The notes under the pieces were generated by a model. The model was not told the DNA's origin. It made no database searches and saw only the letters and a program-made list of their open reading frames with translations. Below, piece after piece: positions 1 to 64,000 of a stretch of DNA of 64,000 bases. Positions within the stretch are counted from its first letter, which is position 1; each line of letters begins with the position of its first letter. Source of the stretch: Arthrobacter sp. 260 (GTDB lineage: Bacteria; Actinomycetota; Actinomycetes; Actinomycetales; Micrococcaceae). The position numbers and the translations under genes were made by a program. The stretch is from assembly GCF_013116745.1 (NCBI RefSeq), contig NZ_JABFOE010000012.1:62001-126000 (forward strand), written 5' to 3'.

Positions 1-229
1 GCTGCGCCATGGTTTCTGCGATGTCGGCATCCAAGAAGTCCATTGATTGCTGGACTTCGGCAGTTTCATCTTTAAGGGCCCTATTGCGCTCATCCAGCTC
101 ATCGGCGAAAACTGGTCCGCTGGTGCCCAGGACCAAGGTCATGACAAGCACCATTGAAGCGCCGGCGACCCACCCAGTCCCCGCCGAGATTCGAGCCGGT
201 GAGATCGGCTGAGGATTTACATCATGCAT
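1..229 (-). CDS. Secreted coiled-coil protein, probable cell-wall hydrolase N-terminus (partial)
   Basis: The frame opens at an ATG at 229 and runs off the left edge without a stop, so only about 76 codons are present. The product starts with a polar stretch, then a hydrophobic core of about residues 22-40 ending in VFADELDE, a plausible signal peptide with cleavage after FA or ADE. The following residues are charged and heptad-like (ERNRALKDETAEVQQ), as in the coiled-coil leader of actinobacterial NlpC/P60 and M23 peptidoglycan hydrolases. The catalytic part lies outside the window, so the hydrolase identity is inferred from architecture only. A purine-rich tract (GAAGAAAGAG) precedes the start. 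Confidence 0.6.
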   Translation of the reverse strand, partial: MHDVNPQPISPARISAGTGWVAGASMVLVMTLVLGTSGPVFADELDERNRALKDETAEVQQSMDFLDADIAETMAQ

Positions 230-758
230 AAGTACTCTTTCTTCGCGGGTTACCACCTAACCCTAAAGCAACGCATGAGGGTCTATGAGTGCCCGGATGC
301 ACCCTCGCCGCACGGGTATGGCTCTGCAGAACACTGATAAACATGGTGCAGAGGGGCGGTCCATGCGACCCGGCGTATTTTTGGCACATCATCAGGTAGA
401 GGGCACCAGTAACGTCTTGCAGTCGGAATCGCTCAAATCGAGTGGCGGTGAAGGGTCGGCACGAGTGTTCCCGCGGCAGGAGATAAAAAGTCAGCGTGGA
501 CTCCACTTTAGTGCGGTTCCATAGCCAAATGCCATGCATGGCTAGACCTAGAGGTCCGCATCGAATCGTCGATGAAGTTTGCCCTTGTCCCTATGGGATT
601 GCCTTCTCTTGGTGACCGACAAATCTAACTACATGGCCATCGTTTAGGAAAACCACGACCAGCATCACAGGGCGGCGCTATTGGAATTTCCTACTGGAGG
701 CCTTGACTTTTTTCTTCCATGCCATCTGCTCCGATTGGCTTCGTACTACACTGAGTGA
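230..758. other. Intergenic region without a recognisable gene
   Basis: About 530 bases separate the secreted-protein start from the 65-aa membrane protein. Short overlapping frames exist on both strands, but none has a good ribosome binding site, a recognisable motif or a convincing start. It should hold the divergent promoters of its two neighbours; no clear -35/-10 pair was identified. Confidence 0.4.
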
Positions 759-956
759 GTGGAATATGTAGCGGTTCTTTTGCCCTCGGTAGCTGTCGGG
801 GTTATCTTTTACTTTGCAATGAGGGCCATTTTTGGCGCTGATCGGGCCGAGCGTGAAGCCCAGGCCTCGGCTGAACGGCAGTTTCAGGCTAAGGATCCCG
901 ATACGTCTCCGGATCATCTCGCCGTCCCAATCAAAGGTGAGACCCGGTCGAAGTAA
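759..956 (+). CDS. Small membrane-anchored protein, uncharacterised (65 aa)
   Basis: Starts at GTG (759) and encodes 65 residues. A hydrophobic segment at about residues 4-25 (VAVLLPSVAVGVIFYFAMRA) is followed by a charged tail rich in Arg, Glu and Ala. The layout of one N-terminal helix and a short cytoplasmic tail matches small conserved proteins common in Arthrobacter-like genomes, whose function is unknown. A second, broken copy of the gene lies at 24108-24298. The 3' part and downstream sequence belong to a ~420-bp direct repeat. This copy looks intact, whereas the neighbouring DUF4913 remnant is broken, the reverse of the situation at the other copy. Confidence 0.6.
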   Translation: MEYVAVLLPSVAVGVIFYFAMRAIFGADRAEREAQASAERQFQAKDPDTSPDHLAVPIKGETRSK

Positions 957-1186
957 AACCGGTTGCGGTCGATAGCCGACGGTATCTTCAAAGTCTATGG
1001 CAGCTAAACACCGCAAGTATTTTCCCGTGTGGCTATGAAAATAGGTTCTTATCCGGGTGTGCGTGCGGCAGGCAAAGGTGTTCGGTGCGATTTAGTGGGG
1101 TGTGACCGTCCTAGCTGCACTTTTTGAATGGCCCGTTTGGTGCCGCGTGGACTTTCCTGTGGGGATCAGTATGGTTCAGCCACCAG
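764..1186 (+). repeat. Left copy of ~420-bp direct repeat
   Basis: This segment matches 24108-24532 in the same orientation, with long identical blocks and few indels. For example, ccgcaagtattttcccgtgt occurs at 1011-1030 and at 24357-24376. It holds an intact 65-aa gene and the broken C-terminal end of a DUF4913 gene. Similarity stops just upstream of the 65-aa gene start and just after gttcagccacca. Confidence 0.85.
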
Positions 1187-1190
1187 ACCG
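1111..1190 (-). pseudogene. Remnant of DUF4913 gene C-terminus
   Basis: On the minus strand this stretch encodes WWLNHTDPH and APNGPFKKC, nearly identical to WWLNHADPH and APNGPFKKC in the full DUF4913 protein at 24379-24816. The rest of the gene is missing: upstream of the WWLN motif the frame no longer resembles the family, and a stop follows directly after FKKCS. It is a decayed fragment carried by the left direct repeat and shows that this end once held conjugation-module sequence. Confidence 0.75.
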
Positions 1191-1579
1191 GTTTGTGGGA
1201 CAGGGCCGTCCGCTGGAAGGGATCGTTGATGAGGGCTGAAGTCGAACGCTTCAACGCTTCCGCAGTTCGCTGCGACGAATTAGTGGCCGGTGCAGCGATG
1301 GTCGGCGCGAACCGGGAGTACCGGGCACGGTCCAATACCTCAGAGGAGCCAGCCTATGGTTCACCCGAGCGGCGTCAAAAGCTCGCCAAAAGCCTGGAAA
1401 ATCATCCCGACCGTGAGACCGTGAACGCCCGCCTGATCGTTGACAGGCACCAAGGAATATCCCCCAGGGCGGCACTGAACTCCAAACCAACCGTAGGTAG
1501 AACCTCTAGAGCAAGTCCGGCCAGAGGCCGGACCATCGAACGAGGGGGACTGGAGCGCTAAGAGGCAATGGGGAGCTAT
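1187..1579. other. Unassigned sequence between direct repeat and dif-like site
   Basis: A 145-codon open frame crosses this stretch on the plus strand, but it begins inside the DUF4913 remnant, has no ribosome binding site and lacks any recognisable motif. I regard it as non-coding or decayed. Confidence 0.35.
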
Positions 1580-1621
1580 CTTATGTCAACCTAAGTTGAC
1601 ATAAGGTAAATTATCGGCAAA
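1580..1621. other. dif-like Xer recombination site sharing an arm with a perfect palindrome
   Basis: Positions 1594-1621 read as an arm AGTTGACATAA, a 6-nt spacer GGTAAA and an arm TTATCGGCAAA. The reverse complement closely matches the actinobacterial dif consensus as I recall it (XerC arm TTCGCCGATAA, XerD arm TTATGTCAAGT); I count three mismatches over the informative positions. The XerD-type arm is also the right half of a perfect 11-bp inverted repeat with a 4-nt loop at 1580-1605 (CTTATGTCAAC-ctaa-GTTGACATAAG), giving a second, outward XerD-like arm. Replicon-borne dif sites resolve multimers and can mobilise adjacent modules. No other copy was found in the window by eye. Confidence 0.65.
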
Positions 1622-1821
1622 ATAAATCGCCTAGTCAGGGCACGTATCGACAGTATTTGACGCTGGAAGATAGTTGCATTTTTCAGCGGGTACTACCCAT
1701 GATCAGCACCTGCAGTCCAACTCCGGTGTCGATAACAGGAGTGCAACCTCCCGCCTAAATCGTAGAGAGCACGAGTTCGGTAGATGCCTGGCCCGGTGAT
1801 GGCACAACCTTCGTAGGACAT
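1622..1821. other. Non-coding spacer upstream of the AbiE-like operon
   Basis: No open frame with a plausible start is present. The region probably carries the promoter of the AbiE-like pair; nothing specific was recognised except the inverted repeats listed at 1822-1878. Confidence 0.35.
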
Positions 1822-1878
1822 GATGCGTGGGGCCCGGAGCGCCTACAACTATTGGCGCCCCCACGCATCTATAGTTGT
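1822..1878. promoter_or_regulatory. Nested inverted repeats upstream of AbiE-like operon (putative operator)
   Basis: GATGCGTGGGG (1822-1832) pairs perfectly with CCCCACGCATC (1859-1869). The stem is extended by GCGCC (1839-1843) with GGCGC (1854-1858). The loop contains ACAACTAT (1845-1852), whose exact complement ATAGTTGT lies downstream of the stem at 1871-1878, so the two pairings interlock. The element ends 27 bases before the antitoxin start. AbiEi antitoxins are known to autorepress through inverted repeats in their promoter, so an operator is likely; an RNA pseudoknot is the alternative. Confidence 0.6.
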
Positions 1879-1905
1879 TTGACGGATGAATCAGGAAGGG
1901 TGTAG

Positions 1906-2886
1906 ATGACGAACGAGTTCGATGCGGCCCTCATCCTCCTGCGTGAGGCCGGCGTCAGAATCGACGGGGGTGGACTCGCGGATCTAGCGATGACATTGCC
2001 GGACGGGACAAACCGGGTGGCCCAGGTGAAGGTGATGCTCAGAAGCCCCTCCCCCAGTGTTCTCCGGAATCACAACCACGGAGGCCCCCACCTTTACATT
2101 GTCCAAACCGCGAGTTCTGCCATCAGGGAGGCCGCCTTCGAGGGGGCCATCGACCTCATCGTGCTCAAGCCGCCGACCGTCATTCTCGACGGGGAACCCC
2201 TGCTGACGACAGTCAACCCGGCAACCCCAAGCACCGCGCCCCGCGGCCCGAAGCCGTGGGGTCGGCTCGCCGCTGAACGCATACTCGTGCTCAGCGGCGA
2301 GCCGGTCCGCCAGGTAGAGATTGCCGCCGCAGCCGGTATGAGCCAGCAGGCCACATCCAAGGCGTTGAAGACACTAGGAAAGCTGGTGCACTTCGGCCGG
2401 AACGACGGGTGGAGTGCTCCGGACCGCGAAAAGCTCATCGAACACTGGTTGGAGACCTACCCAGGGCCCGGAGGACTGACCAGCTACTGGTACGGTCTCG
2501 ATCCAGTTCCTAGCCAGGCACGGCAGGCAATAACGATCGCGCAAGAGTTGGAAGCAGAGCCCCTTCTATCAGGCGACATGGCCGCCGACCTCATCGCACC
2601 GTGGCGCCATCCAGCGAAGACTCGTATCTACCTCAGGCAGGCCGTCGATTTTACGGGCGTCGGCTTCAGCCCGGCGACCCCGGAGGAGGCGACACTGGTC
2701 GCCACGATCCCCGCCGACAAGACCCTGTGGGGAACCGCTGCCATCGGAAAGTCCCGGTCGCTGCCGACCGCCGATCCAGTCGTAGTCCTCTGGGACCTGC
2801 TGCGCGAGACCGGGCCCGATGCGCCAGAAGCCGCCAGTCATGTTAGACGGACGATCATCGACCTGCCTGACATGCTTCACAGATGA
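1906..2886 (+). CDS. AbiEi-like antitoxin / transcriptional regulator of a type IV toxin-antitoxin pair
   Basis: A 326-aa protein with a good ribosome binding site (AGGAAGGG) before the ATG. About residues 120-165 contain a winged-helix pattern (RLAAERILVLSGEPVRQVEIAAAAG followed by SQQATSKALKTLGK), the DNA-binding part typical of AbiEi-type antitoxins. The C-terminal half has no motif I can name with certainty. The stop overlaps the next start as ATGA, so the two genes are translationally coupled. In AbiE systems the antitoxin represses its own operon and neutralises a nucleotidyltransferase toxin without binding it. The partner protein, with a nucleotidyltransferase motif, supports this reading. 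Family assignment rests on architecture and context and remains probable. Confidence 0.6.
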   Translation: MTNEFDAALILLREAGVRIDGGGLADLAMTLPDGTNRVAQVKVMLRSPSPSVLRNHNHGGPHLYIVQTASSAIREAAFEGAIDLIVLKPPTVILDGEPLLTTVNPATPSTAPRGPKPWGRLAAERILVLSGEPVRQVEIAAAAGMSQQATSKALKTLGKLVHFGRNDGWSAPDREKLIEHWLETYPGPGGLTSYWYGLDPVPSQARQAITIAQELEAEPLLSGDMAADLIAPWRHPAKTRIYLRQAVDFTGVGFSPATPEEATLVATIPADKTLWGTAAIGKSRSLPTADPVVVLWDLLRETGPDAPEAASHVRRTIIDLPDMLHR

Positions 2887-3674
2887 CGGCTTCCAACCAA
2901 CCCATCACCGTCCATTCATTTTCCACGGCCGCAGACAACGGATACCGAGCCCTCGCCGACCTAGCTACCGCCGCCGAGGGTACCGACTACCGGGTCGTCG
3001 GTGGACACATGGTCCAGCTCCTGCTCTGCGTCTACCCCACCGAACAGGCTGCCGTCCGCGGAACCTCCGACGCAGATGGAGGCATCCCTGAACCGGTGGC
3101 CGCCGGCATGAAGCTGCATGAGGTCCTCCTCTCAAAGGACTACACACCCACTTCTGGAGCACACTACGTGCGAGGTGAAGACGACGACGCCGTCGAGATT
3201 GACCTCCTCGTGCCCTTGCAAGCCGCCGGGTCGCGGCAGCAGGAACTCGGAGGACGCACCTTCGACGCGATCCCCGGTCTCGGCCTCGCCTTGGCATCGG
3301 ATCCGCTGATGCTCGACGTCACGGCGCAGCTGTCCGACGGCGACGTTCTGCAGTTCACCGTGCCCATCCCCAACCTCGAAGTCGCCGTCGTCATGAAGGC
3401 GTTGGCTACGACCACCCGATCTGCACCGAAGGACGTCTACGACCTCTGCACTCTCTTCGAGATCCGGCACGAGCATAGAGAAGCTTTGGGTGCCTGGCGG
3501 TTATCGGACCCGGAGGCAGTCTCGAAGGGCACGAGAAAGACTGCCGCAAGAGTGTTACACGGCTTGGTAATTCAAGGACAACGCAACCAGCTCAGCACAT
3601 TCGAGTCGCCTACCAACCCTGCGCGATTCGCCCAGCTGATCCGCACACACGTGGCGCAGCCGCCGGCACGGTAG
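2883..3674 (+). CDS. AbiEii-like nucleotidyltransferase, putative type IV toxin
   Basis: A 263-aa protein starting inside the stop of the upstream gene. It carries a minimal nucleotidyltransferase signature: VVGGHMVQLL at about residues 38-47, with the Gly-Gly of the first motif, followed by RGTSDADGGI at about residues 59-68, which fits the R-x-T-x-D-x-D pattern of AbiEii/DUF1814 enzymes. A later KDVYDLCTL at about residues 181-189 also recalls the KD.YDL motif of that family. Such toxins transfer nucleotides to targets such as tRNA and arrest growth, giving plasmid maintenance or phage abortive infection. The antitoxin-first order is the usual AbiE arrangement. Substrate and activity are inferred only. 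Confidence 0.65.
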   Translation: MTASNQPITVHSFSTAADNGYRALADLATAAEGTDYRVVGGHMVQLLLCVYPTEQAAVRGTSDADGGIPEPVAAGMKLHEVLLSKDYTPTSGAHYVRGEDDDAVEIDLLVPLQAAGSRQQELGGRTFDAIPGLGLALASDPLMLDVTAQLSDGDVLQFTVPIPNLEVAVVMKALATTTRSAPKDVYDLCTLFEIRHEHREALGAWRLSDPEAVSKGTRKTAARVLHGLVIQGQRNQLSTFESPTNPARFAQLIRTHVAQPPAR

Positions 3675-3756
3675 ACCCTCGCCGCCAATCAGCAACCGGC
3701 GAAGGACGACCCCAGCTGACTACAACGACAGGGATACCATTTGACGAAACCGTTGA

Positions 3757-4029
3757 GCTGCTGGCACTGCGCCGTTGGAGGCCTCCAGCGGCAACCACAA
3801 CCGGCACAGACTCAACACCGGAGGTAACCGGCAACTGAACTCCGTGCTGCACACCATGGCTGTCTGTCAGAGCCGCGACCCCGGGCCAGGCCGGGACTAC
3901 TACCTCAAGAAAATCAGTGAAGGAAAATCGCCCCGCGAAGCCCGCCGAGCACTCAAACGACGCCTCTCCAACGTCCTCTACCGACAGATTCTGCACAACC
4001 ACCACCACGCCGAAAAGACCGCCGATTGA
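3757..4029 (+). pseudogene. IS110-family transposase, C-terminal remnant
   Basis: In frame from 3757 the translation reads GTAPLEASSG, then HRLNTGGNRQLN, then ISEGKSPREARRALKRR. These are hallmarks of the C-terminal Transposase_20 domain of IS110/IS1111 enzymes, including the Ser-Gly-containing SSG motif. An in-frame stop lies at 3754-3756 and the RuvC-like DEDD half is absent, so only about the last 90 residues survive. No flanking repeat or attachment core was recognised. It is a dead insertion sequence directly behind the AbiE-like pair, a sign of past transfer. Confidence 0.8.
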
Positions 4030-4375
4030 CACACAGAGGCGCTGTGAGGTCACGCCACCGAGCCATTCGCATGCGTTAGCACCACCCACCAGGTCGACCA
4101 ATCGGTCGAAGGACAGCAAAATCGCGTCAGGCTTACGGTGACTCAAACCCAGCAGGTGGTGCCACCTACATCCTCACTGGCTTACGGGCGCCCAAATTGT
4201 TTCGTCACTACGCGTGCCGAGCCCGATTCGTGGACCGGGCTCGGACAAACCGAAATGTCGGAATCGCGATCCTAGCCGTGGCCGGAATTCTCACCGTCAG
4301 CATCTCCTCCCTGGGCAGCGCCCTTGTACGATGTCAGCTTCGGCTCGGCCCCTCCAACAAGGCAGGAATTGCAAA
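4030..4375. other. Intergenic region upstream of DUF1622 gene
   Basis: About 345 bases without a convincing gene. An open frame enters from 4214 and continues in frame into the DUF1622 gene, but its first ~54 codons look like non-coding DNA (basic, low-complexity, no hydrophobicity) and the ribosome binding site lies at 4361-4367. Confidence 0.4.
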
Positions 4376-4762
4376 GTGGCATTTCAGGAAGTGATGGAAG
4401 GAATCGGTAAGGCGGTCGATGCTGCAGGCGTTGCCGCGATAGTCATCGGCATCGTTGTCGCTAGTCTTATCGCCGCTGGCGCCCTTCTACGACGGCGGAA
4501 AACCGAAGGACACAGGACATACGAGACTTACCGACGAAGACTAGGTAGATCCATCCTTCTCGGCCTTGAGCTACTGGTAGCAGCGGACATCATTCGGACC
4601 GTTGCCGTAACCCCCACGTACGAATCAGTCGGAGTGCTGGGTCTAATCGTCTTGATCCGAACATTCCTCAGCTTCTCGCTTGAACTCGAAATCACCGGCA
4701 AATGGCCGTGGCAAAAGTCTCAAGCTACCGACCAAGCACCTAAACGAACCCCAGGCCCCTGA
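4376..4762 (+). CDS. DUF1622 family membrane protein
   Basis: I start this 128-aa protein at GTG 4376 because GGCAGGA lies eight bases upstream. It has three likely membrane helices: an N-terminal AAIVIGIVVASLIAAGALL, a middle LLGLELLVAADIIRTVAV and a third VGVLGLIVLIRTFLSFSL. The pattern LGLELLVAADII..V followed by R.FLSFSLE.EI.G.WPW is characteristic of the DUF1622 family, integral membrane proteins of unknown role often near transporters. It precedes a P-type ATPase on the same strand, separated by a terminator-like stem, so the two are probably expressed separately. Confidence 0.8.
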   Translation: MAFQEVMEGIGKAVDAAGVAAIVIGIVVASLIAAGALLRRRKTEGHRTYETYRRRLGRSILLGLELLVAADIIRTVAVTPTYESVGVLGLIVLIRTFLSFSLELEITGKWPWQKSQATDQAPKRTPGP

Positions 4763-4793
4763 CCTCCCTCCGATATAACAAACGATTGCACAC

Positions 4794-4830
4794 GAAGGGC
4801 GCACTGAGCTGCCGCACGGCTGCCCTTCTT
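4794..4830 (+). terminator. Stem-loop terminator after DUF1622 gene
   Basis: GAAGGGC (4794-4800) pairs with GCCCTTC (4822-4828), which is followed by TTTGT. The loop of about 21 nt can pair internally. The weak T-tract makes efficiency uncertain. Confidence 0.5.
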
Positions 4831-4987
4831 TGTCGTCACGGCATCAACTGGTGGTAGTCCCTCAGATTAGGAGTGTTTCCCGGCGGGATCGCCCCCGGAC
4901 CAGCCCTCCGACCCAGCTCCTTGCTGCTGGACCGATAACCTGAGCGTGGGGCGACTGTTCCAGTACTGCTGCGGAGGAGGATTCCCG

Positions 4988-7790
<2,803 letters not shown>

Positions 7791-7801
<11 letters not shown>

Positions 7802-8846
7802 GCATCACCTTGAGGGCTTTGGTCTCTGCAGCGCGAGAGAATATGTCGTAGGCCTGTTCTATCTCGTCGAGCTTGAACGAGTGACTGACGAACTGGTCGA
7901 CAGGCAGCTTTTTCTGCGCGACGAGCTTCAGTAACGTGCCGGTGGTGTTGGTGTTCACCAGCCCCGTGGTGATGGTGATGTTCGAGATCCACAGCCTGTC
8001 CAAGGGGAGATCCACACCCCGCCCGTGCACGCCCGCGTTAGCGACGTGGCCGGCGGGCCTGACGATATCCAGGACCATGGCGAACGTCTCGGGTATTCCC
8101 ACGGCTTCGATGGCAACGTCGACGCCGAGGCCGTCGGTGAGTGCCATCACCTGGTCCTTCCAGTCGTCGTCCGTCGATACGATGCCGTCCGTGGCGCCGA
8201 ACAGTCGTGCCTGCTCCATCCGGTTGCGGTCGACGTCGATCGCGATGACGCGGGCCGGCCCGTAAAGCTGCGCGGTGGTGATCGCGGCGAGTCCGACGGG
8301 GCCCGCGCCGACCACCGCGACCACGTCACCGGGCTTGACTGCCCCGTACTGCACACCGATCTCGTGGCCGGTGGGCAGGATGTCGGACAGCAGGGTTCCT
8401 TCCTGGGGGGTGACGCCGTCCGGGATCTTGTACACGGACGTTTCTGCGTAGGGAACGCGCACGAATTCGGCCTGGGTCCCATCGATGAGGTGCCCGAGGA
8501 TCCAGCCCACTCCGGACGTGCCCTCTTCGCCCAGGCAATGGGAGAAGACTCCCTGCTTGCAGTAGTCGCAGTGCCCGCAGGCGGAGATACACGAGATGAT
8601 CACGCTGTCGCCGATCGCGAGACTCGTGACCGCAGACCCGATTTCACTGATTGTGCCGACACCCTCATGACCGAGGATGCGCCCGCGTTCAACCGCCGGA
8701 ACATCGCCCTTGAGAATGTGCAGATCGGTGCCGCAAATGGTCGTGGTCGCGATTTTCACGATGATGTCGGTGGGCTGCTGAATTCTGGGTTCGGGTACGT
8801 CTTCCCAGGACTTTTGCCCCGGACCGCGATAAACAAGCGCTTTCAT
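7791..8846 (-). CDS. Zinc-dependent alcohol dehydrogenase (MDR family)
   Basis: The start is taken at ATG 8846, preceded by AAGGA with good spacing, giving 351 aa; an upstream ATG at 8891 lacks this. The catalytic zinc ligands are Cys38 (TICGTDLH) and His60-Glu61 (GHEGVG). The structural zinc lobe has Cys90, Cys93, Cys96 and Cys104 (ACGHCDYC and SHC). The Rossmann motif VGAGPVGLAA and a following acidic DVD suggest NAD. It belongs to the zinc-dependent class III-like alcohol dehydrogenases and would oxidise alcohols or reduce aldehydes in the cytoplasm. Its start lies inside the unusually long universal stress protein frame upstream, so the two are tightly linked. Together with the phosphoketolase genes it suggests redox balancing. 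Confidence 0.9.
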
Positions 8847-9444
8847 CGATATTCCTTCGACTGGCCGAGCGCTCTCGCTTGAGAGCTGCATTCGGCGGCG
8901 TCACTGTTTCCAGGAGTTGCGCCGAGTGTATCCCTCCGATCACAGCGCCACCGTTGTTATTGATCTGCGGGGCCCCGGGTTCGGCCCTAACGACGAGGAC
9001 GGCACAGGCTGCGTGGTGAACTACGTGTGTGGATACTGACCCTAACAGCAGTCCCTTGAATCCTCCGTAGCCGCGGGAACCGACGACGAGAAGATCCGCG
9101 TCCTGGGAGGTGTGGAGGAGGACGAATGCTGCGGCCCCCTGAATAACGTCACCGGTCATTTGCACATCTTCGGTGTCCACTGCCTTTAGGGCGTCGCTCT
9201 GCAGTCTCCGGGCAGCGGACTCGAAAATATCAGGATCCATAATCAGCCCTTGCAGCCCAGCCGTCGGATATGCCCAGGCGGTAACAGCCCGCACTTGTCC
9301 GTGTCGGAGACGAGCTTCCTCGACAGCCCATTCGAGCGCGGACTGTGACTCGGGCGAGCCGTCCACCCCAACTGCGATCCTGAATCTGCCTTCGCTGCTC
9401 ATTAGCTCCACCGTCCGGTCAGATTCTGCTTGTCCAGTTTTCAT
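8689..9444 (-). CDS. Universal stress protein with anomalous C-terminal extension
   Basis: About residues 21-155 form one Usp domain: an N-terminal IAVGVDGSPESQSALEWA and the nucleotide-binding signature VVGSRGYGGFKGLLLGSVS, followed by HHAACAVLVVRA. This matches ATP-binding Usp proteins (G-2x-G-9x-G(S/T)). A normal Usp would end near residue 157. Here the frame runs about 95 residues further into low-complexity, Arg- and His-rich sequence and overlaps the alcohol dehydrogenase by about 158 bases in another frame. The tail looks like read-through after loss of a stop. A second possible start (MSSEG, ATG at 9402) is preceded by GGTGGAG. Usp proteins bind ATP under starvation or hypoxia. Confidence 0.75.
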   Translation of the reverse strand: MKTGQAESDRTVELMSSEGRFRIAVGVDGSPESQSALEWAVEEARLRHGQVRAVTAWAYPTAGLQGLIMDPDIFESAARRLQSDALKAVDTEDVQMTGDVIQGAAAFVLLHTSQDADLLVVGSRGYGGFKGLLLGSVSTHVVHHAACAVLVVRAEPGAPQINNNGGAVIGGIHSAQLLETVTPPNAALKRERSASRRNIDESACLSRSGAKVLGRRTRTQNSAAHRHHRENRDHDHLRHRSAHSQGRCSGG

Positions 9445-9654
9445 GAGTCTCTCATGCCGATTCCAGCCGCACGATTACCTGTTGGAAATGACCTCAGTGA
9501 ATACGGCGCCGCGCAAGTGAACCTGGCCGCCAATTAGTGGTTCAAAGACGTGTGCAGGATTGCGCACTTCGGCTTCGGCTCCACGATTGAATTTTCAGAG
9601 GGATTCACGTCGGGGTGAACGGAAAAGATCCGGGGCTTGCAGATATTTTTCTAT

Positions 9655-10401
9655 TTAGTCCTCACTGATCCGTGTCTCCCCTGTGCCCAAGAGCATGCCC
9701 CTCAGCAGTTCAAGGATCGTTTGACTGATAGCTCCGGGCGCGGCAGCCCGGTCGTTCGCTGAAATCCCTGTCTCAGATGCCGGTTCCGCTGTCCATTGTT
9801 TTATGCCCTCTCCCGGGGACAGCGGAAGTGTGATGAGGCGAGTAACTTCGGCCATGTTGAGTGTCCCGGTGAATAGGGGTTTCGCCGACCATGCGAGAAC
9901 GGGCGTGAGCAGGAAACCGCTCTCAGGAAGGGCGATGGCGGGCAGCCTGCCCAGGATGTGTACGCTGCCCGAATCTAATCCTGTTTCCTCGCAGGCCTCG
10001 CGCAGCGCAGTGGCGACTGCATTCTGGTCGCCGGCGTCGGCGGCACCACCTGGAAAGACCAGCTGCCCCGGGTAGTGCGTTAGGTCGGGCGCGCGTTCAG
10101 TAATCAGCGCCGCCGGACCGTGGGGGGTGTCTGTGAGCACCACAAGTACCGCTGCCGCCCTCAGCGTCACCTTTAATGGCTGCCTGTTTAGTCGAGGACG
10201 CTCCTGTTCGGTCAGCCGGGCCAACCGATTCGCCCAAGGCGGTAGCACTGGCGTTCTGTTGAGGCTCGGCTTCGATTGGGTAGCATCGATGTCCAGCCAT
10301 TGCAGCTGCCCGGACCGTACCCGTAGTAGCGCCGCCCCTGGAGCTCCCCCGGCCGGCTGTATCAGTCGTGTCAGCTGGCCGAAACCTGGGTGCCCGAATA
10401 G
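9655..10401 (-). CDS. Nudix hydrolase (CoA pyrophosphatase-like), probably frameshifted from the upstream nitrilase
   Basis: The conserved part lies in about the last 170 residues: AALITERAPDLTHYPGQLVFPGG followed by the Nudix box core ALREACEETGL, with the REACEE catalytic cluster that binds metal. The preceding PGQ.VFPGG motif is typical of the CoA pyrophosphatase (NudL/YeaB) subgroup. No ribosome binding site or ATG stands before the domain. The sequence upstream in this frame (ALFGHPGFGQLTRL, then ALLRVRSGQLQWLDID) resembles the end of a nitrilase fold. I therefore place the region from 10401, where it takes over from the nitrilase frame. A GTG at 10248 is a poor alternative start. The domain call is firm, the start is not. 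Confidence 0.7.
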   Translation of the reverse strand, partial: LFGHPGFGQLTRLIQPAGGAPGAALLRVRSGQLQWLDIDATQSKPSLNRTPVLPPWANRLARLTEQERPRLNRQPLKVTLRAAAVLVVLTDTPHGPAALITERAPDLTHYPGQLVFPGGAADAGDQNAVATALREACEETGLDSGSVHILGRLPAIALPESGFLLTPVLAWSAKPLFTGTLNMAEVTRLITLPLSPGEGIKQWTAEPASETGISANDRAAAPGAISQTILELLRGMLLGTGETRISED

Positions 10402-11759
10402 TGCCCGGGCGGGACGCCGGACCGTCTGTTCGGTGCATCGGAGAAATCGGCAGGGTTGTTGGCTACCGCCACAATGGCTTGACAGGTCCCTACAAGGTTC
10501 GCAACCGGGCCGCCAAAGGCGACGAGGGTATCGCTCATTGCCGGGACCAGCAGGAGATTGGCGCCGGCCTCGGTCAGGGCGTGCACGGCGTGAGGATTGA
10601 GCAGGTCCCGGCAAATTGCCATTGCCACGTGCCACCCATCGTTGCTGACGTGGATGTGTAGCTGAGGCCAGCCTTCTGGCTGGATGTCTTCGTTGACTGG
10701 CCGGTCGGCGGGGGAATGCTTGTCCTGGGTTAGCGGGGCAGGGGCGCCGCGGAGGTAGGCGATGGCTGTGTTACGTCTGCGCGACGACCCGTCGTGCTCG
10801 TCGTCGTGATGGTAACTGCCGGCGACCAGCATCTTTAGCCCTCCGGTTCGGCACGTCCAGTCCTGCAACCGGGCGGCCAATGACTCGGTGACGCACAACT
10901 CGGGAAGCACGACGATGCTCGCACCGGATGTGACGGCCGCGCTGATTAGTCGGTCTATTTCCTGATGTTGTTTGTCTTCATTCTTCGGACGGATCGGGAA
11001 GGCCCGCCCGTGGCTGTCCGCCGGGAAGTGGAAATCAGCCAGAGTGCGGTTGGGATGGCAGGTTGCCACGATGGTTCCGGGGTCGAGGATTCCGGTGAGC
11101 TCGGTGGCGAGGCTGTAGTCGAAGATGACCTGGAATTGCGTGGCCCATTCCCCGGCAAGCCGGACGTGACGTGTCTCATCCAAACGGTTGGCCAGCCGCC
11201 ACGGAGGGGAGGTCGCCGGCATCGCGGTCACTTCCCTCAGATCGGGACTGTCGAGCGGGATAGGGTCGCCTACACCCGGCTGATAAGGGCTGCGGTGGCG
11301 GAAGGATTCCCGGAAGCTGTGGCAGTAGCGCTCATCCAACAATTCCGCCAGCAGGCGCGCCACCGCTACGGCGGGAAGGTCATCACCGTCGGTCAGCGCC
11401 GCCGCAAGTGCGCTGCGTACCTCCGGGCCTAGTTCGAGTTCAGTCAGTACGGGTGGCAGCGTCGATCGGACACCCGTTGCGATCAGCACTGCCCTGGCAC
11501 GGCAGTCTGGATCCTGCATCCGCTCCTGCAACACCCTGTGCTCGTCCCGGCATAGCTGCAGTAAATGTGTGAGGGTGACCAGCGGTTCGGTTTCGGCCGC
11601 GATGGCCGCCTGGATGGACGCAACACGCAAAGACAGCGGCAACGGCCGGGCCACGCAGGGGGAAGTGCCAGTTGCGTTGTCCGTTCCGGATACGACAGTC
11701 GGAAAGAGGGTGCGGCCGGTAGCACTGATTGCTCCGGCATCACAATTTTGCTTGTCCAT
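10371..11759 (-). CDS. Carbon-nitrogen hydrolase (nitrilase superfamily)
   Basis: Started at ATG 11759 because AAAGGAGG lies just upstream; the 462-aa product has about 260 N-terminal residues of unknown type. A nitrilase-superfamily domain follows. The catalytic Glu is in VVLPELCVTE, the Lys in LTQDKHSPAD and the nucleophile Cys in MAICRDLLNP, followed by AGANLLLVPAMSD. Such enzymes hydrolyse amides, nitriles or carbamoyl bonds; the substrate is unknown. The frame closes at 10371 while the typical C-terminal strand of the fold appears in the overlapping Nudix frame. A single missing base near 10390-10420, within GC-rich runs, would join the two into one nitrilase-Nudix protein. This could be a real mutation, programmed frameshift or assembly error. 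Confidence 0.75.
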   Translation of the reverse strand: MDKQNCDAGAISATGRTLFPTVVSGTDNATGTSPCVARPLPLSLRVASIQAAIAAETEPLVTLTHLLQLCRDEHRVLQERMQDPDCRARAVLIATGVRSTLPPVLTELELGPEVRSALAAALTDGDDLPAVAVARLLAELLDERYCHSFRESFRHRSPYQPGVGDPIPLDSPDLREVTAMPATSPPWRLANRLDETRHVRLAGEWATQFQVIFDYSLATELTGILDPGTIVATCHPNRTLADFHFPADSHGRAFPIRPKNEDKQHQEIDRLISAAVTSGASIVVLPELCVTESLAARLQDWTCRTGGLKMLVAGSYHHDDEHDGSSRRRNTAIAYLRGAPAPLTQDKHSPADRPVNEDIQPEGWPQLHIHVSNDGWHVAMAICRDLLNPHAVHALTEAGANLLLVPAMSDTLVAFGGPVANLVGTCQAIVAVANNPADFSDAPNRRSGVPPGHYSGTQVSAS

Positions 11760-11799
11760 CATGCCTCCTTTCGTGCAGCCCGATGGTTCATCCGCAGAG

Positions 11800-12696
11800 T
11801 TATGCAAGTTCCTTCGTAATGCGCTTTCGCCCCGGCAGTTCGAGAACAAGCATGGACACGATCACCAACATCATTCCGGCAATGCCCCAAGAGGTCTGCC
11901 GCTCCCCTAATACGAGTATTGACAACAGGATTCCGAATACCGGCACAAGAAGAGTCCAGGCCGAGACCGCGTCCAGGCGGCAATGCCGCACCTCCGTAAA
12001 CCAACCAAGGAATGCCGCAGCAGTTCCCACAAGGGATAGATACAGGAGGATGCCGATGAAACGCGCGCTCCAGTTGATGACTGGCGCCCCTTCCACCAGC
12101 CCTGCAATGAGGGCGAGTATGGCGCCCCCGATCAGGAAATGCCACCCAATCACCGGCAGAACATTTGCCTTTATCTGCCTCGAGATCAACGTTCCGGCAG
12201 TGATGGCCAGAGCCGCGGTGATAGACAGCCAGGCCCCGGTACCCGCACCGCTGGGCACGGCCACGGCCAATAGCCCAGTGAAGCCTACTCCTAGTGCGGC
12301 CAGCGTCCGCATAGAGACGCGTTCCTTGTATATCCACCAGGCCGGGAGCACTATGAACAGCGGCTGAGCATTGGCCAGCACCGAGGCCGCTCCGGTCGAT
12401 AAGCCGATCAGTCCACCGAACATGGCGACGAACGCTACTGAGACGTTGATAACTGCCATCACAATGATCAAAGTCCAGGTCCGCGCTCCGCGCGGCATTG
12501 CCTCCCGCCTGAGACCTGCCACCAATAGGAGCGCCGCGCCTGCTATCAGCGCGCGCAACGCGGCGAACCACAGCAGCGGAGCGTCCTTCAGTCCAATGCT
12601 GATTGCCAGGAAGCAGGAGCCCCAGGCGAACGTGATGAGGAGCATGCGCAGCGGATTGGGTCGGCGCAACTGCGTGGACGGCGCGGACTCGCTCAA
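11800..12696 (-). CDS. EamA/DMT-family transporter
   Basis: A 298-aa polytopic membrane protein with about ten predicted helices arranged as two EamA repeats; the second repeat contains WHFLIGGAILALIAG and LLYLSLVGTAAAFLGWF. DMT/EamA proteins export amino acids, nucleobases or other metabolites; the substrate here is unknown. I chose the TTG at 12696 because it overlaps the stop of the upstream methyltransferase gene as TTGA, like the other couplings in this operon. The longer frame extends over 90 codons into the methyltransferase gene and is a shadow there. No clear ribosome binding site is present, in line with coupled translation. Confidence 0.8.
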   Translation of the reverse strand: MSESAPSTQLRRPNPLRMLLITFAWGSCFLAISIGLKDAPLLWFAALRALIAGAALLLVAGLRREAMPRGARTWTLIIVMAVINVSVAFVAMFGGLIGLSTGAASVLANAQPLFIVLPAWWIYKERVSMRTLAALGVGFTGLLAVAVPSGAGTGAWLSITAALAITAGTLISRQIKANVLPVIGWHFLIGGAILALIAGLVEGAPVINWSARFIGILLYLSLVGTAAAFLGWFTEVRHCRLDAVSAWTLLVPVFGILLSILVLGERQTSWGIAGMMLVIVSMLVLELPGRKRITKELA

Positions 12697-13340
12697 GATA
12701 CGGGGCGTTTGTTCCGGCGCTTCGGGATGAAGGCAGGAACCTCTCTCGCATAATCGGCGTACTCTTCTCCAAATTCGGCGGACATCTCTTTTTCCTCGCG
12801 CTGGGCAAGGCGATGGTAGACGATTCCCAGGATGGGAAACATGACTAGGGTCAGGAGGGTAGGCCACTGCAGCAGGAAACCGAACATGATCGTCAGGAAT
12901 CCCAGGTACTGCGGGTGGCGCAGGCGGGCGTAGATGCCGGTGACAGCCAGGCGGTGATCGGTCTGTGCCGCATAAAGGACCCGCCATGCCTGGTAAAGCA
13001 GGATGAAACCGGCCGCGATGAGCACGTTACTCAGCAGATGCAGGGGGTTCAGGTGAGGGTCGCCCTGCCAACCGAAGAGGTCCTGCCACAGGTGTCCGGA
13101 ATTGTGGGTCAGGAGGTCCAGGCCTGGGAATTGGCTGCCCAGCCAGCCGGAGAGGAAGTAGATGGTTAGGGGGAAGCCGTACATCTCCGTGAACAGGGCA
13201 ATTACGAAAGCGGAAAACCCGCCCAAGGCCCGCCAGTCCAGTCTCGTTCTCGGTTTAACGAAACTGAACGCAAAAATGATGAAAATTGCGGAGTTCAAGA
13301 TAACCAAGAACCACATGTTGTACCCGTAATCAGGTGTCAT
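12693..13340 (-). CDS. Isoprenylcysteine/phospholipid-type membrane methyltransferase family protein
   Basis: A 215-aa membrane protein started at ATG 13340, with AGAGG six to nine bases upstream and an 11-base overlap with the preceding gene. It has about five hydrophobic helices. The C-terminal signature TGIYARLRHPQYLGF, then AQREEKEMSAEFGEEYADYAREVPAFIP, is that of the ICMT/PEMT family, which binds S-adenosylmethionine at the membrane and methylates lipid or isoprenoid substrates. In actinobacteria such proteins often sit beside DUF2933 proteins and metal-resistance genes, as here; the substrate is unknown. Confidence 0.8.
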   Translation of the reverse strand: MTPDYGYNMWFLVILNSAIFIIFAFSFVKPRTRLDWRALGGFSAFVIALFTEMYGFPLTIYFLSGWLGSQFPGLDLLTHNSGHLWQDLFGWQGDPHLNPLHLLSNVLIAAGFILLYQAWRVLYAAQTDHRLAVTGIYARLRHPQYLGFLTIMFGFLLQWPTLLTLVMFPILGIVYHRLAQREEKEMSAEFGEEYADYAREVPAFIPKRRNKRPVS

Positions 13341-13626
13341 TGCCCAACCTCTGTCCGGCAGTTTCATCGTGACTGCTGCCATGACCGCCGTGACTGCCGC
13401 CGTGACCGCCGTGACCGCCGAGGTGCATCACCAGCATCCCCACCACGAGCACGTAGGGCAGCGCGTCCAGCACATGCAGCCAGTGACTGGTCAGCAGGTA
13501 GATCACGGTGATGATAATCAGGACGGTGAGCCCGACGCGCAGATAGAGGGCCCTGTCGGCCTGGACAGGCTGGATGGGAGGCCGGGTCCCCGGCTCGTAG
13601 GTGGCTGGGTGCCCGTCATGGTTCAT
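13330..13626 (-). CDS. DUF2933-like small His/Gly-rich membrane protein
   Basis: A 98-aa protein with a strong AGGAGG site before ATG 13626. Two adjacent hydrophobic stretches, VGLTVLIIITVIYLLTSHWL and LPYVLVVGMLVMHLGG, are followed by a tail of HGGHGGSHGGHGSSH. This layout of a short membrane hairpin and a histidine-rich C-terminus is that of DUF2933 proteins, found beside copper and heavy-metal genes. The tail could bind Cu or Zn; this is inference. Its start overlaps the stop of the GAPDH gene as ATGA. Confidence 0.75.
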   Translation of the reverse strand: MNHDGHPATYEPGTRPPIQPVQADRALYLRVGLTVLIIITVIYLLTSHWLHVLDALPYVLVVGMLVMHLGGHGGHGGSHGGHGSSHDETAGQRLGNDT

Positions 13627-14687
13627 GACAGTCCTCCTGCTAGGGAGGGTGCGGCGTCTAGAAGAAAATCTTGCCGCATACCCAAGGTTGTGTCTGTTAT
13701 CTGCATTGAGGCCACCGCGTCTGGGGCACTCCCGGTCAGGGCGCGGATGGCGTCGATGGTTTCAGGCACAACGATGGCCTCGTTGTAGACCTGATATGTC
13801 AGGTAGGCCTCGTCTCCTTCGACGGTGATGAGTTCCTCCCAAAGGGCTACCTCCCACATGTCCCCGCGCGGCCGGCCAATGTCCTTCATCAGCTCGATGG
13901 TCGAGTTCAGGGCGACCAGGCCGTCGGCCATCCGGATGAAGGCGATGCGCGGCGCAGCTCGCAGGGCCTGGACGACTTCTTCCCTGCTGGCTGTGCGGGT
14001 GAGTTGGAGGACCCAGTAATGGTTATGGGATTGAGTATGGGCGCCTTTGGCCGCGATCGTGACGAGGTCGAGATCGGGCAGTACTGTCCGGGCGTCGGGG
14101 CCCTGATGGGACGGAATTTTCGGTTCCGGCACCATGGTGTTCATGATGCCGCCCAAATGGGACTCCCAAGGATCGGTGGCGCGGCGAATGAGCACCCCTC
14201 TTGCCTTGAGTAAAAGCCCTGCGTCCTGCAAAGCGCCGAGCACGCGGACGATGCTCGTCGTATTACACGACACCACCCGAGTCATGTTCCGGCCCAAAGC
14301 GCTTTCATAGTTGGCCTGTGCGACAAAAGAATGCCCTGTCGTTTCATGGGACTCTCCGCCCTGTAGCACCACCTTCACACCGGCGGCCTGGTACCGGGGA
14401 AGGTTCCCGGCTGCAACATGCTTGGGTGTTGCGTCGATGATGACGTCCACCAGAGCGAGCAAATCGTCCAGATCTCCTGCCACAGCAAGACCAGCCCGTC
14501 CCATGGCTTCGTGCGCCTCGTCAGTTGCCGCGTACAGGGCGAAGCGCCCCGCTGCGGCCTGAATCCGCCAGTCGGTGATGACATCGGCGACACCGACCAG
14601 TTCCATATCGGGCTGCAACAGGACCGCGTCCGCTACCCGTTTGCCGATGACACCGTATCCGTTGACTGCCACTCTGGTTCTACTCAT
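13623..14687 (-). CDS. Type II glyceraldehyde-3-phosphate dehydrogenase
   Basis: A 354-aa protein started at ATG 14687, which overlaps the upstream GH65 stop as ATGA. The N-terminus MSRTRVAVNGYGVIGKRVADAV is the NAD(P)-binding GxGxIGxR motif. VVSCNTTSIVR carries the catalytic cysteine of the archaeal-type (type II) enzymes, and HSHNHYW lies in the C-terminal domain. It converts glyceraldehyde 3-phosphate to 1,3-bisphosphoglycerate in the cytoplasm. Coming after phosphoketolase, which yields glyceraldehyde 3-phosphate and acetyl phosphate, it would route that product onward. A longer frame to 14927 adds a His/Arg-rich stretch that is a shadow of the GH65 repeat region. Confidence 0.9.
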   Translation of the reverse strand: MSRTRVAVNGYGVIGKRVADAVLLQPDMELVGVADVITDWRIQAAAGRFALYAATDEAHEAMGRAGLAVAGDLDDLLALVDVIIDATPKHVAAGNLPRYQAAGVKVVLQGGESHETTGHSFVAQANYESALGRNMTRVVSCNTTSIVRVLGALQDAGLLLKARGVLIRRATDPWESHLGGIMNTMVPEPKIPSHQGPDARTVLPDLDLVTIAAKGAHTQSHNHYWVLQLTRTASREEVVQALRAAPRIAFIRMADGLVALNSTIELMKDIGRPRGDMWEVALWEELITVEGDEAYLTYQVYNEAIVVPETIDAIRALTGSAPDAVASMQITDTTLGMRQDFLLDAAPSLAGGLS

Positions 14688-17600
14688 TGGAATTCTCTTC
14701 CCATTCGCGATTGTGTTGTGTCCGTCATGCTTGGACGCGGACCCGACATTCCGGGTCCGCGCGGCGTCAAGGAAAACGTCACTTCTTCCCCGCCTGCGAG
14801 CTGAGCATGCTGTCCTGTGATGCCGCCGGTATCGGTATCGGTACCGAGAGTGCCGGTGCCGGAAGATGTGCCAGTGCCAGTGCCAGTGCCAGTGCGGATG
14901 CCGATATGGATAGGGCGGGCGCTGCACGGCTGCAGCCGGATCGACAGGGTTTCCGCATTGAGCGTCACGTCGATTCGGTGGCCGCGGTATTGCACCTGGA
15001 ATTTGATCTTGCCCAGGTGGGCGGGCAGCCGGGGAGAAAAGGTCAGCGCGTTCGCTTCCGTTCGCAGCCCAGCAAAGGCCCGGAGCACGATGTCGACTGT
15101 TCCAGACATCGCTCCCAGGTGGATCCCCTCGCGTGTAGTACCGCCCTGGGTATCGTCAAGATCAGCCATCAGGGCTTCACGGAAAACGGACCAGGCCCGG
15201 GTTTCGTCCACCCGGGACAGTACGGAGGCATGCACGACGCGGCTGAGTGTGGAACCGTCGGCGGTGCGGCAAAGGTAGTACTGGACTGTGCGCTCCAGAT
15301 CTTGTTCGGTGATCTGGTAGCCGAGCCGGTGTAGTTGGTTGATGACGTCGGCGGGTCCCAACAGGTAGACCAGCATCAGAACGTCCGCCTGCTTGGCCAA
15401 CTTGTATCGGTTCGTCGTATCATTTTCGGCTTCGAGGATCAGATCCAGCCGACCGATGTTGCCGTACTGCGCCCGGTAGCGGGGCCAGTCCAGTTCCAGA
15501 AGGTCTTCGTAGCCGTCGAACTGGCTCACAATTCCGTCGGCGTGAAAGGGGATCGCGAGTCGGTCTGCAAGCCGGGACCACCGGCTGATCTCCTCTACGG
15601 TGAGGCCCAACCGGTCCGCGAGGTCATCACCAGGATGACCGGTTAGTTCATTCAGTACATCGGCGGCGCGGTCGCACAGCCAGGACACCAGCACGTTGGT
15701 GTAGGCGTTATCTCGCAGACCGGTCCCGGATGCTCCCGGATATCCGTCGTGGTACTCATCGGGCCCCATCACCCCGGTGATGTGGTAACGGTCTGTGGAC
15801 GGATCCCGGTTCGCCAGTGAGGCGAACATCCTGGTGACTTCGATAATCAGTTCCGCGCCGCGGGCCACCAGCCAGTCGCGGTCGCCCGTAGCCTGGAAGT
15901 GCTGCCAGGCGTTGTACGCGACGGCAAGTCCGACGTGGCGCTGGCAGCTGGAGTAATCCGGCATCCACCGGGCTGAGCGGGCGTTGTAGAGCTGGCGCGG
16001 TGTCTCCTCCCGTCCGTCGCTGCCGCTCTGCCACGGGAAGAGCGCCCCGTCGAGGCCTTGAGCGCGGGCGGCGGCCCGGGCAGCATCCAGCCTGCGCCAC
16101 CGGTACTCCAGCAAGGCACCGCTGACCTGCGGGAGCCGGAGCCCGATGACGGGAAAGACGAACACTTCGTCCCAGAAGACGTGCCCTCGGTAGCCCTCGC
16201 CGTGCAGCCCCCTGGCCGGTACTCCTACGTCCAGAGCGGCGGTATGGGCGGAAATTGTCTGCAGCAGGTGGAAGACATGCAGGTTCACGATCAGCTGGGA
16301 CTGCCGGTCACCGTCCAAAGTGACACTGAACCGGTCCCACAGGCGCCGCCAGGCCGCCTCATGGTCCCTTAGTAGTGCGGCGAACCCGCCGTCATTGCGG
16401 GAAAGCTCGTCAAGAGCTGCGGTCCCGGGAGAGGAGATGGCACCGTCCCGGGAAGTCACCACGGCCGCGGTCTTGACCATCGTGACCGGCTGCCCGTCGA
16501 TCAAATGAAGGTCGAACCGCTGCCAATGCTGACCGCCGCCACCGGCGTCCTGCGGCGTCACTGCCGAAACCTCATCGATCACGGTCTGGACGGCGAGGGC
16601 AATGCCGATCCGGCTCTGGCTGGTTCGTGTCTGGCAGAGGACCGTAGCGCTGTCCGTCTCGGTGAATGTCGTATCCGCAAGATGTTGCGTGCTTGCGTAG
16701 TTGTGGACGTTGCTGTTCACCACGCTTGCATCGATGCCCGCCCGGATGCTTACCGCACCGCTGAAACCGCGGGCCGTCAGGATCGTCTCCAGCGCAGCCA
16801 CGTGGGGATTGTGCATCGAAACCAGCCGCCGTTGAACGACGGTGAGCTGTTCCCCGTCCAGCCCTGTCAACGTGGCGCGGCGCGTCAATACGCCGTGCTT
16901 AAGATCGAGCTCGCTTCGCTCATCCGAAACGGCCATTTCCCCGGTTGACCACCACGGGCCGACGCCGATGCGCACATCGGTCGGCAACCAGCTGGGAACG
17001 TTGACCAGATGTTCTTCTTCCAACTCCCGGCCGTGGCTGATGCCGACCGCCCGGTTGTAGACCCCGGCGAGGTAGGCACCGGGGTAATGCACTCCGTCGG
17101 ATCCGCGCTCCGGGCGGGCTCCGCGCGTTGCCATGTACCCGTTTCCCAGGGCCGTCAACGCCTCGCGATGCCCCTCGTGCGCCGAATCGAAGCCTTCGTA
17201 AACCATGAGCCACGGATCGGTGTGGGAGGCGCCGAGATCGAGCTCCGAGACATCGCCGAGGACGGTGTCAGCACCGGCGAGTTCGAGTTGTTCCCGATTT
17301 CCCGTCCGGTCGATGCCGACCACCAGTGCGAAGTCTCCGCGGCGTCCGGCCTGCACACCGGCTACCGCGTCTTCGACCACGGCAGCACGCTGAGGTGGTA
17401 CGCCGAGCTGGCGGGCGGCCTCGAGGAACATTGAGGGATCAGGTTTGCCGGGCAGATTCTTGTCCGCGGCGACCTGCCCGTCGATGATCACATCAAACTC
17501 GGCCTCAAGCCCGGCAGCCTTGAGCATGGCACGGGAATTACGGCTGGCGGTGACGAGACCGACCGGGATACCTCCTGCGCGCAGGCGCTTAAGCAGTGCA

Positions 17601-18016
17601 ATGGTTCCCGGGTAGGCAGTGATCCCGTTACGGTGGACGGCTTCGAGGAATAACTGGTTCTTACGGGCGCCAAGGCCCTGAACCGACCATTCATCAGGCC
17701 CGTCGTCCGACTTTCCGCCAGGAATTTCGATGCCTCGCGAGGCAAGGAACGCGGCCACCCCGTCCTCACGTTGGCGGCCGTCGACATAGCGCCGATAATC
17801 CGCATCCTCGTCGAATGGCTCCGTCCCCCAACGCCCTTCCAGCCGAGAATCCTGAAGAACCTCATCAAAAAGCTGCTTCCAGGCTGCCGCGTGCACACTG
17901 GCCGTCTGTGTGACCACTCCGTCCATGTCGAACAAAACCGCGCCGTAGGGCAGTGCGGTGCCGTGCACGGCCTGATGATGTGCACGCAGGTCGCCGACGT
18001 GACTGACCTGGCTCAT
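14684..18016 (-). CDS. HAD beta-phosphoglucomutase fused to glycoside hydrolase family 65 disaccharide phosphorylase
   Basis: An 1110-aa protein with start at ATG 18016, one base after the phosphoketolase stop. Residues ~20-245 are a HAD domain: LFDMDGVVTQT nucleophile motif, GLVTASRNS, and VVEDAVAGVQAGRRG. A family 65 phosphorylase follows, with YEGFDSAHEGHREALTALGNGYMATRG near its start, VFWDEVFVFPVI, and the catalytic GVMGPDEYHDGYPG containing the general acid Glu. The phosphorylase would split a glucosyl disaccharide (trehalose, maltose or kojibiose) to beta-glucose 1-phosphate, and the HAD part would isomerise it to glucose 6-phosphate. Near the C-terminus a Gly-Thr repeat (RTGTGTGTGTSSGTGTLG) interrupts the last domain and comes from a tandem hexanucleotide. 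The exact disaccharide is not predictable. Confidence 0.9.
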   Translation of the reverse strand: MSQVSHVGDLRAHHQAVHGTALPYGAVLFDMDGVVTQTASVHAAAWKQLFDEVLQDSRLEGRWGTEPFDEDADYRRYVDGRQREDGVAAFLASRGIEIPGGKSDDGPDEWSVQGLGARKNQLFLEAVHRNGITAYPGTIALLKRLRAGGIPVGLVTASRNSRAMLKAAGLEAEFDVIIDGQVAADKNLPGKPDPSMFLEAARQLGVPPQRAAVVEDAVAGVQAGRRGDFALVVGIDRTGNREQLELAGADTVLGDVSELDLGASHTDPWLMVYEGFDSAHEGHREALTALGNGYMATRGARPERGSDGVHYPGAYLAGVYNRAVGISHGRELEEEHLVNVPSWLPTDVRIGVGPWWSTGEMAVSDERSELDLKHGVLTRRATLTGLDGEQLTVVQRRLVSMHNPHVAALETILTARGFSGAVSIRAGIDASVVNSNVHNYASTQHLADTTFTETDSATVLCQTRTSQSRIGIALAVQTVIDEVSAVTPQDAGGGGQHWQRFDLHLIDGQPVTMVKTAAVVTSRDGAISSPGTAALDELSRNDGGFAALLRDHEAAWRRLWDRFSVTLDGDRQSQLIVNLHVFHLLQTISAHTAALDVGVPARGLHGEGYRGHVFWDEVFVFPVIGLRLPQVSGALLEYRWRRLDAARAAARAQGLDGALFPWQSGSDGREETPRQLYNARSARWMPDYSSCQRHVGLAVAYNAWQHFQATGDRDWLVARGAELIIEVTRMFASLANRDPSTDRYHITGVMGPDEYHDGYPGASGTGLRDNAYTNVLVSWLCDRAADVLNELTGHPGDDLADRLGLTVEEISRWSRLADRLAIPFHADGIVSQFDGYEDLLELDWPRYRAQYGNIGRLDLILEAENDTTNRYKLAKQADVLMLVYLLGPADVINQLHRLGYQITEQDLERTVQYYLCRTADGSTLSRVVHASVLSRVDETRAWSVFREALMADLDDTQGGTTREGIHLGAMSGTVDIVLRAFAGLRTEANALTFSPRLPAHLGKIKFQVQYRGHRIDVTLNAETLSIRLQPCSARPIHIGIRTGTGTGTGTSSGTGTLGTDTDTGGITGQHAQLAGGEEVTFSLTPRGPGMSGPRPSMTDTTQSRMGREFQ
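14868..14895. repeat. Tandem GTGCCA hexanucleotide repeat in coding sequence
   Basis: Four full GTGCCA units plus GTGC run from 14868 to 14895 within the HAD-GH65 gene and encode alternating Gly-Thr on the minus strand. Related GT-rich units flank it (14825-14860). Because the unit is six bases, copy changes would alter protein length without breaking the frame. Confidence 0.8.
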
Positions 18017-18017
18017 G

Positions 18018-20450
18018 CTAGACAGGTTCCTGAAGCGGTTCGTTCGACAGCTTGTTGGTAGGACCCGGAGCCCCAGACCACTGCCAGTTCCTGATTTCAG
18101 GCATGTCTTCGCCGTGGGTGCGGATGTACTGGCGGTGCTCGATGAGCTTGTTTTTGAGTTCATCGCGCGTATGCGCTGCAATGTCCTTCAACCGCGGAAT
18201 GTGGTCGATGGCATCAATAGCTAGGCTGAACCGATCGATACCGTTGAGTACACACATGTCGAACGGGGTGGTCGTGGTTCCTTCCTCCTTGTAACCGCGG
18301 ACGTGGAAGTTGTGGTGGTTCGTGCGCCTATAAGTGAGCCGGTGTATGAGCCACGGGTAGCCGTGGTAGGCGAAGAGTACGGGCTTGTCGGTCGTGAACA
18401 GGGCATCGAAGTCCCGCCCCGACAGGCCATGGGAGTGCTCTGTCTCGTCCTGCAGGCGCATCAGGTCGACAACATTCACGACCCGAATCTTCAGGTCGGG
18501 AAAGCGGGCGCGCAGTATGTCGACGGCGGCGAGGGTTTCCATCGTCGGAACGTCCCCGGCGCAGCCCATCACAATGTCCGGTTCGGTATCTGTGTCGGTG
18601 CTGGCCCAATCCCAGATGCCGATGCCTTTGATGCAGTGCTCGATGGCGGAATCCATGTCCAGATACTGCAGTTGGGGCTGCTTGCCGGCGACGATGACAT
18701 TGACATACTGGCGGCTACGCAGGCAGTGGTCGGCGACGGACAGAAGTGTGTTCGCGTCCGGTGGCAGGTAGACGCGGATGACGTCGGCCTTTTTGTTGAT
18801 CACATGGTCAATGAAGCCGGGGTCCTGGTGGGAAAATCCGTTATTGTCCTGCCGCCACACATGGGAGGTCAGCAGGTAGTTCAGGGAGGCGACCGGCTTG
18901 CGCCACGGGATGTCGTTGGTGGTGGTGAGCCACTTGGCATGCTGATTGAACATGGAGTCAACGATGTGAACGAACGCCTCGTAGCAGGAGAAGAAACCGT
19001 GCCGACCGGACAGCAGGTAGCCTTCCAGCCAGCCCTGGCAGGTGTGTTCGGAAAGGATTTCCATGACCCGTCCGTCGCGGGCGAGATGGTCATCCTCCGG
19101 AACGGTTTGGGCGTTCCAGGCCCGGTCGGTCGCTTCCAGTACTGCTCCCAGACGGTTGGAGTTGTTCTCATCGGGGGCGAACACCCGGAAGTTGTCCATA
19201 TTCGATGCCATGACGTCCCGCAGGAACGTGCCAAGGACCCGGGTGGATTCCACTGCCCCGGTACCGGGCTCCGCGACCGAGACCGCATAGTCGGCGAAGG
19301 CCGGCATGCGCAGGTCGCGCAGCAACAGCCCTCCGTTTGCGTGCGGGTTGGCGCTCATGCGCCGCTCCCCCATCGGATGCAGCCCGCTAATGGCCGGCAC
19401 GGGTGCTCCGGTCTCGTCGAAAAGTTCTTCCGGGCGGTAGCTGCGCAACCATTGCTCGAGTACGGCCCGATGGCTGTCGTTCTCGCGGGCATGAGTGAAG
19501 GGCACTTGGTGCGAACGCCAACTCCCCTCAACCTTTAGTCCATCGACCTCCGCCGGTCCCGTCCAGCCCTTGGGAGAGCGTAGGACGATCATCGGCCAGC
19601 GGGGCCGTTCTGTCACTCCCTCCTCGCGGGCCCGGCGCTTGATCTCCCGGATTTCGTTCAGGCAGGTATCCAGGGTCGCGGCGAAGTCCTGATGCATCTG
19701 TTCAGGGTCGGAGCCTGCCACGTAATACGGGGTATGGCCATAACCGCGCAACAGATCGTCCAGTTCGTCCCGGTCGATCCGGTCCAGGACGGTTGGGTTG
19801 GCGATTTTGAAGCCATTCAGGTGCAGGATCGGCAGCACAGTGCCATCCCGGACCGGGTCAACAAACTTATTTGAATGCCAGCTAGCGGCCAACGGACCCG
19901 TTTCTGCTTCCCCGTCGCCGATCACGGCCGCCACGATGAGGTCCGGGTTATCGAATGCTGCGCCGTAGGCGTGGGAGAGAGCGTATCCGAGCTCCCCGCC
20001 TTCGTGGATAGAGCCCGGTGTCTGTGGTGCCACATGGCTGGGAATACCGCCGGGGAAGGAGAACTGGCGGAACAACCGTTTCATGCCGGGGAGGTCCTGG
20101 GAAATGTCCGGGTAAGTGTCGCTGTAGGTGCCTTCCAGCCAAGCAGCTGCCACCGGACCCGGCCCACCATGACCAGGTCCCATGATGTACATCATGTCTA
20201 GATCCCGTTCCATGATGGCCCGACTCAGATGCGCGTAGATGAAATTCAGCCCAGGAGTTGTTCCCCAGTGGCCAAGCAATCTCGGCTTGATGTGCTCAGG
20301 CAGCAGCGGCTCACGCAGCAACGGGTTATCCATCAGATAGATCTGCCCGACGGAAAGATAGTTAGCCGCCCGCCACCAAGCGTGAATGCGGTCGAGCTGC
20401 TCAAGGTTGAGGACGGGTTCCAGCGTGGCAGTTGGGTGGTAGTCGTTCAT
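18018..20450 (-). CDS. xfp: Phosphoketolase (xylulose 5-phosphate/fructose 6-phosphate)
   Basis: An 810-aa protein, the normal length for the family. ATG 20450 is preferred, with AAAGG about ten bases upstream. Thiamine diphosphate enzyme motifs are clear: [65 protein letters not shown], and the cofactor-binding [21 protein letters not shown]. The enzyme cleaves xylulose 5-phosphate or fructose 6-phosphate with phosphate to acetyl phosphate plus a triose or tetrose phosphate. It heads a coupled series with the HAD-GH65 enzyme and type II GAPDH, a set that would turn stored disaccharide into acetyl phosphate while saving ATP. No acetate kinase gene is visible in the window. Confidence 0.95.
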
Positions 20451-20503
20451 AGGTCTTCTACCTTTCAAGGCATGAGGATGGGGATGCGAAGTGCTGCGGT
20501 GTT

Positions 20504-23029
20504 TTATCGGACGCCGCTTGGCTCCGGAACCGCCTCGGCTTTCTTCGCGCTGCCGGTCATCTCCCCGGGCTCGGGTAGCCGAAGACGCTTGAGTAGCAAA
20601 GCATTGACGGCCACGATGACGCTGGAGCCTGACATCGAGATCGCGGCGATCTCCGGGCTGAGCATGATCCCGAAAGCGGGGTAGAAAACTCCGGCAGCTA
20701 TCGGCAGGGCAATAACGTTGTAACCGATGGCCCAGCTGAGGTTCTGGCGCATTTTGCGCACAGTGCCCTTACCGATACGCAACGCGATAGGGACGTCCAG
20801 CGGATCCGAGCGCATCAGCACGACGTCAGCGGTTTCGATGGCCACATCGGTGCCGGCACCGATGGCGATGCCCAGATCGGCCTGCGCCAGCGCAGGGGCG
20901 TCATTGACGCCGTCACCAACCATCGCAACCCGTTTGCCAGCCTTCTGCAGCTCGGCTACCTTCGCGGACTTATCCTCGGGCAGCACTTCCGCAATGACGG
21001 TGTCGATGCCGAGCTGTGCGGCGATACGTTTCGCGGTCGCCTCGTTGTCGCCGGTGAGCATTACTACCTCGATGCCAGCTTCATGCATGGCGGCCACGGC
21101 GGGGGCAGCAGTTTCGCGTGCGGCGTCGGCCAGGGCGATGACGCCGACGGCCTTGCCGTCCACGGCCACCAGGACCGCCGTACGGCCCGTGGAGGCGAGA
21201 GTTTCGCGCTGTTCGGCCACCGGTGCGATATCGATGCCTTCGGTGACCATGAGTTTGCGGTTGCCAACAAAAACTTGCCGGCCATCAACGGTCGCCCCAG
21301 CACCGTGTCCGGGCACATTCCGGAAGGCGGTCGCAGTTTTTGACGCCACCCCGCGGGCTACTGCATAATTGACGACCGCACCGGCCAAGGGATGCTCGGA
21401 TTCCCGTTCGACGGCGGCGACCAAAGCCAGTAGCTCGTTCTTGTCCATGCCGAGGGCAATGAAGTCCGTAACTTCCGGTTCACCCTTGGTTAGGGTGCCG
21501 GTCTTATCTATCACCACCGTGTCGATACGGGCGGCGGTTTCCAAAGCAGTCGCGTTCTTGAACAGGACACCGCGTTTAGCGCCGAGGCCGGTGCCGACCA
21601 TGATTGCCGTCGGAGTGGCCAATCCCAAAGCGTCGGGGCAGGTGATGACAACGACGGTGATCGCGAAGAGGATGGCTTGCGCAACACTGGCACCAGCCAA
21701 CCACCAGGCCAAGAATGTTGCGCTGCCCCCAATCAGGGCAACCAGGACCAGCCAGAATGCCGCCCGGTCCGCTAGGCGCTGACCGGGTGCTTTGGAGTTC
21801 TGGGCTTCCTGCACGAGGGCGACGATTTGCGCCAGCGCAGTATCGGCACCGACTTTGGTGGCCCGAACACGCAGTGTGCCGGTGGTGTTCACGGAGGCAC
21901 CGATCACGTTCGAGCCCGCAGACTTAGCGACAGGCAGACTCTCACCGGTGACCATGGACTCATCGATGTCAGACTCGCCGTTCTCCACCACTCCATCGGT
22001 GGGGATCTTCGATCCCGGTCGCACCAGCATCAGGTCTCCCGGCATGACCTCAGCGGTAGGCACCTCAACAGGCTCCCCGTCCCGGATGACCATTGCCTTG
22101 GAGGGAGCAAGCTCAAGCAGGGTCCGGACAGCGTCATTGGCCCCGCCACGTGCCCGCATCTCGAACCAATGACCCAGCAGGACGAAGGTGGCCAGCACGG
22201 TGGCGGCTTCGTAGAAAACCTCACCGCCGCCAGCCAGAGTGACAACAAGACTGTAAAGCCAACCGGCTCCCACGCCGACAGCAACCAGGACCATCATGTC
22301 CAGTGTTCGGGCCTTTAACGCCCGGTAAGCGCCGTCGAAGAAAATTCCTGCAGAGTAAAAGATCACCGGCAAGGACAGGATCAGGGCGACGATGTCGTCG
22401 CGCAGCCCAAATGGGGCCGGAACAGTGAACCCGAGAACCTCGCGGCCGATGGGGGAGAACAGTGTGATCGGTACCGAGAGGATGGCCGCGATCAGGAACC
22501 GGTTGCGCATATCGCGGATCATCGATTCCATCGACATTCCGTGGCCGCCGTGACCGCCGTGGCCCATGACTTCCTGCGCATCCCGGGCCACGGGCTCGCC
22601 GTGACCGGCATGAGTTTCAGCACCAGCATGGCCAACATGGGTCTCGGAATTGGTATGGCCCGGCATCGCTGATTCCTTCAGCGCGGTCTGCCCACCACCT
22701 GGATGGTCTTCCTGGGCGTGGTGGTTTCCGGTCGCACCGTGGTGAGCATGTTCCGGCGTGCTAGAGCCTCCGTCATGCATCGGGTCACAAACGTGGTCCG
22801 GCACTGATTGGCCCGAGCAGTGGTAGCCGCAGTCGCGCACCCACTCGGTCAGATGAGCAATGGAAGTCAGGCCGGGGTCAAAGGTAACGTTCGCGGTCTG
22901 TGAGACCGGATTCACTTCCACACTCAGCACACCCGGCCGGCGGGACAGGGTCGCTTCCGCCACCGACTTCGACGAGGCCCAATGGACACCCGCCACCTCC
23001 ATGACCGCAGTTTGTGTCTTCTCATTCAT
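20504..23029 (-). CDS. CopB-like heavy-metal translocating P1B-type ATPase with His-rich N-terminus
   Basis: An 841-aa pump with AAAGGA upstream of ATG 23029. Residues ~8-70 resemble a heavy-metal-associated fold, but the usual CxxC metal site is replaced by HWASS. Residues ~80-165 hold many His ([21 protein letters not shown]). Membrane and catalytic motifs follow: actuator [10 protein letters not shown] metal site [12 protein letters not shown] (CPD, not the common CPC), phosphorylation [10 protein letters not shown], nucleotide-binding SEHPLAGAV, and hinge [13 protein letters not shown] His-rich N-terminus with six to eight helices is typical of copper- or silver-exporting CopB-like pumps. 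The metal specificity implied by CPD is uncertain. A SHOCT protein lies immediately upstream in the same direction. Confidence 0.9.
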
Positions 23030-23093
23030 GCCGCGTGTTCCTTTCGCGCATTCGACAGATGATCGTTCCTGTGGCGAAGCTCAGATGTAAGGA

Positions 23094-23372
23094 TCAGGAT
23101 CGGGAGCCCACGTTCAGGGGCCCGACTCGGCCCTGCAGAACAGCAATCCGGCTGCGATACTCGGCTTCGTCAATTTCACCGGCAGCAAACCGCTCGGCCA
23201 GCACATCATCAGCCGTCCGCGACACGGTCAGTTGTCCGCTACGTCCGACGGAATCACCAACGGAGCGCGAGAACAAAACGATGCCGGTGATGACAGCCCC
23301 CCAGAAGAGCACGAAAGTGGATCCCATCAGGATGTAGCCCCACAGCCCCATGTCACCGTTCCAATACATCAT
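23094..23372 (-). CDS. SHOCT-domain membrane protein
   Basis: A 92-aa protein. ATG 23372 is preferred over the GTG at 23378 because GAGGAGG sits eight bases before it. A hydrophobic segment (YILMGSTFVLFWGAVITGIVLF) precedes a C-terminal SHOCT motif (ADDVLAERFAAGEIDEAEYRSRIAVL), a short helical oligomerisation module. Such single-helix SHOCT proteins are often encoded beside copper pumps and multicopper oxidases; another stands next to the oxidase at 45814. Their role is not established. Confidence 0.85.
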   Translation of the reverse strand: MMYWNGDMGLWGYILMGSTFVLFWGAVITGIVLFSRSVGDSVGRSGQLTVSRTADDVLAERFAAGEIDEAEYRSRIAVLQGRVGPLNVGSRS

Positions 23373-23859
23373 GGCCACTCCTCCTCGATATCGACCTGCT
23401 TGGTAGAAGGATTCAATCTCCTCGCACCTCCACTATGGTCTTGCGTGTGTCACAGCAACAGTGTCTTTGGTCCCGGCACACACTCCACATCTGAGCTCCC
23501 GCTAGAGCGTCACCTCGTGGCCGATCACCGTGGACGAATCAGCCAGATCAATACCGAGCGCAGGGCCCTGTTATGGAGGGGTGACTTGTCCGGGAACTTA
23601 CAGGTATGACATGTACAGTCAACGCATTAACGTCCGGATGAGGATCGACCCGGTCTGCCAAATCCAAGCGTCAACGAACACCCGGGACCTCCATCCATTT
23701 GTCCGCTGGCGCTCCTTTAGATGAACTGTCTGCGAATGCCCCCCGGACGCGCCGCTTGGAGGAGTGGTCCCAGCCCAACGGCGGCTTGACTCGCTAGCGC
23801 TATCGCCGCGGTTGCACTGTCGCTGCTTCACCCTCAGCAATGGATAGGCAATCTGTTAG
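23373..23859. other. Intergenic region upstream of SHOCT gene
   Basis: Nearly 490 bases with only short, motif-free frames on both strands. The promoter of the minus-strand metal/stress operon should lie at its left part. No metal-responsive operator was recognised. Confidence 0.35.
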
Positions 23860-23961
23860 ATGAACCCCTGGCTCGCAGCTCTGGTCTCCCTAGGAATTAT
23901 TGCGGTCCTAGGATCAGTGGCTTTTCTCATCGACTACCGTCAGGACCGATTGAATGGATGA
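23860..23961 (+). CDS. Possible 33-aa single-helix membrane protein
   Basis: An ATG at 23860 opens a 33-codon frame. It begins MNPWLAALVSLGII, continues with a hydrophobic core through AFLI and ends with a short charged tail DYRQDRLNG and TGA. The amphipathic layout of one membrane helix plus a polar end is what a real small protein would look like. The only purine-rich match (GGATAGG) is about 13 bases upstream, which is far. It lies between the SHOCT gene and the direct repeat; no homologue is known to me. Confidence 0.35.
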   Translation: MNPWLAALVSLGIIAVLGSVAFLIDYRQDRLNG

Positions 23962-24107
23962 AGGAACAGACCTATTCGGATCGTCGTTAGGACCGACGCC
24001 TACGGTGCGTGCCATCACGGATGTGAGCACAGCAGGGCACGATCAGCTAGGAGATAAAATCTCGCTAAGCAGCCGATTACTGTTCCGAGCACCGAACGAG
24101 CGCGCTC

Positions 24108-24298
24108 ATATATAGCGGTACTTTTGCCTTCGGTGGCTATCGGGGTTATCTTCTACTTCGCGATGCGGGCCATTTTTGGCGATGGTCGGGCCGAACGTGA
24201 AGCTCAGGCCTCGGCGGAACGAGAGAGTTTCAGGCTAAGGATCTCGATACGTCTCCGGATATCTCGCTTCCCCGACCAAAGGTGAGACCCGGTCGAAG
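24108..24298 (+). pseudogene. Broken copy of the 65-aa membrane protein gene
   Basis: This stretch encodes LLPSVAIGVIFYFAMRAIFG and AEREAQASAER, nearly identical to the protein at 759-956. It has lost the GTG start (the equivalent position now reads ATATAG) and has a two-base insertion after AER that throws the tail into another frame (SFRLRISIRL). It is therefore a pseudogene within the right copy of the direct repeat. Confidence 0.8.
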
Positions 24299-24532
24299 TA
24301 AAACCGGTTGCGGTCGATTGCCCGACGGCATCCCCAAAGTTCATGTCAGCTAAAGACCGCAAGTATTTTCCCGTGTGGCTATGAAAATAGGTCCCTATCC
24401 GGGTGTGCGTGCGGCAGGCAAAGGAGTTCGGGGCGATCTCGTGGGGTATGGCCGTCATAGATGCACTTCTTGAAAGGCCCGTTTGGGGCCATGAGCATCC
24501 TCATATGAGGATCAGCGTGGTTCAGCCACCAA
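24108..24532 (+). repeat. Right copy of ~420-bp direct repeat
   Basis: Matches 764-1186 in the same orientation. Here the DUF4913 coding end is intact and the 65-aa gene is broken. Together the two copies bracket about 23 kb that includes the AbiE-like pair, both P-type ATPases and the phosphoketolase operon. Confidence 0.85.
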
Positions 24533-24816
24533 GCGCTCAGCCCTAGTGCTCCTTCAATGCGCAGGTATTCCCAAGCCCGCCAGATGGTTTCGACGCGAGA
24601 GAGCGCTTCAACGTGTTTGTACCACTGAGGGCACCACACGAACTCAGAGCCGCCGTTGACCTCACGGACGTAGGACGGGCCGAGGACATCGGTGAAGAAC
24701 TCCAGCGGGTTCGCATAAACCAGTTCCGCCGGTTCATCGTCGGTAGCCGGCCTTTCTTCATCGACCTCAGGGTCACCGCCGAAACCATCATCGAACTCAC
24801 TGCCGAACTCACTCAC
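24379..24816 (-). CDS. DUF4913 domain protein
   Basis: A 145-aa acidic-N-terminal protein starting at GTG 24816, overlapping the stop of the coupling-protein gene as GTGA. Residues ~30-115 hold the DUF4913 pattern: VYANPLEFFTDVLGPSYVR, FVWCPQWYKHVEALSRVETIWRAWE, then WWLNHADPHMRMLMAPNGPFKKC. The family is confined to actinobacterial mobile elements and nearly always sits at the end of a conjugation operon; its molecular role is unknown. The conserved Trp, His and Cys suggest a structural or metal-binding role, which is only a guess. A fragment of a second copy is at 1111-1190. Confidence 0.85.
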   Translation of the reverse strand: MSEFGSEFDDGFGGDPEVDEERPATDDEPAELVYANPLEFFTDVLGPSYVREVNGGSEFVWCPQWYKHVEALSRVETIWRAWEYLRIEGALGLSAWWLNHADPHMRMLMAPNGPFKKCIYDGHTPRDRPELLCLPHAHPDRDLFS

Positions 24817-26567
24817 GAGTCTTTGTCTCCCTCATTGAGAACCGGCGGAGCCACTGGGCCGCGCTCCACCTGGCCGTGAGAGGCCAGCGAGGCGTTGACC
24901 TTCTCAGCATGATGCCCGTTCATCCAGGGAATGGTTTCAATCATTGTGGCCGGGGCGCCCGAGGCCAACAGCACCGCCCGGAAACGCGGCAACGAAGTCA
25001 GATCCGCCACAGAGAGAATTTCGTCCTTGTTCTCCTGCCGAGAGCTGGAGCGCCCGGACTTCCCCGAGCTGCGCGAAACGTTGATATAGCTGTACTGTCC
25101 GATCAGCCGGGACAGCTCATCAAGGTACTGGACTTCGGAGACACCGCCGCCGTATATCTTCACGTTCGACGCCGACCAGAGTTTGCGCATCCCTTCCACG
25201 TTCCAGACCTCCACACCCTGTGACCAGGACTGCAAAATGGTCATGAGGATAATTCCACGGGAACCGTAGTGGCTGTACTGGTCGGGCAGGTTCTTCCACC
25301 GGCAGACGTTCGCCGCTTCATCGAGAACACCGAGCAGAGGCCTCTTTAGCCGCCCCCCAGGCTGAGAGGTTGCATAGGCTTCTGCCGCTTCCACCACTGC
25401 CACTGTCAGAGCGGTCACCAGCGGCCCAGCAGTGCCTTCCCCTTCACGGGAAAGGCTGTAGAGGGTGCCGCTGCCACGGACGAACATATCGGGTTCAAAC
25501 TCAGGACGTCGCGGACCAGGCCCCGGCGTGATCCACCTTCCAACGTTGCGGTCAGTGAGGGACGAAACCATTTCCAAAGCCGTCCCGAACACACCGGCAC
25601 GCTGCTTTTCCGGCTCCCGCAGCCGGGCTACCACCGTATCGGAGAGCATTTCGTAGTCATGCTCCCGCAGAATATGGGCGGGCCGGTCATCGGCTTGTTT
25701 GGTCAGCCAAGTGTAAACCTGTGTAATCGGCTTTTCATCCAGCGCAGCGGCCAGCAGGTACGCCTTAAGCAGGTTCCGGCCAGCAGTATCGAAGTAGGCA
25801 TCTGGTTTAGCGCCTGGCTCCCGAGATCCAGCAGAGAAGTGGGTTGCCAGTTTCGCGGCGGTCGCTTCATCTTTGACGTAGCTCAGTGGATTCCACCACC
25901 AGGTCGGTTGTTCCTCAGCAACACCCTGAGGATCGAACACCCACACGTCGCCAACTGCACTCCGCAACGAGCGAGTCACATCAACAATGTCTCGCTTATT
26001 TGACGTTGCTATGACAGCACCAGGTGCCTCCAAAATCGCCGGTACAGCGTAGGACGTGGTTTTCATCGTCCGAGGCCCAGCAATAAGAATCAGCATGTCC
26101 TCCCAGGACGCCCACATAGGCCGTTTCCCGGCCACTGTGCGCCCCAGCGGGACGCCAACAGAATCGACGACTCCGAGCCGATCAGCGGTAGCTTTCGCGC
26201 CTTTAGTGGACAAGTGGTTCAGATCCTTGCCTCGGCCCATGTGAACGGCAGCTTTATCAACCCGAGTCTTGTTCTTCCCGGAACGAGTCGCCAGCAAAGC
26301 CACCATCACGCCGAGGATCACCACGAGCACACCAATACCCACAGCGATAAACGTTGCCTGTACTGGCCAGGGGATCTCCTGCTTGAAAAGGCTGGCTAAC
26401 AGCTCTATCGGATGAGCCGGCGGCGCAGCGATACCGGCTATGGACGATCCCAAGTGAGCGGACACCCACGCACCACCCAGTAGCGCAGCAGCCAGGCCCA
26501 TGACCGAGAACAAAAGAATGCCCTCGGTATAGCTCCCAGACGTACCTTTACGGTTCGGTGCACTCAT
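24813..26567 (-). CDS. VirD4/TraD-like type IV coupling protein
   Basis: A 584-aa protein with two N-terminal membrane helices (about residues 14-36 and 68-92) and a cytoplasmic ATPase. The Walker A region reads LIAGPRTMKTTSYAVP, the GPRxxKT variant used by actinobacterial coupling proteins. Walker B is LLGVLDEAANVC. The downstream motif SRGIILMTILQSWSQG fits the conserved C-terminal part of TraG/VirD4 enzymes. The protein would hand the DNA substrate from relaxosome to the membrane channel and power export. It follows the membrane protein gene with an ATGA-type overlap and ends in the DUF4913 gene. No relaxase gene is seen nearby. Confidence 0.9.
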   Translation of the reverse strand: MSAPNRKGTSGSYTEGILLFSVMGLAAALLGGAWVSAHLGSSIAGIAAPPAHPIELLASLFKQEIPWPVQATFIAVGIGVLVVILGVMVALLATRSGKNKTRVDKAAVHMGRGKDLNHLSTKGAKATADRLGVVDSVGVPLGRTVAGKRPMWASWEDMLILIAGPRTMKTTSYAVPAILEAPGAVIATSNKRDIVDVTRSLRSAVGDVWVFDPQGVAEEQPTWWWNPLSYVKDEATAAKLATHFSAGSREPGAKPDAYFDTAGRNLLKAYLLAAALDEKPITQVYTWLTKQADDRPAHILREHDYEMLSDTVVARLREPEKQRAGVFGTALEMVSSLTDRNVGRWITPGPGPRRPEFEPDMFVRGSGTLYSLSREGEGTAGPLVTALTVAVVEAAEAYATSQPGGRLKRPLLGVLDEAANVCRWKNLPDQYSHYGSRGIILMTILQSWSQGVEVWNVEGMRKLWSASNVKIYGGGVSEVQYLDELSRLIGQYSYINVSRSSGKSGRSSSRQENKDEILSVADLTSLPRFRAVLLASGAPATMIETIPWMNGHHAEKVNASLASHGQVERGPVAPPVLNEGDKDS

Positions 26568-27121
26568 ACCGAATCCCCTGACGGTGAGACTTCCTTTGTA
26601 GGTGTGAAGGTTTTTCCATTGTTCAAGAAGGCGTGCAGGTAGAGCGCACCTGCAGCGGCAGCACTGATACCAATAGCGGGAATCGGGGGAACGTAGATGA
26701 TTATCGACGGCAGAAAGAGGAGCAAGAGGCTAACGGTGCCAACAACACCAAGATCTTCTTTGCGGATCTTCTGATCTGCCGCTAGCCAGAAACCTATACA
26801 CCCCAAGATCGCAAGCGCGAAGTAGAGGCCAATGATTGTGTAGGGGACTTCCTCTCCGATTGTTTCTGAGACCAGTGCCTCCCCTTCTTTTCCACAGACA
26901 TGCACAAAGAACTGTGAGAGCCCGGAAGGTATGAACGCGGCAAACCCGGCTACATAAGCGCCGAAGGATAGATACTGGATCCTGACGCGCACCTTATTTG
27001 GTTTGTTTGGGGGCATGGTGATTCTCCTGCCGTAGAGCTTTCGCATGAGCGCAGCTCCTAGTCCCACCACAATCACTAAGAGACCCGTGTAGACGAATCT
27101 TCCGAAGGATGGGGATTTCAT
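26564..27121 (-). CDS. Conjugation-operon membrane protein, uncharacterised
   Basis: A 185-aa protein with about five hydrophobic segments: TGLLVIVVGLGAALM, LSFGAYVAGFAAFIPSGL, YTIIGLYFALAILGCIGFWL, VVGTVSLLLLFLPSIIIYVP and AIGISAAAAGALYLHAFL. No family was recognised. It lies between the VirB4-like ATPase and the coupling protein, overlapping both by four bases, so it is made with them and is probably a membrane component or assembly factor of the conjugation channel. The tail contains a short polar segment (TPTKEVSPSGDSV). Confidence 0.7.
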   Translation of the reverse strand: MKSPSFGRFVYTGLLVIVVGLGAALMRKLYGRRITMPPNKPNKVRVRIQYLSFGAYVAGFAAFIPSGLSQFFVHVCGKEGEALVSETIGEEVPYTIIGLYFALAILGCIGFWLAADQKIRKEDLGVVGTVSLLLLFLPSIIIYVPPIPAIGISAAAAGALYLHAFLNNGKTFTPTKEVSPSGDSV

Positions 27122-28710
27122 GCTGGTTCTCCTGCTGTTGGTGGGGCTACTGATGGTGCTGCCATGAGGGATTCGCCCTCTGGTGCGTCATGCCAGCGCT
27201 TATTCGTGTCGTTGAGCAGTGCCTCAGTTTTCGTCAGTCCAATGTGGACGGGGATGCCGGGACGTCCACCTACTTTAATGAGGAACTTTCCCCGCCCGGG
27301 CGGTTCAACGTCGATGCCGCGTGAGTCCCACGCGGGCGGGTCTTGCCAGGACACGAGTTTCTGCTGTTCTTGCCGGGAGAGTGGAATCGCTTTGGTTAGC
27401 AACGCCATTTCTGAGGCGGGTAAGCCACCACAGATGACCATGCCCGAGCGCTCCACGAACCCTTGGGCTTTCATCCGATCTTCTTCCGCAGGCAGGGCCA
27501 GCAGGTCGCTCATGGTGTGGGAGATCATCACTTGTCCCACACCGACAGAGCGGTTCAAGCGGGTGAGTGCGTCTACCCGGTCCACCATGCCTTTACCGGC
27601 CCGCAGCGCCCGCCACAGCTCATCCAGAACCACGAAGTAGTGACGGCACGGCTCCAAGCCTGCGTCCGCGAGAGCGTTCGCGACGTTGACGGTACCGAAG
27701 CCGTAGGACCAGCACGCCAGCAGCACAGCGGCTTGGAGATCCGTTTCTGTTTCGTCGATGGAGGACACATCGAACACCACAGCCCGGTCACGCTGCATTG
27801 GGTTAGTGGTGTGCTGGGAGAAGATCTCGCCGAGCTTGCCGCCACCGGTGAGGCCTAGCAGGGTTGCTTCCAGCGCCCGCGTTTCAGCCTGGTAAACCTC
27901 CCAGTCGCCACGGTCGAGAGCGACTTGGCGCAGCTCATCCGGCCCAGTTTGGATGACTTCGAGCAGATCCCCCAGAATCGGGACACCTTCAAAGTGCTCA
28001 TCGAGCCACCGCAATCCACGGTCGAGAATTGTTTGTTCCTGATCGGTCGGCGGCTGATTCCGGCTGATCGTAATGAGCGCGACGACCATGTTGAGGCGCC
28101 GCCCGTGAGCGTCAGCCCGGACCCGCACGGCAGCTTCCTCGTGGCCTTGGCCTTCGAGGAGCTGCGCGACTTCAATAGCTTGCCCGGGGTCGAGGATGTT
28201 CAAGTATCCGCGGCCTCGGCCGAGAGAGATTACTTGCCCGCCGGCAGCTTTCACCAGGTCAACGTGTTCGCCCTTCAAATCCCCGAGAACCAAGGGGTTA
28301 GTGCCCTGTCCGGCGAGGCCGAGCATCATCCGGCGGACCAGCGTGGACTTCCCCAGCCCCGGCTTGCCGAGGATGAACGCTGATGGGTTAGAGATCAGTC
28401 CGGCCCGCTGGAACCAGCTGATCGGATCGCAGCAGACCGTGGCCTGGGTTTCTTCATGCCGCCCGATCGGGACACCGATCATGGGTGAGGACGTGCCTGA
28501 TGAGAACGGCCACAGCCCGCAGACCTGCACGGTGGTCCCCCGGTACTCGCGTACCGAGGGAACCAGGGCCGCAGCGCCGCCGCCACGGCCACGCCAACCA
28601 CGAGCGCCGGGTATCTTTTCCCGGATGACCGTGGGTTTCTTTTCCTTCTTTGTTTTCGGCTCTACTGGGGCCGTGTGGGTTCTGCTTTTTTGGACCTTCA
28701 TGCGCGCCAT
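27118..28710 (-). CDS. VirB4/TraC-like conjugation ATPase
   Basis: A 530-aa protein. A basic N-terminus (KSRTHTAPVEPKTKKEKK) precedes a RecA-like ATPase: Walker A FILGKPGLGKSTLVRR near residue 120, then LGDLKGEHVDLV, and Walker B HYFVVLDELWRAL near residue 365, followed by NRSVGVGQVMISHTMSDLLAL. This is the architecture of the SCO6881-neighbour ATPases that stand in for VirB4 in actinobacterial conjugation. It would energise assembly or translocation at the inner face of the membrane. It begins directly after the stop of the SCO6880-type gene and overlaps the following membrane-protein gene. Confidence 0.9.
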   Translation of the reverse strand: MARMKVQKSRTHTAPVEPKTKKEKKPTVIREKIPGARGWRGRGGGAAALVPSVREYRGTTVQVCGLWPFSSGTSSPMIGVPIGRHEETQATVCCDPISWFQRAGLISNPSAFILGKPGLGKSTLVRRMMLGLAGQGTNPLVLGDLKGEHVDLVKAAGGQVISLGRGRGYLNILDPGQAIEVAQLLEGQGHEEAAVRVRADAHGRRLNMVVALITISRNQPPTDQEQTILDRGLRWLDEHFEGVPILGDLLEVIQTGPDELRQVALDRGDWEVYQAETRALEATLLGLTGGGKLGEIFSQHTTNPMQRDRAVVFDVSSIDETETDLQAAVLLACWSYGFGTVNVANALADAGLEPCRHYFVVLDELWRALRAGKGMVDRVDALTRLNRSVGVGQVMISHTMSDLLALPAEEDRMKAQGFVERSGMVICGGLPASEMALLTKAIPLSRQEQQKLVSWQDPPAWDSRGIDVEPPGRGKFLIKVGGRPGIPVHIGLTKTEALLNDTNKRWHDAPEGESLMAAPSVAPPTAGEPA

Positions 28711-30228
28711 TTAGAGCGCCTCCCTGATTTCTGAGGGCAACAGGACGTGCTTAGGCAGTACCAACCCAATCGGCAGGGACGCAGCGAACGCCGTATCTTG
28801 GCTTCCGTAAGCACGGCGCAACAGCAGCCGCGCTGCACCGGAGGTTTGTTCAATCGCGGCCACCGCATCCGGTAGCCGGTCCTGACCGTTGACCGTGGCC
28901 GTGACGACCAGGCCGAAGTTCACCAGCCCGGCCCCTTGGGCTTCTTCCGACGCGGTTTGAGCAGCTGACCGGGCATCGACTAGGGCACGAGCTGAGGGCC
29001 GGTTCCCGGAGGTAATGCGAACGTTGGCATTGTTCTGATCGCGTTCGACCAGCTGCGCGGCGCGCGCTGAGTCCATTGGACGGTAGAGCAGGGTCACTCG
29101 TTTACGGTCCACATCACCATGCGGGGCCAGGAGTTTAGAGAGCACGTCGGCGTGGACAGATCCACGCGGGGCACACGTCATCGTCCACGACGCCGAGTAA
29201 GCGCCTTCGTGGCGGTAGCTGTCCCAGTTTGTTTGTGCACCAGAGGGGCCGACCTCGTCCCAGGTGAGTTCTACCGGGTGCCCGGCTGCGTGAGCCTCGT
29301 CAATGACCAGGGCGGCGGGAGGATCGTAGGCGACCCGGACGACCTCGCAGAGTTCCTGTGCAGCCATGGGCCGGGCAATGCCTGCGCCGGTGGATTGGAG
29401 TCGCTGAGACAGTCCAGGGAGGCGTGAGGCGAGATCTTTGGCGACTTCCTCAGGTTCGCGTTTCCGAGAACCGGAGCGCATGTTGGCGTTGAAGGTGAGA
29501 GTGATCCACGCCCGAACCGTGGCGGAGCCTTCCGGGTAGGTTCGGATGACCTCGCGCAGCATTTCTTTGGCAATCTCTGGCGCGTTCTCGTCAATGTTCA
29601 TTTCGACTTCATTGCGCAGCCGGTACCCCGAATCGGGGGCCGTCTCAATGGTCACGGAGGCCGCTTCAATGCCGGCCTCATCACCCAACGCGGAGATCCA
29701 GCCGCCCCAGTTCGACACCCAGGCGTCTACCTGTTCAGGATCGACCAGTGAAGCGCCGTCCGGTTCGGTGGAAAAGATCACTGTGTAGTGGCTGGTGGTC
29801 GGCATATGGAGCATGGCGAATGGGCGATTGTAGGAGTCCTGAAACTCGTACAGCCGCGACTTCGCGGCAATGCCGGGCAGTTGGAACATGCCCCATGCGG
29901 TGACGCCGAGAGGCCCGGAACGGTAAAGGTTTGTACCCTTGCGGCGGGAGCGTTTGAACGCCGCCCGACCGCCAGCCCGGTCTACCACTGTCATGCCGTG
30001 CTTGTCCTTGATGGTGAGCAAGAGCAGGCCGATGCCAAAGACGCCCATCACGCCGAGGCCGACAAAGAGGTTCCAGATAGCGAAGGAAATGATGCCAAAA
30101 ACCAGGCCGACAAGGATCAGGCCAGTGCCGATAGCACCGAAGTTCCCTAGCCCGGCTGAGCGGGGAACCCGCCAGTTTCCGTAGGTCGGTTGCTTGTAAT
30201 CACTGACTGTTGCTGCCACTTGGACCAT
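28711..30228 (-). CDS. SCO6880-family conjugation protein
   Basis: A 505-aa protein with two N-terminal membrane helices (about residues 27-75, FGAIGTGLILVGLVFGIISFAIW and VMGVFGIGLLLLTI) and a long cytoplasmic domain. Features typical of the SCO6880 family are KHGMTVVDRAGGRAAFKRSRRKG, then YRSGPLGVTAWGMFQLPG and YNRPFAMLHMP. The family is a VirB3/VirB4-N-terminus-like component encoded just before the ATPase in actinobacterial type IV-like secretion operons. ATG 30228 overlaps the end of the TrbL-like gene by 29 bases; the GTG at 30219 with GGGGA eight bases upstream is an alternative start. Confidence 0.85.
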   Translation of the reverse strand: MVQVAATVSDYKQPTYGNWRVPRSAGLGNFGAIGTGLILVGLVFGIISFAIWNLFVGLGVMGVFGIGLLLLTIKDKHGMTVVDRAGGRAAFKRSRRKGTNLYRSGPLGVTAWGMFQLPGIAAKSRLYEFQDSYNRPFAMLHMPTTSHYTVIFSTEPDGASLVDPEQVDAWVSNWGGWISALGDEAGIEAASVTIETAPDSGYRLRNEVEMNIDENAPEIAKEMLREVIRTYPEGSATVRAWITLTFNANMRSGSRKREPEEVAKDLASRLPGLSQRLQSTGAGIARPMAAQELCEVVRVAYDPPAALVIDEAHAAGHPVELTWDEVGPSGAQTNWDSYRHEGAYSASWTMTCAPRGSVHADVLSKLLAPHGDVDRKRVTLLYRPMDSARAAQLVERDQNNANVRITSGNRPSARALVDARSAAQTASEEAQGAGLVNFGLVVTATVNGQDRLPDAVAAIEQTSGAARLLLRRAYGSQDTAFAASLPIGLVLPKHVLLPSEIREAL

Positions 30229-31672
30229 CCCCTGCTGCTTCCTCTGACACCTGTTTTACTGCCTGTACGCCCTTGGACGCGGGTGCGACCGCCGCACCGG
30301 CAGCCGCACCCGCCGGGCCTGCCGCAGCGCCAACCCTCGCGCCCGCTGCTGCACCGGAAGCGCCGCCACCGACTGCCGCCCCACCGCCGCTAGCGGCTGC
30401 ACCGCCCCCGGAAGGACCACCAGCTGGGGAACCGCTGCTGCCCCCGCTAGATGCTGGAGCGCCGCCTCCACCGCCGGCTGCTTTATTTGCGCCGCTAGAG
30501 GCTGCTGCTGCCAGAGCTGGGACGCCCCCGGTTGCGCTACCGGCTTTACCGCCGCCGGTTGCTCCAGGAGTAGGCGCAGCTCCACCGGAACTGTTACCCG
30601 AGGTCGAGCTGCCCGAGGGAGAGGACTTGCTGCCACCGCCCCCGCCACCGCTGCCAGAACCGCCGCCTGAACTGCTGCTAGCTGGGGTGGGAGAAGCACT
30701 GCCGCTCCCACGTCCTGCTGCACCCAGTGATCTAGCGCCGGAAGGCATAGCGGCCATGGCCGCTGCACCCGCTCCCGCCGCCATGCCGCCACCGCCGCCG
30801 CTAGCGACCGCTCCCACCATGGGAGTCACGAACCGCAGCAAAGCTGGTAGGGCGAACAACGCGACTACCATCAGCGCGAGGCCGGTAATGGAGTTCAAAA
30901 TGCCCGTAAAACCGGACATTTCGCCGCCGCTGACTAGGCGGAAAGCTACCGCGTACACAATGGCCGCAGCAGGTTTGTAGAGGATGAAAGCAAGAGTCCA
31001 GGCAATGGTTTTCTGGAACCACTGCTTGCCCATTTCGGTATTGGTGAAAGCTGCTGTAGTCGGCAAGATCCCGGCCAACACCACGAGCATTCCGCTCCGG
31101 ACGACCATCAAAACGATTTGTACTATCGAAGTGACGATCCCGATCAGACCCAAGATGATCACCATGAAAATGGCGGTATCTGCTTGCCCGGTGATCAACA
31201 TTCCTTGAATAGCGTTAGCGAAACCGTCCCCATCTGTGGCCTGGTCGATAATCCACGACGAGAAGCCGTCCGAGGCAATGATGAGGAACGCGATCACGGC
31301 CAAACCCATGCCTGAAACAAGGGTCAAAGTCAGCAGCGAGCGGACCAGCTCACGAACGTGTGAACCACGCTGTTCCCAGACTATGCGGGTACCACCGACG
31401 ATGACACCGAGAACGGCTAGGGCAGCGGTCCAGTACCAAAGACCACTTTGTAGGAAAGCGACGGTAGGTGAGGCACTGCCATCGGCCATGGTGAGATTGC
31501 TGGTTGGCATGTCCACCCAAAAGGTAGCCAGCGTTAGGACGATCTGCGCCATTGCATCGGAGATAGCCGCCGCGAGATCTTCAATCGCTCCGCCAACTGC
31601 TCCGCCGACAAAATCACCGACGCCCTCACGAAGCTTGCAGGGCCCGTCCCACCATGCGCACTCTTCTTCCAT
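30200..31672 (-). CDS. TrbL/VirB6-like polytopic conjugation protein
   Basis: Started at ATG 31672, one base after the stop of the upstream gene (TGAG-ATG context), giving 490 aa. About residues 1-300 contain an amphipathic N-terminus (CAWWDGPCKLREGVGDFVGGAVGG) and some six membrane helices, the pattern of TrbL/VirB6 channel proteins. The remaining ~190 residues are an almost pure Gly/Ala/Ser/Pro low-complexity tail, as in other actinobacterial members. It would form the inner-membrane pore of the transfer apparatus. The GC-skewed tail produces several long spurious frames on the other strand. Confidence 0.85.
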   Translation of the reverse strand: MEEECAWWDGPCKLREGVGDFVGGAVGGAIEDLAAAISDAMAQIVLTLATFWVDMPTSNLTMADGSASPTVAFLQSGLWYWTAALAVLGVIVGGTRIVWEQRGSHVRELVRSLLTLTLVSGMGLAVIAFLIIASDGFSSWIIDQATDGDGFANAIQGMLITGQADTAIFMVIILGLIGIVTSIVQIVLMVVRSGMLVVLAGILPTTAAFTNTEMGKQWFQKTIAWTLAFILYKPAAAIVYAVAFRLVSGGEMSGFTGILNSITGLALMVVALFALPALLRFVTPMVGAVASGGGGGMAAGAGAAAMAAMPSGARSLGAAGRGSGSASPTPASSSSGGGSGSGGGGGGSKSSPSGSSTSGNSSGGAAPTPGATGGGKAGSATGGVPALAAAASSGANKAAGGGGGAPASSGGSSGSPAGGPSGGGAAASGGGAAVGGGASGAAAGARVGAAAGPAGAAAGAAVAPASKGVQAVKQVSEEAAGDGPSGSNSQ

Positions 31673-31673
31673 C

Positions 31674-32423
31674 TCAGATCCCGCTCCATGAAATGAAGTC
31701 TGATAGATCGTTGAGCTGCCGTGGTTCTGGGGCCCCGCTCTGTTCAATAAGGAGCTTCCAATCTCCTTGTCCCCAAACCAACGGCAGGGTTATTGACCCC
31801 ACCGACCCGTTCTCAACTTGGAAAGCGAGTGTGACCGTTGCGTTGGTTTCTGAGTAACGGTCGAGCTGGAAACCTTGAATCTGGAAAGACTCGTCGTTAG
31901 TGCCCGGGGAGTTTTGAACTTCTGCGGTTAGCGCTTCGAGTGCTTCATCTCGTGCTTCGCTATCTGCCACCAACTTTTCATAGAGATCCACTGGATCGCC
32001 GGCAATCATGGTGGCGAAGATATTAGAGGCGGCGTACAGGGCACCTGTCGGCGTCTGGGCAAAGCAGGTACGGATCCCGCTCTCGTCAACTACGCCCGGC
32101 CCGGCGGTATCGGGAGCTTCTGGAACAGCCATAGTTCCGAGTAGTTCCCAGTCACTTTCGGGCGCAGCGCCAAGGGCTGTGTCCTCGCTTGCTGGTAGCC
32201 CGCAGATACTTTCCTCAGCCCCGGCGGCCGTCGCTGACGGGGCTGAGGTTGTTTCAGTGCTGGTTGGTTCGGTTAAACCGGCGTCTGGTTCGTCCCCTCC
32301 GCGAGGGATGAAAGCAATAACGATCACTGCCGCTATCAGCGCGAGCACTAGCGCTGCGGAAATGATGAAGCCGGGCCGGGTGAAAGGGTTTCGGTGGTTC
32401 TCGTCGGGTGATACGTCACTCAT
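31674..32423 (-). CDS. Membrane-anchored extracytoplasmic protein, VirB8-position conjugation component
   Basis: A 249-aa protein with a cytoplasmic N-terminus of ~18 residues, one membrane helix (IISAALVLALIAAVIVIAFI), a Pro/Thr/Ser-rich linker (residues ~45-72) and a globular outer domain with two Cys (ESICGLPAS and IRTCFAQ). The outer part, ending VTLAFQVENGSVGSITLPLVWGQGDWKLL, resembles the NTF2-like or DUF8175-type fold seen at this position in actinobacterial conjugation operons, analogous to VirB8/TcpC. The order between the pilin-like and TrbL-like genes supports a structural role in the channel. The family name is inferred from architecture. Confidence 0.7.
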   Translation of the reverse strand: MSDVSPDENHRNPFTRPGFIISAALVLALIAAVIVIAFIPRGGDEPDAGLTEPTSTETTSAPSATAAGAEESICGLPASEDTALGAAPESDWELLGTMAVPEAPDTAGPGVVDESGIRTCFAQTPTGALYAASNIFATMIAGDPVDLYEKLVADSEARDEALEALTAEVQNSPGTNDESFQIQGFQLDRYSETNATVTLAFQVENGSVGSITLPLVWGQGDWKLLIEQSGAPEPRQLNDLSDFISWSGI

Positions 32424-32444
32424 GGGTGATCTCCTGACCAGGGG

Positions 32445-32741
32445 TTAGACGAACGCGGTAACGAGTCCGGAAGCCCCGGCGACCACGACACAGCCAGCGA
32501 GGGTCCAGCCGAGCTTGGAGAGTCCTTCGCCGCCTTCGCCGCGTCGGACCTGGATCATCATTGTGATACCGGCGATGATGACGCCAAGAACGCCCAGGGC
32601 GAGGGCGATCCATGCGGCCCAACTGAGGATCGTGAGCAACCCTTCGGAGCCGGGAGGGGCCTCGCCGCCACCAGGGTTAGGGATCGTCGCTAGTACGTCT
32701 ACAGCTTTGATTTGGAGGCTGAGAGCTGCTGAGTGAAGCAT
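32445..32741 (-). CDS. Small two-helix protein, VirB2/TrbC pilin-like
   Basis: A 98-aa protein with GAAAGG before ATG 32741. After a ~38-residue N-terminal part that could be a signal region (ALSLQIKAVDVLATIPNPG), two membrane helices (LTILSWAAWIALALGVLGVIIAGITMMI and LGWTLAGCVVVAGASGLVTAFV) are separated by a short charged loop (QVRRGEGGEG). Size and topology match VirB2/TrbC-like pilins and similar small subunits of actinobacterial conjugation machines. Function is inferred from topology and position. Confidence 0.65.
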   Translation of the reverse strand: MLHSAALSLQIKAVDVLATIPNPGGGEAPPGSEGLLTILSWAAWIALALGVLGVIIAGITMMIQVRRGEGGEGLSKLGWTLAGCVVVAGASGLVTAFV

Positions 32742-32780
32742 GGTGGACCTTTCAATGAGAGGCGTCGCTGCTGCCCTGGT

Positions 32781-33377
32781 TTAGGGCAGTAGCGAATTGA
32801 TTTCGGTAACGAATTTGCGGGTTTCGCGTGGCAGTTGTTCTGGTGACACGTCGCCTGTCCGCCAGGCGTCTACCCATGGCAGATGCCATGAGCGTGGTGC
32901 TCCCCCGGCGACGATGGTTTCAAAGTCGCGCAATTCTTTCGGGAGCTTTCCCGGAGCGTCAGCTAAGACAGCCAGCCCCAGGAGATTCACCTCCGGAGCT
33001 TTCGGAGCCGCCCACTCAATGAGTGCTCGCTGAGCTGATTCCAGCCCGTTCATATTGGATCGGCAGACCAGCAGAACACGGGGAGGCATCCCCGCATTCT
33101 CGAATGCTGGCCAGGTGTGCTGCGTAGAGCGGGACCCGTCGATCAAGCGCGTTACCGTGCTTTCTCCCGCTCCCCCATGCACACCCACGACCCATAACGT
33201 GGCAGAACCGGACACGTACCGCCAAGGAAGCCGGTCAGCTGCGTCAGGTTCAGGGATCCCCTTCTGGGGTGTTGCAGCACCGGTCAGGGGTGGGACCATA
33301 GCTGCAGGGGTAGGTATGACGTCTGGTTTACTAGACGTCGGGTGTATCGAAGCGATCCAAGGATTACTCACGAACAT
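32781..33377 (-). CDS. DUF6668-like P-loop protein, first gene of conjugation operon
   Basis: A protein of about 198 aa. A Pro-rich N-terminus is followed by LWVVGVHGGAGESTVTRLIDG, a phosphate-binding-loop-like motif of the GGxGKST type with Glu in place of Lys. Later sequence includes RVLLVCRSNMNGLESAQRALIEW and LLGLAVLADAPGKLPKEL, as in the DUF6668 family of actinobacterial mobile elements (MinD-related). The Lys-to-Glu change suggests altered or lost ATP hydrolysis. ATG 33377, GTG 33380 and GTG 33368 are all possible starts; none has a ribosome binding site, so translation may be leaderless. It faces the divergent PAP2 gene. Confidence 0.7.
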   Translation of the reverse strand: MFVSNPWIASIHPTSSKPDVIPTPAAMVPPLTGAATPQKGIPEPDAADRLPWRYVSGSATLWVVGVHGGAGESTVTRLIDGSRSTQHTWPAFENAGMPPRVLLVCRSNMNGLESAQRALIEWAAPKAPEVNLLGLAVLADAPGKLPKELRDFETIVAGGAPRSWHLPWVDAWRTGDVSPEQLPRETRKFVTEINSLLP

Positions 33378-33458
33378 CACAATATCAAGCTTTTGTGAAC
33401 TAAGTGAGTACCTGAGGTGAGTTAGCTAATCGTTGCTACAAGAGTTGGACAGGATGGG

Positions 33459-34079
33459 ATGGAGGATATGACCTCTCCCGAAACGACGTCACAACATCAG
33501 AGCTTTCTTGACCGGCCGGCGCGGGTTATCAGTGAAATTTTCGCCCCAGTCGTTTTGGTGGCCACCCTGATTCTGGTGAGCAGTTTCATCCCTGATGGGT
33601 TCATGGCCGGATTGCCTTTCGCCTTGGTGGCGGTTTTCTTTATTGCTGTGCTGCCGTTCGCGGTGGTCATGGTTTTGACTCGGAAGGGCAGGCTTACGGA
33701 CCATCACATCAGCCGGCGTACCCAGCGGGCACCCGTGCTGGGAGGAGCTATAGCTTCGGTGTTGGTCGGATTATGGGTTCTTTCCGCGATGGGCGCACCG
33801 GCTGGGTTGATGGCCATGATTGTCAGTGTTTTGCTGGGAATCATCGTGGTGTTAGTGGTCAACCTGGGTTGGAAACTCTCCGCGCACACAGCGGTCGCCG
33901 TGTTCTTTGCCGCGGCCATGGTGTTTTACTTCGGCCCTTGGTGCCTGCTTGCAATGCTCGTACCTGGTTCAGTGGGATGGTCTCGAGTCCATCTAGGAGC
34001 ACACACGGTAGCCCAGGTGCTCGCAGGTGCAGCCGTGGGATTGCTGATCGGTTATGGTTTCGCTCAATTAGCCCCGTAA
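33459..34079 (+). CDS. PAP2-family membrane phosphatase-like protein
   Basis: A 206-aa protein with about six helices; ATG 33459 follows AGGATGGG. Late motifs fit the PAP2 superfamily in reduced form: KLSAHTAV for the PSGH motif and SRVHLGAHTVAQVLAGAAVG for SRxxxxxHxxxD, where the final Asp is replaced. The first KxxxxxxRP motif is not evident. PAP2 proteins dephosphorylate lipid phosphates such as undecaprenyl pyrophosphate; the altered motifs make activity doubtful. It is transcribed away from the conjugation operon. Confidence 0.65.
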   Translation: MEDMTSPETTSQHQSFLDRPARVISEIFAPVVLVATLILVSSFIPDGFMAGLPFALVAVFFIAVLPFAVVMVLTRKGRLTDHHISRRTQRAPVLGGAIASVLVGLWVLSAMGAPAGLMAMIVSVLLGIIVVLVVNLGWKLSAHTAVAVFFAAAMVFYFGPWCLLAMLVPGSVGWSRVHLGAHTVAQVLAGAAVGLLIGYGFAQLAP

Positions 34080-34115
34080 TCAGGCTGCACTAGTCCGGCG
34101 GGTCTGACTGCTGCA

Positions 34116-34844
34116 CTAGTGGGACGTGGTGATGAGGGCCTTTTCTTTTTTGGCGTAGTGGCGTTTTGATGCCCACGTAATGGTCGGTGCCAGGGCAACG
34201 AGTATCAGGGCCGTGTAGACGGTGGCATCGACGGCCACTTCAACATTGATCCAAATGTCCGTCAGGAGGAGGGCTGGAAGAACTGATACCAGTGCGAACC
34301 CAGTGGCGAATAACGTTGAAGCGACGCGCAAGACGGGAAGCGCTGAGCTATCTAGTGCTGCTTTGAACGTCCACGGCACTAGAAGCATGGCGATGAAGGC
34401 CGGGTAGAGGCGACTGGCCAGCCGGTATAGCTCCACCCAGGATTGATCGGCATAGGAATTGAGTCCCATGGAGGACACGGGCACGTCGGCGACCCAGAAC
34501 ATGACAATCATGGCCAGAGAGGTCCCGAGGAAAACCCGACGCCCCCAAGCCCCGGTAATGACGTCGCGGACCGGCTTGCAAGCGAGGGCATCAGCGACAC
34601 GAAGCCCCACGAGGATAAAAGCCACGTTCAGGGTGAGCCGTGAAATGAGGTTGGCGGCGTTGACCCCACCAAGTGCTTCATCGACGGGAAGGTAAACCGC
34701 CGGGATGGCCAGAGCCAGGACGACGCTGATCAGCAGAAACGTCGCTAGGGTGGCTCGGTTCTGACCCTTCAAGGCCGCAGGGACACGAAGCGCAGCCAGA
34801 GTGAGGCACAGGGCAAGGAGGGCTATGGGGATTAGTTCAGTCAT
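34116..34844 (-). CDS. Seven-helix membrane protein, uncharacterised, paired with HTH regulator
   Basis: A 242-aa protein with about seven hydrophobic helices starting at ATG 34844; GGGAGA lies upstream and the start overlaps the regulator stop as ATGA. No catalytic motif was recognised. The arrangement of a DNA-binding regulator followed by a polytopic protein recalls the MAB_1171c-type putative transporters of actinobacteria, although this protein is shorter than those. It could be a membrane partner sensed or controlled by the regulator. Located between the PAP2 and the wall-hydrolase genes of the conjugation module. Confidence 0.5.
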   Translation of the reverse strand: MTELIPIALLALCLTLAALRVPAALKGQNRATLATFLLISVVLALAIPAVYLPVDEALGGVNAANLISRLTLNVAFILVGLRVADALACKPVRDVITGAWGRRVFLGTSLAMIVMFWVADVPVSSMGLNSYADQSWVELYRLASRLYPAFIAMLLVPWTFKAALDSSALPVLRVASTLFATGFALVSVLPALLLTDIWINVEVAVDATVYTALILVALAPTITWASKRHYAKKEKALITTSH

Positions 34845-35563
34845 CCCAGGTTCTCCCAATACTCCTTCGCTTGGTCCCGGTCGTGGGTTTTACCCCAGTA
34901 CTTTCTATTTTGTATGGCAAGTTTCTGGGTAGCAATGGAGAGAAGATCACTATCACTCTGTGCTTGTAATGCGTTGAGGCGAGCCTCCGGCGGCCAGTCA
35001 CCCTCCTGCTCAGTAAGTAGGCCAGTGACCACGAGCCCGCTAGCTAAGGACACTCCTGCGTACCGTGCGACGTCAATCGCAATGTCGGCGGGCAGGGTCC
35101 TTTTGAGCCTGGAGGAAAAGGTCGAGGTAGTGACACCAAGCCGAGTAGCCATGGCAGTGCGCAGATCCCCAGGATCAATGGCGTCTATCCATGCCCGCGT
35201 CGAGTCCGTGTGCGGGAAGGCCCTGAGATCACCGGGCATGAACGGTAACAACTCATCGGCGCGGACCAGAACTTCTCGCAGGATATCCAGGTAGTGGACT
35301 TGGCTAATCAGTTCAGCGTCCGTTGGCGGCTTGGTCCCTAGCGCAAGGTCTGTGTACTGCTCAAAGGAGGACAACTCCTCCAGTGCAGAGAATTCATAGG
35401 CGCGCGCTATTGCGACAACCGTTGCCTCAGATACTTTCCCTCGCACGATCTGCTGGTGCAGGGTGGTCCACTTGAGTCCTGTGGCCTGGGAGATCTCTCG
35501 CACGCTTCGCCCAGGAATCTTGGCATCAGACCACCGCTGAAACTCATGCGCGGTGATGGTCAT
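34841..35563 (-). CDS. Two-HTH DNA-binding regulator
   Basis: A 240-aa protein. Residues ~18-55 (SVREISQATGLKWTTLHQQIVRGKVSEATVVAIARAYE) form an XRE-like helix-turn-helix. A second similar motif occurs at about residues 131-165 (DLRTAMATRLGVTTSTFSSRLKR followed by PADIAIDVARYAG). Two such domains in one chain suggest binding of a paired operator or head-to-tail dimer. The start at 35563 lies 127 bases from the divergent wall-hydrolase gene, so this regulator could control both directions. The effector and targets are unknown. The 3' end overlaps the membrane-protein gene, giving a two-gene operon. Confidence 0.65.
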   Translation of the reverse strand: MTITAHEFQRWSDAKIPGRSVREISQATGLKWTTLHQQIVRGKVSEATVVAIARAYEFSALEELSSFEQYTDLALGTKPPTDAELISQVHYLDILREVLVRADELLPFMPGDLRAFPHTDSTRAWIDAIDPGDLRTAMATRLGVTTSTFSSRLKRTLPADIAIDVARYAGVSLASGLVVTGLLTEQEGDWPPEARLNALQAQSDSDLLSIATQKLAIQNRKYWGKTHDRDQAKEYWENLG

Positions 35564-35690
35564 GCCATGGGCCTTCCGGACGGGGATCTGACAGCTTCAG
35601 CCTACCCACCCACCATCTAGGCATTCACGAGATTCACGTTATGATAAAAACCGTAAAGATGTGAGTGCTGGTTGGTGACGATAGGTATGT

Positions 35691-36758
35691 ATGCAGTCTA
35701 AAGGTCTGTTCTACACGGCGGTGGTTTTAGTGCCGACGCTGTTTCTTGGGCTGATCCTGATGCTGGTGCTCCTCGGTAGTAGTGACCAGACCGCGTCAGC
35801 GAGTGACTGCACTCCCGCCAGTGATTCAGAGATAGACCCTGAGGATCTGCCCACGGAAACGATTGCCGGGTATTCCGGGGAACAGTTGGTTAATGCCGCC
35901 CTGATTGTGAGCGCGGGCGAAGCACTGGATCTGAGTGTGAAGGGTCAGACCATCGGCGTGATGACCGCTATGGGTGAATCCAGTCTCCAGGTGCTCGACC
36001 GTGGCGACGGACCCGGCCCGGATAGTCGGGGTTTGTTCCAGCAGCGCGATAACGGCGCTTGGGGTTCTTACGAAGACCGGATGGACCCCACGATCAGCTC
36101 GACTAACTTTTTCAACGCACTCCAGGACGTTGACGGCTGGGAATCCCTCTCCCCCAGTGAGGCCGCTCACCGGGTGCAGCGCAATGCTGACCCGTTCCAC
36201 TACACCCAATACTGGACCGATGCTATCGACGTCGTTGAAGCCGTCGCTGACATTGAAGGACTCGAAACCTGCCTCACCGGTGGCCCGCAGCTCGGCGGTG
36301 AAGGCGACGATCTGCCGTGGCCTAACTCCCCTTACTGCGCTATCGGAGGGACGTGCCCATCAGGGGCCGTGTCCCCGCTGGGCATGTACAACCGGGAGTG
36401 CACAGACTTCGCCCTGTGGCGGCTTAATGCCATGGCCGGCGTTACCAGCGATCCATGGAAGTTCCACAACTCAGACCTCACCCTCGGAAACGCCGAACAA
36501 TGGCTCAACGCTTGGAACCGGCAAGGCTGGGATAGCGGCCAGGAACCAGAAGTCGGAGCCGTGGCCTACTACGCGGCCAACGTCGGCGGGGCCGGATCAG
36601 TCGGCCACGTCGCTATCGTCGCCGGAATCAACGACGACGGCACAGTGGCGATCGAGGAATACAACGGCATGGCACCACCTGACGATCACCAGTACAGCAC
36701 CCGCAACATTCAGCCCGACGAAGTTAGCGCCTACCTCTACTTCCCCGGCGACGACTAA
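35691..36758 (+). CDS. Conjugation-associated wall hydrolase: lysozyme-like plus CHAP domain
   Basis: A 355-aa protein anchored by an N-terminal helix (YTAVVLVPTLFLGLILMLVLLG). About residues 60-195 resemble a lytic-transglycosylase/lysozyme-like domain: GVMTAMGESSL with the likely catalytic Glu, then DSRGLFQQR, WGSYEDRMDP and PFHYTQYW. About residues 215-350 are a CHAP amidase/endopeptidase with the nucleophile Cys in NRECTDFALWRLN and His in GSVGHVAIVAGI. Such bifunctional enzymes open peptidoglycan locally for the transfer channel (VirB1-like). It starts a plus-strand group with a lipoprotein and a ParA-like gene. The ribosome binding site (GATAGG) is weak. Confidence 0.85.
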   Translation: MQSKGLFYTAVVLVPTLFLGLILMLVLLGSSDQTASASDCTPASDSEIDPEDLPTETIAGYSGEQLVNAALIVSAGEALDLSVKGQTIGVMTAMGESSLQVLDRGDGPGPDSRGLFQQRDNGAWGSYEDRMDPTISSTNFFNALQDVDGWESLSPSEAAHRVQRNADPFHYTQYWTDAIDVVEAVADIEGLETCLTGGPQLGGEGDDLPWPNSPYCAIGGTCPSGAVSPLGMYNRECTDFALWRLNAMAGVTSDPWKFHNSDLTLGNAEQWLNAWNRQGWDSGQEPEVGAVAYYAANVGGAGSVGHVAIVAGINDDGTVAIEEYNGMAPPDDHQYSTRNIQPDEVSAYLYFPGDD

Positions 36759-36770
36759 GGAGAACACCAC

Positions 36771-37352
36771 ATGACTACCCCACTCCCAAACGCACGGAAA
36801 CACAGAAAGATGTATTTCCGTGCTGGCAGTCTAGGCATGACAGCTGTAACGGTTCTGCTCTGCACAGCGTGTTTCAGCGGCGACCAGACCAGCTCCAGCA
36901 GTGAGGAAGCCACGACAACACCGGAGCCGACACCGACAAGCACCTATACGCCTTCACAGAGCGTCGGAGACGGCCCGCAGGCACCTAACGCGGACGAGGT
37001 GCCCGAGAATCCTGAATGGACTCCCGAGGATGAGGACGCGGCCAAGCAGGTAGCTGAGGATGCGTTAGCGGACTTCGCCCGCCCCGACGTGGAGGAAACC
37101 CAGTGGGCCAACGATTTCGCCCGCTGGCTCACCCCCGAGGCGACTACTTCCTATTCAGCAGTGGACCCGGCGAACGTTCCAGTAAAAGAAGTGACTGGCC
37201 CCGCGACCCTGGACATTGATGAAACCAACGGGTTCGGTGTGATTGCTACCGTGCCCACTGACATAGGCGACTACGGGGTTCAGCTCCTACGCCAGGGCCA
37301 GGATGAGCCGTGGAAAGTGAACCGGCTCTACCCGCCCGAAGGTGCTAATTAA
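36771..37352 (+). CDS. Lipoprotein, conjugation-module surface protein
   Basis: A 193-aa protein 12 bases after the wall hydrolase, in the same operon. The N-terminal basic stretch, hydrophobic core and lipobox VLLCTAC (acylated Cys near residue 35) mark a lipoprotein. A Ser/Thr/Pro-rich spacer follows (EEATTTPEPTPTSTYTPS), then a globular domain (about residues 75-190) with TPEATTSYSAVDPANVPVKEVTGPATL, similar in layout to the NTF2-like outer domains of conjugation proteins. A surface role in mating-channel assembly is inferred from neighbours. Confidence 0.75.
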   Translation: MTTPLPNARKHRKMYFRAGSLGMTAVTVLLCTACFSGDQTSSSSEEATTTPEPTPTSTYTPSQSVGDGPQAPNADEVPENPEWTPEDEDAAKQVAEDALADFARPDVEETQWANDFARWLTPEATTSYSAVDPANVPVKEVTGPATLDIDETNGFGVIATVPTDIGDYGVQLLRQGQDEPWKVNRLYPPEGAN

Positions 37353-37442
37353 CCACACCACGATTATTGAGTAAATGAGCTAATACTCATCTACTCCTTC
37401 ATTCGCTTACCGTTCCGCCTCTGATGTAAGGAAACCAGCACC

Positions 37443-38945
37443 ATGACTATCAACCAGGTCGAAGTACCGGCCTTCCCCAATGTGAAAGCTATTGTCCGTG
37501 CCAACGGCACCGGAGAAGTCGTCATTTCCGGGAACTCCCGGCCCATCGACGCCCCCGACGAAACCACGCTGCGCCGCGAGGCCATGAACATCGTCATTGA
37601 TCTAGCCGGCGTCCTTAGCCGCCCGATCCGCGTCTATACCGAAGGCCCCGAGGGAGACGGCGAACTCGTCGTGCACCCTGACGGGAACATTGAAGAAATC
37701 GCTGCTGAAACCAAGGGCCGTAGGCGACGGGCCGAAACCCCGGTCACGACTACGGCACCGCCCGTGATTCATGTAGACGACACGGTGAGCGAGGACACCA
37801 TCAAAAGGCCGCTGCCTCCCATCGAGCCAGCTGCGGCTCCCGCGCAGGAGGCCACCAGCGCCTCTGTGCCGCCGATAAGCTCAGTGCCCCGCTCAACGCC
37901 CGCACCGATAGCGCAGGAGCCGCAGGCGCCGGCACAGGCACCGCAGGCAGTGTCCCCGGACACTGCGCCGACCGCTGCCGCCCCAAGCACACCGGCAGCA
38001 GCGCCAACCCCTGAACCGCTTACCCGGCGGAGCCTGAAAGATACGTCGTTCCTGGTCAGCGATCCCGTGGTGCAGCCAGCGACCCGCGGATTCCGTGGTG
38101 CCATGAGCCGGATGGGTCTGCGTATGAGCCCTTCCGAATCGGAAATGGCCGAACGCGCCGACATTCACGCTGTCTCCCAGCACTGGCCGGGACCGCGCAC
38201 TATCGCCGTGGTGAACCGTAAAGGCGGAGCGAACAAGACCCCGACCGTGGCAGCCCTGGCGGCAGTATTCGCCCGCTACGGCGGTGGTGGTGTCCTCGCG
38301 TGGGACAACAACGAGAACCAAGGCACTCTCGGCTGGCGGACCGAGCAAGGCCCCCACACGTCAAGCGTGCTGGATCTGCTGCGCGATAAAGAGCAGCTAC
38401 TCTCCCCCACCGCGCACAACGCCCTGCTGGCCCACTACGTGCACCACCAGACCGAGGACAAGTACGACGTGCTGCGCTCGGACGAGAACGACGAAGGAGA
38501 TCACGAGATCTCCGCTGACGAAGTGGACGCCGTTCACACCGTAGCCGCCAAGTATTACCGCATGATCGTGATGGACAGCGGAAACACCGCAAGGGCCGCG
38601 AATTGGCGGGCCATGATCGGCCACACCAATCAGCTCGTCATCCCCACAACGACCATGGAGGACCGCGCAGAGGCCGCGAAACTCACCCTGCAAACTCTCG
38701 CAGCACGAGATGAGCACTCAGCCCAGTTGGCCGAAAACGCCGTCGTCATCATTTCCCAGTGGAAAGCCGAGGACGGCGACGAAGCCCGCCGAATCGCTGA
38801 CGGCTTCGCACCACTGGTCCGCCGCGTGGTCACCGTTCCTTATGACCAGGCGCTCAAAGCCGGACGCATCCGACACACTGCTTTGAAACCAGCCACACAG
38901 CGTGCTTGGCTCGCAGCAGCAGCAGCCGTAGCGCAGGGATTGTGA
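37443..38945 (+). CDS. ParA/MinD-like ATPase with Pro/Ala-rich N-terminal extension
   Basis: A 500-aa protein. Residues 1-85 form a small N-terminal domain, ~100-195 a Pro/Ala-rich linker, and ~240-500 a deviant Walker ATPase: AVVNRKGGANKTPTVAALAA (KGGxxKT motif), LAWDNNENQGTLGWR for the switch region, MIVMDSGNTARAANW for Walker B, and VVIISQWKAEDGDEARR. This recalls the ParA-like proteins found with actinobacterial conjugation and ESX loci (EspI-like). It is followed by a small DNA-binding protein gene. A second copy of its final 486 bases, equal in length, lies at 53088-53573 next to another small DNA-binding gene. A role in positioning the plasmid or transfer machinery is possible. Confidence 0.8.
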   Translation: MTINQVEVPAFPNVKAIVRANGTGEVVISGNSRPIDAPDETTLRREAMNIVIDLAGVLSRPIRVYTEGPEGDGELVVHPDGNIEEIAAETKGRRRRAETPVTTTAPPVIHVDDTVSEDTIKRPLPPIEPAAAPAQEATSASVPPISSVPRSTPAPIAQEPQAPAQAPQAVSPDTAPTAAAPSTPAAAPTPEPLTRRSLKDTSFLVSDPVVQPATRGFRGAMSRMGLRMSPSESEMAERADIHAVSQHWPGPRTIAVVNRKGGANKTPTVAALAAVFARYGGGGVLAWDNNENQGTLGWRTEQGPHTSSVLDLLRDKEQLLSPTAHNALLAHYVHHQTEDKYDVLRSDENDEGDHEISADEVDAVHTVAAKYYRMIVMDSGNTARAANWRAMIGHTNQLVIPTTTMEDRAEAAKLTLQTLAARDEHSAQLAENAVVIISQWKAEDGDEARRIADGFAPLVRRVVTVPYDQALKAGRIRHTALKPATQRAWLAAAAAVAQGL

Positions 38946-39022
38946 GCTTGGGACACCAAATAATGCGCGACACGCCCGCCGCGTCCACCACTTACGCGTT
39001 TCAGAAACCTAGAGTTCGACGT

Positions 39023-39250
39023 ATGGCAATTCAGAAACGCGCATCCGGTGGACGCCCATCTAAGGGGGACCGCCACGTTCTGACGACCCGAATCCCCACG
39101 GCTCAAGCAGAAAAACTCTTTGCCGTTGCCGATGCACAGGGGATCTCGGCCAGCTCCTTTATTGCCGAAGTCATGGCGGAAAAGCTGGCAACCATTGACC
39201 TTGAACAGCTAACTGGTCAGGAGACGCTGCCCCTCTACAAAGCTAGTTAA
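39023..39250 (+). CDS. Small ribbon-helix-helix-like DNA-binding protein
   Basis: A 75-aa protein. The pattern RPSKGDRHVLTTRIP then A.KLFAVADAQGISASSFIAEVMAEKL fits a CopG/ribbon-helix-helix fold: a beta strand with LTTRIP, helix, turn at GIS, helix. It parallels the 76-aa protein at 53986 (shared SKGDR, TR.P, A.A.GI..S...AE), and both follow a ParA-like gene. ATG 39023 is chosen by this alignment; longer frames start within the end of the ParA-like gene. It probably binds DNA at a partition or operator site and works with the ATPase. Confidence 0.7.
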   Translation: MAIQKRASGGRPSKGDRHVLTTRIPTAQAEKLFAVADAQGISASSFIAEVMAEKLATIDLEQLTGQETLPLYKAS

Positions 39251-39256
39251 ACGAAG

Positions 39257-39283
39257 AAGGCCCGCCTAGACGGCGGGCCTTCA
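39257..39283 (+). terminator. GC-rich stem-loop after the small DNA-binding gene
   Basis: GAAGGCCCGCC (39257-39267) pairs perfectly with GGCGGGCCTTC (39273-39283) around a 5-nt loop. There is no T-run behind it, but its position seven bases after the stop, and a similar stem after the second small DNA-binding gene (54223-54247), support a terminator. Confidence 0.7.
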
Positions 39284-39370
39284 TACGAGTTATTCCAGCT
39301 CTCCACCCCAAATGCTTGGCGGCTACCGGGTGAAGGGCTTCCATAAACACACCCTCAAAGGGGTCCATTT

Positions 39371-39598
39371 ATGCTGCCCACTCTACACGCAATAATTGAT
39401 ACTGAAACAGATTCAGCTACGCCGCGCCGGAAGATCCGGGGCCGGTACCGCTCCCCCGGCGCAGAGCTAACTGTTGTCCCTGAGGACCATAAGCGCACAG
39501 ACCAGCCTCTCGACGGCGGTATTCTCGGCCCAGTACCTCAAAGCCCTCACAGGCGGGTTCCACGGCAGCTTGAGAATGACCCTGACCTCGGGGTCTGA
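39371..39598 (+). CDS. Possible 5' gene fragment interrupted by the transposon
   Basis: An ATG at 39371 with AAAGGGG eight bases upstream opens a frame of 75 codons that runs into the left terminal repeat and stops there. The translation (beginning MLPTLHAIIDTETDSATPRR) is basic and shows no motif I know. The good ribosome binding site and the end within the transposon repeat suggest the beginning of a gene cut by transposition. It may also be chance. Confidence 0.4.
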   Translation: MLPTLHAIIDTETDSATPRRKIRGRYRSPGAELTVVPEDHKRTDQPLDGGILGPVPQSPHRRVPRQLENDPDLGV

Positions 39599-39627
39599 GG
39601 AGGATCGGTACGAAATTTCACGTTAGG
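39590..39627 (+). repeat. Left 38-bp terminal inverted repeat of the Tn3-family element
   Basis: Begins GGGGTCTGAGGAGGATCGGT. Identical to the right end over the first 23 bases, with four mismatches in the remaining 15. The GGGG start and 38-bp length are typical of the Tn3 family. Confidence 0.9.
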
Positions 39628-39853
39628 CGTCAGGCGCCCTTTTACGCGTCCTGTTTGGAGACTTGACCGGGCGCTTTCTTGGGAAGGGCGAACGCGACAT
39701 CGACGGAGGAATTGGAGGTGAACAGGCTGTTAGTTTCAGAAGTCGTCTGCACTTGAATGTCCGAAGTCGTCTGCACGGGTTGTACGGGGCTACGCAGAGA
39801 TCGTGTTTTGTGCCTTGTCCGGCGCGGAGCGCGCGTCCGGAGAGCCACCTAAT

Positions 39854-40210
39854 TTAGAGCCTGGCGTAGGCCCAGCCGTCCCATTGGCGCTGGGCCAGGT
39901 GGGAGATGGCCGCGGGAACCATGTCAATGCCGGGAGCGAGGCCTTTTTCTTCCAGGCCTGCTGAGCGCATGCTGTTGCCGCAGGCAAGGATGCTCACGTC
40001 CAGGTGCCGGGCGCTATTGACGGCCTCCGTGGCGGGTGAGTTTGTGGCGAGGAGTTTGACGCCGGGGCCCTGGACCACCACTTCGATGCCAGTTCCCGGG
40101 GTGAGTGCGGCACGGGCGTTGGAGGCGCGGCGGAGGATGCCGGCAAGGGCGTCCTGCTCAAGCGGCCCAGCGGAGTGAATGAGCAAGCCCCTGCCGTGTC
40201 CATCTTTCAC
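39854..40210 (-). CDS. DsrE-family sulfur-relay-like protein
   Basis: A 118-aa protein starting at GTG 40210, about 30 bases after the DUF302 gene. LLIHSAGPLEQDALAGILRRASNARAAL, then IEVVVQGPGVKLL and SILACGNSMRSAGL, follow the DsrE/DsrF fold, with the single Cys in ACGNSM at the position used by the family to carry sulfane sulfur. A role in handling persulfide sulfur fits the surrounding cargo. It is the last gene of the leftward operon headed by the CstR-like repressor. No strong ribosome binding site was seen. Confidence 0.8.
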   Translation of the reverse strand: MKDGHGRGLLIHSAGPLEQDALAGILRRASNARAALTPGTGIEVVVQGPGVKLLATNSPATEAVNSARHLDVSILACGNSMRSAGLEEKGLAPGIDMVPAAISHLAQRQWDGWAYARL

Positions 40211-40240
40211 GGTTTCTGCCGGCGTCCTGTTTATGGACCT

Positions 40241-40657
40241 TTACTTTGTTGCATCACTCAGCCCGGCGAGGGCTGTACGGAGTCGGGTGCCGGCGTCGTC
40301 TGCCACTTCTTTCACGGCCGGCGTGTCGCTGAGCTGGACCATGGTCTGCGGGTCAATGGCCTCGATGATGGTCACGGCTGCGTCCTCGCTCCGCCGCACC
40401 ACCACGTTGCACGGCAGCAGTGCACCGATTTCGGGCTCTGCGGCGAGGGCACGGCTGGCCAGGGCCGGGTTGCAGGCGCCGAGGATGACGTAATCCCCGA
40501 CGGCATCCGCAGCTTCGGCGCCAAGCTTGGCTTCGAAGGTGGACCGGACGTTGATTTCGGTCAGGATTCCGAACCCCTGCGCGGCCAGGGCCCCGCGGGT
40601 GCGTTCCAGCGCTTCCGCCCAGGGAAGGGAGACGGTGGTGGCCAGGGTGTACGTCAT
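40241..40657 (-). CDS. DUF302 domain protein
   Basis: A 138-aa protein with GAGGAGC before ATG 40657. The DUF302 pattern is clear: TVSLPWAEALERTRGALAAQGFGILTEINV near the N-terminus, then YVILGACNPALASRALAAEPEIGALLPCNVVVR, with two Cys (GAC and LPC). DUF302 proteins occur beside rhodaneses, TauE exporters and CsoR/CstR repressors. The biochemical role is unknown, although the conserved Cys could carry sulfur or bind metal. It is expressed with the repressor and the DsrE protein. Confidence 0.85.
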   Translation of the reverse strand: MTYTLATTVSLPWAEALERTRGALAAQGFGILTEINVRSTFEAKLGAEAADAVGDYVILGACNPALASRALAAEPEIGALLPCNVVVRRSEDAAVTIIEAIDPQTMVQLSDTPAVKEVADDAGTRLRTALAGLSDATK

Positions 40658-40690
40658 GATGCTCCTCGAAGTTGCTCGGCGGTCCGCTGT

Positions 40691-40981
<291 letters not shown>

Positions 40982-40984
40982 CTA

Positions 40985-41002
40985 TATACCCCTATGGGTG
41001 TT
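40985..41002. promoter_or_regulatory. CsoR/CstR-type operator 1
   Basis: TATACCCCTATGGGTG lies between the divergent repressor and rhodanese genes, about 37 bases upstream of the repressor start. It fits the ATACCCC-TA-GGGGTAT type of pseudo-palindrome bound by CsoR-family proteins. Confidence 0.7.
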
Positions 41003-41007
41003 TTGAC

Positions 41008-41021
41008 TACCCCCGGGGGTA
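41008..41021. promoter_or_regulatory. CsoR/CstR-type operator 2
   Basis: TACCCCCGGGGGTA is a perfect 14-bp palindrome 50 bases before the rhodanese start at 41072. A further half-site (CCGTGGGGTAT) follows at 41033-41043. With operator 1 it would let one repressor control both directions. Confidence 0.75.
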
Positions 41022-41071
41022 TGTGCAATACTCCGTGGGGTATCCACCCGACCCCTTCCGAGAGGCCACCC

Positions 41072-41695
41072 ATGACGTCCCCTTCCACGGCAACAGCCGT
41101 TACCGCACTCGCCCCCGGAACCCTCCAGTCCTGGTTCAAAGAGCACCAGGACCTCGTGGTGATCGACGTGCGTTCCGCCGCCGAATTCGAGTCCATGCAC
41201 ATCCGCGGCTCCTATAATGTGCCGCTGCCGCTGCTCTCCGAGCACACGGATGAGCTGGCGGCCCGGCTGGGCAGCCGCGTTGTGCTGGTCTGCCAGTCCG
41301 GCGTCCGGGCCGAGCAGGCACGGCAGCGCCTGGGCGGTGCCGGCATCGGCACCGCTTACGTCCTGACCGGCGGTGTCCCGGGGTTCGCGGCCGCCGGCGG
41401 CGACGTGGTCCGCGGCAAGGACCGCTGGGACCTGGAGCGCCAGGTACGCCTGGCTGCCGGCTCACTGGTGATGCTGGGCCTGGTGGGCGGCAAGTTCGTT
41501 TCCCCGAAGATCCGGATGCTTGCCGGCGCCATTGGCACGGGTCTGACCTTCTCCGCCGCGACGAACACCTGCGCGATGGGCCAGGCGATCTCGGCCATGC
41601 CGTGGAACAAGGCCGCCAAGGAGCCTACCCGCGAAAGCGCCATCCTGCAGTTCCCGGTCGGCCCGGCCGTAGAAGCCGAGGCCAAAGCGTCGTGA
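41072..41695 (+). CDS. Rhodanese domain protein with membrane-associated C-terminus
   Basis: Started at ATG 41072 behind GAGAGG; 207 aa. Residues ~15-115 are a rhodanese domain: VVIDVRSAAEFESMHIRGSYNVPLP and the active loop VLVCQSGVRA with Cys74. The rest, LERQVRLAAGSLVMLGLVGGKFVSP and MLAGAIGTGLTFSAATNTCAMGQ, is a DUF2892-like two-helix membrane hairpin. It would transfer sulfane sulfur at the membrane, plausibly next to the TauE exporter whose gene overlaps its stop as GTGA. It heads the plus-strand cargo operon under operators 1 and 2. Confidence 0.9.
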   Translation: MTSPSTATAVTALAPGTLQSWFKEHQDLVVIDVRSAAEFESMHIRGSYNVPLPLLSEHTDELAARLGSRVVLVCQSGVRAEQARQRLGGAGIGTAYVLTGGVPGFAAAGGDVVRGKDRWDLERQVRLAAGSLVMLGLVGGKFVSPKIRMLAGAIGTGLTFSAATNTCAMGQAISAMPWNKAAKEPTRESAILQFPVGPAVEAEAKAS

Positions 41696-42603
41696 CCGTG
41701 ACCCTGTTCCTTGTCCTTGCCCTGTCCGTGGTCATCGGGCTCTCGCTCGGTGTCCTGGGCGGCGGTGGCTCCATCCTTACTGTCCCGATCCTGGTCTATG
41801 TGGCCGGATTCGAGGCCAAGGAAGCGATCGCGGCGTCCCTGTTCGTGGTCGGCGTCACCTCCGCGGTGAGCGTGATCAGCCATGCCCGCGGCGGAAGGGT
41901 GATGTGGCGGACCGGTTTGATCTTCGGCGCCGCCGGCATGGCGGGCGCCTTCGTCGGCGGGCTGCTCGGCGGCCGGATCCCGGGTCAGGTCCTGCTGATC
42001 GCCTTCGCCCTGATGATGGTGGCCACCTCTGTCGCGATGCTCCGCGGCAGGAAAAAGGCCGGCGGGGCTGACGGCGCCGAACCCGTGAAGCACGAACTTC
42101 CCCTGGGCCGGGTGCTGCTGGACGGCGCCGTCGTGGGTCTGGTCACCGGCCTGGTAGGCGCCGGCGGCGGGTTCCTCGTCGTTCCCGCCCTGGCACTGCT
42201 GGGCGGCCTGCCGATGTCCGTGGCCGTCGGAACCTCACTGGTGGTCATCGCCATGAAGTCCTTCGCCGGGCTCGCCGGCTACCTCACCACGGTGCACCTG
42301 GACTGGGGCCTGACCCTGGCCGTCACGGCAGCCGCGATAGTGGGTACCCTGGTGGGCTCCAAACTGGCGGGCCGTATCCCGGAAACAGCCCTGCGGAAAG
42401 CATTCGGCTGGTTCGTCCTGGCGATGGGCACCTTTGTCCTGACCCAACAGGCGCCGGAGGACCTGCGCTGGATCATCGTCGCCGGTGTTGCTGCCCTGGC
42501 CGTGACTGCTGCCGGAATCTGCTGGTTTTTCGTCAACTCCTGCCCGTTGCGCAAGAACGACAGGAACAGCGCCCACCGAAGCGGCCAGCACTCTCCGGCG
42601 TGA
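41692..42603 (+). CDS. TauE/SafE-family sulfite/organosulfonate exporter
   Basis: A 303-aa protein with start at GTG 41692, overlapping the rhodanese stop. Eight or so helices in two TSUP repeats are present: LGVLGGGGSILTVPILVYVAGFEAKEAIAASL and GLVGAGGGFLVVPALALLGGLPMSVAVGTSL, each with the Gly-rich GxGGG motif. TSUP proteins export sulfite, thiosulfate or related anions. In this cargo the obvious substrate is sulfite or thiosulfate made by the persulfide dioxygenase and rhodaneses. The frame upstream of 41692 is a shadow in the rhodanese gene. Confidence 0.9.
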   Translation: MTVTLFLVLALSVVIGLSLGVLGGGGSILTVPILVYVAGFEAKEAIAASLFVVGVTSAVSVISHARGGRVMWRTGLIFGAAGMAGAFVGGLLGGRIPGQVLLIAFALMMVATSVAMLRGRKKAGGADGAEPVKHELPLGRVLLDGAVVGLVTGLVGAGGGFLVVPALALLGGLPMSVAVGTSLVVIAMKSFAGLAGYLTTVHLDWGLTLAVTAAAIVGTLVGSKLAGRIPETALRKAFGWFVLAMGTFVLTQQAPEDLRWIIVAGVAALAVTAAGICWFFVNSCPLRKNDRNSAHRSGQHSPA

Positions 42604-42674
42604 CCGGCAGCCGAGCCAGTACCGCTGCCGCCCCGCCGGGGCGCCACTTGATCAATACGAAAGGAATGAACGTC

Positions 42675-43016
42675 ATGGGACTCATCAGCTCCCTGAAGAA
42701 GGCATTCAGCAAACCCTACAAAACCGTCTCCGTAGCCGAGGCCAAGGACCTTCTTTCCTCCGGCGCTACCTTGATCGATGTCCGCTCTGCCCAGGAATGG
42801 CGCACCGGCCGGGCGCCCCAGGCCAAACACGTCGCCCTGGACCGGCTGCAGACCAGCACCGCCGGCATCCAGAAAACCCGGCCGGTGATCGCGATGTGCG
42901 CCTCCGGGGTCCGCTCGGCCTCCGCAGCCCGGCTCCTCGCCGCCCAGGGCTACGAAGCCTACTCCCTCCGCGGCGGCATAGGCGCCTGGCGCCAGGCCGG
43001 CGAAACCGTCCGCTAA
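42675..43016 (+). CDS. Single-domain rhodanese
   Basis: ATG 42675 gives a 113-aa protein; AAAGGA lies 11 bases upstream. The rhodanese fold covers most of it: VAEAKDLLSSGATLIDVRSAQEWRTGRAP and active loop IAMCASGVRSASAARLL, then YSLRGGIGAWRQAG. The short length and absent signal peptide point to a cytoplasmic sulfurtransferase that moves sulfane sulfur from persulfides or thiosulfate to thiol acceptors. An upstream ATG at 42666 is a possible alternative start. Confidence 0.9.
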   Translation: MGLISSLKKAFSKPYKTVSVAEAKDLLSSGATLIDVRSAQEWRTGRAPQAKHVALDRLQTSTAGIQKTRPVIAMCASGVRSASAARLLAAQGYEAYSLRGGIGAWRQAGETVR

Positions 43017-43061
43017 CCACACCACCCCGCTTTTGACCCGGAACTTTCGAAGGAGAACCCC

Positions 43062-43358
43062 ATGGCTGAAATCACCGTCACCGAAACCGACCAGCGTCGC
43101 GACCAGGCCCGGATCCTTGATGTCCGCGAAGACTTCGAAGTCGCCGACGGCATGATCCCCGGCGCCCTGCACATCCCCATGGGACAGCTGCAGACCCGCC
43201 TGTCCGAACTGGACCCCAACGTCCCGGTCATCGCCGTCTGCCGCAGCGGGAACCGGTCCGCCCAGGTCGCTGACGCGCTCAACGGTGCAGGCTACACCGC
43301 GGACACCATGGCCGGCGGCATGACAGCCTGGACCCGCGCAGGCCTCCCCACCACCTGA
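43062..43358 (+). CDS. Single-domain rhodanese (98 aa)
   Basis: Preceded by GAAGGAGAACCCC and starting at ATG 43062. RILDVREDFEVADGMIPGALHIPMGQL and active loop IAVCRSGNRSAQVADAL, followed by MAGGMTAWTRAGLP, identify a minimal rhodanese. The loop CRSGNR, with Arg next to the nucleophile Cys, differs from CASGVR and CGSGKR in its neighbours, so the three small rhodaneses may prefer different donors or acceptors. It lies in the sulfur operon between another rhodanese and thioredoxin. Confidence 0.9.
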   Translation: MAEITVTETDQRRDQARILDVREDFEVADGMIPGALHIPMGQLQTRLSELDPNVPVIAVCRSGNRSAQVADALNGAGYTADTMAGGMTAWTRAGLPTT

Positions 43359-43435
43359 CCCCGTCATCTGAGCTCCCTTCAGGGCTCCACATCCTCCAAG
43401 CGCTTCGGACGACACCGGAAGGACACGAACGGATC

Positions 43436-43798
43436 ATGGCAACCATCAACGTCACCCAAGAGAGCCTCGCTGAAGCCCTGGAGAACAACGGGATCGTCCT
43501 CGTGGATTTCTGGGCAGCCTGGTGCGGCCCGTGCCGCATGTTCGCCCCCACCTACGAGACAGCCTCCGTAAAGCACCCGGACATTGTCTTCGCCAAGGTG
43601 GACACCGAAGCTGAGCAGGCCCTCGCCGCAGCGGCCGGCATCATCTCCATCCCCACCCTGATGGCCTTCCGCGACAAAACCCTGGTCTTCTCCCAGCCCG
43701 GCGCCCTGAACGCCCGAGGACTGGAGCGGGTCATTCAGGCCGTGAAAGATCTGGACATGGACAAAGTCCACGCCGAAACCGCCCGGCAACAGGCCTGA
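43436..43798 (+). CDS. trxA: Thioredoxin
   Basis: A 120-aa thioredoxin with the active site FWAAWCGPCRMF (Cys30 and Cys33), the cis-Pro in IISIPTLMAF and the usual length. Embedded in a rhodanese operon, it would reduce protein persulfides or rhodanese-bound sulfur and release sulfide, or regenerate oxidised CstR. It starts 77 bases after the preceding rhodanese and is followed by another rhodanese after 14 bases, all on one presumed transcript. Confidence 0.95.
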   Translation: MATINVTQESLAEALENNGIVLVDFWAAWCGPCRMFAPTYETASVKHPDIVFAKVDTEAEQALAAAAGIISIPTLMAFRDKTLVFSQPGALNARGLERVIQAVKDLDMDKVHAETARQQA

Positions 43799-43812
43799 AA
43801 AGGAACCACCAC

Positions 43813-44211
43813 ATGGCAGCCACGCGGACCATCACGGCCGATGAACTCGCCGCCACCTGGCCCGCAGCCGTGGTGGTCGACGTCCGCAGCCGTGAGGAAT
43901 ACGCCATCGCCCACATACCGGGCAGCCTCAACATCCCGCTGGATGACATATCCTCCCGGCTGAAGGACCTGCCGAACACCACGCTGCACCTGCTGTGCGG
44001 CTCAGGCAAGCGCAGCAGCCAGGCCGCACAAATCCTCGCGGACCACGGTTACGAGACCGTGAACGTCGCCGGCGGGATCACCGAGTGGTACCGCAACGGC
44101 CGCCCCGTTACCTACGCCGCGGCCCCGGCCGACAACCCTCCTCCTGACCGGCGGCGCTCCCTCGGTTCCCTCCGGCACCGCCTCTTGAGGCGGGCGGCGC
44201 GGACCTCCTGA
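43813..44211 (+). CDS. Single-domain rhodanese with basic C-terminal tail
   Basis: A 132-aa protein. VVVDVRSREEYAIAHIPGSLNIPLDDI and active loop LLCGSGKRSSQAAQILADHGYETVNVAGGITEW are the rhodanese domain. The final ~30 residues (DRRRSLGSLRHRLLRRAARTS) are strongly basic, unlike the other rhodaneses, and could anchor to membrane or nucleic acid, or be a slightly extended end without function. It closes the first plus-strand unit before the third operator. Confidence 0.85.
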   Translation: MAATRTITADELAATWPAAVVVDVRSREEYAIAHIPGSLNIPLDDISSRLKDLPNTTLHLLCGSGKRSSQAAQILADHGYETVNVAGGITEWYRNGRPVTYAAAPADNPPPDRRRSLGSLRHRLLRRAARTS

Positions 44212-44243
44212 CCCTCAGGACCAAGACCAGCTCTGGCCTTGCG

Positions 44244-44263
44244 TTATACCCCCTAGGGTATTA
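44244..44263. promoter_or_regulatory. CsoR/CstR-type operator 3 before persulfide dioxygenase
   Basis: ATACCCCCTAGGGTAT (44246-44261) is an almost perfect CsoR-type pseudo-palindrome within an AT-rich stretch (TTATTATTGTTAT), 60 bases before the dioxygenase start. It suggests a second repressor-controlled promoter inside the cargo. Confidence 0.75.
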
Positions 44264-44322
44264 TTATTGTTATCAGAACAACGGGGAACGCTCCCCACCA
44301 CTTCCGCGAAGGAGAGCACCAC

Positions 44323-45729
44323 ATGCTTATCGAGCGTATTTACGATGAAGACCTCGCCCAGGCCAGCTACCTGATCGGCTGCCAGGCCAACGGCACGGCT
44401 GTCGTGGTCGACGGCCGCCGCGACATCGCGGTCTACCAGGACCTGGCCGCGAAGAACGGCATGAAGATCATTGCCGTCACCGAAACCCACATCCACGCCG
44501 ACTACCTCTCCGGTACCCGCGAACTTGCCGCCGCCACGGGCGCGAAGATTTACGTCTCGGGTGAGGGCGGGCCGGACTGGCAGTACGAATTCGACGGTGA
44601 ACGGCTCTACGACGGCGACGCGATCACCGTAGGCAACATCAGCATCCAGGCCGTCCACACCCCCGGGCACACCCCCGAACACCTGTCGTTCCTCGTGACC
44701 GACGGTGCGTTCAGCGACCAGCCCGGCTACCTGCTCTCCGGCGACTTCGTGTTCTCCGGCGACCTGGGCCGGCCGGACCTGCTGGACGAGGCAGCCGGCG
44801 GGATCGACACCCGGTTCGAGGGCGCCAAGCAGCTGTTCGCGAGCCTGCGGGATAAGTTCCTGACGCTGCCGGACTACGTCCAGGTCCACCCCGCCCACGG
44901 CGCCGGCAGCGCCTGCGGCAAGGCCCTGGGCGCCGTCCCCTCCTCCACCGTCGGCTACGAACGCCTCTACTCCTGGTGGGGACCTTACCTGGCCGCGAAC
45001 GACGAGGCCGGTTTCATCACCGAGCTCCTCGACGGCCAGCCCGACGCCCACGCCTACTTCGGCCGGATGAAGCGTGAAAACCGTCAAGGACCGGCCGTCA
45101 TGGGCGAACGCGCCCCGCTGCCCGAACTTACCACCGGGATCGTTGCCGCGGGCCTGGCAGAAGACACTCTGACCTTCATCGACACCCGCCCCAACAGCGA
45201 AGTCCATAAGGGCACCGTGGTCCGGTCCCTGAACGTACCTGCCGGCAAGTCCGTAGCGAGTTACGGCGCCTGGGTGGTGAACCCGGAAACCGATCAGAAC
45301 CCCCTGGTACTCCTGGCCAAGGACCAGGAACAGGCGCAGGACATGTGGGACCACCTGGTACGGGTGGGCATCGACAACGTCGCCGGCTACCTTACCGGCA
45401 TCGACGGGCTGCCCACCTTCACTCCGAAGCTGATCCAGCCCGAGGAACTCGACGGGTTCGACGCCGCCATGGTGCTCGATGTCCGCAACAAGACCGAGCA
45501 CACCGCCGGGCACGTCCCCGGCTCCCACCAGCTCAGCGGCGGCCGCGCCATGTGGCACCTGGATGAGCTTCCGGCCGAAGGCACTATCGTGAGCTACTGC
45601 CAGTCCGGCGTGCGGAACTCCGTCGCGGCCAGCGCCCTGCGCCGGGCCGGGTACGACGTCGTCGAGCTCGAGGGCAGCTACGCTGGCTGGCAAACCTGGC
45701 AGAACTCCGGCCAGTCAGCCAAGGCCTAG
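44323..45729 (+). CDS. CstB-like persulfide dioxygenase-rhodanese fusion
   Basis: A 468-aa protein preceded by GAAGGAGAG. The N-terminal ~230 residues are a metallo-beta-lactamase-fold non-haem iron domain: ETHIHADYLSGTREL (His56, His58, Asp60), HTPGHTPEHLSF and LLSGDFVFSGDLGRPDLL, as in ETHE1 persulfide dioxygenases. Two rhodanese domains follow. The first (about residues 270-360, FIDTRPNSEVHKG) lacks the catalytic Cys loop. The second (about 375-460) has SYCQSGVRNSVAASAL with Cys426. This is the CstB arrangement, which oxidises low-molecular-weight persulfides to thiosulfate or sulfite. It is the central enzyme of the cargo. Confidence 0.92.
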   Translation: MLIERIYDEDLAQASYLIGCQANGTAVVVDGRRDIAVYQDLAAKNGMKIIAVTETHIHADYLSGTRELAAATGAKIYVSGEGGPDWQYEFDGERLYDGDAITVGNISIQAVHTPGHTPEHLSFLVTDGAFSDQPGYLLSGDFVFSGDLGRPDLLDEAAGGIDTRFEGAKQLFASLRDKFLTLPDYVQVHPAHGAGSACGKALGAVPSSTVGYERLYSWWGPYLAANDEAGFITELLDGQPDAHAYFGRMKRENRQGPAVMGERAPLPELTTGIVAAGLAEDTLTFIDTRPNSEVHKGTVVRSLNVPAGKSVASYGAWVVNPETDQNPLVLLAKDQEQAQDMWDHLVRVGIDNVAGYLTGIDGLPTFTPKLIQPEELDGFDAAMVLDVRNKTEHTAGHVPGSHQLSGGRAMWHLDELPAEGTIVSYCQSGVRNSVAASALRRAGYDVVELEGSYAGWQTWQNSGQSAKA

Positions 45730-45813
45730 AACCACCGGCACTGCACGGCCCCTGAAAGTCCACGGTCAGGAACGGCCTGGCCGTGCACGACAAGAGATAA
45801 GGAATCCCCTTTG

Positions 45814-46086
45814 ATGATGAACGGCTTTGGTATGGGCGGGATGGGACTTGCCTGGATCTTCTGGCTTCTGCTGATCGCGGGCGTAGTCGTGCTCGCCGTG
45901 GTGCTGGTCAAAGCCTTCACCCGCAACGCCGGCGGCAACACCCCCGCCGATCTGCAAGGACCACCGCGCACCGGTGTCGGCCCCGCCCGGGCCCGGGAGA
46001 TCCTTCAGGAGCGCTACGCCCGCGGCGAGATCAGCGCCGAGGAATACCAGGAACGGCGGCGGATCCTGGAGGAGAACGGCCCGTGA
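45814..46086 (+). CDS. SHOCT-domain membrane protein
   Basis: ATG 45814 is preferred over the TTG three bases before, with AAGGAA upstream; 90 aa. A Met/Gly-rich N-terminus (MMNGFGMGGMGLAW) leads into one helix (IFWLLLIAGVVVLAVVLVKAF). A C-terminal SHOCT motif (ARAREILQERYARGEISAEEYQERRRILEE) follows. The stop overlaps the oxidase start as GTGA. The Met-rich end could bind copper at the outer face, in keeping with the neighbouring multicopper oxidase; this is inference. Confidence 0.85.
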   Translation: MMNGFGMGGMGLAWIFWLLLIAGVVVLAVVLVKAFTRNAGGNTPADLQGPPRTGVGPARAREILQERYARGEISAEEYQERRRILEENGP

Positions 46087-47597
46087 GGCAGCTGACACGC
46101 CGCCAGCTGCTGGCACTGGGTGCGGTCGGAGCCGGCGCTACCGCTGCCGGCGGCGCCGGGCTGTGGCTGACCACCGGCACCGGCTCCGGCTCCGGATACG
46201 CCGGGGGTGAGGACCTGGCCGAACCCCAGGTGCTGGCCAGCCGCGGCGGCGTACTGGAACTGGACCTGACCGCCGCGCCGGCACGGGTCCGCGTCGGCGG
46301 GCGGGAGGCCTCCGTTCAGGCGTTCAACGGCTCCCTGCCCGGCCCGACCCTGCGGGTGCACGCTGGCGACACGATCCGGATCACGATGCGCAACGGGCTG
46401 CAGGCTCCCACGAACCTGCACGTGCACGGACTGCACGTCTCCCCGCAGGGCAACAGCGACAACCCCTTCGTCAGCATTGACCCCGGCGGGTCCTTCGACT
46501 ACGAGTTCAGCCTGCCCGGGGACCACCCGCCGGGTACCTACTGGTACCACCCCCACCGCCACGGCCACGTCGCCGACCAGGTCGCCGCCGGCCTCTACGG
46601 GGCCATCGTGGTGGAAGACCCCGACCCGGTCCCGGTCACCCGGGACCGGGTGCTGGTGGTCTCCGACCTGTCCCTCGACGCCGACGGCAATCTCGCCGAG
46701 GTAAACCAGATGCAGCAGATGATGGGACGCGAGGGACAGATCGTCCTGGTCAACGGGCAGGTCCGCCCGCAACTGCGCGCCGCCCCCGGAGAACGGGAGC
46801 GGTGGCGGATCATCAACGCCTGCCCCTCCCGGTACCTGCGCCTGGCACTGGAGGGCCAGGGGGTCCGGCTGCTCAGCCGGGACCTCGGACGCCTGCCGGT
46901 CCCCGAGGACGTCACCGAAGTGGTTCTCGCCCCTGGCAACCGCGTTGAGCTGCTCGTGGAAACCCGAGAGGGATCCTCCACCCTCACCGCGGCCCCTGTG
47001 GACCGCGGCAGCATGAACGCCATGATGAGCGGGGCCATGAGGGGTGACAACGTACCCGGTGGCGACCCGGTCGAACTGCTCACCCTGGCCGTCTCGGGAA
47101 GCGCCGGCACTGACCCAGGGCCCGTGCCCGAGGGACAGCCGCTGCGCGATCTGCGGAACGAACCGGTCACCGCCGCCCGTACCCTGGACTTCGCCATGGG
47201 CATGAACGGAAACACGGGCATGAACGAAAACATGGGCGGGGGAATGGGCATGGGCAGCGGACAGGGCACCATGATGGCCTTCACCATCAACGGACGGAAG
47301 TTCGACCCCGAACGGCTCGACGAGACGGCAGCAGCCGGGACCGTGGAAGAGTGGACCCTGGCCAACTCCAGCCCCATGGACCACCCCGTCCACCTGCACG
47401 TGTGGCCCATGCAGGTCGTCCAGGACGGCGGCCGCGACGTGACCAGGCCCACTTGGCAGGACGTGGTCAACGTCCCCGCCCGCAGCCAGGTGAAAGTCCG
47501 GGTGGCCTTTGACGACTTTCCCGGCCGCACCGTGTTCCACTGCCACATCCTGGACCACGAAGACCAAGGCATGATGGCCACCGTCCAAGCCCGCTGA
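46083..47597 (+). CDS. Multicopper oxidase, Tat-exported, CueO/laccase-like
   Basis: A 504-aa protein with a Tat signal (RRQLLALGAVGAGATAAGG). All four copper motifs are present: HVHGLH near residues 113-118, YHPHRHGH near 155-162, HPVHLHVWPM near 434, and HCHILDHEDQGMM near 486, with the type 1 Cys487. Met-rich segments (SMNAMMSGAMRG and MGMNGNTGMNENMGGGMGMG) resemble the Cu(I)-binding loop of CueO. It would oxidise Cu(I) or phenolic substrates outside the cell using O2. Its presence in a sulfur transposon suggests joint protection against copper and sulfide, which react with each other. Confidence 0.93.
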   Translation: MRQLTRRQLLALGAVGAGATAAGGAGLWLTTGTGSGSGYAGGEDLAEPQVLASRGGVLELDLTAAPARVRVGGREASVQAFNGSLPGPTLRVHAGDTIRITMRNGLQAPTNLHVHGLHVSPQGNSDNPFVSIDPGGSFDYEFSLPGDHPPGTYWYHPHRHGHVADQVAAGLYGAIVVEDPDPVPVTRDRVLVVSDLSLDADGNLAEVNQMQQMMGREGQIVLVNGQVRPQLRAAPGERERWRIINACPSRYLRLALEGQGVRLLSRDLGRLPVPEDVTEVVLAPGNRVELLVETREGSSTLTAAPVDRGSMNAMMSGAMRGDNVPGGDPVELLTLAVSGSAGTDPGPVPEGQPLRDLRNEPVTAARTLDFAMGMNGNTGMNENMGGGMGMGSGQGTMMAFTINGRKFDPERLDETAAAGTVEEWTLANSSPMDHPVHLHVWPMQVVQDGGRDVTRPTWQDVVNVPARSQVKVRVAFDDFPGRTVFHCHILDHEDQGMMATVQAR

Positions 47598-47664
47598 CCA
47601 GCCAGCGACCGCGGGAAAACTCACTGCAACCCATGGCTCTGCAACCTGTGCCCTACGACCCCCG

Positions 47665-49071
47665 GTGCGGATACGTCCAGAATCAAAACAGACACGGGCG
47701 GGTAAACGGCCGGCTCCACAGGGACACCGCCGTCGGCTCAGCCGGATACCGCACCGAACACCGACAGGATCCGTCAATGGCCTCAGGCAACACCCCGCCC
47801 GCCGGCAGCCCCGAACCCCAGCGGGCATCACGCTGGGCCTGCGGCAGAACCTGGCCCAGTTCATGCTCCTCGTCGCCGTCAACGCCCTGGTCGGCGGCAC
47901 CCTTGGCCAGGAGCGGACGGTGCTGCCGCTGCTCGCCGGACAGGTCTTCCACCTCGACCAGTACACCTCCGCCCTGACCTACATCCTGGCGTTCGGGCTG
48001 GCCAAAGCCGCCACCAACTACTTCGCCGGAACCCTCTCGGACCGCCACGGCCGCAAACCCGTCCTGGTCGCCGGCTGGCTCATCGCCCTCCCGGTCCCGG
48101 TCCTGCTGATCTACGGGCCGTCCTGGGGCTGGATCGTCGCGGCCAACGTGGTGCTCGGCATCAGCCAGGGCCTGACCTGGTCGACCACGGTGATGATGAA
48201 AATGGACCTCGTCGGCCCCGAACGCCGCGGCCTGGCCATGGGGCTGAACGAAGCAGCCGGTTACCTCGGCGTCGCAGGCACCGCACTGGCCACCGGTTAC
48301 ATCGCCTCCACCTACGGGCTGCGTCCAGGGCCGTTCCTGCTCGGCGCCGCCTTCATCGCGGTCGGACTCGGCCTGTCCGTCCTGGCCGTGCCGGAAACCC
48401 ACCACCACGCCAAGGCCGAAGCCGCCGCCCATGTCCCGGTCCACGCCGGAAGCCAGGCCGGGCTGAGCAACCGTGCCGTCTTCACCCTGACCAGCTTCCG
48501 CGACAAATCCCTCTCCTCCGTCAGCCAGGCCGGGATGGTGAACAACCTCAACGACGGCCTCGCCTGGGGACTTTTCCCCGTCCTGTTCGCCGCCGCAGGG
48601 CTCAGCATCGAACGCATCGGCATCCTCGCCGCTCTCTACCCGGCCGTCTGGGGCGCCGGGCAGCTGGTCACCTACGCGCTCTCGGACCGGATCGGGCGCA
48701 AACCCCTGATCGCCGGCGGCATGTTCGTCCAGGCCGCGGCGCTGGGCATGGTCGCCTTCGGGAATGACTTTGGAATTTGGCTTGCCGCCGTCATCCTGCT
48801 CGGTGCCGGCACCGCCATGGTCTACCCGACGCTGCTTGCAGCGATCGGCGACGTCGCCCACCCCGGGTGGCGGGCACGTTCAGTCGGCATCTACCGGCTA
48901 TGGCGCGATGGCGGATTCGCCGTCGGCGCCCTGCTCTCGGGACTCATCGCCGACGCCTACGGCATCCCGGCAGCCGTATTGACCGTCGCCGGCCTGACTG
49001 CGCTCTCCGGCTTCATCGTGGCCATCCGCATGCGCCCCATTGACCACATAAACCCCCGCCCCACAGGCTGA
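47665..49071 (+). CDS. MFS transporter
   Basis: A major facilitator with about twelve helices. The conserved loop DRHGRKPVLVAGW after helix 2 and its counterpart SDRIGRKPLIAGGMF in the second half are present. The frame opens at GTG 47665 but its first ~50 residues are basic and look non-coding. A better start, ATG 47777 with AGGA upstream, encodes MASGNTPPAGSPEPQR in a different frame and would join the transporter frame near 47820 if one base were missing. The true N-terminus may therefore be frameshifted. The substrate is unknown. It is the last cargo gene before the transposition genes. Confidence 0.8.
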   Translation: MRIRPESKQTRAGKRPAPQGHRRRLSRIPHRTPTGSVNGLRQHPARRQPRTPAGITLGLRQNLAQFMLLVAVNALVGGTLGQERTVLPLLAGQVFHLDQYTSALTYILAFGLAKAATNYFAGTLSDRHGRKPVLVAGWLIALPVPVLLIYGPSWGWIVAANVVLGISQGLTWSTTVMMKMDLVGPERRGLAMGLNEAAGYLGVAGTALATGYIASTYGLRPGPFLLGAAFIAVGLGLSVLAVPETHHHAKAEAAAHVPVHAGSQAGLSNRAVFTLTSFRDKSLSSVSQAGMVNNLNDGLAWGLFPVLFAAAGLSIERIGILAALYPAVWGAGQLVTYALSDRIGRKPLIAGGMFVQAAALGMVAFGNDFGIWLAAVILLGAGTAMVYPTLLAAIGDVAHPGWRARSVGIYRLWRDGGFAVGALLSGLIADAYGIPAAVLTVAGLTALSGFIVAIRMRPIDHINPRPTG

Positions 49072-49171
49072 CACACAGGGGATTAGGGCGGCGGCGGGGA
49101 CAAATAGCCGCCCCGCGGCGCTGAACCGTAGGTTTAGGCCACTTCCCGTTCCCTGTTCACTGCCCGGCAGA

Positions 49172-49783
49172 CTATCTGGAAAAAAGTTTCTCACCGTCCG
49201 GACGCAGTTCCCCTGTGGGTGATACGTGCCGGTACAGGGTCTGCCGGGTGATTCCCAGCTCGTCGCAGAGGTCCCCGACCTTGGTGTCGGGCTGGCCCAT
49301 GGATGCCATGGCGAGCCGGACTTTGGCCGGTGTCATTTTGTAGGGCCGTCCGCCTTTTCGTCCGCGGGCCCGTGCCGAGGCGAGGCCGGCGAGGGTGCGT
49401 TCGGAGATGAGCTCGCGTTCGAATTCGGCCAGGGCCGCGAAGATTCCAAAGACCAGTTTCCCGGAGGCGGTGGTGGTGTCGATGGCGGCGCCCTGTCCGG
49501 TGAGGACTTTGAGGCCGATGCCCCGTTCGGTGAGGTTATGGACGACGTTGACCAGGTGGCGCAGGTCGCGGCCGAGGCGGTCGAGCTTCCAGACCACCAG
49601 GGTGTCGCCGTCCCGGAGGGCTTTGAGGCAGGCGGTCAGGTGCGGGCGGTCGTCGCGTTTGCCGGACGCCTTGTCTTCATACAACTGGCCGGAGTCGACG
49701 CCGGCGGCAAGCAGGGCATCGCGCTGCAGGTCGGTGGTCTGTGATCCGTCGGTTTTGGAAACCCGCATATAGCCGACCAGCAT
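49172..49783 (-). CDS. tnpR: Serine recombinase, Tn3-type resolvase
   Basis: Start chosen at ATG 49783 because GGAGGG lies eight bases upstream; 203 aa. The resolvase domain begins MLVGYMRVSKTDGSQTTDLQRDAL, with the nucleophile Ser in RVSK. WKLDRLGRDLRHLVN and FGIFAALAEFERELISERT are conserved catalytic and dimer regions. A C-terminal helix-turn-helix follows (VGDLCDELGITRQTLYRHV). It resolves transposition cointegrates at res. It is transcribed in the same direction as tnpA and lies downstream of it, away from the right end. Confidence 0.95.
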   Translation of the reverse strand: MLVGYMRVSKTDGSQTTDLQRDALLAAGVDSGQLYEDKASGKRDDRPHLTACLKALRDGDTLVVWKLDRLGRDLRHLVNVVHNLTERGIGLKVLTGQGAAIDTTTASGKLVFGIFAALAEFERELISERTLAGLASARARGRKGGRPYKMTPAKVRLAMASMGQPDTKVGDLCDELGITRQTLYRHVSPTGELRPDGEKLFSR

Positions 49784-49801
49784 CCGGTTGCCCTCCATCA
49801 T

Positions 49802-49915
49802 TTATACGTTCGTTTAAGTGACTCGCGGAAGCAAGATCTGTTACCAGGCAAAAAGTGTCATTTAACCCGTTACTTATACTGAGTCATTCAAACGATAGCG
49901 GACGCCGCTATCTGA
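49802..49915. other. Putative res site of the Tn3-family element
   Basis: The stretch between tnpR and tnpA is AT-richer than its surroundings. It holds spaced, partly inverted elements such as cgtttaagtgactcg, aagtgtcatttaac, gttacttatactgagtca and cattcaaacgatagcg, in the manner of resolvase binding sites I-III. Subsite borders cannot be set by eye. Confidence 0.5.
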
Positions 49916-50007
49916 CAGGGACCGAGGGAATGTCCGGCCGGCAGACAAGCTGCTTCAACACGGGTCGTTCCCAACGGAGGCTTTTGAAACAGTGCGCCGC
50001 TTTCAGC

Positions 50008-53000
50008 TCAGGCGTCCCGGTCCTCGTCGGGGTTCCGGAAGGGCCGAAGCTGTGTGCCGGCGGGGTCCGCGGTGAAAGAGTAGCGGCCGAGCATGTTGAT
50101 GTGTTCCGAGACCAGCGGGGAAAGGCGTTGCACGTCTTCTTCGCTTACGCCCACACCTCGGCCGGAGAGCTCGGTGAGCGCGGCGTCCATGTAGCGGGTG
50201 TTCCACAGGATCACCGCGTTGAGGACCAGGCCCAGGGCTCCGAGCTGGTCTTCCTGGCCTTCGCGGTAGGACTGTCGGATCTGCCCTCGGCGGCCGTGGA
50301 ATATGAGTCTGGCCAGGGCGTGCCGGGATTCCTGCAACGTCAACTGCGTATGAATCTGCCGGCGGTAGCCCTCGTCGATGTCGATGAAGTCCAGCAGGTG
50401 CCCGGTTTTGGCTATTCTGCCGTACTCCGCCAAAGCTTTTCCGAGCAGAGTCGGCGTCCCGCCGCTCTGGGTCACGCGCAGAATTTCCGAAGCGCGCACC
50501 GTCCCGGCGGTCAGGGATCCGGCCAGGCGGAGCATGTCCGGCCAGTTGGCCGTGATGAGTTCCAGATTGATCCGGTTGCGTCCGGCGACGGCGTTCAGCT
50601 GTCCATAGTCCGCCGTGGTGCCGATGCGCCAGAACCGTTGATCCGGAAGGCCGGCCAGGCGGGGCGAGAAGCGGTATCCAAGCAGGGTGAAAAGCGCGAA
50701 TACCTGATCGGAGTAGGAGGCCGTATCGGTGGCAACCATTTCGGGGCGTTGGCCGCCGTCGAGATCGAGCAGCCCGTCCAGAATATGCAGAGAGTCACGG
50801 ACCGTCCCGGGGACGACGACGGCACCCAGGCCCGCCACCTGGTCGTTGAGATAGTTCAGCCAGGTCAGGCCACGGCCCTGGCCGAAATAGCGCGGGTTCG
50901 CCCCGGCGTTGACGGTAGCCACCGGCACCACAAACCGCATTCCATCAACGGACGCCAGCAGCCCGGCACCCCAACGCTGGGCGAGGCCAAGACCGGACTG
51001 GGCCTGGATCAGCCGGGAGTTAGCCGCGCGCAGAGTGTCGGCGCGCACATAGTTTTGATCGACATGTGACAGGCGTCCACGGGTCAGTGCCGGATGTCCG
51101 TCCTTGACCACCGGGGCCAGGCCCACGTTGCACGCCTCGGCCACCAGAATGGCGGCGACGGAAACGCCGAGCTGCTCCATCCGTGCGGAGGCCTCCGAAA
51201 CGTGGCTGAATTCCGACAGGAAGCCCGTCCAGGAATGAACTTCCAACAGCACATCGGGCAGGTCTACCCGCGGCAGCATCGCCGACACCAACCCCCGAAG
51301 CTGCGTCAATGACTGAGGTACCGTCCTGGCTTCCAGGGGCGAGAGATGAACCTTGCCGTCATCGCTAACCCGTACCGCGGGATTGTCGGCCAATTGACCG
51401 GCCGCCGCCCGGTAGCGCGCGTCCAGGCTCTGGCGGACCCCCTCGAGGTGGGCCGTGGGATCTTCAGGCAGCTGGAGCGCTCTCAACGTCTCATGCTTGG
51501 TCGCCTGCCATGCCGGGCCGGCCAGCAGCCGTGCCCTGGGATCCCCCCAGCGGCGCCCGCCAAGAACGAAAATATCCCTGCGCCGCAGCGCTTTGTGGAC
51601 GGCATCCATTACCGCCACCGTATAGGCCCTGCGGTCGATCCCTTCGGAAGTGTTGATAAGGCGCTGCCAGGCTGGCGAGAGAACGGACAGATCAGCCTGT
51701 CCTGAACCGGTTTTACCGCCGCTCAGAACGTCCGGCAGCGCTGTCAGTGCCGCCAACGTCGGGGCCCCGCCTGCCGTGGCCCCAAAGGGCGCCGCCGATG
51801 CCAAAGCCGGCAGGAACGAACGCACCGTGGTGAACCGGCGCATCATCTCGGCCGCGGTGTCGCCCTCGCTGCCGGCCGGATTAACCAGCTCAGTCACAAC
51901 CTCCACCGCAGCACGCAACTCGGGCAACGAAATTTGCTCGGCAAGCACCGATGCGGCATCTGCCCCGGAAAATTCCGTATTGCCCAGGACCTCAACCAGT
52001 GTTTCCGCAGCTCTGGCCAGCTGCAGCGACGCCTTCGACAAGCGGGGCAGGGACTTCAACCGGGCTGTTGCGGATTCCCGCGCCGCTTTGCGGACCACAC
52101 GTTCGGTGACGATCGCATCCAGGGCATCACACAAATCATCGGCAACCTCGGCCGTCAACGCCCGCACGGCGCACAGCAGAGTGGCGCCCCTGCGTTGGCC
52201 CGACAGCCCCTGAAGCGCCGAGGCCTTGCCTGCCAGCCCATAGCGGGCTAGGGCGTTCATCCGGCCCGCGGGCACCGTCTCCAGGCCAACAGTCTCCGCG
52301 CCCAGAGCCCGCAGGCGTGCCAGCCGGTCCAGCTGCCGCAGCAATTCCGGCACCGATACCCTTGAAGGTCCCGTCCTCAGCCTTTCCCACGCGGTCAGCC
52401 TCGAACCCTCCTCAACGCGAAGCAGACCCTCCAGCTCATGGATCAAGGAGTGTCCGGCCGCGTCAACCAGCACGGCATAGAGCCGCTCATTCGCGCCGGC
52501 GCGAACCTCTGAAACCAGGCGAGTCAACGTGGAGACGCCCGGAAGAAGGACCTTCCGCTCACGCAACCAGACCGCCGCACGTTCAAACAAGCGAACCGGT
52601 CCTTCCGACGACGTCCACGCCCGGGCCGATAAAAACAGCTTCAGATCCTGGTAACTGGCCGGATCAGCGAATTCCACGTACCCGTAGACAGCGGAGATCT
52701 CCGCAGCATGCTCATAACCGGTCTGTGTCCGCTGCGCGTAAAGCTTGAGAACGGAGGCATCCGCAATCCCAAGTTGTCCAGCCAAGGACTCGACCACCGG
52801 CCAGGGAACAGCCAACGGATCCGTCAGGAACCGGCCCAAGACCCGCACCGTAGCCAACTGCACGGCGAATCCCAGACGGTTGTGCATCCCCCGGCGGCGG
52901 CCGGCTACCGCCAGATCGGCATCATCCAGCCAGCAAAAGCGTTCCAGGTCCTCCCGCGATACCTCATCAGGGAACCGCCCGAACCCGGCGGCCTGCTCAT

Positions 53001-53022
53001 CACTTAGAAAATCAACCGCCAT
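50008..53022 (-). CDS. tnpA: Tn3-family transposase
   Basis: A 1004-aa protein, the usual length. The N-terminus (FLSDEQAAGFGRFPDEVSREDLERFCWLDDADL) is a DUF4158 domain that contacts the terminal repeats. The C-terminal RNase H-like domain carries MVATDTASYSDQVFALF and FSPRLAGLPDQRFW, followed by the LARLIFHGRRGQIRQSYREGQEDQLGALGLVLNAVILWNT block conserved across the family. It catalyses replicative transposition. It starts at 53022, just inside the right terminal repeat, and reads leftwards to the res region. It appears intact. Confidence 0.95.
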   Translation of the reverse strand: MAVDFLSDEQAAGFGRFPDEVSREDLERFCWLDDADLAVAGRRRGMHNRLGFAVQLATVRVLGRFLTDPLAVPWPVVESLAGQLGIADASVLKLYAQRTQTGYEHAAEISAVYGYVEFADPASYQDLKLFLSARAWTSSEGPVRLFERAAVWLRERKVLLPGVSTLTRLVSEVRAGANERLYAVLVDAAGHSLIHELEGLLRVEEGSRLTAWERLRTGPSRVSVPELLRQLDRLARLRALGAETVGLETVPAGRMNALARYGLAGKASALQGLSGQRRGATLLCAVRALTAEVADDLCDALDAIVTERVVRKAARESATARLKSLPRLSKASLQLARAAETLVEVLGNTEFSGADAASVLAEQISLPELRAAVEVVTELVNPAGSEGDTAAEMMRRFTTVRSFLPALASAAPFGATAGGAPTLAALTALPDVLSGGKTGSGQADLSVLSPAWQRLINTSEGIDRRAYTVAVMDAVHKALRRRDIFVLGGRRWGDPRARLLAGPAWQATKHETLRALQLPEDPTAHLEGVRQSLDARYRAAAGQLADNPAVRVSDDGKVHLSPLEARTVPQSLTQLRGLVSAMLPRVDLPDVLLEVHSWTGFLSEFSHVSEASARMEQLGVSVAAILVAEACNVGLAPVVKDGHPALTRGRLSHVDQNYVRADTLRAANSRLIQAQSGLGLAQRWGAGLLASVDGMRFVVPVATVNAGANPRYFGQGRGLTWLNYLNDQVAGLGAVVVPGTVRDSLHILDGLLDLDGGQRPEMVATDTASYSDQVFALFTLLGYRFSPRLAGLPDQRFWRIGTTADYGQLNAVAGRNRINLELITANWPDMLRLAGSLTAGTVRASEILRVTQSGGTPTLLGKALAEYGRIAKTGHLLDFIDIDEGYRRQIHTQLTLQESRHALARLIFHGRRGQIRQSYREGQEDQLGALGLVLNAVILWNTRYMDAALTELSGRGVGVSEEDVQRLSPLVSEHINMLGRYSFTADPAGTQLRPFRNPDEDRDA

Positions 53023-53049
53023 GGCGCCAATTCAACAGTAACCGGATCC

Positions 53050-53087
53050 CTTACCGTGAATTTCCGTACCGATCCTCCTCAGACCCC
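53050..53087 (-). repeat. Right 38-bp terminal inverted repeat of the Tn3-family element
   Basis: Read on the minus strand it begins GGGGTCTGAGGAGGATCGGT and ends before the sequence AAGTACGACG of a truncated ParA-like gene. Confidence 0.9.
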
Positions 53088-53573
53088 AAGTACGACGTGC
53101 TGCGCTCGGATGAGAACGACGAAGGAGATCACGAGATCTCCGCTGATGAGGTGGACGCCGTTCACTCCGTGGCCGCGAAGTATTACCGCATGATCGTGAT
53201 GGACTCAGGGAACACCGCAAGGGCCGCGAACTGGCGTGCCATGATCGGCCACACCGATCAGCTCGTGATCCCCACAACGACCATGGAGGACCGCGCAGAG
53301 GCCGCGAAACTCACCCTGCAAACCCTCGCCGCACGAGACCAACTCTTAGCACAGCTGGCCGAAGACGCCGTCGTCATCATTTCCCAGTGGAAAGCCGAGG
53401 ACGGCGACGAAGCCCGCCGTATCGCTGACGGCTTCGCACCACTGGTCCGCCGCGTGGTCACCGTTCCTTATGACCAGGCACTCAAAGCCGGACGCATCCG
53501 ACACACCGCCTTAAAACCAGCCACACAACGCGCCTGGCCAGCCGCAGCCGGCGCGGTAGCGCAAGGACTGTGA
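53088..53573 (+). pseudogene. ParA/MinD-like ATPase, 5'-truncated second copy
   Basis: These 486 bases align without gaps to the last 486 bases of the ParA-like gene at 37443-38945, starting at the codons for KYDVLRSDE and ending at the same stop. Sequence changes are scattered, for example QLLAQLAED against EHSAQLAEN. The Walker A half is missing because the transposon right end abuts the first codon. A GTG at 53097 could start a 158-aa C-terminal fragment, but it would have no ATP-binding loop. It keeps Walker B (MIVMDSGN) and a small DNA-binding gene downstream. Confidence 0.85.
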
Positions 53574-53985
53574 CAATGGGACACGATCACGCGATATTTT
53601 TCTCACCAAGACAGGTGCAGAAGCGAGGGTCTTATTCAAGCCGCACTCCCCCGCCGCGCCGCATCCGACACGCCGGGGAAAATAATTTAACGGCCCCAAT
53701 GTTGCGGGTTCGGGGAATAGGGGCATTATTCCCATTAGGCGGTTCTGCTGGAAACTCCGCGCGGAATAAGGGACCAACCAAAATGACGCTAATGCCCCTA
53801 TTTTCCGGGCATCCCGGGAAAGCTTGTCGGGACTTTTTGGAAACTGCATCCGGTCCCAGAGTTCGACTGCCTTGCGTGATAGCTTCATGTCAACTGGAAA
53901 CAGCAACACATCTCACACGGTCAGCATGGCGGCCGAGGTAAACCGCCCAGTCGGTCCCCCGGCACGAGATTAAAAGGACAAGACG
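53574..53985. other. Spacer between truncated ParA copy and second small DNA-binding gene
   Basis: About 410 bases without a convincing gene. It contains the inverted pair of TAATGCCCCTATT elements listed separately and is AT-richer than its surroundings. It should carry the promoter of the 53986 gene. Confidence 0.5.
53716..53802. repeat. Inverted pair of the 13-bp TAATGCCCCTATT element
   Basis: TAATGCCCCTATT occurs at 53790-53802 on the plus strand and at 53716-53728 on the minus strand, 61 bases apart. The same exact 13-mer recurs at 56479-56491 and 56714-56726, linking this site to the array after the rep gene. The pair precedes the 76-aa DNA-binding protein gene and may be its operator or a partition site. 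Confidence 0.8.
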
Positions 53986-54216
53986 ATGACAGCAACAGGA
54001 AACCGCGGGGGCGGGCAGCGCAGCAAGGGCGACCGCATTTTCGTTGGGACCCGCCTACCCCGAGAACGCCGCGACCTTGTCGTTGCCATTGCCAAGGCCG
54101 AAGGCATCACCGTCAGCGACCTACTGGCGGAGATGGTCGACCGTGACCTGCAAAAACGTGACTGCAGCAACCTGGACATTCAGCAGCCCCTTCCATTAGG
54201 GCGAATGGCCTCTTAA
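53986..54216 (+). CDS. Small ribbon-helix-helix-like DNA-binding protein (second paralogue)
   Basis: A 76-aa protein with AAAGGAC before ATG 53986. It contains QRSKGDRIFVGTRLPRERRDLVVAIAKAEGITVSDLLAEMVDRDL, the same layout as the 75-aa protein at 39023 although only partly identical. A strand-helix-helix fold of the CopG type is likely. It follows the truncated ParA-like copy in the same order as the first pair. It is a good candidate for the protein that binds the TAATGCCCCTATT elements on either side of rep. Confidence 0.7.
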   Translation: MTATGNRGGGQRSKGDRIFVGTRLPRERRDLVVAIAKAEGITVSDLLAEMVDRDLQKRDCSNLDIQQPLPLGRMAS

Positions 54217-54222
54217 ACAAGT

Positions 54223-54247
54223 GAAGGCCCGCATGAAGCGGGCCTTC
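54223..54247 (+). terminator. Stem-loop after the second small DNA-binding gene
   Basis: GAAGGCCCGC (54223-54232) pairs with GCGGGCCTTC (54238-54247) around a 5-nt loop. It is analogous in sequence and position to the stem at 39257-39283; the T-run is missing in both. Confidence 0.7.
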
Positions 54248-54630
54248 CAAGCTTGTGGCTCGTATCCGGCAAGTTTTGCCGGCTAGACGGATACAGCCAA
54301 TCTCAAACAACCAACTACCAAAGAAAGGAAAGGTGATTCATAAGTAACCGAACCGAAGCTCTATTTACTTAGGCCCTAACCAAGCTCCGGAGAGCTGGTA
54401 CTTCAGATCTCCTACGAGTTACCGCAAGAGGGCCAGAGTCCTCATTTGTCCGCCATCACGACGGAAGGTCCTAGACCTATCCCCCTGAAGGGATTACTGC
54501 CATAGTACAGCAGCGCTCAATCGCGTTTCCAGACCATCACGGCAACACTCTGCCGCGTGTCGCGCCCGTCAACGGGACCCCAGCCGAAGCTTGGAACGCT
54601 CTTGCACGCCCGCTAGCCGGCCAGGCGCGG
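54248..54630. other. Leader region of the rep gene
   Basis: About 380 bases with small hairpins, such as AGCTC-CGGA-GAGCT near 54385 and several inverted CCGGC and AAGGTCC blocks. From 54475 a frame without stops leads in phase into the rep gene. Its codons look coding, but no ATG, GTG or TTG occurs before 54631. A replication-control RNA could be encoded here, as in other plasmids; nothing specific was identified. Confidence 0.4.
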
Positions 54631-56421
54631 GTGAAAATTTCCCGTGACCGCGGTAAGTCATACCCCGCGAACAGCGAACGGGACCTCACCGATCAGCTGC
54701 CCTCAGCCCCTGCTGCCGTAAGGATTTTCGGCCCCGACGGAACCTGCGCGGCCATCTTCCTGGACTTCGATGTGGCACCTGCAGGGCAATCCCAGGTGGA
54801 TGCCGACGTACGCCGTGTGACCAGCTGGTTGCACCGTCACGGAGCCCGCTGGATTGCCGATCACTCCCCCACTGGTGGACGTCATATTTACATCCCACTA
54901 GCTCAGCGTGTCGGATTCTCGGAGGCCCGCGATCTGGTTGAAGCCCTCGGTGCCGCTTGCCCGAGCTTGGATAAATCGCAGCACCAGAACCTCAAGCAAG
55001 GCTGTATGCGCGTTCCCGGATCCAGGCACAAGACCGGTGGCTACCAGGAATTGGATATGAGCCTGAACATGGCCTACGACGTCGTCCGTCGCCCGAACAG
55101 CGCCGATGTGTGGGAGGCCCTTGTCGGGGACCTGCGTGCAGAGATCACGGCCGTCCGACACCTACGCAGCGTCGAGCCATACACGAGTGCCATCACCGGG
55201 GTGAAGGAAGACCGCTCACTGGACACCTTGCCGATCACCGGGCTTTCCCACAGGATCCTCGACATAGCCCAGCACGGCATGTACGACACCGCCCGCTACC
55301 CCTCTGCGTCCGAAGCCCGAATGGCTGTCATCACTGCGGCCGCGGCTTCAGGGATGAAACTCACCGACGTCGAGCTGCGAGCACGCACCGGGATCTGGCC
55401 AGGCCTCGCGCAGTTCTACAGCCGCTACCGGACACAGTCCAGGTTCAAGTCGATGAAGGCCGACTGGGACAATGCTCTTCGGTTCCTCCAGGCCCAGCGA
55501 AAGCTCGAGAAGAAACAGCCCGATCTGGCGAAGGTTACCTATGACCATAATTCCCCCACAAGCCAGCCCCCTTCACACCGGGCAGGGTTACAGGGCGGTG
55601 ATTTTCTTGCCGGTACTTCAAACGGAAGTCCCGCTGAGCACCAATTCATCCTCAACTGGCGCAATGCCCTTACTATCGTGGAGCACCGCTACCAGGGGTC
55701 TAGGGCAGGGTTGGTCCGCAGGATGTTGCTTAGAGCTATGGGAGCGGCCGCCAGGATGACAGGTAGTAGGTTCATTGAGTTCGGGTCTCGTTCCTACGCC
55801 GTAGCCACCGGCCAGGATCACACCACCGTCGCCGCCCATCTTCGAGAGCTGAGAAGCGAGCCGAATGCCCTCGTTACTTTAATCGAGCGCGGCAAAGGAA
55901 CCCACGCCGACCAGTACATGCTCACCATCCCTGAGGACCTGATCGAACCAGCGGGAAGCCTGGCATGGAGGAAGGGCAAGATTCATGCGCTCCGTGCCGC
56001 CTTCCGTGAGCTTGGATTACCCGCTGCCTACATTTACGAGGAACTTGAGCGAGCCCCACTCCTCTGCACCACCGCCGAGTTGGTTCGAGCCACCGGAATG
56101 AGCCGGACCGCCGTGAGCGAAGCCCTTGAGATACTAGCCGCCTGGAACCTCGCCACCCGCTCCCCCGCCGGCGCCTGGTCAGTGAACGTCACCGCCAACT
56201 TGGACCTCATCGCTGAGCAGCTCGGGGTCATGGACCAAGTACACGCCCAGATAGCCCGCCACCGCGCCGAACGAGCACGCTGGCGTCAATGGCTGGGTTC
56301 ACGGATCCTGGCTACCCTTGAGCCCCTCTCCCCCGGTGAGGACTACCCCTGGGATGTCTACGAAAGACCATCTGATGACTGGGAACTTGCGGACTTGGCT
56401 TTCTCTGCCCGCAGCGGGTAA
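54631..56421 (+). CDS. Plasmid replication protein with archaeo-eukaryotic primase-like domain
   Basis: A 596-aa protein from GTG 54631. The N-terminal ~170 residues carry AIFLDFDVAP (the DxD metal motif) and HSPTGGRHIYIPLAQ (the sxH motif) of AEP primases, then HQNLKQGCMRVPGSRHKTGGYQELD, as in Prim-Pol-type replication proteins. The C-terminal part has at least one winged-helix stretch (TTAELVRATGMSRTAVSEALEILAAWNLATRSP). Such proteins start plasmid replication by binding the origin and priming. It lies between repeat clusters of the TAATRCCCCTATT motif and upstream of parA. The reading frame is open for 52 codons before the GTG, so the true N-terminus may be longer. Confidence 0.8.
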   Translation: MKISRDRGKSYPANSERDLTDQLPSAPAAVRIFGPDGTCAAIFLDFDVAPAGQSQVDADVRRVTSWLHRHGARWIADHSPTGGRHIYIPLAQRVGFSEARDLVEALGAACPSLDKSQHQNLKQGCMRVPGSRHKTGGYQELDMSLNMAYDVVRRPNSADVWEALVGDLRAEITAVRHLRSVEPYTSAITGVKEDRSLDTLPITGLSHRILDIAQHGMYDTARYPSASEARMAVITAAAASGMKLTDVELRARTGIWPGLAQFYSRYRTQSRFKSMKADWDNALRFLQAQRKLEKKQPDLAKVTYDHNSPTSQPPSHRAGLQGGDFLAGTSNGSPAEHQFILNWRNALTIVEHRYQGSRAGLVRRMLLRAMGAAARMTGSRFIEFGSRSYAVATGQDHTTVAAHLRELRSEPNALVTLIERGKGTHADQYMLTIPEDLIEPAGSLAWRKGKIHALRAAFRELGLPAAYIYEELERAPLLCTTAELVRATGMSRTAVSEALEILAAWNLATRSPAGAWSVNVTANLDLIAEQLGVMDQVHAQIARHRAERARWRQWLGSRILATLEPLSPGEDYPWDVYERPSDDWELADLAFSARSG

Positions 56422-56478
56422 CCGCTCCCCATCAGCCTGTTTCTCTGGAACTTTCAGTTCTAACAGCCCCAACAAAAC

Positions 56479-57336
56479 TAATGCCCCTATTGGAAGCAAA
56501 GGTTCTAACGGTCCCATTTCAATCTAAGGAGGGATCGACTGGTTGGGCTAGCCACTCCCCCACCTAGGTACTGCCCGCGCAGGATTGGCCAACCCCTCCA
56601 GTCTCCTGTCCCCTGAATGAACACGTTGGGCGCCGGGTGCGTCAACTAGGACCTTCCAAGCCCTACCACTCCCCCACCTCTAGAACCATTGGTGACAACA
56701 GTGCCAAGGCACCTAATGCCCCTATTACACCCATTGGTACTACGACAGCCCACCCGACGTCTGACAGACTTCGTAATGGTGTGTTGTCACTGATACCCCT
56801 GATGGTTCTAACAGACACAACAGAGTCAAAGCCCCTATGACCCACAACACAGGCATCACCTACAACAGGGTTATTCCCCCTAACGCCCGTAACGCACCTA
56901 ACAGGTACAACACCCCTATAACCTGAAATGGACCTAATAGGGGTATTAGGGGTGAAAGCTACGTACCTCGGACCTTCGCTTTGATAGGACACTTTTAGGA
57001 TCGCTTGGGGTCACTAGCTCATCGGGGCCAGGCATACCGATTCGTCATGCGTCCAGGTGTCCGATACAACCAGACCGCGCACCGTTGATACCCCTAACAC
57101 ATCTATCGGTGACAACACCCCTAACAGGGGTATTAACTCTTGAGCAACCAATCGAAGTAATACCCCTATTAGGGGTGATGAGTGCATTCCATGGAAGAAT
57201 CGGCTGTCTCCCCTGGTCGACTCTCATGCCCCTAAAGCCGCTAAAGCCCCTAATGGCGCGCATGGATCCAACAGCTGCAATAGAACCAATGCCCCTAATA
57301 CTTCTGATGACACGAACGGCAGTAATAGGGGTATTA
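56479..57336. repeat. Dense TAATRCCCCTATT array between rep and parA (iteron- or centromere-like)
   Basis: In a non-coding stretch of ~1.1 kb the 13-mer TAATGCCCCTATT occurs at 56479 and 56714, and TAATACCCCTATT at 57158 (plus) and at 56936 and 57324 (minus). Near matches lie at 56791, 56828, 56908, 57086, 57115, 57123 (minus), 57224, 57242 and 57287, all with the CCCCTAA or CCCCTAT core. Some are arranged as back-to-back palindromes (CCCCTATTAGGGG, CCCCTAACAGGGG). The position between rep and a parA/RHH operon points to an origin with iterons or a parS-like centromere. Confidence 0.85.
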
Positions 57337-57503
57337 GGGTTAGGGTTGCAATTGGAAATTGTTTCCAGTTGCACCGGGCGTGGCTCACACAGGGGAGTCA
57401 CCCCGAGGCTACTCTGGTGAACATCGGTGCCGGCCGGTGGATTTTTTGCTACCCGCTGGTTTGGTGCTGCAACGATCCATTTGGCTAAGAGAGGTTCCGG
57501 GAC

Positions 57504-58331
57504 ATGCCGGCACGAGTGATAGCGGTCTGCAACCAGAAAGGCGGGGTAGGTAAAACCACCCTCGTCACAGGTTTGGCCGAGGTCTTTGCGCAGAATCTGG
57601 GCAAGACTGTACTCGTCATCGATGCCGACCCTCAGCGGAATACCACTTCAGCCCTCGGAATCGACAACCCTGAGTTCACTCTGAACGACGTCCTCTACGG
57701 CGACGCGGAGCAGAACCAGAAGATCACACCTGGCATCGCTGCCGACGCCATCATCTCCACGGGCGAAGCCTGGCTGCCTCGTACGGAGCAGGGGGAGGAC
57801 TACCCGCCCATCTCCCTCATCGCGGCCGAGCGAAACCTTGCCTCCCGGGAGCGCGACTCCATGATGGCCAGAGAGCACCGGTTGAAGACTTCACTCAAGG
57901 GCGTCACCGATGTGTTCGACATCGTCCTTATCGATTGCCCGCCGTCGCTCGGGCTCCTGACCATCAATGCACTCACTGCTGCCACTCATGCTCTGCTAGT
58001 GACTGAGCCGCGTGTGTCCTCAGTCGAAGGGCTGACCGAGATCGTTGCGACCATCGGTGAGGTCCAGGACAGCCTCAATGAGGACATCGAAGTCATCGGC
58101 GTGGTCATCAACAAGGTCCGCAAAGGTCGCAGCGACCAGGTCCATTGGATCGACCGGGTCGAAAAAGATTTCGGTGATGCAGTGCTCACACCTCATCTCC
58201 CAGATCGCGAGCTATTCGCCAGGGCACAGGCTGCAGCGCAACCCCTGAGGAACTTCGGATCGGCCACCCGGCCGCTTCGTGATGACCTGCAGCGGCTTGC
58301 CGAAGCGATCTGGAAAGAAAGCGAAGCATGA
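57504..58331 (+). CDS. parA: Plasmid partition ATPase ParA
   Basis: A 275-aa protein with AGAGAGG upstream of ATG 57504. It is a classic small (type Ib-like) ParA: Walker A VCNQKGGVGKTTLVTGLAE directly at the N-terminus without a helix-turn-helix domain, then VLVIDADPQRNTTSAL, Walker B IVLIDCPPSLGLLTINAL, and EPRVSSVEGLTEI. It would move plasmid copies along the nucleoid together with its DNA-binding partner, whose gene overlaps its stop as ATGA. The repeat array immediately upstream is the likely centromere and possibly also the operator of this operon. Confidence 0.93.
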   Translation: MPARVIAVCNQKGGVGKTTLVTGLAEVFAQNLGKTVLVIDADPQRNTTSALGIDNPEFTLNDVLYGDAEQNQKITPGIAADAIISTGEAWLPRTEQGEDYPPISLIAAERNLASRERDSMMAREHRLKTSLKGVTDVFDIVLIDCPPSLGLLTINALTAATHALLVTEPRVSSVEGLTEIVATIGEVQDSLNEDIEVIGVVINKVRKGRSDQVHWIDRVEKDFGDAVLTPHLPDRELFARAQAAAQPLRNFGSATRPLRDDLQRLAEAIWKESEA

Positions 58332-58933
58332 GGACCGAGCCGGCCCCCAGTAGGGGAGGAGGCACGAACCCTCTCGATGCTTTGAAACGCGGACGCTTGG
58401 GAAAGGCTGCACAGCGCGGCGTTGTCGAAGATATGACAGCCGAACAGCAGGCCGCATCTGAGCCTGCGGCGGAGCCTGCCCCTGCGTCAGCTGTCGTCCC
58501 CACGACTGCAGAGCAGCTCGCTCAGCAGGCTGCCGCTGTGGAAGAGACTGCTCCTGCCGTGGTCACGCCAGTACCGCAGTCTCCTGCGGCTGTTCAATCG
58601 TCCGCTACGGAGCCTGCGGCTGCTACACCTGCTGTTGTTGCAGAGGCTGCGGCTGCGGCCGCGCCGCCTACTGAAGTTGTTGCTCCTCCGGCGACGAAAT
58701 CGCCGGAGGACAAGCCCGTCAAGGACTCGTTCTATCACTCCAAGGAAAGTCACCGCAGGCTACGCTCGACCTACCTAGAGACACGACATCTGACCAAATA
58801 CAAGTCATTGTCTGACTTCATTTCATCGCTCATCGACCAGGAGTGCACCCGTCTGGAGGAGCTGTACAACAACGGTGAGCCGTTCAGTACTGATCCGAAC
58901 GAGATGCCTCGCGGCAGGCCTGTCGACGGCTAG
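58328..58933 (+). CDS. ParA partner: centromere-binding protein with C-terminal ribbon-helix-helix-like domain
   Basis: A 201-aa protein coupled to parA by a four-base overlap. Residues 1-45 are basic (NPLDALKRGRLGKAAQRG). About residues 45-130 are an Ala/Pro/Val/Glu-rich disordered linker. The C-terminal ~65 residues (DSFYHSKESHRRLRSTYLETRHLTKYKSLSDFISSLIDQE) have the strand-helix-helix pattern of RHH/ParG-like binding domains. The basic N-terminus could stimulate ParA ATPase, as arginine-finger tails do in ParG. The cognate site is presumably in the array at 56479-57336. Confidence 0.75.
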   Translation: MRTEPAPSRGGGTNPLDALKRGRLGKAAQRGVVEDMTAEQQAASEPAAEPAPASAVVPTTAEQLAQQAAAVEETAPAVVTPVPQSPAAVQSSATEPAAATPAVVAEAAAAAAPPTEVVAPPATKSPEDKPVKDSFYHSKESHRRLRSTYLETRHLTKYKSLSDFISSLIDQECTRLEELYNNGEPFSTDPNEMPRGRPVDG

Positions 58934-59216
58934 CTTCCGTTTTCGGGATCGAAGGTGGCGGTAACGTAGTCGGTTGCGTAGCGTTCGCGAGCTGTAGTGA
59001 ATGCCCGGCAAAAATCGTGGCCGCGGCGTGCAGGATGGGCTTTTGTATAAGGTCCGAGCGGGGACAATAATCACAGTGTCATGAGCAAAAGGTCAGATTC
59101 CCCGTGCGAGGTAGCAGGCAATTTTACAAATTGTCACGATTTGGAGCATCAGTCATTTCACCAGGTCAACCAGGCCGACCTCTTTACGTTCGGGCTGTGA
59201 AGACCTAAACAACGAT
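58934..59216. other. Spacer between partition operon and twin-leader region
   Basis: About 280 bases without a convincing frame on either strand. The sequence becomes AT-richer towards 59150. No terminator with a T-run was recognised. Confidence 0.35.
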
Positions 59217-59486
59217 CTTTTTGCTGCTGTCCTTCGGATAGTACGTACCTGCTCCACAGCGTCAACCGGCTCCGCCGGCTACGGGCACACCAATCCTGTC
59301 CGGCGCTCCTACGTCGCTTATTTCCTCCCCGAATTGGTCCACCCTTGCCCCTACGGCGTTGAGCACTGCTCCGTCAGGCACAGCTACGCAAGCTCCGCCA
59401 GCAGGCAAAAACAACGGGGGAGAGGAACCCACACTGCTGGTCACCACCGGTTCCCCACCCACCCTGCGAACTAGGAGCACACTGCT
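59217..59486 (+). promoter_or_regulatory. Conserved 5' leader, copy A (putative structured RNA)
   Basis: This 270-nt stretch directly upstream of the ParB-domain gene matches 62894-63154 in conserved blocks: TTTTTGCTGCTGTCCTTCGG at the start, TACGTACCTGCTCCAC, GTCCGGCGCTCC, GTCGCTTATTTCCTCCC, and a 28-nt identical block at 59396-59423. Variable segments between blocks, and possible pairings such as CCTCCC with GGGGGAG, AGCT-CGCA-AGCT and GCC-AGCA-GGC, suggest a structured RNA leader rather than coding sequence. I cannot assign it to a known riboswitch or RNA class. Confidence 0.65.
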
Positions 59487-60908
59487 ATGTCTGTTCTCGA
59501 AATGATCGACCCCACCACCTTGACCATCGACGCCAACGTTCGCGCTGACGTGCAGCTAGACAAGGCATTCCTGGCCTCCATCAAAGAACACGGAGTAATC
59601 CAGCCAGTCGTCGCCCACCGCACCGACAGCGGGGGAGTGCACGTCCTGTACGGACAGAGGCGCAGCCTCGCCGCCGTAGAAGCGAAGCTCGACCTGATGC
59701 CCGTCTACGTGGTCGAAAGCCTCACAGAGGCCGACAGGTTAGCTAAGCAGGTCGTGGAAAACGACCAGCGCCAAGGACTCACCGACAACGACCGCGCCGG
59801 AGCGTTCCACCAGCTTTCCCTACTCGGAGTCTCAGCTACCCAGATCGCGAAAAAGACCGGCGCGAAAAAGGCCACCGTGGACGCGGCACTGAAAGTCCGG
59901 GCCGACGACACCGCCAGCGCAGCACTCGCCCAGGGCATGACACTGGACATGGCCGCAGTGATCGAGGAATTCAGCGGCGACGCCGAAGCGATCACCAAAC
60001 TCGAAACCACCGCCGCGCACAACCCTCAGAGCTTTGACCACACCGCTCAACGGCTCCGCGACGACCGCACCCGCGCCGCGCTCATGGCCGAAGCAGCGGC
60101 CACCGTCACCGCCCACGGACTGAAGATCGTTGACGAGGATCTGAACTACTACGACTACAAAGGCCCCATGGCGAATATCCGCGACCTGCGCACCATCGAA
60201 GGTGTTCCACTCACCGACGACGACGCGGACGCCGCGCACATCGGATTCAGCTACAACGGGGAAGTACGCATCACCTTGGTCAATACCGACTGGAAAGCAG
60301 CAGGATTCACCAAACCCGGCGCCACCCGGTCAGGACCAATGACCGAGGACGAGAAAGCAGAACGCCGCCGCGTGATCGAAAACAATAAAGCATGGGACGC
60401 CGCCGAAACGGTCCGCGTGGACTTCCTCAAAACCCTGCTCAAAGGCAAAACAGCCCCGAAGAACGCTCTGCGGTTTATTGCCCAGTCAATGGGAAATCAC
60501 TCCTACACCGTCGCTGACGGCCTCTCCAAGCACACCGGATTCGCCGCCGAACTACTCGGAGGCAAAGACGGCTTCGGCGAGCTGGCGAAGATCACCGCCA
60601 AGCCCACCGGACGCCACGAAACCAACACCCTCGCCGTCATCCTCGCAGGATTCGAAAAGAGCCTCACCCGCCAGTCATGGCGCAACCCGAGCGGCACCGC
60701 CAAGCACTACCTGACCCAGCTCACCACATGGGACTACACCCTCAGCGAGGTTGAAACCATCATCACCGACCACGGAAACACAGAAACACAGGAATCCGTG
60801 AAGGCAGAAACCAGTGCAGTGCAGGAGCCGGGGGAGACATTCGCGCAAGTGCCGGCCGACGAAGAAGAACTCACCGCCGAAGAAGCCGACTACGCCGAAG
60901 AAGCCTAA
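59487..60908 (+). CDS. ParB/RepB/Spo0J N-terminal-domain protein
   Basis: A 473-aa protein; ATG 59487 is preceded by AGGAGC at somewhat long spacing. Residues ~8-95 form a ParB nuclease-type domain (IDANVRADVQLDKAFLASIKEHGVIQPVVAHRT and VLYGQRRSLAAVEAKLDLMPVYVV), followed by the helix-turn-helix-bearing NDQRQGLTDNDRAGAFHQLSLLGVSATQIAKKTGAKKATVDAALKV. The C-terminal half is unlike chromosomal ParB and ends in an acidic tail (DEEELTAEEADYAEEA). No ParA is adjacent, so it may be a DNA-binding regulator or ardB/KorB-like plasmid protein. Its leader is shared with the DUF3560 gene at 63155, suggesting joint control. Confidence 0.85.
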   Translation: MSVLEMIDPTTLTIDANVRADVQLDKAFLASIKEHGVIQPVVAHRTDSGGVHVLYGQRRSLAAVEAKLDLMPVYVVESLTEADRLAKQVVENDQRQGLTDNDRAGAFHQLSLLGVSATQIAKKTGAKKATVDAALKVRADDTASAALAQGMTLDMAAVIEEFSGDAEAITKLETTAAHNPQSFDHTAQRLRDDRTRAALMAEAAATVTAHGLKIVDEDLNYYDYKGPMANIRDLRTIEGVPLTDDDADAAHIGFSYNGEVRITLVNTDWKAAGFTKPGATRSGPMTEDEKAERRRVIENNKAWDAAETVRVDFLKTLLKGKTAPKNALRFIAQSMGNHSYTVADGLSKHTGFAAELLGGKDGFGELAKITAKPTGRHETNTLAVILAGFEKSLTRQSWRNPSGTAKHYLTQLTTWDYTLSEVETIITDHGNTETQESVKAETSAVQEPGETFAQVPADEEELTAEEADYAEEA

Positions 60909-60990
60909 ACCAGGGGAGTAGTGCCCGGACAGAACCTTGCCCAGACGCGCAAAAACCCGGTGCTCGCTAGCTCGCACCAGGACGACGCAC

Positions 60991-61026
60991 GTCTGGCCTT
61001 GACCGCAAGGGCGGTCAAGGCCAGAC
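60991..61026. terminator. Perfect 16-bp hairpin between convergent genes
   Basis: GTCTGGCCTTGACCGC (60991-61006) and GCGGTCAAGGCCAGAC (61011-61026) are exact complements around the loop AAGG. The hairpin lies between the ParB-domain gene and the convergent small membrane protein. It probably terminates in both directions, although no T-run is present. Confidence 0.65.
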
Positions 61027-61045
61027 GGACCTACGCCAAGCCGAT

Positions 61046-61321
61046 CTAGTTCCCGGGGGTGTGGGTTGCGCTAGACCGTTCTAGTGCCGGCGCAAGGACT
61101 CGGATAACGACTGCAGCACCGATCAGAGTGGTACCCATCGGTATGAGGGCCCAGCGAACAAGGGTGAGGATAACGTCGAGGAGTCCGACACCGATCGCAG
61201 CAGTAGCCCCCGCCGACTCAGCCAGTAGTCCGACCAGGAACGGCAGGAGTACGAGTACTAGCCCGCCGGCAATGATTAGTGCAATACCCCACTGAACGCA
61301 TTTCTTCGCTGCTGCTTCCAT
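61046..61321 (-). CDS. Small membrane protein, uncharacterised (91 aa)
   Basis: GAGAGG precedes ATG 61321. Two membrane helices are clear (VQWGIALIIAGGLVLVLLPFLVGLL and LLDVILTLVRWALIPMGTTLIGAAVVIRVL) with a Gly/Ala-rich loop. No family was recognised. It follows the secreted-protein gene after 19 bases in the same direction and is probably coexpressed. An immunity, anchoring or surface-exclusion role is possible but unsupported. Confidence 0.55.
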   Translation of the reverse strand: MEAAAKKCVQWGIALIIAGGLVLVLLPFLVGLLAESAGATAAIGVGLLDVILTLVRWALIPMGTTLIGAAVVIRVLAPALERSSATHTPGN

Positions 61322-61340
61322 ATCTACAGTCCTCTCATAT

Positions 61341-62063
61341 TTACGGGCCCCAGTAGCCTCCGGCGATGGGAGAGTTCAGCGACCTGACCCTAAACTTTGT
61401 CACCGCCGCCACATTGCCCCAAGGGATTGATGCGCCGCTATCAACGCGGCTCCTTGCGGTCCCCATCGCGTAGAAGGCAGACCATGTTCCCATGGTCGAA
61501 CCGTTGTAACCGCGGTAGTAACCGAGCCCCTGGCCTTCAGCCCACTGAGCAGTGGATGATGCAACGCTGTGCCAGTAATACAACCTGGTGTCGGCATTCA
61601 TGCCGATCTGGGAGCTACCCGAAAACTGGACCCAGCTATAGCCGGCTGAGTAGGTTCGCTGAGACATGACCGCGTATGCCGGTTCGTCTTGCACCTGTTC
61701 CACACTGTTCGGACGGGGAGACAGCATCCGAGCCTCATCCGGCGCGGCCTGGCCGCTGGTTTTCATTGCTCGCTGCTCAGCCACCATCGTCGTGAGCTGC
61801 TTCTGAGTCATGGCACCTGGCAGGGAGCCGTCGGAATCCGTGACGACCACAACAGTTTCCGGCGAAATTTTGCCCGTGGGCATGAAGGTTCTGCCGTCGG
61901 GGAAATGCTCCGTTTCGGGACTCTCTGGATTGACTAGAACATACCCATCGCCATGGACGGGGCTCATATCCACGGCTTTTTCCTGAGCTGCTTGACCAGG
62001 AACTGCAGAGCCGAGCACTAGAACTGCGGCGAGACTAATCGTCGCCAATTTAAGGTATTTCAC
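61341..62063 (-). CDS. Secreted protein, uncharacterised (240 aa)
   Basis: GTG 62063 is chosen because it starts a clean signal peptide (KYLKLATISLAAVLVLGSAVPGQAA, cleavage after QAA) and GGAGAGG lies 12 bases upstream. A longer frame from 62105 adds non-signal residues. The mature part has a linker-like first half and a C-terminal domain rich in Tyr, Trp, Ser and Gly (SQRTYSAGYSWVQFSGSSQIG, then WAEGQGLGYYRGYNGSTMGTW), suggesting a beta-rich exported fold. No known domain or catalytic motif was recognised. With a small membrane protein downstream and a lipoprotein upstream, it forms a surface-protein group between the two twin leaders. Confidence 0.6.
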   Translation of the reverse strand: MKYLKLATISLAAVLVLGSAVPGQAAQEKAVDMSPVHGDGYVLVNPESPETEHFPDGRTFMPTGKISPETVVVVTDSDGSLPGAMTQKQLTTMVAEQRAMKTSGQAAPDEARMLSPRPNSVEQVQDEPAYAVMSQRTYSAGYSWVQFSGSSQIGMNADTRLYYWHSVASSTAQWAEGQGLGYYRGYNGSTMGTWSAFYAMGTARSRVDSGASIPWGNVAAVTKFRVRSLNSPIAGGYWGP

Positions 62064-62263
62064 TGTAATTTTGACCTCTCCATTGCGGTCACCCCCGTAA
62101 TCCAAAAAGTAGCACGCAGGACTTGCCTAGACAATACTCAAATTGGAAATATTATCGATTTTTAAAAATACTTTTATGTACCCTGCATCGAATAATTGCG
62201 CGAAAAATAGAGAAACCAAATCAGGTAACCGGATGCGCCGTAACTCAGGCGGTGATCGGGGTG

Positions 62264-62710
62264 TTACTCCACTTCGGTGTATCGGGCATCAAGGTCCTCG
62301 GCCAATTGTGCAACGTCGATTGGATCTGACATGCCACTGCTGGTTGCAACATCTGAGTAGTCAACGACAAACCAGTTGCTACCTTCCGCGAAACGGACGG
62401 TACCTTCGGCCTCGGCCAGGAGGGAGTACGTTCCTTCTTTTGACTCTTCGGAGTCAAAATAGAATATCTCAACTTCCTCCGTGCACTTGATTGAATCTGT
62501 CGATGTTAATCCGTCGTCGTTGTACACCAGCGTGGAATCGGGGGCATCGTCCATGCAATCGACTAACTCACCAACCGCTTGATGGGCGGTTTCCAGAGAT
62601 TCGTAACTAGGCAGGCTGGCCGAGGCGTCGGCAGGTCCACACGCAACGCAAAGCCCCATGGTCACCCCAGCCAGGCCGATAAGGGTGCCCGTCTTTTTTT
62701 TCGACATCAT
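62264..62710 (-). CDS. Lipoprotein, uncharacterised (148 aa)
   Basis: ATG 62710 follows GGGGGA at good spacing. A short basic stretch (MMSKKKTG), hydrophobic core and lipobox GLCVAC mark a lipoprotein with acylated Cys near residue 24. The mature domain (about residues 30-148) is acidic, with two further Cys (LVDCMDD and SIKCTEE) that could form a disulfide. Base composition is less GC-rich than the rest of the window, which suggests recent arrival. No family was recognised. Confidence 0.6.
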   Translation of the reverse strand: MMSKKKTGTLIGLAGVTMGLCVACGPADASASLPSYESLETAHQAVGELVDCMDDAPDSTLVYNDDGLTSTDSIKCTEEVEIFYFDSEESKEGTYSLLAEAEGTVRFAEGSNWFVVDYSDVATSSGMSDPIDVAQLAEDLDARYTEVE

Positions 62711-62893
62711 TGTTGTCCCCCAAAAATAAGTCTTGCCTTGATGATTACACGCGAACATCAGCTTGCATAGACACTTTCGCGAAATCTCGACAAATCCGCC
62801 TTCATACCAGGCTTTCTCTCCGGGAGTAGTCCGTCATCAACTGCCAAAGTCGGTCGGCGGCTCCTTCGTCGCCACCGGCAGAATCCTCTTCTT
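62711..62893. other. Short intergenic stretch before twin leader copy B
   Basis: Contains the promoter region of the lipoprotein gene on the minus strand; no gene seen. Confidence 0.3.
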
Positions 62894-63154
62894 TTTTTGC
62901 TGCTGTCCTTCGGATCATACGTACCTGCTCCACCAGCTCAACGGCTACGCCGCTGCATGACTCGACCCAAGGTGTCCGGCGCTCCAAAGGTCGCTTATTT
63001 CCTCCCACCTTGCCCCGCTCTCTTGCCCTACGGGTTGACCAGGTTCCGACAGGCACAGCTCCGCAAGCTTCGCCAGCAGGCAAAAACAACGGGGGAGATG
63101 CCAACTGCTGGACCACCACCACCGACCCCCACCACTGCGAAAAGGAGCACCACC
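62894..63154 (+). promoter_or_regulatory. Conserved 5' leader, copy B (putative structured RNA)
   Basis: The counterpart of 59217-59486, placed in the same way directly before a start codon. It keeps TTTTTGCTGCTGTCCTTCGG, TACGTACCTGCTCCAC, GTCCGGCGCTCC, GTCGCTTATTTCCTCCC, and a 28-nt block at 63071-63098 identical to 59396-59423. Spacer segments differ in sequence and slightly in length. It ends with GGAGCAC, the likely ribosome binding site. Confidence 0.65.
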
Positions 63155-64000
63155 ATGAACGCTGAAACCAGCACCGCACCGCTGACCATCACCCACACCC
63201 ACGAGGCCGGAACCCTGATCGAGGGAACGACTAAGGGTGACGGAACTGCGCCCATCCTGAAGGTCAACGGCTGGCGCTGGGGCCGCAGCATCGCGGCGTG
63301 GTTCGTGCCCATGTCCCGCGACCGTCAGCCCAAAATGCACATCATCAACCGCACCACGGCGGCACTCACCGAGGCAGGTTTCAGCGTCGAAACCGAAATT
63401 GACCGCACCAGCCGCAGCACCGCCGAAATAGAGGCAGGGAAGATCGCCCGCCAACAAGACCGCACCGACGCCCTGGCCGCGAAAGCCGAGCGCAAGCAGG
63501 ACGCCGAGACAGCAGCCTACGATTCAGCACGGGCAGCGCTGCGCCGACTGCCCGAAGGTGGGGAGCCCATCAAGATAGGCCACCACTCAGAGAACCGGCA
63601 CCGCCGCGCAATTGCCACCGCAGACCGGGCAATGGGCAAATCAGTACAGGCCACCGAGGAAGCCAAAGCAACCGCCGAACGCGCCGCTACAGCAGCCCAA
63701 ACCACTGACCGCCGCTACAGCCCCGCCGCCGTGGCATCACGGATCAAAACCCTAGAAACCGGAATCCGCGCCACAAAACGCAAAATTGACGGCAGCTCCC
63801 ACACGTTCGCCGGGGGATACGTCGAGACAACGGCACCGGCCACCGGAGACTACCGGGCGCACCTTCAAGGAATGCTGGCCGATGAGCTTGACCAGCTCAC
63901 CTACTGGCAGGGCATCAGAGCCAACCAGATAGCCGAAGGCAAGGCCACCAACTACACCCGCGAACAGATCAACAAAGGCGACTACGTCCGCATTGGTGGG
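63155..64000 (+). CDS. DUF3560 domain protein (partial, runs off the right edge)
   Basis: ATG 63155 follows AAAGGAGC. The frame stays open for 282 codons to the window end. LTITHTHEAGTLIEGTTKGDG and KVNGWRWGRSIAAWFVP near the N-terminus and GEPIKIGHHSENRHRRAIATADRAMGKSV near residues 130-160 are the DUF3560 signature. The family occurs on plasmids and phage-like elements and is of unknown function; the GHHSE.RHR motif may bind metal or nucleic acid. The later part has long charged helices (TAAQTTDRRYSPAAVASRIKTLE). It shares its leader with the ParB-domain gene at 59487. Confidence 0.85.
   Translation, partial: MNAETSTAPLTITHTHEAGTLIEGTTKGDGTAPILKVNGWRWGRSIAAWFVPMSRDRQPKMHIINRTTAALTEAGFSVETEIDRTSRSTAEIEAGKIARQQDRTDALAAKAERKQDAETAAYDSARAALRRLPEGGEPIKIGHHSENRHRRAIATADRAMGKSVQATEEAKATAERAATAAQTTDRRYSPAAVASRIKTLETGIRATKRKIDGSSHTFAGGYVETTAPATGDYRAHLQGMLADELDQLTYWQGIRANQIAEGKATNYTREQINKGDYVRIGG

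Follow-up and report, generated by a model that had tools for sequence, protein, structure and literature searches.

This locus raises the question of which protein reads the short repeats that flank a plasmid rep gene and precede parA. In the window, the 64,000-nucleotide stretch of Arthrobacter sp. 260 DNA that was analyzed, the seven 13-mers named in the original prediction are found at 53716 (minus), 53790 (plus), 56479 (plus), 56714 (plus), 56936 (minus), 57158 (plus), and 57324 (minus), and none occurs in 100 dinucleotide shuffles. The near matches are also genuine (11 with at most two mismatches vs 0.56 expected), as are the back-to-back palindromes among the repeats. Even scatter across the genome had been named as a refutation; within the 3.9-Mb assembly, no further copy of the exact motif is found. 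It is absent from all 37 other searched genomes of the genus, its matches in 226 fetched loci are confined to loci cut from the window's own contig, and blastn of the array against a plasmid collection gave no match. Conservation of the literal 13-mer in relatives, also proposed as a test, would mislead because that sequence was found in this plasmid only; what is conserved is a frame and a position.

Anatomy of the Array

The 13-mers are parts of a 9-bp frame rather than the repeat unit themselves. Each frame consists of an AAT/ATT-like triplet and a 6-bp core, which in the window is mostly RCCCCT. Between rep and parA, positions 56453-57341 hold 57 in-phase units in both orientations (36 plus, 21 minus), arranged in five runs identified with the array model:

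56453..56515, no strand assigned, array run 1, 7 units
56679..56741, no strand assigned, array run 2, 7 units
56783..56953, no strand assigned, array run 3, 19 units
57087..57176, no strand assigned, array run 4, 10 units
57216..57341, no strand assigned, array run 5, 14 units, stopping 162 bp 5' of parA

Individual units are degenerate. The trained array model nevertheless scores 195 vs at most 50 for 100 shuffles trained likewise, and apart from these five no run in the 64 kb exceeds 5 units. The phase is independent of the model: 20 of 25 RCCCCT/AGGGGY site pairs within 90 bp share the 9-bp frame, including 10 of the 12 such pairs in opposite orientation. This in-frame model was adopted in place of a plain two-strand EM motif, which collapsed into a palindrome because opposite-orientation units overlap within one frame.

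ParA, ParB, and the Predicted Reader

Downstream of the array, parA lies directly 5' of parB with a 4-base overlap:

57504..58331, plus strand, parA, 275-aa Walker-type ATPase (Pfam match, PF13614)
58328..58933, plus strand, parB, 201-aa putative centromere-binding protein (PF18064 and PDB 3no7 matches)
58721..58741, plus strand, predicted DNA-reading beta strand of ParB, codons K132-S138, KDSFYHS (alignment to 3no7 and relatives)

ParA is of the small Walker type, with AAA_31 beginning at residue 4 and no N-terminal DNA-binding domain. ParB has a conserved N-terminal motif, an A/P-rich linker, and a C-terminal PF18064 domain (E 3e-6; 27.6 bits, cut-off 27), and PF18064 is matched by 14 of 15 aligned ParBs, the window's counted. 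Its C-terminus also matches PDB 3no7 (E 1e-6; 1.3e-6), which we take to be the pCXC100 ParB. The assignment of K132-S138 as the reading strand follows from the ribbon-helix-helix fold and should be taken as provisional; a structure prediction of the C-terminus from one sequence was poor, giving a single long helix (pTM 0.32) in which this strand is absent, and was not used. A ParB_N domain match was not found in the 201-aa protein, which is thus unlike the CTP-dependent ParB of chromosomal-type ParB/parS systems. A separate 473-aa ORF at 59487 has a ParB_N match.

The PF18064 domain, the small Walker ParA, and the 9-bp-period repeats upstream of parA are the features of a type Ib system with a PF18064-type ParB. 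Judged from sequence, the array at 56453-57341 is very probably the centromere (parS/parC) of such a system, and the clusters described below are very probably a second ParB target ahead of the regulator and rep. Between the two possibilities first raised, a parS array is favored over Rep-read iterons, and among the three candidate readers first named (Rep, a 76-aa protein, and the 201-aa protein) the last is the likely one. Mechanistically, ParB dimers would occupy successive 9-bp slots, with paired beta strands reading a pseudo-symmetric 6-bp core. Since the frame is preserved from slot to slot, the core could be read in both directions. Once filled, the array would recruit and activate ParA via the conserved N-terminal peptide of ParB, and activated ParA would move the plasmid copies apart, to both daughter cells.

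Related Loci and Covariation of the Cores

The 9-bp array exceeds all 12 shuffles in 19 of 19 syntenic loci with this ParA/ParB type (the window and 18 relatives, several of them close kin). In the survey, 32 loci were run. L065 and L068 were dropped as duplicates of L064 and L012, with the same results, and L013 and L014 were moved from the 19-locus count to a rep-only set. Nine more of the 32 (L036-L040, L076-L079) have another ParA clade and were dropped from the count. Four loci outside the 32, with no ParA match (L072, L074, L075, L080), were left out. A further 80 loci held three of the clade (L093, L094, L095), of which L093 and L095 lie on contigs equal in length to those of L035 and L069, respectively; the remainder and 52 viral loci were left out. 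The array is linked to this ParB type and, as shown below for rep-only plasmids, not to Rep.

Cores differ between lineages, whereas frame and position are kept. With cores treated as strand-independent (GGAACC = GGTTCC; GGAAGC = GCTTCC), the Micrococcaceae loci show RCCCCT, GGTTCC, ACTTCC, TCTTCC, TGCGCA, GCCTCT, RCTGGY, and GGTACC. L031 and L034/L035 have in common the strand KTGYWEP and the core ACTTCC, with the rest of the domain 50% diverged. L094, a 20th locus counted apart, has a 9-bp array, the strand KTSFFQS, and TGCGCA as its commonest core; TGCGCA is likewise prominent in all three KTSFFQS loci analyzed before it. The GGTTCC word is common in many arrays with differing ParB strands, so strand and core do not correspond one to one.

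Distances between cores rise with distances between ParB strands (rho 0.47) but not with those between the remaining parts of the domain (0.09). Controlling for Rep, ParA, or the 76-aa protein leaves the partial correlation of strand and core at p 0.0005, the lowest value that 1999 permutations allow. Core distance also correlates with Rep (rho 0.52) and ParA (rho 0.50) distance, and these partial correlations persist given the strand (p 0.0055 and 0.0025), which indicates that shared ancestry contributes. These data indicate that the cores track the predicted beta strand of ParB in combination with ancestry.

Clusters Upstream of the 76-aa Gene

Two small clusters of units, here called outposts, lie ahead of the genes on the other side of the array:

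53716..53742, no strand assigned, outpost cluster 1, 3 in-frame 9-bp units (-,+,-), log-odds 13.7
53782..53799, plus strand, outpost cluster 2, 2 in-frame 9-bp units, log-odds 13.5; the 13-mer at 53790 extends 3 bases past it
53877..53885, plus strand, candidate extended -10 element (TGA TAGCTT) of the 76-aa gene, chosen by eye
53986..54216, plus strand, 76-aa ribbon-helix-helix protein, CopG/ORF56-like (profile matches)
54631..56421, plus strand, 596-aa putative replication protein with a winged-helix region (weak winged-helix matches)

The window outposts were scored with a model trained on the other array, and in the recurrence count the models likewise came from the respective other gap. 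In 11.4 kb of DNA preceding the 76-aa gene, 29 clusters are found (0.16 expected) vs 3 in 214 kb elsewhere. Outposts occur in 17 of the 19 loci, with two clusters in 12 of them; they are missing in L009, L010, and L094. They accompany a 76-aa gene near parAB, whereas the rep-linked copies of that gene in L011 and L071 have none before them, so the outposts follow the regulator rather than rep.

The 76-aa protein matches PDB 2k9i ORF56 (E 5e-4) and Arc (E 0.011), and its NCBIfam ORF56 match of 16.3 bits is far under the cut-off of 50. It is likely a copy-control regulator, given its resemblance to CopG and ORF56, copy-control proteins that are also small ribbon-helix-helix proteins encoded just before rep. 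A structure prediction from 3 alignment rows was poor (pLDDT 64.5) and was not used. An TGGAAACAG-like element was considered as the operator of the 76-aa protein and rejected as too loose: with up to 4 mismatches allowed, 12 of 19 loci have it in the upstream 400 bp, a count with no chance control, and in the window it also forms part of a palindrome preceding parA.

The outposts would form a second ParB target before the promoter of the CopG-like regulator and rep, where ParB would most likely tune the regulator-rep transcript and tie partition to copy control. The candidate -10 was not picked by a scan of the window; an GGTGGTARTTTC-like sequence occurs at a similar place in relatives. The window outposts stop 77 bp upstream of this candidate, so that direct occlusion of the promoter is not an obvious mechanism. 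That distance, together with the pairing of clusters in most loci, fits another reading, in which ParB reads both places and the outposts serve as an extra centromere or in pairing or looping (handcuffing) near the origin rather than in regulation of the 76-aa gene. We regard this as possible but on balance doubtful, since outposts keep to the parAB-proximal copy of the 76-aa gene, and none precedes its rep-linked copies in L011 and L071.

Alternative Readers of the Repeats

Apart from ParB, the 596-aa Rep could be proposed to bind the repeats as replication-origin iterons, as the array adjoins rep and Rep distance tracks core distance. This explanation is very improbable. Among 38 scored gaps (at least 200 bp; clusters of 2-3 units are hard to detect there) from 14 plasmids that have a 53-57% identical Rep and lack this ParB type, none has lag 9 as its strongest period. 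Moreover, L011 and L070 carry a different replication-type gene between a 76-aa gene and the array, with the same ParA/ParB type downstream; L071 showed no significant match to such a gene. Under the 9-bp model, 10 of the 38 gaps exceed 12 shuffles, strongly in L085, L087, L089, and one gap of L082, and marginally in L081, two more gaps of L082, L084, L088, and L090. The top lags of these 10 are 4, 8, 11, 12, 16, 27, 36, or 37. Nearest to a 9-bp beat are two L082 gaps: in 5256-5482, lag 9 ranks second (z 2.1), and in 1923-2972, lags 27 (z 2.3) and 18 (z 2.1) stand out. Within this rep-only set, L090 has no parA within its stretch, and the L092 stretch ends 1.1 kb after rep at the record end. 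Searches of Pfam, NCBIfam, and PDB sequences do not support the description of Rep as primase-like and gave only weak winged-helix matches; its position and its presence on plasmids suggest a role in replication.

It is likewise very improbable that the repeats are read by the 76-aa protein, which would use them to repress both rep and parA, although it is a ribbon-helix-helix protein and its own gene is preceded by clusters. Across the 17 loci with outposts its strand hardly varies (F/L-V-G/A-T/S/G-R/K), whereas their cores differ. The one variable residue before the strand is untied to the core: L031, L067, and L073 all have S there, in a nearly identical strand (SFV-G/A-TRV), with the cores ACTTCC, GGTTCC, and GGTACC. 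Once the ParB strand is controlled for, the 76-aa protein shows a weak partial correlation with the core (r 0.16, p 0.10), and rep-only plasmids retain it with the array absent.

Comparison with Known Systems

Among the closest known systems is the type Ib ParAB-parC system of pCXC100 (Leifsonia xyli subsp. cynodontis), which has a homologous ParB C-terminal domain and a centromere upstream of parA. The unit of that centromere is reportedly 9 nt. A review describes the pCXC100 centromere as direct repeats only and other type Ib centromeres as direct and inverted repeats. Unlike the pCXC100 centromere so described, the array of the window extends its 57 units across 0.9 kb, mixes the two orientations within a single frame, and is joined by a distant outpost. 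Direct-only repeats were not taken as defining type Ib because they are a property of one plasmid, other type Ib centromeres being mixed.

A second comparison involves copS, a copy-control gene. In the delta/omega/parS system of pSM19035 (Streptococcus pyogenes), a ribbon-helix-helix ParB is likewise paired with contiguous short repeats in either orientation; the pSM19035 sites lie at the par genes and at copS (PMC9499535). Unlike the 9-bp period of the window, the pSM19035 units are 7-bp WATCACW, in six sites that each comprise 7-10 repeats and overlap promoters, and 4 contiguous repeats are needed (PMC9499535); the window outposts, with 3 and 2 units, fall below that number. Omega is not among the sequence matches of the window ParB.

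Implications

Across these loci, position, frame, and proteins are constant while the DNA word shifts with a seven-residue strand; such a natural series makes ParB centromere choice and the splitting of incompatibility groups testable by swapping strands and arrays. A broader proposal is offered tentatively, at less than even confidence. In Micrococcaceae plasmids, the ribbon-helix-helix ParB and its 9-bp centromere may have been repeatedly recoded together, giving separate compatibility groups, and the same ParB may read a conserved double outpost controlling the CopG-like gene, such that partition occupancy sets copy number; the seven strand residues would then predict the centromere sequence. 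If the outpost is regulatory, this would be a second lineage, beside pSM19035, in which partition and copy control are linked through a ribbon-helix-helix ParB.

Replication modules of Arthrobacter-type plasmids are hard to recognize, according to one report (PMC6305408), and phased 9-bp arrays offer a handle for finding centromeres in them. In the nine loci with the other ParA clade, a first run gave codon-like models in most. Within the 420 bp before parA, seven of the nine exceed 12 shuffles, some narrowly, and L076 and L079 do not. By eye, strings of 9-bp units are seen directly before parA in L036-L038, L076, and L078.

The 9-bp Array between rep and parA

The following features, given in the coordinates of the 64,000-nt window, are discussed below; handles of the form L008 denote compared loci or plasmids.

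53716-53742 and 53782-53799: outposts, two small clusters of 9-bp units
53986-54216, plus strand: gene for a 76-aa protein
54631-56421, plus strand: rep, encoding a putative 596-aa Rep
56453-57341, both orientations: array of in-phase 9-bp units, proposed plasmid centromere
57504-58331, plus strand: parA
58328-58933, plus strand: parB, encoding a 201-aa protein

Sequence identity within the intergenic region 56422-57503 peaks at lags of 9, 18, and 36, and lag 27 is raised too. The unit was framed as a 3-base A/T-rich spacer (AAT, ATT, AAC, or GAT) and a 6-base core. After training on this region, the model detects 57 units, grouped into runs of 7, 7, 19, 10, and 14, with a score of 195 as compared to a mean of 30 and a maximum of 50 for 100 dinucleotide shuffles trained identically. 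The units (36 plus, 21 minus) share one frame, and their most frequent cores are ACCCCT (10), GCCCCT (6), and GGTTCT (4). As a model-free check, RCCCCT/AGGGGY pairs no more than 90 bp apart were examined; the spacing is a multiple of 9 in 20 of 25, including 10 of the 12 oppositely oriented pairs. When the model is applied to all 64 kb, the only other notable groups are the outposts (log-odds 13.7 and 13.5, respectively); the remainder contains at most 5 units and log-odds of at most 10.2 at any place.

The original prediction listed seven 13-mers and left open whether Rep, the 76-aa protein, or the 201-aa protein reads them. All seven lie exactly where it placed them, 100 shuffles contain 0 copies, and the 13-mer is confined to this place, with no other copy in the 3.9-Mb assembly. 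Because plus and minus units keep one 9-bp frame, the back-to-back palindromes that it noted are neighboring slots occupied in opposite orientations.

The Array Accompanies parAB

The 201-aa ParB, the probable reader of the array, is encoded directly 3′ of parA. At the C-terminus it resembles Pfam CB_ParB_C (PF18064, E 3e-6) and PDB 3no7 (E 1e-6), the ribbon-helix-helix domain of pCXC100 ParB. Its conserved N-terminal motif (G10, K26, A27, and V32 invariant in 15 sequences) would fit a ParA-activating peptide, by analogy with type Ib systems as reviewed. In the proposed mechanism, ParB dimers would occupy contiguous 9-bp slots, forming a partition complex that would stimulate ParA.

A three-part comparison shows that the array goes with parAB and not with rep. 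First, 19 of 32 loci run qualify, with a 76-aa gene, rep, and a long gap followed by parA and parB of matching type (listed in the table below); several are closely related to one another, e.g., L008/L063, L032/L033, L034/L035, and L070/L071. Under the 9-bp model, the gap before parA outscores all 12 shuffles in 19/19, the weakest being L066 (81 versus 40). Second, in L011 and L070 the array is separated from the 76-aa gene by a different replication-type gene, a PF03090 Replicase in L011; L070 has matches to both pieces of the L011 gene. The 76-aa gene closest to the array sits downstream of rep in L070, L011, and L071, the latter two having two 76-aa genes. Third, 14 rep-only plasmids keep the 76-aa gene and a Rep 53-57% identical, and none is among the 39 records matching the window ParB. 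Most have another parAB, reversed relative to rep; the exceptions are L089, with an unlike forward pair, and L090, with no parAB in the stretch seen, and the L092 stretch ends early. In none of their 38 scored gaps does lag 9 rank first, two gaps of L082 coming closest to 9-bp periodicity.

Four strong arrays in the rep-only plasmids have other periods. They precede the plasmids' own parA-like genes in L087 (9056-11691; period 8), L085 (9102-10381; 4 and 8), and L082 (9330-10998; 8) and follow in L089 (9032-10174; 11). The repeat period thus seems to come with the individual par module.

Type Ib partition with a PF18064 ParB is an already known kind of system. The additions here are the array's size and mixed orientation, the change of core with strand, and the conserved outpost. 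No report of a large mixed-orientation array, strand-linked core change, or conserved outpost was found in literature on pCXC100/Leifsonia, ribbon-helix-helix ParB proteins, and Arthrobacter and Micrococcaceae plasmids, in a search covering mainly open-access papers. An Arthrobacter plasmid survey mentions a predicted cis-located parS, pointing to a supplementary table (PMC6305408).

Core and ParB Strand Vary Together

Among the 19 loci, the commonest cores vary by lineage, with GGTTCC recurrent across many.

Commonest cores (word and reverse complement pooled) and predicted DNA-reading beta strand of ParB
Loci; core; strand
Window; RCCCCT; KDSFYHS
L008, L063; GGTTCC; KASFFQ(S/T)
L067; GGTTCC; KTGIFQT
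L009-L011; TGCGCA and GGTTCC (the latter more frequent in L010, L011); KTSFFQS
L070, L071; GGTTCC and GCTTCC; KTSFHQP
L031, L034, L035; ACTTCC; KTGYWEP
L032, L033; TCTTCC and GGTTCC; KMGVWIP
L012; GCCTCT; KISYYQD
L064; RCTGGY; KVTFYQD
L066, L069, L073; GGTACC; KMS(F/L)APT

When 11 arrays were cross-scored, each was scored best by its own model, partly by construction; the next-best model for the window array is that of L012 (0.47 of its own score), and the L031 and L034 models are almost interchangeable (0.87-0.88). Core-matrix distance rises with strand distance (rho 0.47, p 0.0005), but no correlation is seen for the remainder of the ParB domain (rho 0.09, p 0.20). The partial correlation with strand holds at p 0.0005 whichever of Rep, ParA, the 76-aa protein, or the remaining ParB sequence is controlled for. 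Core distance also correlates with Rep (0.52) and ParA (0.50), and each retains a partial correlation when strand is controlled; ancestry is therefore mixed into the covariation. The best single contrast is L031 versus L034/L035, in which the strand is identical and the core is ACTTCC in both, while the remaining ParB domain is 50% different and Rep 36-38% different. L094 (Pseudarthrobacter albicanus) was examined last; it has the strand KTSFFQS, with TGCGCA (7) as its commonest core and GGAACC (4), which is GGTTCC on the other strand, as its second; both are likewise prominent in L009-L011.

The 76-aa Protein and the Outposts

The 76-aa protein is not a likely array reader, judging from sequence, because its strand is near-constant over 17 outpost-bearing loci although their cores are very different. 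A profile built from 19 relatives hits ribbon-helix-helix proteins in PDB (2k9i ORF56, E 5e-4; Arc, E 0.011; ParG, E 0.2), and two designed helical proteins score too. Pfam RHH_1 matches 4/19 relatives and RHH_5 matches 3/19; the window protein matches neither.

To look for outposts, each locus was scanned outside the gap before parA with a model learned solely on that gap. At log-odds of at least 12, the 600-bp regions before the 76-aa gene contain 29 clusters in 11,400 bp, with 0.16 expected from 3 in 214,072 bp elsewhere (not counting another 1.5 kb preceding the gap in L011, L070, and L071). At least one cluster occurs in 17/19 loci and two in 12/19, starting between -428 and -204. None precedes the 76-aa gene in L009, L010, or L094; in L011 and L071, clusters precede the copy closest to the array, and the rep-linked copy has none. 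The outpost and the subtype of the 76-aa regulator go together. By eye, the residue preceding the strand R/K is T, S, or G in all 17 outpost-bearing genes (VGTR, VATR, VGSR, VGGK); it is F (GFR, AFR) in the copies of L009, L010, and L094, the rep-linked copies of L011 and L071, and the 14 rep-only plasmids. A second homologue in the window (39023-39235; 40% identical over 63 residues) is distant from any 9-bp array, has strand VLTTR, and lacks an outpost.

For the outposts, a role in control is more probable, by analogy with pSM19035. That plasmid requires at least 4 contiguous repeats, in any orientation tested, and its ParB sites overlap the copS promoter, according to PMC9499535. By this measure, all five window runs exceed the minimum, whereas the outposts, with 3 and 2 units, fall below it; they also stand in front of a regulator gene. 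In other lineages the argument from too few units would be weaker because outposts reach 9 units there (L064). The chief alternative has ParB binding the outposts for a role in pairing or looping close to the origin.

A GGTGGTARTTTC-like element (at most 3 mismatches) that could be an extended -10 lies upstream of the 76-aa gene in 16/19 loci, a count with no chance control; the same scan did not pick it up in L034, L035, or the window. Right behind the last array run is an imperfect palindrome, GCAATTGGAAATTGTTTCCAGTTGC (57348-57372), which has AACTGGAAACA in common with the 76-aa gene leader at 53892; the shared sequence could serve the 76-aa protein as an operator at each of the two promoters.

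Neighboring and Related Modules

Upstream of the outpost, by eye, are a large Tn3-type transposase and a resolvase-like gene (50008-53022 and 49172-49801), with the nearer edge ~0.7 kb away; the 158-aa ORF that starts at 53097 could be what is left of a gene interrupted by this insertion. The contig (128,667 bases) is probably of plasmid origin, given its genes and plasmid relatives; its start does not recur in its last 2,667 bases. The gene at 59487-60908, 0.55 kb downstream of parB, encodes a protein of 473 aa that includes a ParB_N domain (PF02195, E 1e-8) and is possibly a separate ParB/KorB-like regulator.

L094 has a second, distant ParA/ParB pair with 7 + 8 units immediately before its parA (10685-10826), so this plasmid may hold two 9-bp systems. 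In L036 and L037, from a distant ParA clade, short strings of 9-bp units with GTACT-like cores abut the parA start (by eye, in the ~100 bp preceding it), perhaps resembling the compact layout of pCXC100. On pYJN5-1 (L082, 2973-7746), two 76-aa-gene/rep pairs stand in tandem, likely a replicon duplication or fusion.
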